From a virus: 27,121 bases of DNA. The notes beneath the pieces were generated by a model, which searched no databases, had not been told where the DNA came from, and saw nothing but the letters and a program-made list of their open reading frames with translations. The stretch spans positions 1-27,121 of the IMG/VR virus record IMGVR_UViG_3300008113_001458. The stretch is one strand, 5' to 3'. The position numbers and the translations under genes were made by a program. Within the stretch, counting starts at the first letter, position 1; every line of letters starts with the position of its first letter. Below are positions 1 through 27,121 of this stretch, one piece after another.

Positions 1-194
1 TTGCAAACGGTATTTCTTTCTACACTACAGAGGCACGTATTAAGCGTCGTGAGGTGGGTGACAATACTAATCTAAATGAAGCCATCTTCCAACTGTATAG
101 TAACATGTTCAATGCAGTGGGTATAGGTAGTACCATGACCATATATGATGGAAAGATGAATAAGCATGTGTTCGATATCCAAATAACAAAATAA
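1..194 (+). CDS. C-terminal fragment of an unknown protein (5' end outside window)
   Basis: An open frame enters from the left edge (first full codon at 3) and ends at TAA 192-194, giving about 63 residues that start ANGISFYTTEARIKRRE and end with DIQITK. The fragment is basic in its first part and has no motif I recognise. No other frame here is open over the same length. The start and function are unknown. Confidence 0.5.
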   Translation, partial: ANGISFYTTEARIKRREVGDNTNLNEAIFQLYSNMFNAVGIGSTMTIYDGKMNKHVFDIQITK

Positions 195-196
195 AT

Positions 197-225
197 TTGC
201 TTCCAAACTTGACAAAGGGTATAAT
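197..225 (+). promoter_or_regulatory. sigma70-like promoter candidate
   Basis: A perfect -10 box TATAAT lies at 220-225. TTGCTT at 197-202 is a half-matching -35 with 17-bp spacing. Predicted transcription would begin near 232, just ahead of the SD-like GAGG and the ATG at 247. It overlaps the stop of the upstream gene by nothing and fits the only gap before the next ORF. Confidence 0.45.
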
Positions 226-246
226 GGACGGTGTAGAGGATGATAT

Positions 247-474
247 ATGAATATCTGGTTTAGCAGGAAGACAGCCAAGGAAGAACTGAAAGAAACACTG
301 TTCTTCTCTGGTATGAACTTCAAAGAATGGACCAAAGATGCCAATGGCTATGAGATAGAAACAGAAATGGGTACTTTGCGTATACGTAGTATGTATGACA
401 TAAGACTCAATGGTCAGAAGGTAGGTTCGGTGACTGATGTGAAGCGAGCAGTGGGTAGGTGGCTCATGCGGTAA
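247..474 (+). CDS. unknown small protein, 75 aa
   Basis: ATG follows a GAGG-type SD. The protein is charged, mixed alpha/beta in look, and contains a TEMGTLRIRSMYDIRL stretch with a short predicted beta pattern. No signal peptide or membrane segment is visible. It sits alone between a candidate promoter and a noncoding stretch (475-651) holding only two weak hairpins. I do not recognise the family. The reading frame is real judging by its SD and promoter, but it could be replaced by a shorter start. Confidence 0.55.
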   Translation: MNIWFSRKTAKEELKETLFFSGMNFKEWTKDANGYEIETEMGTLRIRSMYDIRLNGQKVGSVTDVKRAVGRWLMR

Positions 475-512
475 ATTCAACTTTATATTTTGGAATGGGG
501 TCGGCATGTGAA

Positions 513-540
513 ACTGGGGGTTTAGACGCCAGTCTATTTT
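513..540 (+). terminator. weak intrinsic terminator candidate
   Basis: ACTGG (513-517) pairs with CCAGT (529-533) around an 11-nt loop, followed by CTATTTTTCTC. The stem has only 5 bp. It lies 39 bases after the upstream stop codon, where a terminator would be expected. A second weak hairpin (GGATT/AATCC) lies near 601-620. Confidence 0.3.
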
Positions 541-651
541 TCTCTTTCCTAGACTTTACAAGACACATCCTCCCCCTGTTTCTAGACACAAATCGTTTTG
601 GGATTCTCGAAAAAAAATCCTGGAAAAATTTTTAAACTTCAAAAGGTTCAC

Positions 652-768
652 ATGAAATTCCGTACTCTATTAGACATTGGTGATGCCCTAACCTTCATCC
701 TTCTTCGACTGCTCATGGTGAGTATTCTCGTATTTGCCATTGCGGTATTTGTATCAGGATTCTTTTAA
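652..768 (+). CDS. small single-span membrane protein, 38 aa
   Basis: A short ORF, ATG 652 to TAA 766-768, encodes MKFRTLLDIGDALTFILLRL followed by an uninterrupted hydrophobic run (LMVSILVFAIAVFVSGFF). The basic N-terminus with a hydrophobic C-terminal half predicts one transmembrane helix. AAAGG at 642-646 serves as SD. It ends 8 bases before the next gene's ATG, so it is probably the first gene of the 652-1681 run. Holin-like or host-membrane roles are possible, but nothing in the sequence decides between them. Confidence 0.55.
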   Translation: MKFRTLLDIGDALTFILLRLLMVSILVFAIAVFVSGFF

Positions 769-776
769 GGAAGTAT

Positions 777-1031
777 ATGACAAAGAAACTAAAGATTGAA
801 TTTGCCCCTGGATGCTTTGATCACTTTGAAGGCACTCAGGAAGAACTGGATGAGTTGATTGCCGAGATCACCAAACAGTTTGAGAGTGGTGAGTTTATGG
901 AGAAGTCTAAGCCAATTGACATGGATACTCTCATGGAAGAAGATCCCGAAATGGCTGAGATTCTACTCAAGCAATACAATGATTCCTTGGATCGTGAGGA
1001 TGATCCAGACTATAAGAAGAAGATGAACTAA
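777..1031 (+). CDS. conserved phage protein of unknown function, 84 aa
   Basis: The N-terminus (KLKIEFAPGCFDHFEGTQEELDELIAEI) matches my memory of a small acidic protein common in marine T4-like phages; its function is not known to me. It is strongly acidic with a predicted helical C-terminal half. The SD is AAGGAAG. The stop is 1 base from the next start, indicating translational coupling. No catalytic motif is visible. Confidence 0.7.
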   Translation: MTKKLKIEFAPGCFDHFEGTQEELDELIAEITKQFESGEFMEKSKPIDMDTLMEEDPEMAEILLKQYNDSLDREDDPDYKKKMN

Positions 1032-1032
1032 T

Positions 1033-1350
1033 ATGTCCTATGCACGTTGGAGTAATTCTTGCTGGTATGCCTTCTATAATGTGAATGGCTGTCTAAGTCT
1101 ATGGTATTCTATGGACAAGACCTTTGATATTCCTGTTGAGGATGTTCAGGAGATATTGGATCGCGATGCCCCCGAGAGAGTCGCTGCAATTATGGAGATA
1201 TATGCGTGCGCCGAATCTGAAGCAGAGGAAGCAATAAAGTATATGGAGATGTTCTTGGAAGACTATGATCCTAAAGATACGGAAGAGTATAATAGGGAAG
1301 TCAAGGAACTGATGGATAAATTGAATGAAGGTATGAAGGATGAGTCTTGA
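1033..1350 (+). CDS. unknown acidic protein, 105 aa
   Basis: The N-terminal third is rich in Trp, Tyr and Cys (SYARWSNSCWYAFYNVNG) and the rest is a highly acidic helix-forming segment. The start is coupled to the preceding stop at 1031, and the end overlaps the next ORF by 11 bases. I do not recognise the family. The aromatic head plus acidic tail is a shape seen in small early host-interaction proteins, but no role can be assigned. Confidence 0.6.
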   Translation: MSYARWSNSCWYAFYNVNGCLSLWYSMDKTFDIPVEDVQEILDRDAPERVAAIMEIYACAESEAEEAIKYMEMFLEDYDPKDTEEYNREVKELMDKLNEGMKDES

Positions 1351-1681
1351 TGTTGATTTAATGGTGGTTCAGCCCTGCTCGGTTTACTCGGGTAATATCA
1401 CTCACAATCTGAATAAGATGGCGATGGCTGTAGAGTTGTCGAACGGTAAGACACTTTATGATGTGCTGTGGCGACCTGACGAACATGAGTATACTCGGGC
1501 GATTGAGATCGTTTCGCTATTAAGTGAAGGATTGGTTGAATTGGTGCGATACCCCGAAAAGTATAAGACTCTTAATCCATCTAATGGGTGGGGATCCTAT
1601 GAGGGTTTGATTGAGTTTGTAAAGAAGTACCATTCTGCCTGTCTTGACAATCCTGAAGCAGAGATTCGTGTCAGTCGATAA
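1340..1681 (+). CDS. conserved phage protein with NITHNL/LWRP motifs, 113 aa
   Basis: The pattern S-x-D-V ... NITHNLNKMA ... YDVLWRP ... NGWGSYEGL ... AEIRVSR at the C-terminus is one I recognise as recurring in unrelated phages and some bacteria, with unknown function. ATG 1340 has GAAGG about 8 bases upstream, inside the preceding gene. Length is typical of the family. The coding region ends inside the late-promoter-like box that precedes speD, so it is probably the last gene of its transcript. Confidence 0.7.
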   Translation: MSLDVDLMVVQPCSVYSGNITHNLNKMAMAVELSNGKTLYDVLWRPDEHEYTRAIEIVSLLSEGLVELVRYPEKYKTLNPSNGWGSYEGLIEFVKKYHSACLDNPEAEIRVSR

Positions 1682-1684
1682 ATA
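1677..1684 (+). promoter_or_regulatory. T4-type late promoter candidate before speD
   Basis: GATAAATA differs from the T4 late -10 box TATAAATA only in the first base. Predicted start near 1691 gives a short leader with GAGG at 1695-1698 before ATG 1705. The box overlaps the last codons of the upstream gene. Known: T4-like late promoters need only this box plus gp55/gp33; a gp33 homologue is encoded in this window. Confidence 0.4.
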
Positions 1685-1704
1685 GTATTCTTTGAGGAAT
1701 TAAA

Positions 1705-2061
1705 ATGCGAAAGACACCATGGGGTTGGCAGATGATTGTAAACATGTCTGGTGCCAGTCCAAACTGTAAGGATAAGGAAGCCATCCTTGCCTTTAATAGA
1801 GATCTATGCGATAATATAGAAATGATTCGTCATGGTGAACCACAACTCACCTACTTCGAAGATTTGGAAGATAAGAATGGATGGACACTGGTTCAGTTGA
1901 TTACCACTTCCTCACTGGTTGTTCACTTCTGTGATAATGGTAAGATCTTTCTGGATCTTTTTTCCTGTAAGCAATTTAATGAAGAAGCAGTGCTGGGATG
2001 TATACAATATTACTTCAGCCCTGCCCAACTGGAGTATGATATAATTGAACGAGATATCTGA
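1705..2061 (+). CDS. speD: S-adenosylmethionine decarboxylase proenzyme homologue (SpeD-like)
   Basis: This family makes decarboxylated AdoMet, the aminopropyl donor for spermidine, and self-cleaves to form a pyruvoyl cofactor. At 118 aa it has the length of prokaryotic SpeD. The processing region reads TTSSLVVHF (67-75), aligning with the usual ESHISIHT: Ser69 sits five residues before His74, and Cys88 in DLFSC matches the catalytic Cys. The normal Glu before the pyruvoyl Ser is Thr and the His after it is Ser. The ATG has a GAGG SD. It is the first gene of the overlapping 1705-5414 cluster. Activity is likely but not certain, given the altered motif. Confidence 0.75.
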   Translation: MRKTPWGWQMIVNMSGASPNCKDKEAILAFNRDLCDNIEMIRHGEPQLTYFEDLEDKNGWTLVQLITTSSLVVHFCDNGKIFLDLFSCKQFNEEAVLGCIQYYFSPAQLEYDIIERDI

Positions 2062-2497
2062 TTTAAACCAATGGATTGAAGCACTGGGTGTACCGCAGGA
2101 AAAGCTGGGTGGTCACTCAGTTTGTCCATTTGCGAAACTTGCCAGTCGTTTCACCATGATTCGTGTCAATGGTGAGATTATTCCACCTGTGGATAGGAAC
2201 TTTGACATTATCATCTACCTACTCCCAGCGGAAATTTCCTTTGAGTCCATGAACGATCTCTGTGTGGATCTAAATGCTAAGTACACGGATTTAATATTCC
2301 TACCTGACCATAAGGATCGTCATACCACAATCAATGGCGTCCAGACTAATAATGGTAAGCACAATATTCTTCTATGTCAGCCAAAGCAGAAACTGAAAGA
2401 TGCTCGAGCAGCACTCCGTAAAACAAACTATTATACATATTGGGAAGACAGTTATCTGCGTGAGATACTAGGAGAAGATTATGGCAATCTGGACTGA
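2045..2497 (+). CDS. unknown protein with GHSVCPFAK motif, 150 aa
   Basis: The start is TTG 2045 with GGAG at 2032-2035; no in-frame ATG precedes the conserved-looking N-terminus (DLNQWIEALGV). Residues around 24-31 read GHSVCPFAK, recalling the CPFAK of DUF1415-type proteins, though I cannot confirm a relation. The C-terminal half contains TDLIFLPDHKDRHTTINGVQ and an LCQP motif, then a helical tail. It overlaps speD by 17 bases and the amidinotransferase by 17 bases, so it is co-translated with them and may be a pathway partner. Its single CPFA Cys and nearby His could be functional. Confidence 0.65.
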   Translation: MNEISDLNQWIEALGVPQEKLGGHSVCPFAKLASRFTMIRVNGEIIPPVDRNFDIIIYLLPAEISFESMNDLCVDLNAKYTDLIFLPDHKDRHTTINGVQTNNGKHNILLCQPKQKLKDARAALRKTNYYTYWEDSYLREILGEDYGNLD

Positions 2498-3569
2498 GTG
2501 GGATCCACTAGAAGAAATCATTGTTGGCACCTGTCCACCAGAAAACTTCTATGACAATGTAATTCAAGATGAACGTAGCCTTCCGCTACTTCAAACGATC
2601 CTCCGTGAAACACGTGAGGATCTAGACACACTTTCAGCTTCCCTCGAGAAGATGGGTGTCAAGGTTTACCGACCAAAGAACTTACCCTTTGAACGAGGGA
2701 TTGACATTGCTGGATTTAAAGTTAAGAATCCTGTAGCACCAATTGTTCCACGTGACCAATACCTTGTGTATGGCGAGAAGATTGTTCAGACTTACACATC
2801 GATGCCCGATCGTTGGCTAGAATCACTTGCCTACTATGACATCTTTCGTGAACTGTTTGAACAAGGGTTTGAGTGGAACAGCATGCCACCTCCCCTTCTT
2901 GAGAACTTTCCTGACAATAGCATTTGGTATAGCGACAGCGTTGGTCGTTATCATAATGTAATGAAGGATCGTCTACTCTGGCATACTGCTACAATGTTCA
3001 AGTGTGGTGATGCGTTGATTACTAATACACGTGGTCCAGGAAATGATTTGGGGTTAGAGTGGATGCGTCGTCAATATCCAGAAGCAAGAATCCTACATAA
3101 TAAGGCAACAGTACAAGACGACCTTGGACATATTGACCATGGGTTCTTTATGACAGATGACGAAACTGTATTTGCTGAGAAAGAGTTTTGGGCACCAGCA
3201 TGGCTGACTAAAAACAAAGAAGTTATCTATCTACATGATGTGGTGGACACACCCGACTTCGCTAACTATGACCATGCGTTTACTCAGAGTCAGGGTAAAT
3301 TTTCCTATGACTATTTGAACCAGTGGATGAGCGAGTGGAAGGGTTATGTGCAGGAAGTTGCGTTTGACTTTAATGTGCTGGTTGTAGACAGTAAGAATAT
3401 CTTTATTAGTAACGAGCAACCTAAGTTACAAGAAATGCTAGATAAGCGTGGTATCACTTGCCACGTATCACCAATACGCCACAATCACTTTTGGGATGGT
3501 GGTATTCATTGCCTCACGTTAGATGTAAAGCGTAGAGGAGAAAGAAGGAAGGTAGTAAATGTGGATTGA
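2481..3569 (+). CDS. amidinotransferase (glycine/inosamine amidinotransferase family, pentein fold)
   Basis: Enzymes of this family move the amidino group of arginine onto an acceptor amine, releasing ornithine. The 362-aa length fits. Conserved blocks are visible: WDPLEEIIVG (7-16), a Gly/Asp block CGDALITNTRGPGNDLG (175-191), the catalytic His in GHIDHGF (His217), and the catalytic Cys at 344 in FWDGGIHC. The acceptor cannot be told from the sequence. ATG 2481 has an AGGAGA SD. The gene overlaps both neighbours (17 and 11 bases) and stands between a SpeD-like gene and three oxygenases, which suggests a guanidinylated product that is then hydroxylated. This pathway is inference. Confidence 0.85.
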   Translation: MAIWTEWDPLEEIIVGTCPPENFYDNVIQDERSLPLLQTILRETREDLDTLSASLEKMGVKVYRPKNLPFERGIDIAGFKVKNPVAPIVPRDQYLVYGEKIVQTYTSMPDRWLESLAYYDIFRELFEQGFEWNSMPPPLLENFPDNSIWYSDSVGRYHNVMKDRLLWHTATMFKCGDALITNTRGPGNDLGLEWMRRQYPEARILHNKATVQDDLGHIDHGFFMTDDETVFAEKEFWAPAWLTKNKEVIYLHDVVDTPDFANYDHAFTQSQGKFSYDYLNQWMSEWKGYVQEVAFDFNVLVVDSKNIFISNEQPKLQEMLDKRGITCHVSPIRHNHFWDGGIHCLTLDVKRRGERRKVVNVD

Positions 3570-4263
3570 TTCAGATCGATATAAACACGAAGGTGTTTTA
3601 GAAGAACTTGCCAGTCGACTACGTAGCGACCTTAATGCTCTACGCATTCAAGGACACGATCCTATTAAGACTGCTTGTCAGATTTTAAAGTTTGAGTATC
3701 CTGATGTTTACCCAGAACTTCAGTTTGCGAATAATTCTGCTGAGTATCACCACCCAGAAGCGTGGGAAGATAAACCTAACCCAAGAGAAGTCTGGTACGG
3801 TGAAGCGATTTACCTAGATGGTAAAATTTCAGATCGCTTTAAGGATAACTGGAAAACAACTGCTGAGTATGTTCCACAGATTCCTGGACTGTTACAGATG
3901 ATGGTCAACTTTATTAAACCAGGAGGTGTGCTTCCTGTACATGATGACCGTGGAGGATGGGAACGTATCGATCGTTGGACAGGTAAACTACAACGTGGCT
4001 TTACGGTTTCTATTGGTGTTGACATTCCTTCATCAGATCCAAAGATGTGTGGTCTTGAATTTGATGGCGAGTCAAGAGGACAAGTAAACGGAGGATGGGT
4101 TGTCTTTGAAGGTAGGAACTGTAGACACACAGCATGGAATCTTACTGACCATTGGCGAGTTGCTGCCGTAGTGGATATTCAAGCCAGTGAATTTAATCTA
4201 GAAGGATTCTCTGAACGACTTAATGACATTTGGTCACGAGAGGAAAGTATGTATGTTCGTTGA
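3559..4263 (+). CDS. Asp/Asn beta-hydroxylase-like 2OG-Fe(II) oxygenase, copy 1
   Basis: The fold is the aspartyl/asparaginyl beta-hydroxylase type (PF05118-like). The iron triad is intact: His128-x-Asp130 in LPVHDDRGGW and His190 in RHTAWNL. Arg200 in HWRVAAVVDI is the likely 2-oxoglutarate ligand. The 234-aa protein carries an N-terminal domain beginning MWIDSDRYKH that the next two genes share. The SD is AGGAAGG. It overlaps the amidinotransferase by 11 bases and copy 2 by 11 bases. The substrate is unknown: free amino acid, peptide or guanidino compound are all possible. Confidence 0.8.
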   Translation: MWIDSDRYKHEGVLEELASRLRSDLNALRIQGHDPIKTACQILKFEYPDVYPELQFANNSAEYHHPEAWEDKPNPREVWYGEAIYLDGKISDRFKDNWKTTAEYVPQIPGLLQMMVNFIKPGGVLPVHDDRGGWERIDRWTGKLQRGFTVSIGVDIPSSDPKMCGLEFDGESRGQVNGGWVVFEGRNCRHTAWNLTDHWRVAAVVDIQASEFNLEGFSERLNDIWSREESMYVR

Positions 4264-4858
4264 CGCTAAAAAATATAAGCACTATGATAAATTGGTGCAG
4301 ATGGCAGACGCACTCAAACTAGATTACGATGAGTTTATTAAAGACCACCCAGATCCAAGGAAACACATTTGCGTTTTTCAGTTTGAGTATCCTGAGATTA
4401 CCACTGAAGAAGAAATGGAATATAAGGATGATTGGTGGGCAGTGCCAATCTTCGTTGACGGAAAGATCGATAACAAGATGTATCCTAATCATTGGTTGAG
4501 GACAAAAGAAATTACTTCAACACTTCCAGGTCTATATCAACAAATCATTAACTTTATTCGCCCCAATGGTGGTAAACTGCCATGGCATAATGATTACGGT
4601 TCATGGCAAAGAATCAGTCAATACTTTCCCAACCCCAAAGGTTATACTGCTGCTATTGGTATTGACATGTTAGAACCACAAGATCCTTCTAAGCAGGGTA
4701 TACAATTTGCGCAAGCAACTCGTTCTTATGGCAACAAAGAAATTATTGCTTTTGAGGGTAGAACACAACATCACTATGTTTGGAATTTATCGGATGCTTG
4801 GAGAGTAAGTAGTGTTATTGACTTAGCTGAAACGGAGTGGGAAAATGTGGTTGGGTGA
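4253..4858 (+). CDS. Asp/Asn beta-hydroxylase-like 2OG-Fe(II) oxygenase, copy 2
   Basis: I start it at ATG 4253 (201 aa, MFVDAKKYKHYDK) and not at an upstream in-frame ATG 4223, because this matches the N-termini of copies 1 and 3 and has AGAGGA 9-12 bases ahead. The iron ligands are His112-x-Asp114 (WHNDYGSW) and His174 (QHHYVWNLS), with Arg184 for 2-oxoglutarate. Similarity to copy 1 is visible throughout but moderate, so the duplication is old. The overlap with copy 3 is 14 bases. All catalytic positions are kept, which argues for a separate function and not decay. Confidence 0.8.
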   Translation: MFVDAKKYKHYDKLVQMADALKLDYDEFIKDHPDPRKHICVFQFEYPEITTEEEMEYKDDWWAVPIFVDGKIDNKMYPNHWLRTKEITSTLPGLYQQIINFIRPNGGKLPWHNDYGSWQRISQYFPNPKGYTAAIGIDMLEPQDPSKQGIQFAQATRSYGNKEIIAFEGRTQHHYVWNLSDAWRVSSVIDLAETEWENVVG

Positions 4859-5414
4859 TCCAGTACAATACAAGCACTATGAACAACTTCAGAAGTTGAT
4901 GGGGTGTATGCTTCTTGACTATGCTGAGTGGAAACAGAAATACGACATCGATGCTCAGGGAGTTGATGCTGCTACACGTTATTACATGCCACCAGAAAAC
5001 GCAAGAGGATTTATGGCATTGCCTATTATTGATGCACGTAATGCGCAACAACCATGGGCTACTGGCTGGGAAAGAACAATAGAGCAAGCGTTCAATTGTC
5101 CAGGAATGATTGATATGTGTATCAACTTTATTCGCCCTGGAAAAATGTTACCAGTACACACCGATCAATATGTGTGGGACTGGATATCTAAATCGATGGG
5201 AATGAAAATGGAAGGGTTTACTACTTCCTTTGGAATTCATATTCCTGAACCAGAGAAGCAATGTTTGGTATTTGATGGCGAAGAGAAAGTTTGGAAGACT
5301 GGTGAGTTTAGAACTTTCAATGGGCAATTTACTCAACACTACATGAAGAATCTTGGAAATGATTGGCGTATCACAGGTGTTATGGAAATAGAAAAACAAT
5401 ATTGGAACTTGTAA
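4845..5414 (+). CDS. Asp/Asn beta-hydroxylase-like 2OG-Fe(II) oxygenase, copy 3
   Basis: The 189-aa protein begins MWLGDPVQYKHYEQ like its two neighbours and keeps His105-x-Asp107 (PVHTDQY), His165 (TQHYMKN) and Arg175 (DWRITGV). It is the shortest copy, and its linker before the catalytic core is reduced. The SD is GGAG/GGGA. It closes the cluster: a promoter for the next unit follows 36 bases after its stop. Substrate unknown. Confidence 0.78.
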   Translation: MWLGDPVQYKHYEQLQKLMGCMLLDYAEWKQKYDIDAQGVDAATRYYMPPENARGFMALPIIDARNAQQPWATGWERTIEQAFNCPGMIDMCINFIRPGKMLPVHTDQYVWDWISKSMGMKMEGFTTSFGIHIPEPEKQCLVFDGEEKVWKTGEFRTFNGQFTQHYMKNLGNDWRITGVMEIEKQYWNL

Positions 5415-5449
5415 TCTTGCAACACTCTATCCCAGAGGGTAAATGGGTA

Positions 5450-5478
5450 TTTACTTTAATTATAAAAAGGTGTATAAT
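5450..5478 (+). promoter_or_regulatory. sigma70 promoter, candidate leaderless start
   Basis: TTTACT (5450-5455) and TATAAT (5473-5478) are spaced by exactly 17 bp. The ATG at 5485 begins 6 nt after the -10 box, where transcription would normally start, so the mRNA may be leaderless. The stretch TTTACTTTAATT is shared with the promoter at 19090. Confidence 0.7.
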
Positions 5479-5484
5479 TTACTT

Positions 5485-5733
5485 ATGATGACTGATTTAT
5501 TAAAACCGACTTTTGACTGGATGCTTCTTGCTTGGGCTATTAGTATTGGGTGTTCGATCACAATGGCAGTCACTGTCCCAAACCCTCCCCTCTTGGCTCT
5601 TTATCCTGTTTGGATCGCTGGGTGTGCTATCTATGCTTGGGCTGCTTATACTAGGAAATCTTTTGGCATGCTTGCTAACTACATCCTGTTAACTGCTATT
5701 GATACATTTGGTTTGATACGTATGATTATGTAA
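5485..5733 (+). CDS. small multi-span membrane protein, 82 aa
   Basis: The frame is open from 5443, but a promoter occupies 5450-5478, so I take the tandem ATGs at 5485/5488. The protein has a short polar N-terminus and three hydrophobic stretches (roughly 10-30, 35-53 and 58-80) with Pro and Trp at the boundaries, predicting 2-3 membrane helices. It is followed 9 bases later by the phosphatase-like gene. I do not recognise the family. A holin or an inner-membrane host-takeover protein would fit the topology, but neither is shown. Confidence 0.6.
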   Translation: MMTDLLKPTFDWMLLAWAISIGCSITMAVTVPNPPLLALYPVWIAGCAIYAWAAYTRKSFGMLANYILLTAIDTFGLIRMIM

Positions 5734-5742
5734 GGAAATATT

Positions 5743-6201
5743 ATGAGTGTTGTTCGTTTTATTGAGAATGTTGCTGCTGTTGATGTTACAAACGGACATC
5801 ACATGGATCCAGGACCGAACTCCATGCTAATCAGTATTACTGATCCTGCTGGGTGGCGTCCAACCCCAAAATTTAATTTTAAAGAAAGACACGACTTCGA
5901 GTTTCTCGATGCTGAAGATGAAGATGGTTTTCCTGACGAAGCGAAAATCAGCGATGAGCAAGCACAGAAACTTGTTGAACTGTTACAACACGCACTAGAC
6001 AAACATATGAATGTTGTCGTTCATTGTATGGCAGGTATCTGTCGTTCTGGTGCTGTGGTCGAAGTTGCCACGATGATGGGATTTAATGATTGCGAAAAGT
6101 ATCGTCAACCTAATCTTCGTGTGAAATATAAAATGATGAAGATCCTTGAATGGACTTATGACTTGGACGCAACACGTCCAGTCGATGGAGAATATAAATG
6201 A
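5743..6201 (+). CDS. protein-tyrosine/dual-specificity phosphatase-like protein
   Basis: The CX5R signature is intact: His94-Cys95-Met-Ala-Gly-Ile-Cys-Arg101-Ser102 in VVHCMAGICRSG, preceded by a beta strand and followed by a helix as in cysteine phosphatases. At 152 aa it is a compact domain. A general-acid Asp could lie in the FLDAEDEDGF loop (54-63). The SD is AAGGAA. It overlaps the metallophosphoesterase start by 4 bases (ATGA), so the two phosphatases are co-translated. The target may be a host phosphoprotein or phosphorylated small molecule; the sequence does not say. Confidence 0.75.
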   Translation: MSVVRFIENVAAVDVTNGHHMDPGPNSMLISITDPAGWRPTPKFNFKERHDFEFLDAEDEDGFPDEAKISDEQAQKLVELLQHALDKHMNVVVHCMAGICRSGAVVEVATMMGFNDCEKYRQPNLRVKYKMMKILEWTYDLDATRPVDGEYK

Positions 6202-7073
6202 AAGTTGCTGTAACCTCAGACGTTCACTTAGAGTTTGGTCAGTTGTCGTTAGATAACACTGACAATGCGGACGTTCTGATTCTGTCTGGAGATATCTGTG
6301 TTGCACGTGATCTTATGGAACACGACCCTCACGGTATCGTTGACTTTGGTAAGTCTGCGAGGTATCACCAATTTTTCCAGGAATGCTGCGCAAGATTCCC
6401 GCATGTGATTTATATTGCTGGCAATCATGAGCACTATCATGGAGACTTTAAATATACCGTATCTGATTTAAAGAAACGACTTGGGTATCTTAAGAACTTA
6501 CACATCCTTGATAAAGAAGTGTTTGAGTTAAATGATGTTGTGTTTGTTGGTGGTACTCTTTGGACTGATATGAACAAAGAAGACCCGATAACACTTCATA
6601 TGATGACACGCATGATGAACGACTTCCGTTGTGTAGACAATGGCAATCGAGAAGTTACCTTTAAAACATTTGACGATCCTGAGAATCCAGAGAAGCCAAC
6701 CTTTAGAACTAGAGTTGCACGTTTCTCTCCACAGGATGCCGTTGAAGAACATAAAAAGATGTTAGATTATATTCGTATTGTTTATGAAAATCTTCCAGCT
6801 GAAAAGAAGATGGTTGTTGTTGGACACCACACTCCATCACATGCTTCTTGTCACCCAAGATATAAAGACGATCAGGTTATGAATGGTGGTTATCATAGTG
6901 ACTTGTCTGAGTTTATTTTGGATCGTCCAAGAATCGCCTTGTGGACACATGGTCATACACATGAAGTGTTTGATTATTTGATTGGAGGGTGTCGTGTTGT
7001 TTGCAACCCTCGTGGATATATTGGTTACGAAGAACTTGCAGACAATTTCTTTTTAAAATACGTTGAGGTATAA
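6198..7073 (+). CDS. calcineurin-like metallophosphoesterase
   Basis: All family blocks are visible in order: SDVH (Asp8, His10), LSGDI (Asp32), AGNHEHY (Asn76-His77), VVGHHTPS and THGHTHEVFDY near the C-terminus. Known members are binuclear-metal phosphodiesterases or phosphomonoesterases. At 291 aa the length is normal for a single-domain member with one insert (about 120-190). It is translationally coupled to the tyrosine-phosphatase-like gene. Its substrate (nucleotide, nucleic acid end or protein) is unknown. Confidence 0.82.
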   Translation: MKVAVTSDVHLEFGQLSLDNTDNADVLILSGDICVARDLMEHDPHGIVDFGKSARYHQFFQECCARFPHVIYIAGNHEHYHGDFKYTVSDLKKRLGYLKNLHILDKEVFELNDVVFVGGTLWTDMNKEDPITLHMMTRMMNDFRCVDNGNREVTFKTFDDPENPEKPTFRTRVARFSPQDAVEEHKKMLDYIRIVYENLPAEKKMVVVGHHTPSHASCHPRYKDDQVMNGGYHSDLSEFILDRPRIALWTHGHTHEVFDYLIGGCRVVCNPRGYIGYEELADNFFLKYVEV

Positions 7074-7074
7074 T

Positions 7075-7215
7075 ATGCTTTGGGGATTCATTATCTTAGG
7101 TGTTGTTTGTCTTGCTGCGATGCTATGGGCAATCTCTAGTTTTGAATCTTCATGCACTGGTAATTGTAAACAAGGTCGTGAATGCGATTGTATGAAGGGT
7201 GGGAATAATGAGTGA
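7075..7215 (+). CDS. small Cys-rich membrane protein, 46 aa
   Basis: ATG 7075 to TGA 7213-7215 encodes a hydrophobic N-terminal helix (LWGFIILGVVCLAAMLWAI) and then a short Cys-rich tail, CTGNCKQGRECDC, with four Cys in 13 residues that could bind metal or form disulfides. GAGG at 7065-7068 is the SD. The start lies 1 base past the phosphoesterase stop, and the end overlaps the next gene's ATG. I have seen similar small proteins in T4-like phages without an assigned function. Confidence 0.6.
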   Translation: MLWGFIILGVVCLAAMLWAISSFESSCTGNCKQGRECDCMKGGNNE

Positions 7216-7543
7216 ATATATTCCAGACAAATGGGTAGTTGTAAAAATTACCAGCGATAAGTTTGCGCCTGTCTATAAAGTATTTGCTTGTTGGTATGGT
7301 GGATGGGCTGGCTCTGATTCTTGGAAACTTAATAGTGGAATTACAAGAGCATATGAGGACGGAAATTGTTTTATGTTTGATGGAAGTAGTGGGTCTACAT
7401 ATATTTGCCATAAATCAAGTTACGGTAGCAATGCGTATGGCGCTGGTGTTCTACAAAATATGATTAGTAATGCATCAACGAATGGTATTGCTATTGAGAT
7501 TCTACCAGAGGACACTAATTTTTTGGAGTTGAATTATGACTGA
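7208..7543 (+). CDS. conserved phage protein, unknown function, 111 aa
   Basis: I choose ATG 7208 (MSEYIPDKWVVVKI) over the in-frame GTG at 7199 because AGGGTGGG precedes it at SD distance. The protein is mostly beta, rich in Gly, Ser, Trp and Tyr (WYGGWAGSDSWKLNSG, GSSGSTYICHKSSYG). I recognise this as a recurrent small phage protein with unknown function. It overlaps both neighbours by 8 bases. Confidence 0.65.
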   Translation: MSEYIPDKWVVVKITSDKFAPVYKVFACWYGGWAGSDSWKLNSGITRAYEDGNCFMFDGSSGSTYICHKSSYGSNAYGAGVLQNMISNASTNGIAIEILPEDTNFLELNYD

Positions 7544-7727
7544 GATATTGGAGCAATCGTTTTTTCTTTCTGATGAATCAGCAAGGAAAACTGCTACCGT
7601 CTACAAACATATTGTGACAGGTAGTTATAATGTTGTCGTTAAGAGCGACACTGGAACAACTTATACTGCGCACTTTGATAATCGTGAAGACGCAGAAAAC
7701 TTTGCAGAGGATTGGGTATTACCATGA
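7536..7727 (+). CDS. unknown small protein, 63 aa
   Basis: It starts inside the end of the previous gene and its stop overlaps the next ATG (7724), so it sits in a coupled chain. The sequence looks like a beta-hairpin pair (YKHIVTGSYNVVVKSDTGTTYTAHFDNREDAENFAEDWV) ending in a helix, a shape common in small phage proteins. The SD is GGAG. No motif assigns a role. Confidence 0.55.
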   Translation: MTEILEQSFFLSDESARKTATVYKHIVTGSYNVVVKSDTGTTYTAHFDNREDAENFAEDWVLP

Positions 7728-8170
7728 GTAAAAATAGTTGGCTTCTTGAAGTTGAGCAAGCACCAGACGGTGAGTACTTCATTCAATTACCTGAAGATTG
7801 TCTAGAACAATCTGGTTTTAAAATTGGAGACGAACTTGATTGGAAAGACAATGGTGATGGGAGTTGGACTTTGACAAAGAAAGAAGATAAAGTTTGGGTA
7901 ATGGTTGATTGTATTCAATCTTACCGTATGCGCTATATGGTTCAAGCGCCAGCATCTAATCCTGAATGGGCACTAGATACTGTTACTATGAATGAAGCGA
8001 AAGAGTTTTCGCAAGAAGCGTTACCTGAGCAAATCTTTAGTCACCGTATTGTGACAGAGGAAGAAGCGTTGCAGATTTGCGACCAAGATAACGACTACTC
8101 TAGATCTTGGGATGACGAAAAGAAAGTTGAAGTATTCTTTACCAAAGAGGGAGAGACACGTGACTACTAA
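7724..8170 (+). CDS. AbrB/MazE-like N-terminal domain protein, 148 aa
   Basis: I use ATG 7724 and not the in-frame TTG 7712. Residues about 4-50 (SWLLEVEQAPDGEYFIQLPE then a Gly-Asp-x-Leu strand, ending WTLTKK) read like the swapped-hairpin SpoVT-AbrB/MazE DNA-binding domain. A C-terminal domain (about 55-148) contains VWVMVDCIQSYRMRYMVQAP and an acidic tail, known to me from other phages without function. A DNA-binding regulator is possible. No toxin partner lies next to it. Confidence 0.55.
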   Translation: MSKNSWLLEVEQAPDGEYFIQLPEDCLEQSGFKIGDELDWKDNGDGSWTLTKKEDKVWVMVDCIQSYRMRYMVQAPASNPEWALDTVTMNEAKEFSQEALPEQIFSHRIVTEEEALQICDQDNDYSRSWDDEKKVEVFFTKEGETRDY

Positions 8171-8405
8171 GTACACCTTCAAACAAGAGTATACTGGTTT
8201 TTCTGGCTTGTCATATTCAAGTCCACCATCTACAGTAACAATGGAAATTAATGGAGATTTAAACCTTGCTCAACTGTTAGAAAGGTTTGAGGATTTTCTA
8301 AAGGGATCTGGGTTTGGGTTTGAGGGACATCTTGACTTTGTTGTTGATGACCCTGAACCAGTACAACACTCTGGTTTTTATTTTGACGAAGATAGAAATA
8401 AATGA
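8160..8405 (+). CDS. unknown small protein, 81 aa
   Basis: I start it at GTG 8160, preceded by GGAGAG at SD distance and overlapping the upstream stop by 11 bases. An ATG at 8112 in the same frame would add 16 basic residues encoded inside the upstream gene and has no SD. The C-terminal half holds a predicted helix, LAQLLERFEDFLKGSGFGFEG, and the tail is acidic. Function unknown. Confidence 0.55.
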   Translation: MTTKYTFKQEYTGFSGLSYSSPPSTVTMEINGDLNLAQLLERFEDFLKGSGFGFEGHLDFVVDDPEPVQHSGFYFDEDRNK

Positions 8406-9082
8406 AAGTTTACATAAACAATTATAGATACCATTGGCTTTCTCCTTATACAATTATGGAGAAGGTGCTGTTCTGGAAAAAGTGGACTGACCCAGAGTTC
8501 GATCTATACGATGATAAGAACGACAAGTATACTGACTGGTTGGTTAAACCTATGCAGGCAGTACAGAAAGTTCTTGACGCCATCCACCCAAAAATTGATT
8601 ATGTGAAAATTGATAAGTGGGATACTTGGAATATGGACGGCACACTGTCTAGAATTATTCTACCAATGTTAAAACAACTTCAAGCAACTAAACATGGGTC
8701 GCCTTTGGTTGATGATGAGGATGTTCCCGAAGAACTTCGCAGCACTTCTGCGCCAGCAAAAGAAAATGAATGGGATACTGACGGTAACCATTTCAAGCGT
8801 TGGGACTGGGTAATGGATGAACTTATTTGGACATTCGAACAACTTCATCCTGACTATGATTGGGAAGAACAATATTATTCTGGTGAGCATGATACTTCTT
8901 GGGTTAAGACTGATAAGACTTATCCAAATCCAGATACAGGAAAAGAAGAAGCAACGTATCAAATGAAAGAAGGACCAAAGCATACTTTCAAGATTGATCG
9001 TGACGGTATGGAAAAACATCAACTAAGAATTAACAACGGACTCCGTCTGTTTGGTAAATACTATCAAGGATTATGGGATTAA
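8402..9082 (+). CDS. conserved phage protein, unknown function, 226 aa
   Basis: Blocks such as VKIDKWDTWNMDGTLSRIIL, PLVDDEDVPEELRSTSAP and HFKRWDWVMDELIWTFEQL are ones I recognise from many T4-like and other phages, always as a conserved protein without assigned function. The Trp- and acid-rich character suggests a folded cytoplasmic protein; no membrane segment. The ATG overlaps the previous stop by 4 bases. It is followed by the MazG-like gene 1 base after the stop. Confidence 0.7.
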   Translation: MKVYINNYRYHWLSPYTIMEKVLFWKKWTDPEFDLYDDKNDKYTDWLVKPMQAVQKVLDAIHPKIDYVKIDKWDTWNMDGTLSRIILPMLKQLQATKHGSPLVDDEDVPEELRSTSAPAKENEWDTDGNHFKRWDWVMDELIWTFEQLHPDYDWEEQYYSGEHDTSWVKTDKTYPNPDTGKEEATYQMKEGPKHTFKIDRDGMEKHQLRINNGLRLFGKYYQGLWD

Positions 9083-9083
9083 T

Positions 9084-9461
9084 ATGAGCAAAGTTTTTAC
9101 AGACGTAGGTGTATTTTTAAAAGCGTGTGGACAAAACTATCCATCGCAACCAGACCCAAAGGTTTCTGATTTAGCAGAACTTTATAAGAAACTTATTAAA
9201 GAAGAAGTTGAAGAATTTTGGGAAGCAGAAGCAGCGAGTGATGATGCTGAACAATTAGATGCTTGCTTCGATATGATTTGGGTTATTGTTGGATACATGT
9301 ATGCACGTGGATGGAACCCAAATCTCGCTTGGGATGAGGGAGCAAAATCTAACCTCGCTAAGATTGATTCTATGACAGGTAAGGTTATTCGTAGGGAAGA
9401 TGGAAAGATCCTTAAACCAGAAGGCTGGCAACCACCAGACTTCACCAAATTTGTGAGGTAA
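9084..9461 (+). CDS. MazG-like all-alpha NTP pyrophosphohydrolase
   Basis: The metal-binding pattern EExxE ... ExxD is visible: Glu40-Glu41-x-x-Glu44, then Glu56-x-x-Asp59 with Asp63 on the next turn (EQLDACFDMIWV). At 125 aa it is a single all-alpha domain. The start is ATG 9084; the frame extends upstream to 9051 without an SD. Known members hydrolyse NTPs, dUTP or ppGpp-like nucleotides; phage MazG proteins are proposed to adjust nucleotide pools or alarmone signalling. The exact substrate is not shown here. Confidence 0.75.
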   Translation: MSKVFTDVGVFLKACGQNYPSQPDPKVSDLAELYKKLIKEEVEEFWEAEAASDDAEQLDACFDMIWVIVGYMYARGWNPNLAWDEGAKSNLAKIDSMTGKVIRREDGKILKPEGWQPPDFTKFVR

Positions 9462-9463
9462 TT

Positions 9464-9877
9464 ATGATTGACTGCATGATTATTGGAGACAGCATTGCTG
9501 TTGGAACTTCAATGGCACGTAAAGAATGTGTTTCCTATGCTAAGGGTGGGTGGAATAGTTGGCAGTGGAATAAAGATTATCTTACCAAGGCATCTAGTCA
9601 ACCAGCGAAGACACTAATCATTTCGCTTGGTGCCAATGACCACAAGGGTGTGAAGACAGAAGCGGAACTACGCAAGATGCGATCTACTGTTAAAGCGGAT
9701 CGTGTATTTTGGATTAGTCTTGGCAAAGATCGCAAACAAGAACAGATGGCAGCTATCACAAAGATTGCTGCTGAATATGGTGATACTATTATCCCACGAC
9801 CAGAAGATCATATGAGTACAGATAAAATTCATCCTACTGGTAAGGGTTATAAGATTATAGGTGAAGCAACAAAATGA
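9464..9877 (+). CDS. SGNH/GDSL-family hydrolase
   Basis: Family blocks I, III and V are present: GDS with nucleophile Ser10 (IIGDSIAVG), GAND with Asn57, and Asp119-x-x-His122 (TDKIHP). The 137-aa length is minimal for the fold. Known members are esterases or acyl/acetyl hydrolases; in phages they may act on host surface glycans or peptidoglycan acetyl groups. No signal peptide is visible, so a cytoplasmic or particle-borne role is more likely than Sec export. It overlaps the next gene by 4 bases. Confidence 0.75.
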   Translation: MIDCMIIGDSIAVGTSMARKECVSYAKGGWNSWQWNKDYLTKASSQPAKTLIISLGANDHKGVKTEAELRKMRSTVKADRVFWISLGKDRKQEQMAAITKIAAEYGDTIIPRPEDHMSTDKIHPTGKGYKIIGEATK

Positions 9878-10380
9878 TTACGGTTTACTTGGACATGGAC
9901 GGAGTCGTCTGTAACTTTCAGGAAAAGTTTGAGGTTCTCAAACCAGCTGGAGTTAAATACGACAAAGACATTTTTGCTAAAGCAGTTATGGAAGGTAAGA
10001 TCTTTGAGGATCTAAACTGGATGCCAAACGGTAGGCGATTGATCAACCACGTTCGTACACTACAGGGTGTTAAAGTTGAGATGCTTACCTCAGTAGGCAC
10101 ACCTCGTACCGAACAAGGCGCAGAAGCAGCAAGACAAAAGACTGTTTGGTTGAAGCGTCATGGTATTGACTATCATCCAAACTTTGTGAAGATGTTTAGC
10201 GAGAAAAAGAAATATGCTACACCTATGTCTATTCTGATTGATGATAGACCTGACTGCGCATTACCTTTTACGGAAGCAGGTGGTCATGGTATTCTTCATG
10301 ATGATAAGCATATGGATAAAACACTTGCAACTTTAGATAGTCTTGTCTTGCAGTTGAAGGCAATCAATGCAAAAAGTTAG
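9874..10380 (+). CDS. HAD-superfamily 5'(3')-deoxyribonucleotidase-like phosphatase
   Basis: Motif I is DMDGVV (Asp7, Asp9), motif II is MLTSVG near residue 70, and motif IV is ILIDDRPDC near 125. The overall length of 168 aa and the small helical cap match 5'(3')-deoxyribonucleotidases. The role would be dephosphorylating (deoxy)nucleotides, which fits the neighbouring MazG-like gene. It is coupled to the SGNH gene by an ATGA overlap and overlaps the next small gene by 14 bases. Confidence 0.72.
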   Translation: MITVYLDMDGVVCNFQEKFEVLKPAGVKYDKDIFAKAVMEGKIFEDLNWMPNGRRLINHVRTLQGVKVEMLTSVGTPRTEQGAEAARQKTVWLKRHGIDYHPNFVKMFSEKKKYATPMSILIDDRPDCALPFTEAGGHGILHDDKHMDKTLATLDSLVLQLKAINAKS

Positions 10381-10567
10381 ATTCTGGTTAATATGGGCTA
10401 GAGCTACGGGACATCTGATGGGTCATACTGATGATGACAAACCAGATGTTCCAATTTTAACTTTGCGAGAAGCAAAGATTGCCTTGCTTTTAAAGACGTT
10501 TTGGGTTATAATACATATTATAACTTGCTTTTTTATTATTGCTAATTTCTTTGTGACACATTTTTAA
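10367..10567 (+). CDS. small membrane protein, 66 aa
   Basis: The N-terminal half is polar and contains a HTDDDKPDVP stretch; residues about 38-63 form one strong hydrophobic helix (LLLKTFWVIIHIITCFFIIA). The predicted topology is a single span near the C-terminus. The start is inside the end of the nucleotidase gene. I do not recognise it. It ends 1 base before the next gene. Confidence 0.5.
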   Translation: MQKVRFWLIWARATGHLMGHTDDDKPDVPILTLREAKIALLLKTFWVIIHIITCFFIIANFFVTHF

Positions 10568-10568
10568 T

Positions 10569-11201
10569 ATGAACATCTTTTATCTAAACGAAAACCCTAA
10601 ACAATGTGCTGAAGAACATCTAGACAAACACTGTGTTAAGATGATTCTTGAGTATGCTCAACTTCTTTCAACTGCTCATCGAATCCTTGATGGGAAAGTT
10701 TATGAAGCGTTGACTGAAGGTGGACGTAAAATTAAACGATGGAAACTTGACAACCATAATCTAGAAACTCTTTTATTTAAAGCGTCGCATGTTAGCCACC
10801 CATCTGCTATCTGGTGTCGAGCCAATGTTCAAAACTATATGTGGCTTGCTGAACTGTTAGAGTGGTGCTGTGCTGAATATACACATCGCTACGGAAAGGT
10901 TCACAGCGTTGAGCATTCAGGTTTAATGCAGTCACTCAAGAACAACTTCCCAAAGAATCTACCTATTGGCGAGTTTACTGAACCGACCCCTGCTATGCCA
11001 GATGATTGCAAAATTGCTGGTGATTCTTTGGCATCATATCAAAAGTATTACATTGAAAAGAAACGACTTTTTGCTAAGTGGACTAATCGCCCAATGCCTT
11101 CTTGGTTCAGCGAAGGACTAAATAAAATTAATGAAGCGTGTTATATAGAGCATGATACGAAACGTAATAGAATTATATCAATGTCAACTGAACTTATGTG
11201 A
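10569..11201 (+). CDS. conserved phage protein, unknown function, 210 aa
   Basis: The N-terminus, CAEEHLDKHCVKMILEYAQL, and the blocks HPSAIWCRANVQNY and PTPAMPDDCK are ones I know from many large tailed phages, where the protein remains uncharacterised. Paired His/Asp/Cys residues (HLDKHC) could bind metal. The protein is helical with no membrane segment. It lies 1 base after the small membrane protein and just ahead of the FmdB-like gene. Confidence 0.65.
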   Translation: MNIFYLNENPKQCAEEHLDKHCVKMILEYAQLLSTAHRILDGKVYEALTEGGRKIKRWKLDNHNLETLLFKASHVSHPSAIWCRANVQNYMWLAELLEWCCAEYTHRYGKVHSVEHSGLMQSLKNNFPKNLPIGEFTEPTPAMPDDCKIAGDSLASYQKYYIEKKRLFAKWTNRPMPSWFSEGLNKINEACYIEHDTKRNRIISMSTELM

Positions 11202-11212
11202 GGAGAAGTTGT

Positions 11213-11455
11213 TTGCCAACTTACACATTTAAAGATACCAAAACTGGAGAAGTCTTCGATAAGCTGATGAAAATTAGCGAACGAGAAGAATATCTAAAAA
11301 CAAATCCCCATATCGAAAGTGTTCTCGCAGCACCAAATCTAGTCGATCCCATTCGTCTAGGTGGTCTGCGTCCACCTTCAGGTTTTAAGGAGGTTCTCAA
11401 AAACATTCACGAACGATCACCAGGAAGTCAGTTAAAAAATAACGGAAATATTTAA
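11213..11455 (+). CDS. FmdB-like protein lacking the zinc cysteines, 80 aa
   Basis: I use TTG 11213, with AGGAG at 11201-11205, because it gives the family N-terminus MPTYTF; the in-frame GTG 11198 has no SD. FmdB-type phage proteins usually carry a CxxC zinc ribbon after this start. Here the sequence is KDTKTGEVF with no Cys anywhere. The rest (LMKISEREEYLKTNPHIESV ... SGFKEVLKNIHER) matches the form I recall from T4-like phages. The function of the family is unclear. Confidence 0.6.
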   Translation: MPTYTFKDTKTGEVFDKLMKISEREEYLKTNPHIESVLAAPNLVDPIRLGGLRPPSGFKEVLKNIHERSPGSQLKNNGNI

Positions 11456-11466
11456 AGGATTCAACA

Positions 11467-12255
11467 ATGGCAAAAAGAGCACCACAAGCTCCATCGGACC
11501 AAGAGTTTGTACTTCAAGATAATAATAAGCCAGACGCAAGATTAAAAACGGTGAATAATTCTTTAAGAATAAGAATAGATGATTTAAAAACCTTTGCACC
11601 ACTTACCGCAAATCAAAAATTATTTTATGACGCATATAAGCGTGGTGATTATTTTGTTGCATTACATGGTGTAGCAGGTACTGGTAAAACATTTATTGCT
11701 TTGTATAAAGCACTTGAAGAAGTATTAGATAAGAGTAATCCTTTTAACAAAATTATTATTGTTAGATCTGCTGTTCCTTCAAGAGAGGTTGGACATTTAC
11801 CAGGAGATCTTGATGAAAAAACTGAAATCTACAGACAACCATATCAGCAGATTTGCGAAACATTATTTGGTCGCAAAGAAGCGTATAATAGGTTAGAAGA
11901 ACAAGGACACATTGAGTTTATTTCTACATCATTTATTCGAGGTATGTCTTTCGATGATGCAATCATTATTGTTGATGAGATGCAGAACTTGACATACGAA
12001 GAAATCGATACAGTTATGACACGTGTTGGTTATCGCTCGAAGATTATTTGGTGTGGTGATTATCGCCAAACCGATCTAAATAAAAAGAAGAATGATATGT
12101 CTGGCATTCTAAAATTTTTTGATATCGCTATGCACATGGGTGCGTTTACCCGAATTGAATTTTCTCCAGACGACATCGTCCGCAGTAGTTTAGTCAAAGA
12201 CTATATTGTTGCGAAACTCAAATACGAAGATAAAATCGAAAACCAAAAGGGGTAG
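11467..12255 (+). CDS. phoH: PhoH-like P-loop ATPase
   Basis: Walker A is GVAGTGKT (68-75), Walker B is IIIVDEMQN (about 165-173) and a sensor-like CGDYRQTD follows. At 262 aa it is the size of phage PhoH proteins, with a short variable N-terminus. PhoH is common in marine phages; proposed roles involve RNA metabolism or phosphate stress but are not settled. Its ATG lies 11 bases after the FmdB-like gene and its stop 2 bases before the endolysin. Confidence 0.88.
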   Translation: MAKRAPQAPSDQEFVLQDNNKPDARLKTVNNSLRIRIDDLKTFAPLTANQKLFYDAYKRGDYFVALHGVAGTGKTFIALYKALEEVLDKSNPFNKIIIVRSAVPSREVGHLPGDLDEKTEIYRQPYQQICETLFGRKEAYNRLEEQGHIEFISTSFIRGMSFDDAIIIVDEMQNLTYEEIDTVMTRVGYRSKIIWCGDYRQTDLNKKKNDMSGILKFFDIAMHMGAFTRIEFSPDDIVRSSLVKDYIVAKLKYEDKIENQKG

Positions 12256-12257
12256 AG

Positions 12258-13100
12258 ATGCAAGTAACAGCCGACCTGATTAAGCAAACTTGTAAGAACA
12301 ATAAAGCGCCAGCAGATCTTGCTGCTGCTCTTAACAAAGTGCTTGACAAATATCAAATCAATACAACAAACCGTCTAGCAGGTTTTCTTGCTCAGTGTGG
12401 TCATGAGTCAATGGACTTTACTACATTGAAAGAGAACTTGAATTATGGCGCAAAGGGTTTGATGGGAACATTTAAGAAGTATTTCCCAGACGAAGCTACT
12501 GCGTTAAAATATGAACGTAAGCCAGAGATGATTGCCAACCGTGTATACGCAAGTCGCATGGGTAATGGTGATGAAGCATCAGGCGAAGGTTTTAAATTCC
12601 GTGGACGTGGCGCTATTCAGTTGACTGGTAAAGACAACTACACTAGATTCGCAGCAGCAATCGGTAAGTCTATTGATGAAACCATTGCATACCTAGAAAC
12701 ACTTGATGGTGCTATTGAATCTGCTTGCTGGTTCTGGAAGACAAATGGTCTAAACGAGATCTGTGATAAAGACGATATCGTTCTAATGACTAAGCGTATC
12801 AATGGTGGTACTATTGGTCTTGAGGATCGCACCAATCACTACAAACACAACAAAGCAGTTCTTGGTGGTGGACATGCACCTGCGCCAGCTGACGATTCAG
12901 TAACTGAAGTTGTATTAGAACTATGTAAGATTGGAAGCAAGAACGCTACAGTTAAATTGATCCAAGAGAAACTTGGTTTAACTGCTGATGGCGATTTTGG
13001 TCCAGGAACAGAGAAGGCAGTTAAAGCATGGCAAGCAGCCAATGGTTTGACAGCTGATGGTATTGTTGGTCCAGCGACTATTAAGAAAATGTTAGGATAA
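12258..13100 (+). CDS. GH19-type endolysin with C-terminal peptidoglycan-binding domain
   Basis: Residues about 1-195 form a GH19 (chitinase-like lysozyme) domain: FLAQCGHESMDFTTLKENLN carries the catalytic Glu in the HES motif, and FRGRGAIQLTGKDNY is the family's second block. After an Ala/Pro linker (about 205-215), residues about 222-280 form a PG_binding_1 repeat domain (LGLTADGDFGPGTEKAVKAW, GLTADGIVGPATIKKM). It should cleave cell-wall glycan at lysis. No signal peptide is present, so release would depend on a holin. The start has a GGGGTAGAG region as SD. Confidence 0.85.
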   Translation: MQVTADLIKQTCKNNKAPADLAAALNKVLDKYQINTTNRLAGFLAQCGHESMDFTTLKENLNYGAKGLMGTFKKYFPDEATALKYERKPEMIANRVYASRMGNGDEASGEGFKFRGRGAIQLTGKDNYTRFAAAIGKSIDETIAYLETLDGAIESACWFWKTNGLNEICDKDDIVLMTKRINGGTIGLEDRTNHYKHNKAVLGGGHAPAPADDSVTEVVLELCKIGSKNATVKLIQEKLGLTADGDFGPGTEKAVKAWQAANGLTADGIVGPATIKKMLG

Positions 13101-13102
13101 AA

Positions 13103-13756
13103 TTGATTACACATATTCGTCATGATATTCCCAAACTTGAACGTATCACCGCTCCCGATGGATCGAGAGTATATGCGACTCCATCGGGTAAATCCTATCC
13201 TTCCGTCACAACCGTCACAGGATTGCTTGGAAAAGCAGCAATCATCGCATGGAGAAAACGAGTCGGAGAAGCCGAAGCAAACAGAATCTCAACAGCAGCA
13301 GCTAACCGAGGAACGAGAATTCACACTCTTTGCGAATCATTTCTCAAGAATGAATCCGTTGAACCCGACATGTTTGACCACCACACGTGGAATTCAATCT
13401 TACCTGAGTTGTCAAAGATTAACAATGTCCACGCACTCGAAACACCACTTTACTCTGACCATCTAGAAGTTGCAGGAACAGTTGACTGTATTGCAGAATA
13501 TGATTCCAAGTTATCTGTGATTGACTTCAAGACATCAAAGAGAGTAAAATCAAGGGACGATATTCATAACTACTTTATGCAGTGTGCTGCATACGCAGTA
13601 GCCTTTGAAGAACGAACAAAAATTCCTGTTGGCCATCTAGTTATTATTATGGCAGTTGATGACCATGAGCCACTTATCTTTAAAGAGAAACGTGACACGT
13701 GGATTAATAAGTTTATTGAAGTAAGAGAGCAATACCGAAGCATTAATGGACGCTAA
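13103..13756 (+). CDS. RecB/MGME1-like PD-(D/E)XK exonuclease
   Basis: The start is TTG 13103, with AGGA at 13094-13097. Motifs in order: RGTRIH (His74), LEVAGTVDCI (Asp128), VIDFKTSKR (Asp141-x-Lys143), and QCAAYA (Gln160, Tyr164), the RecB-type nuclease set. At 217 aa there is no helicase part, so it resembles stand-alone exonucleases of the MGME1/Cas4 kind. Likely roles are DNA end processing or host DNA breakdown. It is the last gene before the noncoding gap of 105 bases that carries the ahp promoter region. Confidence 0.75.
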   Translation: MITHIRHDIPKLERITAPDGSRVYATPSGKSYPSVTTVTGLLGKAAIIAWRKRVGEAEANRISTAAANRGTRIHTLCESFLKNESVEPDMFDHHTWNSILPELSKINNVHALETPLYSDHLEVAGTVDCIAEYDSKLSVIDFKTSKRVKSRDDIHNYFMQCAAYAVAFEERTKIPVGHLVIIMAVDDHEPLIFKEKRDTWINKFIEVREQYRSINGR

Positions 13757-13796
13757 TGACACTCATTTAAAAATATTATGAGAATTTGAAGCACGA

Positions 13797-13836
13797 TTGA
13801 TGTTAGTTATGACTAAGTATTATAGGGGTAACCCTA
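13797..13836 (+). promoter_or_regulatory. weak promoter plus 5'UTR hairpin before ahpC
   Basis: TTGATG (13797-13802) and TATTAT (13818-13823) form a sigma70-like pair with short 15-bp spacing. TAGGG-GTAA-CCCTA (13823-13836) is a small hairpin with a GNRA-type loop. The rest of the 13757-13861 gap is AT-rich, with the SD AAAGGAAA just before ATG 13862. Confidence 0.35.
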
Positions 13837-13861
13837 AATTTTGATTTGAAAGGAAATTTAA

Positions 13862-14404
13862 ATGAAAACAGTTGGTGATAAATTAGAAGCGTTTGTTGTT
13901 ACTGGTGTCAAACCTGGACAACCAGCAGATGCTTTTTTCGATATTACAGAAAAGTCTTTTGAAGGAAAGTGGAAAGTAATCGTCTATTATCCTAAAGACT
14001 TCACCTTTGTCTGCCCAACAGAAATTGTTGCGTACGATAAATTATTCCAAGATTTTGCCGATCGTGATGCAGTCTTATTGACAGGTAGCACTGACAATGA
14101 GTTCTGTAAAGTGGCATGGCAAAATGCTCACGAAGATCTAAAGAAAATCAAACACATTCAGTTCGCTGACACATCTCGTGATTGGGATAAATCTTTGATT
14201 GAGCAGTTGGGTGTGTTCTATGCACCTGCTGGCGCAGCACTTCGTGCTACTTTTATTGTTGACCCAGAGAATGTTATTCAACACGTTACTGTTAACAACT
14301 TGAATGTTGGTCGCAGCCCAGATGAAACTCTACGTATCCTTGATGCGTTGCAAACTGGTGAACTTTGCGCATGCAACCGTAAAGTTGGTGGAGAGACTTT
14401 GTAA
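13862..14404 (+). CDS. ahpC: AhpC-type 2-Cys peroxiredoxin
   Basis: It reduces peroxides through Cys51 in DFTFVCPTEI. The C-terminus, GELCACNRKVGGETL, contributes Cys169 and Cys171; the CxC pair resembles mycobacterial AhpC, which is recycled by AhpD and not by AhpF. At 180 aa it is nearly full length for this subtype. It opens a compact unit with a class II aldolase-like gene (1-base overlap) and an AhpD-like gene, so the phage appears to carry both peroxidase and its reductant adaptor. Codon use does not obviously differ from the neighbours. Confidence 0.9.
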   Translation: MKTVGDKLEAFVVTGVKPGQPADAFFDITEKSFEGKWKVIVYYPKDFTFVCPTEIVAYDKLFQDFADRDAVLLTGSTDNEFCKVAWQNAHEDLKKIKHIQFADTSRDWDKSLIEQLGVFYAPAGAALRATFIVDPENVIQHVTVNNLNVGRSPDETLRILDALQTGELCACNRKVGGETL

Positions 14405-15060
14405 TGTTAGAAACTATTTGCGATACGATGGTCGAAGCATACCGTCGCAACTGGATTACCAGTCGTGATGGTAATGTTAGTATTCGCCATCACGATCGTG
14501 ATCATTTTTATATTACACCGAGTGGTGTTCGTAAACAAACATTACAACCAGATCAATTTAAGAAAATTAAAATCTGGCGCAGCATTAATAGTGGTGTAGG
14601 AACAGGTGTGTTTAACTATGCTCATGAAGAAATGGACTACACTGAAATTAGTGCCAAATTAAAACCATCTGGCGAAATCCCATTACACTTTGGATTACAA
14701 AAGGAAATGGGACAACACAAAGATGATGTTCGTGTGGTTATGCACTTCCACCCAACATACTGCGTTGCTGCAATGCATCGTGGTATCGAGTTGAGTAGCC
14801 TTGCTAATGACTTCCCAGAACTAAGTCGATACACTAAGGTTGCTGCTAATGTTGGTATTGTTCCACCTATTAGCCAAGAACTTGCTGATCAATGTTTTGA
14901 AAAGTTGAAGTTAGATAAAGAAGGTAATGTTTCTTACGACATCGTCGGAATTAATGGTCATGGAGTAGTTGCTATCGACACTAGTCCATGGAGAGCATTT
15001 GAACATATTGAACGATTGGAGCATATCTGTCAGATCGTTCTTTCATCGGGGACATATTAA
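14404..15060 (+). CDS. class II aldolase/adducin-family protein (MtnB/FucA-like)
   Basis: Class II aldolase blocks are present: SRDGNVSIR (20-28), ITPSGVRK (37-44), PSGEIPLHFG with Glu91 as likely catalytic acid, HFHP giving zinc ligands His114 and His116, and NGHGVVAID giving His186. Known members are sugar-phosphate aldolases, epimerases or methylthioribulose-phosphate dehydratases; the subfamily cannot be told by eye. At 218 aa the length is normal. It overlaps ahpC by the last base and abuts ahpD, so it is co-translated with a peroxide-defence pair. The link between aldolase and peroxide reduction is unexplained. Confidence 0.78.
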   Translation: MLETICDTMVEAYRRNWITSRDGNVSIRHHDRDHFYITPSGVRKQTLQPDQFKKIKIWRSINSGVGTGVFNYAHEEMDYTEISAKLKPSGEIPLHFGLQKEMGQHKDDVRVVMHFHPTYCVAAMHRGIELSSLANDFPELSRYTKVAANVGIVPPISQELADQCFEKLKLDKEGNVSYDIVGINGHGVVAIDTSPWRAFEHIERLEHICQIVLSSGTY

Positions 15061-15474
15061 ATGAGTTTTATTGAATCTGTTAAAGGTGTCTTTTCGTTGG
15101 CTGCGACTGGTAACGGTAAACTATTGGGTGCTCTCTTAGCAGATGCGCCAGTAGATGCAAATGCAGCGATGACTGCTGCCAGTTTAATGGCACAAAATAA
15201 CGTATGGTATCCTTACGTTGAAATGGCAGAAGACCCTGCTCTTGCTGGTCTACCTGCTCAACTTCGCATGAACGCAATCGCAACACACGGTGGTACAACT
15301 AAAGAACGATTTGAGGCATACTCACTTGCTGCTTCTATTGTTGGTAAGTGCCACTTCTGCGTTAAAGCGCATTACGAAGGACTAAAGAAAATGGGTTATA
15401 CTGTTGAGCAACTACGTGACATCGGTCGCATTGCTGCTGTTATGAACAGTATCGCTAAAGTCCTAAATAGTTAA
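15061..15474 (+). CDS. AhpD-like carboxymuconolactone decarboxylase-family protein
   Basis: The redox motif is Cys97-His-Phe-Cys100 in GKCHFCVKAHYEGL, with Glu85 twelve residues before Cys97 and His104 four after Cys100. That spacing matches the Glu118/Cys130/Cys133/His137 active site of mycobacterial AhpD. The protein is 137 aa, shorter than AhpD (about 175), and helical. AhpD recycles oxidised AhpC using lipoamide as electron source. Its position two genes after an AhpC with the matching CxC tail supports this role. The start directly follows the previous stop. The tmRNA gene begins within about 12 bases of its end. Confidence 0.8.
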   Translation: MSFIESVKGVFSLAATGNGKLLGALLADAPVDANAAMTAASLMAQNNVWYPYVEMAEDPALAGLPAQLRMNAIATHGGTTKERFEAYSLAASIVGKCHFCVKAHYEGLKKMGYTVEQLRDIGRIAAVMNSIAKVLNS

Positions 15475-15553
15475 TATTGTTGTAATCCCTTCGAAACGAA
15501 GGCATGTTGGACGGGAGTTCGATTCTCCCCACCTCCACCATAAGGAGATTGAT

Positions 15554-15625
15554 ATGGATGATGACTTGACAAGATTTATAATTGGCTTTGCTATTATAAT
15601 TGTAATTCTATTTGTATTCTTATGA
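15554..15625 (+). CDS. 23-aa hydrophobic peptide inside the tmRNA intervening segment
   Basis: ATG 15554 follows AAGGAG (15542-15547) at ideal distance. The peptide starts MDDDLTRF and continues as one hydrophobic helix to its end (IIGFAIIIVILFVFL), with a stop at 15623-15625, one base before the tmRNA coding piece. It lies exactly between the CCA end and the GGGGGTG start of the permuted tmRNA. An acidic head with a membrane helix is a common shape for small membrane peptides. Translation is not proven, but SD, start and topology fit together. Confidence 0.5.
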   Translation: MDDDLTRFIIGFAIIIVILFVFL

Positions 15626-15711
15626 TGGGGGTGACTAGGTTTCGACAGCGTGAGATAGTAGAGACGGCAACACGGTAGGCGATGACCGTAAATCAAGCAA
15701 AATCAATAACC

Positions 15712-15744
15712 GCAAACGACGAGTTATTTGCTATCGCTGCTTAA
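15712..15744 (+). other. tmRNA proteolysis tag reading frame
   Basis: The resume codon GCA at 15712 begins ANDELFAIAA followed by TAA (15742-15744). With the alanine carried by the tmRNA the full tag is A-ANDELFAIAA, close to the bacterial AANDENYALAA form, ending in the Ala-Ala that ClpXP recognises. Upstream, ACGGT/ACCGT (about 15673-15690) can form the first pseudoknot stem. Confidence 0.88.
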
Positions 15745-15834
15745 AGCGTAGCTGAGGTTTCGCTGACTGTCCTTATCATCCAATCAGTCAGCACTAATTT
15801 ACAAACTTGATTTTTATATCAGAATCAGGTATTA

Positions 15835-15842
15835 TATAAATA
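15835..15842 (+). promoter_or_regulatory. T4-type late promoter, exact TATAAATA
   Basis: TATAAATA matches the T4 late -10 box exactly. Predicted start near 15849. It is the only exact copy between 13757 and 16201 and would serve the gene at 15914. A terminator-like hairpin follows within 10 bases of the predicted start. Confidence 0.5.
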
Positions 15843-15856
15843 ATGATACAGTGGGT

Positions 15857-15886
15857 TGAAGGATCCCAATAAAACCTTCGTTTTTT
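15857..15886 (+). terminator. intrinsic terminator after the ahp-tmRNA unit
   Basis: TGAAGG (15857-15862) pairs with CCTTCG (15875-15880, one G-U) around a 12-nt loop, followed by TTTTTT. It fits as the end of the ahpC-ahpD-tmRNA precursor transcript. Confidence 0.55.
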
Positions 15887-15913
15887 ACACACTACACAGA
15901 AAGGTAATAACCT

Positions 15914-16189
15914 ATGTCAAATATGACTCCGTTCGAGATTCGCCTTGAACTTCTAAAAATGGCGAAAGACATGCTTGCTGATGATTACTACGGTAAGCGT
16001 GAACAAATTAGCAACGACTGGCAAACGAAAGTCGATACTGCTAAAATCAATGGAGGCACGATTCCTGATCACCCAGGATTCCCTGCTTATCCGTCAGAGG
16101 TCGAAATCATTGCAAAGGCTCAGGTCTTGAATGGCTTCGTTTCCAATATCCCACTAGATACAAAGACTATTAGCAAAAAGTCCACCTGA
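15914..16189 (+). CDS. conserved marine T4-like phage protein, 91 aa
   Basis: The N-terminus, MTPFEIRLELLKMAKDML, with DYYGKRE following, is a signature I know from a small protein found across marine T4-like phages, function unassigned. It is helical and soluble. AAAGG serves as SD. The gene is a monocistronic unit: a late-type box at 15835 lies upstream and a strong hairpin terminator starts 9 bases after its stop. This suggests separate, probably late, high expression. Confidence 0.7.
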   Translation: MSNMTPFEIRLELLKMAKDMLADDYYGKREQISNDWQTKVDTAKINGGTIPDHPGFPAYPSEVEIIAKAQVLNGFVSNIPLDTKTISKKST

Positions 16190-16198
16190 TAGGGATGG

Positions 16199-16230
16199 GG
16201 GATGTGCACAAACACATCCCTTTATCATTT
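16199..16230 (+). terminator. intrinsic terminator
   Basis: GGGATGTG (16199-16206) pairs perfectly with CACATCCC (16213-16220) around the 6-nt loop CACAAA, followed by TTTATCATTTT. It closes the gene ending at 16189. Confidence 0.75.
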
Positions 16231-16243
16231 TAAGGAGATAAAA

Positions 16244-16873
16244 TTGCGTAAATCAATTTTTCTAATTTTAGTAGGCATTCTATTCGCTGTAACAACAATC
16301 GTTGTAGCAAACAATAATGCACTATTCCCAATTCGTGTTTCAGCTGACCAACTAACACCATACGCTAAAAAGCAAGTAGAGTGTTTAGCTGATAATATTT
16401 TCTTCGAAGCTGGTTATGAGCCAGTAGAAGGACAAAAGGCAGTGGCAGTTGTTACATTAAACCGTGTTCGTTCTGGCGACTTCGCTAACGATATTTGCGG
16501 TGTAGTAAAAGAAAAGAATCACAGAACATGCCAGTTCTCTTGGTATTGCCAAGATCGTGAGAGGAACATGGCATACAATAAAGAAAAGAATCTGTCGGAT
16601 AGACAAAAAGAAGTATATCAAAATATTTTCTTCTTGGCTTTAGACATCTATGTTAACTCTGATTCATTGAGAGATAATACAGGTGGTGCACTGTATTACC
16701 ACGCAGACTATGTGAACCCGAACTGGCGTCATCTAAATAAAACTGTAAAGATAGGACGTCACATTTTTTATAAACCTGGAGAAAAGTATGCCAAACATGA
16801 TGCAAAAATTGAATCTGGAGTTAAAGAGCGAGAGTTCGTCGCACTCTTTCTTCCCTCTGATGGAAGATATTAA
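16244..16873 (+). CDS. SleB-like cell wall hydrolase with signal peptide
   Basis: I use TTG 16244, with AAGGAG at 16232-16237; the in-frame ATG-like start at 16202 would lie inside the terminator hairpin. The N-terminus (LRKSIFLILVGILFAVTTIVV) is a signal peptide or anchor. The Hydrolase_2 (SleB) domain follows: VECLADNIFFEAGYEPVEGQ with the catalytic Glu, VAVVTLNRVRSGDF, ICGVV, CQFSWYC, then ALYYHADYVNPNW and KIGRHIFYK. The family cuts cortex or peptidoglycan glycan. Most members end near the HIFYK block; this one continues about 28 residues in an 86-base overlap with the protease gene. Confidence 0.78.
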   Translation: MRKSIFLILVGILFAVTTIVVANNNALFPIRVSADQLTPYAKKQVECLADNIFFEAGYEPVEGQKAVAVVTLNRVRSGDFANDICGVVKEKNHRTCQFSWYCQDRERNMAYNKEKNLSDRQKEVYQNIFFLALDIYVNSDSLRDNTGGALYYHADYVNPNWRHLNKTVKIGRHIFYKPGEKYAKHDAKIESGVKEREFVALFLPSDGRY

Positions 16874-17354
16874 TCTAAGCGTTTGTAAACAAGCAGTCGA
16901 GTGGATATTTGAGGCGAACTTTGCTGAAGAAAGACCAGAACTACTAAACCTTTTAATCACAAGTCCAGGTGGTGATCTAACTGCTGCTTTCGCTTTGATT
17001 GATGTAATGCGAGGATCTGCTATCCCAGTAAGAACGATTGGTCTAGGACAAGTTTCTAGTGCAGGTCTTTTGATTTTCACTTCAGGAACTAAAGGTATGC
17101 GTGTATTAACACCAAATACATCAATCCTTTCTCACCAATATTCTTGGGGTGCTTTCGGTAAAGAACATGAACTGTTTGCTACCGTAAAAGAATTTGATTT
17201 GACAACCAAGAGAATGATTGCTCACTACAAAAAGTGTACTGGGCTGACTGAAGACAAAATTAGAGAAACATTGTTACCACCACAAGACATTTGGCTTTCT
17301 GCTGCTGAAGCAAAGGCTCTTGGTCTTGCTGATATGGTTAAAGAATTAAAATGA
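16788..17354 (+). CDS. ClpP-like serine protease
   Basis: The ClpP/SDH-type triad is visible: Ser in GQVSSAGLLIF, His in SILSHQYSW, and Asp in the C-terminal AKALGLAD region. LLITSPGGDLTAAFALIDVM is the family's oxyanion/Gly-rich block. At 188 aa it has normal ClpP length. TGGAG lies 8-12 bases before ATG 16788. It overlaps the SleB frame by 86 bases, and a later Met at about 16860 would remove the overlap but lacks a good SD. Phage ClpP homologues may act as prohead protease or modify host proteolysis; here it follows a tmRNA by 1 kb. Confidence 0.8.
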   Translation: MPNMMQKLNLELKSESSSHSFFPLMEDINLSVCKQAVEWIFEANFAEERPELLNLLITSPGGDLTAAFALIDVMRGSAIPVRTIGLGQVSSAGLLIFTSGTKGMRVLTPNTSILSHQYSWGAFGKEHELFATVKEFDLTTKRMIAHYKKCTGLTEDKIRETLLPPQDIWLSAAEAKALGLADMVKELK

Positions 17355-17524
17355 TGAAATTTTTAAAGTACTCTGGTATTTGGTTTGGCTTAATTGTCAA
17401 TCCATATCACTGGAGGTTTACAATCGAGAAACCACATGATGCGTTAGATCAACCACTTGATGGTTTCGCAATTTACATTGGACCTGTTTGGATGAGAGTT
17501 ATCATCGATGATGGTTCATGGTAA
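17351..17524 (+). CDS. unknown small protein, 57 aa
   Basis: The start ATG 17351 overlaps the protease stop (ATGA) and the stop is TAA 17522-17524. The sequence begins MMKFLKYSGIWFGLIVNPYH and ends MRVIIDDGSW. It is aromatic-rich, with a short hydrophobic stretch but no clear membrane helix. It resembles small proteins next to structural or lysis genes in other phages, without known function. Coupling to clpP and the next gene's AAGGAG SD right after its stop support it as a real gene. Confidence 0.5.
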   Translation: MMKFLKYSGIWFGLIVNPYHWRFTIEKPHDALDQPLDGFAIYIGPVWMRVIIDDGSW

Positions 17525-17533
17525 GGAGAAGGT

Positions 17534-17782
17534 ATGAAGTTAGAAGTTATTGTAGCCACCGTCATTTGTTTTATCTCAGTGATCGGTTCAGTTTCCTATT
17601 TTCACATAAAAGAGCAGGAAAATATTTCTAAAAGTATGGCATTGGCTATGGAAAAGGGTATTGACCCCATGGCAGTACGCTGTTCATACGCAAAAACCGA
17701 AGATTTGGTCTGTGTAGCCTATGCAGCCAGCGGAAAAAAGGCTGAATCAGCCCCATCCATGCGTTTGGACGCTAAAAAGTAA
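17534..17782 (+). CDS. small membrane-anchored protein, 82 aa
   Basis: The N-terminal helix (LEVIVATVICFISVIGSVSYF) anchors a soluble part containing SKSMALAMEKGIDPMAVRCS and VCVAYAASG, with two Cys that could pair. I recall this EKGIDP-AVRCS block from small proteins in other large phages, without function. The SD AAGGAGAAGG is strong. It is the last gene before the terminator array. Confidence 0.6.
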   Translation: MKLEVIVATVICFISVIGSVSYFHIKEQENISKSMALAMEKGIDPMAVRCSYAKTEDLVCVAYAASGKKAESAPSMRLDAKK

Positions 17783-17783
17783 G

Positions 17784-17842
17784 AAAAACCCCTCTTCTGG
17801 AGAGGGTTTTAGGGCTAAAAACCCTCTGGAAACCCTCTCCAG
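17784..17842 (+). terminator. terminator/attenuator-like hairpin array
   Basis: CCCTCT (17790-17795) pairs with AGAGGG (17801-17806), then TTTT: a simple terminator. The same AGAGGG segment can instead pair with AAAACCCTCT (17818-17827; 10 bp) or, extended to CTGGAGAGGGTTT (17797-17809), with AAACCCTCTCCAG (17830-17842; 13 bp perfect). Three mutually exclusive helices share one strand. Confidence 0.6.
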
Positions 17843-17854
17843 TCCTAGATCTAA

Positions 17855-17881
17855 AATAACCCTACTAAATGTAGGGTTTTT
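17855..17881 (+). terminator. strong intrinsic terminator
   Basis: AACCCTAC (17858-17865) pairs with GTAGGGTT (17871-17878) around TAAAT, flanked by an A-run before and TTT after; the A/T flanks allow function on both strands. It insulates the promoter at 17894 from upstream transcription. Confidence 0.8.
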
Positions 17882-17893
17882 CACACAAAGTGC

Positions 17894-17922
17894 TTTACAA
17901 TAAATCAGAAATCCTGTATAAT
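17894..17922 (+). promoter_or_regulatory. sigma70 promoter, candidate leaderless start
   Basis: TTTACA (17894-17899) and TATAAT (17917-17922) with 17-bp spacing. ATGATG starts at 17929, 6 nt after the -10 box, and is in frame with the downstream gene. It lies directly behind a strong terminator. Confidence 0.75.
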
Positions 17923-17928
17923 TATCTT

Positions 17929-18195
17929 ATGATGATTAGAAAAGGAAACGAAATGACTGAATTTGAGAAAAACTGCTACGGTATGTCTGAAGCTGATATC
18001 CGTGAAGAGTACATGAACTCTATTACTGCTCGCTTGAGTGGTTTGGAAATGGTTGCGATGGGTGTTTTGTCTGATGCCCAAGAGTTGTTGAATTTTGGTC
18101 ATGCTCAAGCTACCGATCAGGCTCGCAAGAACATGAACATTGCGAAGTTTATTCTCTCTGAAATGATGGAAGCACGTATGAAGGAAGCTGCTTAA
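17929..18195 (+). CDS. unknown helical protein, 88 or 80 aa
   Basis: Two in-frame starts are possible: ATG 17929, at the predicted transcription start (leaderless), and ATG 17953, with AAAAGG at good SD distance. The second gives MTEFEKNCYGMSEADIREEY and is likelier by sequence look. The protein is almost entirely helical and Met/Ala/Glu-rich. It is the first gene of a promoter-led three-gene unit. No function recognised. Its first-gene position after a sigma70 promoter suggests early expression. Confidence 0.6.
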   Translation: MMIRKGNEMTEFEKNCYGMSEADIREEYMNSITARLSGLEMVAMGVLSDAQELLNFGHAQATDQARKNMNIAKFILSEMMEARMKEAA

Positions 18196-18196
18196 T

Positions 18197-18619
18197 ATGA
18201 AAATCGTTATCTCTACTCAAAATTATGAGAACTACGCATGGCGTGAAGACGGTACGATCGGCACTGGTGCTGATGCGTACTGGAAGGCAAAGGGTGGTTC
18301 TGAGTACATGATTGAGAACGTAGAGTCTCAAGTCAAGATGAATGAATTCTTCGGTAAGAAGTGTGAGATGATTGTTGACTCGATCCGTGATAAGATCGAG
18401 CAAGCCAATGATTACTACACTGTTACCATCATTGGCTGGTCTATCGAAGAAGATGACTATATGTCATGGTTTGAAAAATCTCAACTTGAGTATGATGGGG
18501 AGATTCAGTGCTATGAGCCACGTATCGACTTTGACGGAAACCCTGTCGAACGTGACTATGCGTTGAATCAATTGGAGTTGCAAAAGCAACAAGAGTTTAT
18601 GTCTTACAGTGAGGTGTAA
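18197..18619 (+). CDS. conserved phage protein, unknown function, 140 aa
   Basis: It begins MKIVISTQNYENYAW, followed by a GTGADAYWKAKGG block that I recognise from phage proteins of unknown role. The remainder is acidic, alternating helix and strand, with a VTIIGWSIEEDDY strand near the middle. The start lies 1 base after the previous stop, so it is co-transcribed from the 17894 promoter. Confidence 0.6.
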   Translation: MKIVISTQNYENYAWREDGTIGTGADAYWKAKGGSEYMIENVESQVKMNEFFGKKCEMIVDSIRDKIEQANDYYTVTIIGWSIEEDDYMSWFEKSQLEYDGEIQCYEPRIDFDGNPVERDYALNQLELQKQQEFMSYSEV

Positions 18620-18621
18620 TT

Positions 18622-19086
18622 ATGGGTCTCGATATGTATCTGTCCGCTAAGAAATACATGAGTAAGTATTTCGATCCTGCCGATGTTGAGCGAATCAGCA
18701 AAGTCAATGACATCTTTGGTGTCACTGGTGTTGAAGATGGTGACTATGGCGCTGAGGAAGTTAAATTCCGTGTTGCGTACTGGCGTAAAGCCAATGCAAT
18801 TCACCAGTGGTTTGTTACCAACGTACAAGATGGCGTAGATGAATGCCAAGAAACTTGGGTGAGTCGTGAACAGTTGCAAGAGTTGCTTGATATTTGTAAA
18901 GAAATCATCAAGTTTCCAAAGAAAGGTCAGGAACTGCTTCCAACGCAGGGTGGCTTCTTCTTCGGTTCTACCGATTATGATGATTGGTATATGCAAGATA
19001 TCAAGTTTACAGCAGAACGCATAGAGAAAATTCTTGCAGACTCTGCATTCCAGAAGGCTGATTTTTATTATCAATCTTCTTGGTAA
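18622..19086 (+). CDS. conserved phage protein (MGLDMYL family), 154 aa
   Basis: The family I recall from many phages and some bacteria starts MGLDMYL and has VAYWRKANAIHQWF (about 52-65), a central helix with CQETWVSREQL, then LLPTQGGFFFGS, and ends in a Tyr-x-Ser-Ser-Trp. All blocks are present here, so the protein looks complete and functional, but its role is unknown. Its end overlaps nothing; a promoter starts 4 bases later. Confidence 0.72.
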   Translation: MGLDMYLSAKKYMSKYFDPADVERISKVNDIFGVTGVEDGDYGAEEVKFRVAYWRKANAIHQWFVTNVQDGVDECQETWVSREQLQELLDICKEIIKFPKKGQELLPTQGGFFFGSTDYDDWYMQDIKFTAERIEKILADSAFQKADFYYQSSW

Positions 19087-19089
19087 CCC

Positions 19090-19118
19090 TTTACTTTAAT
19101 TCACAGTTGAGGTATAAT
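19090..19118 (+). promoter_or_regulatory. sigma70 promoter, candidate leaderless start
   Basis: TTTACT (19090-19095) and TATAAT (19113-19118), 17-bp spacing. ATG 19125 lies 6 nt after the -10 box, and there is no SD between them. It should drive the 19125-21940 unit containing gp33, gp59 and gp32 homologues. Confidence 0.75.
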
Positions 19119-19124
19119 AATACT

Positions 19125-19466
19125 ATGGCTATTATACATACACCCCTACCTAAGTCTAAGAAGCGCAAGCCGACTGCTAAGCAACGTGAGTTGGCTGCTT
19201 CTTGGGAAGCGATGCTCGCTAAGTATCCTACTAAAACTTTGCGTGTGACCACGTCAAAGACTGCGGTGGTTTCTAAGTCTTTCGTTCGTGAGACTGTGCG
19301 TCATCCAAGTCTTAATTCTGGTTTGGGTAACGCTACTAAACCTATACATGGTAAAGTGTATACTGGTGATAAAATTATTGGTATCGGTACGTTGCATAAG
19401 TCTAATGCTGTGCCAGTGTTTTCTAGTGATGAAGCTGTTGAAATTTCAAAAATGAGGAGAGGTTGA
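19125..19466 (+). CDS. conserved phage protein, unknown function, 113 aa
   Basis: I start at ATG 19125; the frame is open from 19080 but that part contains the promoter. The N-terminus is Lys-rich (PKSKKRKPTAKQRELAASW) and the C-terminal half has the blocks HPSLNSGLGNATKP, KVYTGDKIIGIGTLHKSNAV and EAVEISKMRR, which I recognise as widespread in phages. The role is unknown; the basic head could bind nucleic acid. With no room for an SD after the predicted transcription start, translation is probably leaderless. Confidence 0.7.
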   Translation: MAIIHTPLPKSKKRKPTAKQRELAASWEAMLAKYPTKTLRVTTSKTAVVSKSFVRETVRHPSLNSGLGNATKPIHGKVYTGDKIIGIGTLHKSNAVPVFSSDEAVEISKMRRG

Positions 19467-19468
19467 AA

Positions 19469-19753
19469 ATGGAACTTTCTGTTTCAGAATATTATGAGAA
19501 GTTTTCCCTGTGCGCTATCGATCGTGACTTGCCAGCACTGTTGCGTATCCGTGGTGCGCTTTTGAAAGAACGCCAAAAGATGGATCGTTGGTTCGACAAG
19601 TATCTTGACATGTTTGATCGCAAAATGGATCCTGCAAAAGTTGACACACCTGAGTGGAAACTTTATAATAAAAAGTCAGAAGAATATAGCGAGTTGAATC
19701 GTTTGATTAAATCCGCTGATGTGTATATTCAGAAGGTAGGTACTAATGTTTGA
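19469..19753 (+). CDS. unknown helical protein, 94 aa
   Basis: ATG 19469 is preceded by GAGGAGAGG, so I prefer it to the in-frame TTG 19463. The protein is basic and almost fully helical, with heptad-like spacing in the stretch LRIRGALLKERQKMDRWFDK and again near SEEYSELNRLIKSADVYI, suggesting a helical hairpin or coiled coil. It overlaps the gp33-like start by 8 bases. No family recognised. Confidence 0.6.
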   Translation: MELSVSEYYEKFSLCAIDRDLPALLRIRGALLKERQKMDRWFDKYLDMFDRKMDPAKVDTPEWKLYNKKSEEYSELNRLIKSADVYIQKVGTNV

Positions 19754-19961
19754 GGATAGTGGTTCATTTTCGTTATACATTGAACAGATAGTGAAAGAAA
19801 AGAAGTGTACTCATCTTGAGGCAGTTCTAAAATATTGTGAAGAGAATTTTATCGATCCGCAAGATATGAAGTCGCTGATTGGTAAATCTCTAAAGCAAAA
19901 AATTGAAGCCAACTTTATTGATATGAACTACTTACCTAAACAGGCGAAACTTGATGTATAG
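19746..19961 (+). CDS. 33: late transcription coactivator, T4 gp33-like
   Basis: T4 gp33 links RNA polymerase to the sliding clamp so that gp55 can use late promoters. Over 71 aa this protein follows the T4 gp33 pattern: YIEQIVKEKKCTHLEAVLKY, CEENFIDPQDMKSLIG, and LKQKIEANFIDMNYLP, matching T4's IEKMVEEFGMSYLEA ... EENSIPE ... IEKIQSEAIDENLL. It is shorter because the T4 N-terminal extension is missing. The C-terminus (KQAKLDV) replaces T4's hydrophobic clamp-binding end. Synteny with gp59 and gp32 downstream supports the call. Confidence 0.78.
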   Translation: MFEDSGSFSLYIEQIVKEKKCTHLEAVLKYCEENFIDPQDMKSLIGKSLKQKIEANFIDMNYLPKQAKLDV

Positions 19962-20157
19962 ACTTTTAATTATATCTGGCATCTTTGCTGTTATTCTTAT
20001 GGGTCTTGCGCTTGTAAGTATGATATTTGAAGATACTAAGGCTACTGGGCGAGTATATAATTGCTCTCTAGCAGAAATCTCGCCAGACTTCCCACCAGAA
20101 GTAAAGAATGAGTGTCGCAAACTACGTAGTGAAGCATATAAGAATGGACGGATTTAA
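19954..20157 (+). CDS. small membrane-anchored protein between genes 33 and 59
   Basis: ATG 19954 overlaps the gp33-like stop. One N-terminal helix (LLIISGIFAVILMGLALVSMI) is followed by a soluble part with GRVYNCSLAEISPDFPPEVK and two Cys. I recall this protein type in the same place in marine T4-like phages, function unknown. It overlaps the gp59-like gene by 14 bases. Confidence 0.65.
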   Translation: MYRLLIISGIFAVILMGLALVSMIFEDTKATGRVYNCSLAEISPDFPPEVKNECRKLRSEAYKNGRI

Positions 20158-20749
20158 AGCGTACAAGTATTATATCGCTGTAAAGCTACACTTTACAACA
20201 GATAAGTTTAATGTTTTTGAAAATCCAAACGTAAAAGGAAGTCGTGATGTATTTGAATCCCGTAATGATCGTAGAATATTTGAAAACCTTGGAAGACGTT
20301 TCGACAAGGACTTTGATCTTATACAGTTCTATGTCGCAAACTTTGCTTATGGTCATGATGCCACTGTATATTCCCTTGGCGAGTCGGATCGCAACTTAAC
20401 CCTTTGGCAGAAACGTAAACAATCAATCACGCAAGTGTTTCAAGCAGATTGTAATTCAATTATCCTTCATTTAGAGAAGTCTAAACTTGCAAGTAAAGAA
20501 CTCTTTGAAGGGCAGATTCCCGAGTTACTCAAACTCTATTTGGGTGGTCACGTATCCATTGAGAGTATGTGTATTCTGGAAAATCTCTATGGCTATCTTT
20601 CTTCTTGGAAAGCAAATACAAACTTGCTTTGGGAAGAAGAATGCCGTAGAATAGGAAAGTGTGGACCGTTTGTTAAATTCGATCCCACTAAAATCGACTT
20701 AATCAACTCTAATTTTAAACAGGAACTACAAGAGTTACAAAATGGCTAA
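20144..20749 (+). CDS. 59: loader of DNA helicase, T4 gp59-like
   Basis: Gp59 loads the gp41 helicase onto forked, gp32-coated DNA. This protein begins MDGFKAYKYYIAVKLHF, aligning with T4 gp59's IDGKSVYKLYLMIKQHM, and continues with RRIFENLGRRFDKDFDLIQF and FYVANFAYGHD, like T4's FFQKLSEKYKLKELALIF and SNLVANQDAW. At 201 aa it is close to T4's 217. An upstream ATG at 20108 would add 12 residues, and I treat it as an alternative start. The position between gp33 and gp32 is as in T4. Confidence 0.8.
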   Translation: MDGFKAYKYYIAVKLHFTTDKFNVFENPNVKGSRDVFESRNDRRIFENLGRRFDKDFDLIQFYVANFAYGHDATVYSLGESDRNLTLWQKRKQSITQVFQADCNSIILHLEKSKLASKELFEGQIPELLKLYLGGHVSIESMCILENLYGYLSSWKANTNLLWEEECRRIGKCGPFVKFDPTKIDLINSNFKQELQELQNG

Positions 20750-20978
20750 GACGAAAAAGGCTCATCGGGATGATTATGATGATGAGCAAAATTTTAAAAA
20801 TAGGAAACATCCCCGACATGCCTCAAACCAAAAAGGTAGAGGGATGCGTGTTATAAATAGTTATGTTGAAGAGGATCTTGATGAACTTGACGACTATATA
20901 GATGATGAGGAAATAGATAATGTTCCCTCTAAGACAAAAACTAAATTTATACACAAACTATACAGTAATACAATTTAA
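20742..20978 (+). CDS. small charged protein between genes 59 and 32, 78 aa
   Basis: The N-terminal half is Lys/Arg/His-rich, including MAKTKKAHRDDYDDEQNFKN, and the second half is strongly acidic, with EEDLDELDDYIDDEEIDN. It looks disordered and could bind nucleic acid or gp32. A GMRVINSYVEE block recurs, as I remember it, in the same gene of marine relatives. A late-promoter box lies inside the coding region at 20852. The ATG overlaps the gp59-like stop by 8 bases. Confidence 0.6.
   Translation: MAKTKKAHRDDYDDEQNFKNRKHPRHASNQKGRGMRVINSYVEEDLDELDDYIDDEEIDNVPSKTKTKFIHKLYSNTI
20852..20859 (+). promoter_or_regulatory. T4-type late promoter inside ORF, upstream of gene 32
   Basis: Exact TATAAATA, 146 bases ahead of the gene 32 ATG. 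It would add late transcription of gene 32 on top of read-through from the 19090 promoter. In T4, gene 32 is likewise served by several promoters. Confidence 0.45.
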
Positions 20979-21004
20979 ACACATTTTTATACAAAGGAAA
21001 TACG

Positions 21005-21940
21005 ATGGACATTCAATCACTACGCAAAATGCGCAATCAAGACTTCAGCAAAATCGCTGGAGAGTTTGACAAAATCGCCAATCCTGGCGAGAAAAAATCC
21101 TATGACGACGACCGTATCTGGAAATTGACTCCAGATAAAGCAGGTAATGCATCTGCGGTTATTCGTTTCCTACCACGTACCGAAGGCGACGAACTCCCAT
21201 TCGTTAAAATCTTCAGTCACTCTTTCCAAGGTCCAACTGGAAAGTGGTATATTCAAAATTCTCTTACTACTCTTGGTGAGAACGATCCTGTTGGTGAACT
21301 TAATTCTAAGTTGTGGAACTCTGGTTCTGAAGCCAACAAAGAAGTTGCTCGCAAGCAAAAACGTAAGTTGAGTTTTATCGCTAACATCTATGTTGTTAGT
21401 GATCCAGCCAAACCAGAAAACAACGGTAAGGTGTTCTTGTTTAAATTCGGCAAGAAAATCTTTGACAAAATTATGGACAAAGCACGTCCTACCTTTGCTG
21501 AAGATCAACCAGTAAACGTGTTTGATTTGTGGGAAGGCGCAGACTTTAAACTACGTATGCGTAAAGTTGATGGTTACCCAAACTATGACCAATCTACCTT
21601 TGCTGATCCAACTGAATTGTTGGGTGGTGTTGAGGAAGATTTGCTTGAAGTAGTTGGTAAGCAATATCGCTTGTCAGAGTTTATGGATCGCAAGAACTTC
21701 AAGTCTTATGAAGAACTATCTCGCATCCTTAATGATGTTCTTAACGAAGGTGGAGCACCAGTTCGTTCAGCTGCTTCTATGTCAGAAGATGACGACTATA
21801 CCCCACCAGTAGCACCTAAGTCTGTTGGCGCATCTAAGCCAGCACCAGAACCAAAGGTTGCTAAGAACACAATGCCTGAAGTAACCGATGATGACGAAGA
21901 CGTTATGTCATACTTCCAAAAGATTGCTAATGAAGCATAA
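21005..21940 (+). CDS. 32: single-stranded DNA-binding protein, T4 gp32-like
   Basis: Gp32 coats ssDNA during replication, recombination and repair. The 311-aa protein has the expected layout: basic N-terminal cooperativity segment (SLRKMRNQDFSKI), OB-fold core with FSHSFQGPTGKWYIQNSLTT (70-89), the basic strand KQKRKLSFIANIYVV (about 117-131) and an acidic C-tail (EVTDDDEDVMSYF) for partner binding. T4's zinc site (His64, Cys77, Cys87, Cys90) is not kept: only the His equivalent (His72) remains and the protein has no Cys at all. The last 145 bases overlap the opposite-strand frame. Confidence 0.88.
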   Translation: MDIQSLRKMRNQDFSKIAGEFDKIANPGEKKSYDDDRIWKLTPDKAGNASAVIRFLPRTEGDELPFVKIFSHSFQGPTGKWYIQNSLTTLGENDPVGELNSKLWNSGSEANKEVARKQKRKLSFIANIYVVSDPAKPENNGKVFLFKFGKKIFDKIMDKARPTFAEDQPVNVFDLWEGADFKLRMRKVDGYPNYDQSTFADPTELLGGVEEDLLEVVGKQYRLSEFMDRKNFKSYEELSRILNDVLNEGGAPVRSAASMSEDDDYTPPVAPKSVGASKPAPEPKVAKNTMPEVTDDDEDVMSYFQKIANEA

Positions 21941-24087
21941 AAAGCAATAGCAATAAAAAAGCCACCACCATATTTTTTCATCTTTGCTGCAATAGCAGCT
22001 GCTTCTGCAGGAGATGCGCCATCAGCTAAAGCATTTTGTCTTGCAGCTTCAGCCCTTTGATCGAGATCTGAAGATGCTACTGCTGGCGCTGAAGAAGCAA
22101 GAGCTTTTGTCTTATCTTCTGCAGCAGTAGCTACAGGTTTGGCTTGTTGTTGCTCTTCAGCTTTCTTTTGTTTAGCGTACTGCGCTTCAACCGCAGGAGG
22201 ATATGAATTACCAGATCCTTTGCCATATTGAATAGCAACCATTTGTCCTCTTGATAGTGGTTGTCCTTCGATATATGGCTCGCCAGCAATTCTCATTCCT
22301 TTAGTTTCTTTACTGCTACTAATTGGAGGTTTACCAGATCCACTACCAGTTGAAGCGCCAGCTGCAGCTGTAGGTGGGGTACCAGCTGCGTTACCAGAAC
22401 CAGCTGCAGATGTTTCAGCTTTCTTTCTGGCTTGCGCTGCTAATTCTCTCGCTTCCTTAACAGATTTACCATCAGATCTTGCTTCTTGATATACTCTGTC
22501 ATATTCTCTTACACCTTGTTGCTGAGCAGCAGTTCCTTGCCCACCATTTTGCGCTTGACCTTCTAATCTTGTTTTCGCTTCTTCTATTTTCTTACCTGCA
22601 GCTGTTGCATGCGTAACTTTAGGTTCTGTCTGCGCTTGTGGTGTAGCAGTCATAGATTGAACTTTGGCTTCAGCTCCAGACTTATCTGGATTAGAACTAG
22701 AGAACCAGTTCTTAATTTTACCACCAGTTTCACCAAGGAACTTACCTGCTTTACCACCAAGATATGAACCACCCAATCCACCTATCGCTGCTCCAACAAG
22801 ACCACCGATGGCAGTACCAATAACAGGAACTGCGGACCCAACTGCTGCTCCAAGAGCAGCACCTTTAAGCGCACCAACTGCACCACCAACTGCTTGACCA
22901 CCACCTTCGCCGATGGCTCCACCTTTTGCTACTGTACCTTCTTCTTTTGTTATTTCACCTCTAGCTACTTTATCGCTTGCTTCGTTATAACCTTGGTTAG
23001 CCAACCCACCAGCTAACTTACCCTTACCCTTGCCTAGCATGTCACCAGCTAAGTCCATAAGTCCACCGCCACCACCAGAGCCACCTTCTTTTACAGCTTG
23101 TAGTAGTTGGGCATCATATTCTACTTTTCGTTTTGTTTCTTCTCTCCACTCTTCCAAATATATTGGGAAAGCAGCAGTATTTTCTCTCATACCACCCAGC
23201 ATTTCATTCTGCTGAGCCATTAAACGATTATTTTCTAGAGTAGACTCTTTGTCGCTACCAAAACCTCCACCTGAACCACCTGATGATGGAGATGGGAATG
23301 GTATAACATTTGATGGCATTGAACCTGGAACAGAAGCAGCCATTCCATCAAGCGTACTCTTGACTTCTTGTTTTCTAAATTTATCTTTTAGTAGTTCGTC
23401 AGCTTGGGCAGTCTCAACTGCTTTTATTTGTCTCTTACCACCAACAGACTTTGCCAGTTCATCTGGATTGATGCCACTTTGTAGCATCGAGTCTAACTTA
23501 TATTTTTCTGCTTGCGCTTTGGCTTGAGCTGGAGCAAACTCTTCTTCGTGTTGTTTGATGTAGTACTGTCTAACTTTCTCATCATCCCCTTTGAACTGTT
23601 TTAAGTTCTTCATTTGAGGATTCATCTTCATTAATGTATCGGCACGTTTTAATTTGTCTTCACGTCTACCAAGCAGGTTGCCAACAAAGCTGTCGTCTTC
23701 GACAATATTCATTGTCTTTGCCAACCCTCTTATTGAACCGAATTTATATTTTAATGAGTCTTTGTCAAATGGATCACGTTTACCATCAGCACCTTTGCGA
23801 CCCATTACATAATCTTTTGCTTGGTCTTTTACTGTGCGTTGATCCCAAGTGCCACCATCTTTATAGTTTGGCGCTTCGTTTGGTTTAATTGTACCAACTG
23901 AAATTGCTTTGGCTAATTTTTCTAGATTAGTAGAAAGTTTTTCATTAGACTTAAGAATTTTGTCATCACTTTTCTCTGCGGTTTCAGCAATTTCTTTATA
24001 CTTCTTTGTTGCTTCTTCAGAGGATACAGCTGACCCATCCATTCCTGGTCTTAATGGGATTATTTTAGCCAAATTAGATTTTGCCAT
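21796..24087 (-). CDS. large Gly/Ala-rich tail protein, tape-measure position
   Basis: A 763-codon frame starts 2 bases after the gp51-like stop. The first 300 residues are charged and helical; about 385-465 is a Gly/Ala-rich hydrophobic stretch (GGAVGALKGAALGAAVGSAV and more) like the membrane-active part of tape-measure proteins; the rest is low-complexity Ala/Gln/Ser. Position directly after a tail-chaperone frameshift pair is the usual place for the tape-measure gene (T4 gp29 is 590 aa), but sequence alone does not prove it. About 48 C-terminal codons lie antisense in gene 32 and look unlike the rest, so the natural C-terminus may be lost or end near 21940. Confidence 0.55.
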   Translation of the reverse strand: MAKSNLAKIIPLRPGMDGSAVSSEEATKKYKEIAETAEKSDDKILKSNEKLSTNLEKLAKAISVGTIKPNEAPNYKDGGTWDQRTVKDQAKDYVMGRKGADGKRDPFDKDSLKYKFGSIRGLAKTMNIVEDDSFVGNLLGRREDKLKRADTLMKMNPQMKNLKQFKGDDEKVRQYYIKQHEEEFAPAQAKAQAEKYKLDSMLQSGINPDELAKSVGGKRQIKAVETAQADELLKDKFRKQEVKSTLDGMAASVPGSMPSNVIPFPSPSSGGSGGGFGSDKESTLENNRLMAQQNEMLGGMRENTAAFPIYLEEWREETKRKVEYDAQLLQAVKEGGSGGGGGLMDLAGDMLGKGKGKLAGGLANQGYNEASDKVARGEITKEEGTVAKGGAIGEGGGQAVGGAVGALKGAALGAAVGSAVPVIGTAIGGLVGAAIGGLGGSYLGGKAGKFLGETGGKIKNWFSSSNPDKSGAEAKVQSMTATPQAQTEPKVTHATAAGKKIEEAKTRLEGQAQNGGQGTAAQQQGVREYDRVYQEARSDGKSVKEARELAAQARKKAETSAAGSGNAAGTPPTAAAGASTGSGSGKPPISSSKETKGMRIAGEPYIEGQPLSRGQMVAIQYGKGSGNSYPPAVEAQYAKQKKAEEQQQAKPVATAAEDKTKALASSAPAVASSDLDQRAEAARQNALADGASPAEAAAIAAKMKKYGGGFFIAIAFYASLAIFWKYDITSSSSSVTSGIVFLATFGSGAGLDAPTDLGATGGV

Positions 24088-24089
24088 CT

Positions 24090-24269
24090 TTATTTACTCG
24101 CTAGTCTTTGTTTTTCTTCTTCTAAGTATTGAATCAACATCGCCACATATATCTCTTTCTCAAACGGTATCATGTTTTCAATCTCAGCCAAGGAATACTT
24201 ATGGTACTGCATTAGAGAGAAGTTCATTTTGTAAAAATTCGCCAAACTCTCATGGCTGAGATTAATTAA
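24090..24269 (-). CDS. 51: gp51-like tail assembly chaperone extension, reached by -1 frameshift
   Basis: In the -1 frame relative to gp26, the sequence stays open from the slippery site (24269-24275) to TAA 24090-24092, adding 59 residues. The peptide contains NFYKMNFSLMQYHKYSLAEI, then NMIPFEKEIYVAMLIQYLEE, which I recognise as the short gp51-type protein of marine T4-like phages. An internal ATG at 24227 could start a 45-aa form, but it has no SD. The frame being open across the gp26 stop, and no SD on the ATG, both favour a gp26-gp51 fusion of about 296 aa, as for lambda G/GT. Confidence 0.65.
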   Translation of the reverse strand, partial: LINLSHESLANFYKMNFSLMQYHKYSLAEIENMIPFEKEIYVAMLIQYLEEEKQRLASK

Positions 24270-24979
24270 AAAAAACTTTCAACACCCTCCAACACCTTGT
24301 TGTGGTGCTTCTTGCAAAGTGGGCAATCATATGTAATATCGTGTGAAAGTTTTGGCATTGTTTCAAAATATCTTTCAATCTTTTTAAATTGTTCTTGCGT
24401 TAAACTATTCAAGAATTCTGATATTTCTTCTTTGGTTTGTTCTTTCGCATGAAAGATCTCGTCCTTCGTGTACACGTAATCAATACAGTCTGCGACTACA
24501 TCAAAGATTGCTTCAAAATTTCCTTCTTTCACTTTCTCCAAAGCAATTAGAGTTTCTATGTTTGGATACTTCATCATAATCCCAACATCGTCGTACAAGG
24601 CAATCTTTTTAACGTGCTCTTCAACACCCTTAACACCAACCTTAGAGATATCGATTGTCAGTTTTGTGTTTGCTTTATCATCGTCACATTCATCACAGAA
24701 AAATAGTAGTTCAACAAATTCGCCAACAGAACGAGAACGTAATTGAGTGAAGACATACTCTAAGTCAAATACTGAGAGACTATCTACATCAATATTGTCT
24801 TTAATACACGAAGAAACAATTTCTTTCAGTGTATTGACCATGACATTTATATCCTCACTTTGTTGTGCGATTAATAATGCCTTTTCTTCTCTGACCAAAA
24901 ATGGTCTAATCTTTACTTCACGATTCGTTGATGGAATCTTAATCGTGTAGATTGGCGTTTGTAAAATTGGTAAAGCCAT
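24266..24979 (-). CDS. 26: baseplate hub assembly protein, T4 gp26-like
   Basis: At 237 aa the protein matches the T4 gp26-type family: N-terminus LPILQTPIYTIKIPSTNREV, RPFLVREEKALLIAQQS, SVFDLEYVFTQLRSRSVGE, and a C-terminal CPLCKKHHNKVLEGVESFF. Two CxxC pairs (CDEC near 92 and CPLC near 219) with nearby His may bind zinc. The family was named as baseplate hub, but its likely role is as tail assembly chaperone for the tape measure, given the frameshift signal at its end. It starts 4 bases after the 57-aa ORF's stop, with a GGAG SD. Confidence 0.8.
   Translation of the reverse strand: MALPILQTPIYTIKIPSTNREVKIRPFLVREEKALLIAQQSEDINVMVNTLKEIVSSCIKDNIDVDSLSVFDLEYVFTQLRSRSVGEFVELLFFCDECDDDKANTKLTIDISKVGVKGVEEHVKKIALYDDVGIMMKYPNIETLIALEKVKEGNFEAIFDVVADCIDYVYTKDEIFHAKEQTKEEISEFLNSLTQEQFKKIERYFETMPKLSHDITYDCPLCKKHHNKVLEGVESFF
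24269..24275 (-). promoter_or_regulatory. T_TTT_TTT slippery heptamer at the gp26 stop codon
   Basis: On the - strand gp26 ends GAA AGT TTT TTT TAA. The heptamer T-TTT-TTT lies in register directly before the stop codon, the classic arrangement for -1 frameshifting. The -1 frame continues into the gp51-like sequence without a stop. Confidence 0.65.
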
Positions 24980-24983
24980 AGTG

Positions 24984-25157
24984 TTACTCTCCTTTAGTCA
25001 TATTCTTGATTAACTTATTCAACTCACTAGTACTTCCAACAAAAATAGCGTTGTTGTTAGTCACCTGTTTTGCCTTATCACTTTGTCTTGTTATAATTTC
25101 TGTTTTCATTGCAGGCTCAATGTCAAAAATTTCATTTAATTTATCATCCATTTTCAT
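24984..25157 (-). CDS. 57-aa ORF resembling an internally deleted gp16 (small terminase)
   Basis: ATG 25155-25157 to TAA 24984-24986. The N-terminus, MDDKLNEIFDIEP, looks like the start of marine T4-like gp16, and the C-terminus, NNAIFVGSTSELNKLI, like its end (T4: NATVFMGSPTELMDEI). The roughly 80-110 residue central oligomerisation region of gp16 is absent; the two ends are joined by about 17 residues (AMKTEIITRQSDKAKQV). No SD is close to the start. It lies between the tube-fold gene (2-base gap) and gp26. It could be a remnant, a regulatory mini-protein or an unrelated look-alike. Confidence 0.5.
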   Translation of the reverse strand: MKMDDKLNEIFDIEPAMKTEIITRQSDKAKQVTNNNAIFVGSTSELNKLIKNMTKGE

Positions 25158-25159
25158 AA

Positions 25160-25915
25160 TTAACGTGTATTTCCTCTTATACCTAATCTGAGTGCACCAT
25201 CTGGATCAGCAGGATCCAATCCTCTCGCTCTCATTTCTCTAACATATTCTGACTCAGAGGATAGACGAGCTTGCGATGATGGCGATACGTTTGTGGTTAC
25301 TTGCGGTATAATTACATTCGGAGGGCGAGGTGCTTCTCTTGGTGCCACCGCAGAAACTGATTGAGTAGAGCCAGATTTAGCGTATTCAAGATTTTTCCAG
25401 TAACGATATTGCATTGTTACTTGAAGTTTCATAACATCTTTTGCGCCATAATCCAACTGAATCGCTGACATGGATTTTGGGTAACACTCATAAAGATTTA
25501 TTGCATATGTAATGTTACTTGCGTTATCAAGTGTGGCGACTTGAATATCTGTTGTATATCTATTGTAGTAGTTAAAGACACGGGTCTTTCCGTCTTGAAT
25601 GCTATTGATCCACTCATCGAAGAATCCTTTGATCCACATCTTACTGTCGCAGTAGAAACTAAGTTGCAATGGATCAAAAATTCTCTCATATGGCATTTCT
25701 CTAAACTCGCCAAAAGTTCTTGCTTGAGTTGTAGTATAAGTTATGCCAGGAAGGGTTGCTTGATCGCAAAATAACAACATCTTTCTCCACTCATTGTTAT
25801 TTTGATATTTTGCGTTGGCGATGACAGCTGGTTTACCAATGTAAACTTCATACTTTGATGGTTTTTGTAAACCACCAATTTTTACTTGAGATATGAACTC
25901 GTTTAATGTGCTCAT
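25160..25915 (-). CDS. tail-tube-fold baseplate protein (T4 gp54/gp48/gp19-like)
   Basis: The core matches the T4 tube-protein pattern: LLFCDQATLPG (about 47-57), FREMPYERIFDPLQLSFYCD (about 70-90), a helix with FFDEWINSIQDGKTRVFNYY, strands with DIQVATLDNASNITYAINLY, and a CYPKSMSAIQLDY then MKLQVTMQYRYW end. T4 gp54 has the same order. The C-terminal 70 residues are Pro/Ser/Arg-rich and probably disordered. At 251 aa it is longer than tube protein gp19, suiting a tube initiator or cap. Its ATG overlaps the TGA of the alternative frame of the upstream gene (ATGA), indicating coupling. Confidence 0.65.
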   Translation of the reverse strand: MSTLNEFISQVKIGGLQKPSKYEVYIGKPAVIANAKYQNNNEWRKMLLFCDQATLPGITYTTTQARTFGEFREMPYERIFDPLQLSFYCDSKMWIKGFFDEWINSIQDGKTRVFNYYNRYTTDIQVATLDNASNITYAINLYECYPKSMSAIQLDYGAKDVMKLQVTMQYRYWKNLEYAKSGSTQSVSAVAPREAPRPPNVIIPQVTTNVSPSSQARLSSESEYVREMRARGLDPADPDGALRLGIRGNTR

Positions 25916-26028
25916 CTTGATTTCCTTACTGAGTCTGCCCAGACAACTTGTTTATTTGCTCCTGCAAATCTTTCAACAGGAAGCATCATTGCCGTAGACA
26001 ACGCACGGTTTAGCCAAATTAAATTTTG
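25912..26028 (-). other. alternative-frame C-terminus of the preceding structural gene
   Basis: Frame +1 relative to the 26452 start reads NLIWLNRALSTAMMLPVERF and continues to a TGA at 25912-25914 that overlaps ATG 25915 in an ATGA arrangement. The residue pattern is protein-like (LPVERF recalls the family C-terminus), while the zero frame ends early at 25973. It marks an indel, a sequencing error or a +1 frameshift. Confidence 0.5.
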
Positions 26029-26452
26029 ATAGACCTGCAATTGTTGCCCAAGAATATCTAATTTTTGTTGTTTCGTCCATCTTTGTGTTTGAAGCGAAAA
26101 CCATAAGTCTGTCTAATAACCTAACACGCAACTGATATGGTAAGTAGTGCATATTCAACCCCATGAATCCACCTGGAACTTTGGCGTATGGAAAAACCAT
26201 AGGGAACATATCGTAATATGGTAACGTATCCTTTGTTTTAGGATCGTAAAAAAACATGTAGAGTTTACCAGGAATTATCCTACCCTTTAACACTTCTGGG
26301 TTGTTGTTCATCACCTTATTTGGTGTGAGGTATCTCTGCTGTTTATTTAAAAGCAGTGCTTGTTGCTCGAACCATGTTTTAGATTTTCGAGAGATATCAG
26401 GATCTACTCTAAATCGGTCAAACAGGTCTTGAAAAGATTCTTTTTTGGCCAT
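25973..26452 (-). CDS. virion/baseplate-region protein, C-terminus apparently frameshifted
   Basis: The 159-codon frame contains PGKLYMFFYDPKTKDTLPYYDMFPM, a motif I know from structural proteins of marine T4-like phages, together with GGFMGLNMHYLPYQLRVRLL. The end (AKPCVVYGNDASC) looks unlike the family. In the +1 frame the DNA continues as ALSTAMMLPVERFAGANKQV and stops at 25912-25914, overlapping the next ATG by 4 bases, as the other genes here do. One base too many between about 25977 and 26027 would explain this. The SD is AGGA, very close to the ATG. Function in the particle not known. Confidence 0.6.
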   Translation of the reverse strand: MAKKESFQDLFDRFRVDPDISRKSKTWFEQQALLLNKQQRYLTPNKVMNNNPEVLKGRIIPGKLYMFFYDPKTKDTLPYYDMFPMVFPYAKVPGGFMGLNMHYLPYQLRVRLLDRLMVFASNTKMDETTKIRYSWATIAGLSKFNLAKPCVVYGNDASC

Positions 26453-26460
26453 ATTCCTAT

Positions 26461-26907
26461 TTATTTACTTTGTGCAAGACCAAGTTCATATTCGGTAATT
26501 ATCTTAAAATGCCAACCCCTATCTTTAGCGTAAGAATCAGCAGCTTTCCACTTTGCTTGGTTAACAACAAAGGTAGCAGATTCTGTAAGATACCTTTGGG
26601 TTCTTCTTCCAGGATATTCTGGTGGTTGGGTTTGTTTATGAGGTTTAATTTCTACCAAATACGTGACAAGTTTCCCAGAACTATCCCTTGTTTGTATTCT
26701 AAAATCTACAAAATAACGATGTATTTTTTCATCGATTGGGGATCTATAAGGAATAACTGTTTCTTCTGACGACCATTTTATGATTGAGCTGTTCCTGTCG
26801 CACCAAGATGCGAATCTAGTTTCCCAGCTGGACCTCATAATGATATTTGTGGGGTCGCCATCATATTTTTCGGGTTGTAAAGGTTTAAATTTTCTCTTGT
26901 GAAACAT
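26461..26907 (-). CDS. 4: head completion nuclease, T4 gp4 (gp50)-like
   Basis: Gp4 completes DNA-filled heads before tail joining. The protein has FKPLQPEKYDGDPTNIIMRS (7-26), SWETRFASWCDRN, IIKWSSEETVIPYRSPIDEK, HRYFVDFRIQT with a nuclease-like Asp, LVEIKPHKQTQPP (Glu-x-Lys), and VNQAKWKAA, all gp4 family blocks in order. I start at ATG 26907 (148 aa); the frame extends to a TTG at 26937 but adds unrelated residues. T4 gp4 is 150 aa. It is the first gene of the leftward unit and lies back to back with the rightward gene at 26960. Confidence 0.85.
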   Translation of the reverse strand: MFHKRKFKPLQPEKYDGDPTNIIMRSSWETRFASWCDRNSSIIKWSSEETVIPYRSPIDEKIHRYFVDFRIQTRDSSGKLVTYLVEIKPHKQTQPPEYPGRRTQRYLTESATFVVNQAKWKAADSYAKDRGWHFKIITEYELGLAQSK

Positions 26908-26959
26908 AACTAAATAATAGAAGGTGTACTCCAACAATACATATTTAGAGACTTAAAAG

Positions 26960-27121
26960 ATGGCCACTCAAACCAACCCTAACGAATTTACTGCTGCAGA
27001 TGGTAGTAAGTATAAGATCGATCAGCTAACCTATCCGAGAGATCTGATCGGTAACTACAGCGAATATGGTGAAAGTATGATTCTTTTTAACATTAATGTT
27101 CTTGAAGAATCTAAACTTGGT
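26960..27121 (+). CDS. structural protein, N-terminal part (runs off window)
   Basis: ATG 26960 opens a frame of 54 codons to the window edge, MATQTNPNEFTAADGSKYKI, then QLTYPRDLIGNYSEYGESMI. The TYPRDLI block followed by a FNINV strand is one I recall from a structural protein next to gp4 in marine T4-like phages. It is divergent from the gp4-like gene, with 52 bases between them holding AT-rich, weak late-promoter-like boxes. No function can be stated for the part seen. Confidence 0.6.
   Translation, partial: MATQTNPNEFTAADGSKYKIDQLTYPRDLIGNYSEYGESMILFNINVLEESKLG

Follow-up and report, generated by a model that had tools for sequence, protein, structure and literature searches.

The window, by which we mean the whole stretch of 27,121 bases analysed here, is a virus record of IMG/VR. 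It comes from a T4-like phage of bacteria, as already proposed in the preliminary description and as borne out by homologues of gp33, gp59 and gp32; T4-like genes in the window encode PhoH, a PDDEXK exonuclease, a gp33-type coactivator, the gp59 helicase loader and gp32. Among them lies a gene for tmRNA, the RNA that rescues stuck ribosomes. The slot that it occupies is bounded on the 5' side by the PDDEXK exonuclease gene (13103..13756, + strand; phrog_298, E 1.7e-67, and synteny) and on the 3' side by a conserved gene of 91 amino acids (15914..16189, + strand), which is 41-100% identical among relatives and is without Pfam or PHROG match. The gp33-type late transcription coactivator is encoded at 19746..19961 (+ strand; phrog_254, E 2.2e-19). 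The gene order common to the relatives of the window is PDDEXK, tmRNA, the 91-aa gene, a cell wall hydrolase and then gp33, gp59 and gp32.

Concerning the surroundings, a T4-type late promoter consensus, TATAAATA, is found at 15835-15842, between the tmRNA, which it follows directly, and the 91-aa gene. Immediately upstream of the tmRNA (13862-15474) there is a cassette encoding a peroxiredoxin (AhpC/TSA), a class II aldolase and an AhpD-like (CMD) protein, which is rare in relatives, AhpC being present in 9 of 221 loci and the aldolase in one of 221. A ClpP-type protease is encoded 1 kb from the tmRNA (16788-17354; Pfam Clp protease, E 4.5e-29), and ClpP homologues occur in 51 of the 221 loci with permuted phage tmRNAs; since tmRNA tags are among the substrates of ClpXP, the nearby protease and the phage tmRNA may work together. 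Three adjoining genes occupy 3559-5414, the first and third of which match Asp/Arg beta-hydroxylase and the middle one of which looks alike; the gene ahead of this trio (2481-3569) has an uncharacterised PHROG as its sole match.

Our analysis confirmed a circularly permuted (two-piece) tmRNA gene of the betaproteobacterial type at 15478-15792, in which the acceptor half is encoded 5' of the tag-bearing half. ARAGORN calls a permuted tmRNA (tmRNA*) at 15448-15835 with the tag ANDELFAIAA, and the two Rfam models match above threshold, beta_tmRNA (RF01850) with 158 bits (threshold 84, E 3.8e-49) and tmRNA_permuted (RF04321) with 150.4 bits (gathering 47) over 15478-15744; the permuted-order pattern matches once in the window and never in 100 shuffles. 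The acceptor piece (15478..15540, + strand; ARAGORN, RF01850, RF04321 and covariation) carries the 3' half of the tRNA-like domain, the T-arm, one P2 strand and the encoded CCA. The coding piece (15627..15792, + strand, 3' end approximate; ARAGORN and Rfam) carries the mature 5' end GGGGGUG, the other P2 strand, the tag frame with its stop (15712..15744, + strand; ARAGORN) and a post-tag hairpin at 15762-15792. Across 210 distinct phage intervening segments the acceptor-stem halves covary with one clear exception, position 5 showing five pair types (G-C, A-T, C-G and others) and position 6 three (T-A and C-G among them), and G3-U70 is kept; in a relative, L035, a change in the post-tag hairpin is compensated. 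The phage tmRNA is apparently intact, as judged from these sequence features.

The preliminary description had recognised the permuted gene and had proposed ARAGORN and Rfam as the check. Its reading of the bases was correct, namely the acceptor half CTCCACCA ending at 15540, GGGGGTG from 15627, the P2 pairing of CATGTTG with CAGCGTG and the tag frame; its limits, 15486-15800, designate the right locus but leave the 5' end slightly short, as the models start at 15478. The one-piece tmRNA that it had named as an alternative was looked for with ARAGORN, which called neither a one-piece tmRNA nor a tRNA in the window. It had also taken the gene as a hint at the donor lineage: the best Rfam model is indeed betaproteobacterial, but the closest matches in a sample of Burkholderiales reach only 79-83% over about 85-105 bases, too partial to pin the donor. 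Two other candidates were rejected, an Rfam match to SNORD30 at 15554-15616 (24.9 bits, below the gathering value of 40), attributed to chance, and a reverse-strand ORF at 15463-15696, which is mechanical and antisense to the tmRNA.

As a surprise, the presence of a permuted tmRNA in a phage is not supported. PMC9004378 (2022) counts 53 two-piece structures among 133 unique phage tmRNA structures, 50 from marine or aquatic phages, and reports a two-piece tmRNA in phage Melnitz; in IMG/VR, the permuted-order pattern with a gap of 51-111 nt gives at least 120 matches. A permuted tmRNA in a phage is as such known and ordinary, and the new part is a gene inside the gap, the most unusual feature of the locus, which the preliminary description missed. 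A permuted tmRNA with the tag ANDTSFDVRLAA was also noticed at 2473-2893 of the cultured Pseudomonas phage SM1 (L002), where it is absent from the annotation of the record.

The intervening segment (15541..15626, + strand, 86 nt), defined by its position between the pieces and by motif count, is expected to be removed from the mature tmRNA. Its layout is UAAGGAG AUUGAU AUG ... UGA U, so that it ends in UGAU, and GGGGGUG follows. A Shine-Dalgarno sequence, AAGGAG (15542..15547, + strand; from the sequence and from SD+ORF shuffles over relatives), stands 6 nt ahead of an ATG that opens an ORF of 23 codons plus TGA (15554..15625, + strand), MDDDLTRFIIGFAIIIVILFVFL, a predicted single-TM micropeptide supported by a free-standing homologue and by one in the gap of a relative (L208). 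The stop codon lies one base ahead of the mature 5' end of the tmRNA. The ends of the segment can form a terminal stem, with a 5' arm, UAAGGAGA (15541..15548, + strand), which contains the Shine-Dalgarno sequence, and a 3' arm, UAUUCUUA (15615..15622, + strand), which doubles as the last codons of the ORF; the count is 8 pairs, one mismatch being allowed.

The case for this ORF rests on its homologues, since open frames in its size class are no commoner than in shuffles (see below). In three relatives (L145, L182 and L194) a free-standing homologue is encoded directly 5' of the acceptor piece, outside the gap. The L145 copy, MDDDLTRFLIGFIIIVIIIILILS, is identical to the window ORF at 15 of 23 residues, with 9 synonymous codons, and the differences at codon positions 1/2/3 are 9/1/14 (under random substitution, P about 5e-5); in the other frames 6/22 and 4/22 residues are kept. 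The E-value of the homologue search, 2.5e-6, was obtained without composition correction and is hence optimistic for a membrane peptide, so that homology is carried by the shared MDDDLTRF start, the place beside the tmRNA and the codon pattern. The homologue of L208 lies inside the gap and gives codon differences of 8/3/14, with a P of 0.003 in a protein-guided alignment and of 0.05 in a nucleotide-guided one. Related TM micropeptides (MKPYEIIVITLLTILIIVHVLF and others) are found in the gap at the same genomic slot, and those of L152 and L199 differ by mostly synonymous change (5/0/6, P 0.0008). A degenerate-codon scan for the window peptide matched only the two near-identical loci. These comparisons indicate purifying selection on the window ORF at the codon level. 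That a homologue stands free in the same slot speaks for a function of the peptide in its own right, and for a change of place of the small gene or else of the acceptor piece. We also observed that between L196 and the window the acceptor piece is 98% identical and AhpC 95%, against 56% for the gap and 70% for the coding piece, a pattern that would fit a joint exchange of these two parts.

To place the window among other phages, we counted open frames by gap length. The scans did not select for ORFs, some of them required exact motifs, and the cluster counts refer to the matches listed and are not population frequencies; a frame was taken as open when its ATG lay in the first 26 nt and it stayed open to the junction or to within 14 nt of it. 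Open frames were found in 9 of 39 clusters with gaps of 50-80 nt (9.3 in shuffles) and in 5 of 30 with gaps of 81-104 nt, the size class of the window (4.3 in shuffles), and then in 15 of 35 at 105-135 nt, 10 of 16 at 136-166 nt and 8 of 11 at 167-230 nt, versus 2.5, 0.33 and 0.11 in shuffles; a Shine-Dalgarno sequence with an ORF was present in 18 of the 46 long-gap clusters, versus 0.115 in shuffles. From these counts, short gaps seem to be mostly plain hairpins and long gaps mostly genes. In eleven pairs the ORF frame keeps 222 residues versus 164.5 expected, and the other two frames 175 versus 164 and 155 versus 161; some pairs were picked by protein similarity, which favours the ORF frame, and the three-frame comparison on nucleotide alignments is the control. 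Codon-position differences are 10/11/31 between L475 and L482 and 16/3/22 between L364 and L476. For two more gap families, too, free-standing homologues are encoded immediately upstream of a permuted tmRNA (L027 for one; L006, L187 and L136 for the other). In many relatives the frame reads through the junction with no stop inside the gap, and in the longest gaps the ORFs have proper stops.

The gap-encoded proteins, of up to 70 aa, comprise TM peptides and coiled-coil-like, cysteine-rich and small globular proteins; none is above the curated Pfam cut-off or has a PHROG match below E 0.001. For one family of 50 aa a beta-beta-alpha-beta fold is predicted (pLDDT 94), and a structure search with this model returned no significant match and a weak similarity to small uncharacterised phage proteins. 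When an annotated phage collection was searched with four gap proteins, the sole match was Melnitz, for its own ORF family. As to the cysteine-rich ORFs, that of L195 is similar to a short iron-sulphur motif of BFD-like type (Pfam E 0.015, below cut-off) and that of L086 contains CPTC...HKC. Small genes in the gap of phage two-piece tmRNA genes are apparently real, and they seem to be undescribed: no earlier description of protein ORFs in the gap was found in the open-licence literature, and notice elsewhere is possible.

The terminal stem is kept when an ORF is present. In each of the 50 ORF-type gaps the count of terminal pairs is 7 or more, with a mean of 11 versus 3.4 in shuffles, and gaps without a listed ORF have a mean of 11.1 versus 3.1; 189 of 210 phage gaps end in UGAU, opposite ACCA. 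This suggests that the start signals and the last codons of the ORF often form the arms of the stem. In L057 and L100 a compensated change of the stem alters a codon as well. The start region is predicted to be less accessible in the precursor (0.21) than in the nascent RNA, which lacks the 3' arm (0.51). In the window 8 terminal pairs are counted, yet the folded gap is weak, no more stable than shuffles, and the change in accessibility is small (0.45 to 0.35).

In bacteria, the permuted genes examined have hairpin gaps, of 30 nt in two Burkholderiales and of 61-62 nt in two others. A strict pattern of Shine-Dalgarno sequence plus ATG in the gap gave no match in 84,980 prokaryote species genomes, a search that detects only genes with the exact acceptor motif, and a pattern with a gap of 50-110 nt matched 95 contigs, many by chance.

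We consider it quite probable that the locus is a permuted tmRNA gene whose gap is both a processing hairpin and a small protein gene. A single transcript would contain the acceptor piece, the ORF and the coding piece. In the nascent RNA the ribosome-binding site just past CCA would be open, and translation of the ORF could yield a 23-aa single-TM micropeptide; after synthesis of the 3' part, the ends of the gap would pair and stack on the acceptor stem (mean of 11 pairs in the ORF-type set, 8 in the window). Cleavage by RNase P ahead of GGGGGUG and by a 3' endonuclease behind CCA would be expected to follow, leaving pieces that would assemble into a two-piece tmRNA tagging stalled products with ANDELFAIAA. 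The sequences themselves show the tmRNA gene, the ORF families, selection on their codons, the conservation of the stem and the placement of small genes in the gap or just 5' of the acceptor piece. We infer cleavage, timing, translation, membrane location and the role of the peptide, drawing on the established biology of two-piece tmRNAs. More generally, small phage genes may have a niche in the gap of phage two-piece tmRNA genes, where they would probably be translated while the hairpin is still open.

Against this, the gap of the window could be a processing hairpin and nothing more, its ORF having stayed open by chance in AT-rich sequence. At this length the majority of gaps are plain hairpins, with open frames at the shuffled level, and bacterial gaps are plain hairpins; however, the homologue outside any gap with its 9/1/14 pattern, the Shine-Dalgarno sequence at ideal spacing, the stop exactly at the junction, and the L208 homologue together with the related TM peptides of the same slot make this explanation unlikely. 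We would give a similarly low weight to the idea that the ORF is a sensor, in which a cut mini-mRNA ending at or lacking its stop yields a product that is tagged when the tmRNA works and accumulates when it fails, following the ArfA logic described in PMC10107115. The window stop codon one base from the expected cut and the many relatives that read through the junction fit such a sensor, but proper stops end the longest gaps, and a free-standing homologue outside the tmRNA would escape such control. Also rather unlikely, if slightly less so, is a built-in switch or sensor in which the gap ORF cannot be translated when the tmRNA matures, nor the tmRNA mature when the ORF is translated: ribosomes on the ORF would hold the processing hairpin open, and the cut ORF would be a mini-mRNA, ending at or lacking a stop, targeted by its own tmRNA.

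Other explanations concern the tmRNA itself. It could mainly compete with the host tmRNA and titrate SmpB rather than tag, as phage DS6A has a tmRNA consisting of the tRNA-like domain only and such molecules inhibit tmRNA (PMC4131195, PMC11915505); the intact tag frame ANDELFAIAA and helper hairpins would be needless for a decoy, and we hold this to be quite improbable. The gene might also be seen as a relic in decay, or as a fragment of a host gene at an integration site, as ssrA fragments are known in prophages (quoted in PMC9004378). Both halves, however, are complete, score high and covary, and the synteny of the gene extends over many T4-like phages, so that this view is largely refuted and is the least credible of all.

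If the reading of the gap as hairpin and gene is true, the spacer that is discarded from the product of a ribosome-rescue RNA gene would serve phages as coding space. Start signals and C-terminal codons would at the same time be the arms of the processing stem, and ribosome rescue would be coupled to the expression of a nested gene. It would also add a set of unannotated small phage proteins and bear on the origin and drifting apart of two-piece tmRNA genes.

Among known systems, the closest is phage Melnitz, which shares the permuted order, the intact tag, the T4-like phage background and a similar slot between PDDEXK and gp33, and which has an ORF with Shine-Dalgarno sequence and ATG in its gap too. 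This ORF is unrelated in sequence to that of the window and lies unannotated under the SsrA feature; the Melnitz record annotates SsrA alone there, and the Melnitz passages of PMC9004378 make no mention of the ORF. That paper judges the Melnitz tmRNA alphaproteobacterial and followed by a glutamine riboswitch, an element not found in the window. The bacterial beta-type permuted tmRNA (RF01850) resembles ours in layout, acceptor stem, P2, tag type and the UUUUGAU hairpin at the gap end, but in the order sampled its gaps are hairpins of 30-62 nt without a gene. In the 2025 tmRNA database paper, a tRNA gene and a repetitive element are noted for two intervening sequences, and no protein ORF.

The Coxiella 23S rRNA intervening sequence with its S23p ORF (PMC4990558) is another case of a structural RNA precursor from which a segment bearing a small ORF is removed. 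That system is bacterial and concerns rRNA, RNase III and a segment of 428 nt, with an ORF thought to be unmade and decaying, whereas here we deal with a phage, a tmRNA and several unrelated ORF families under purifying selection. Nested genes are likewise found in one-piece tmRNA genes with group I introns carrying homing endonuclease genes, and as a tRNA gene in one permuted gap (PMC11915505); in those cases the nesting involves a self-splicing intron or a tRNA, and here a putative protein gene between the two halves of a permuted tmRNA gene.
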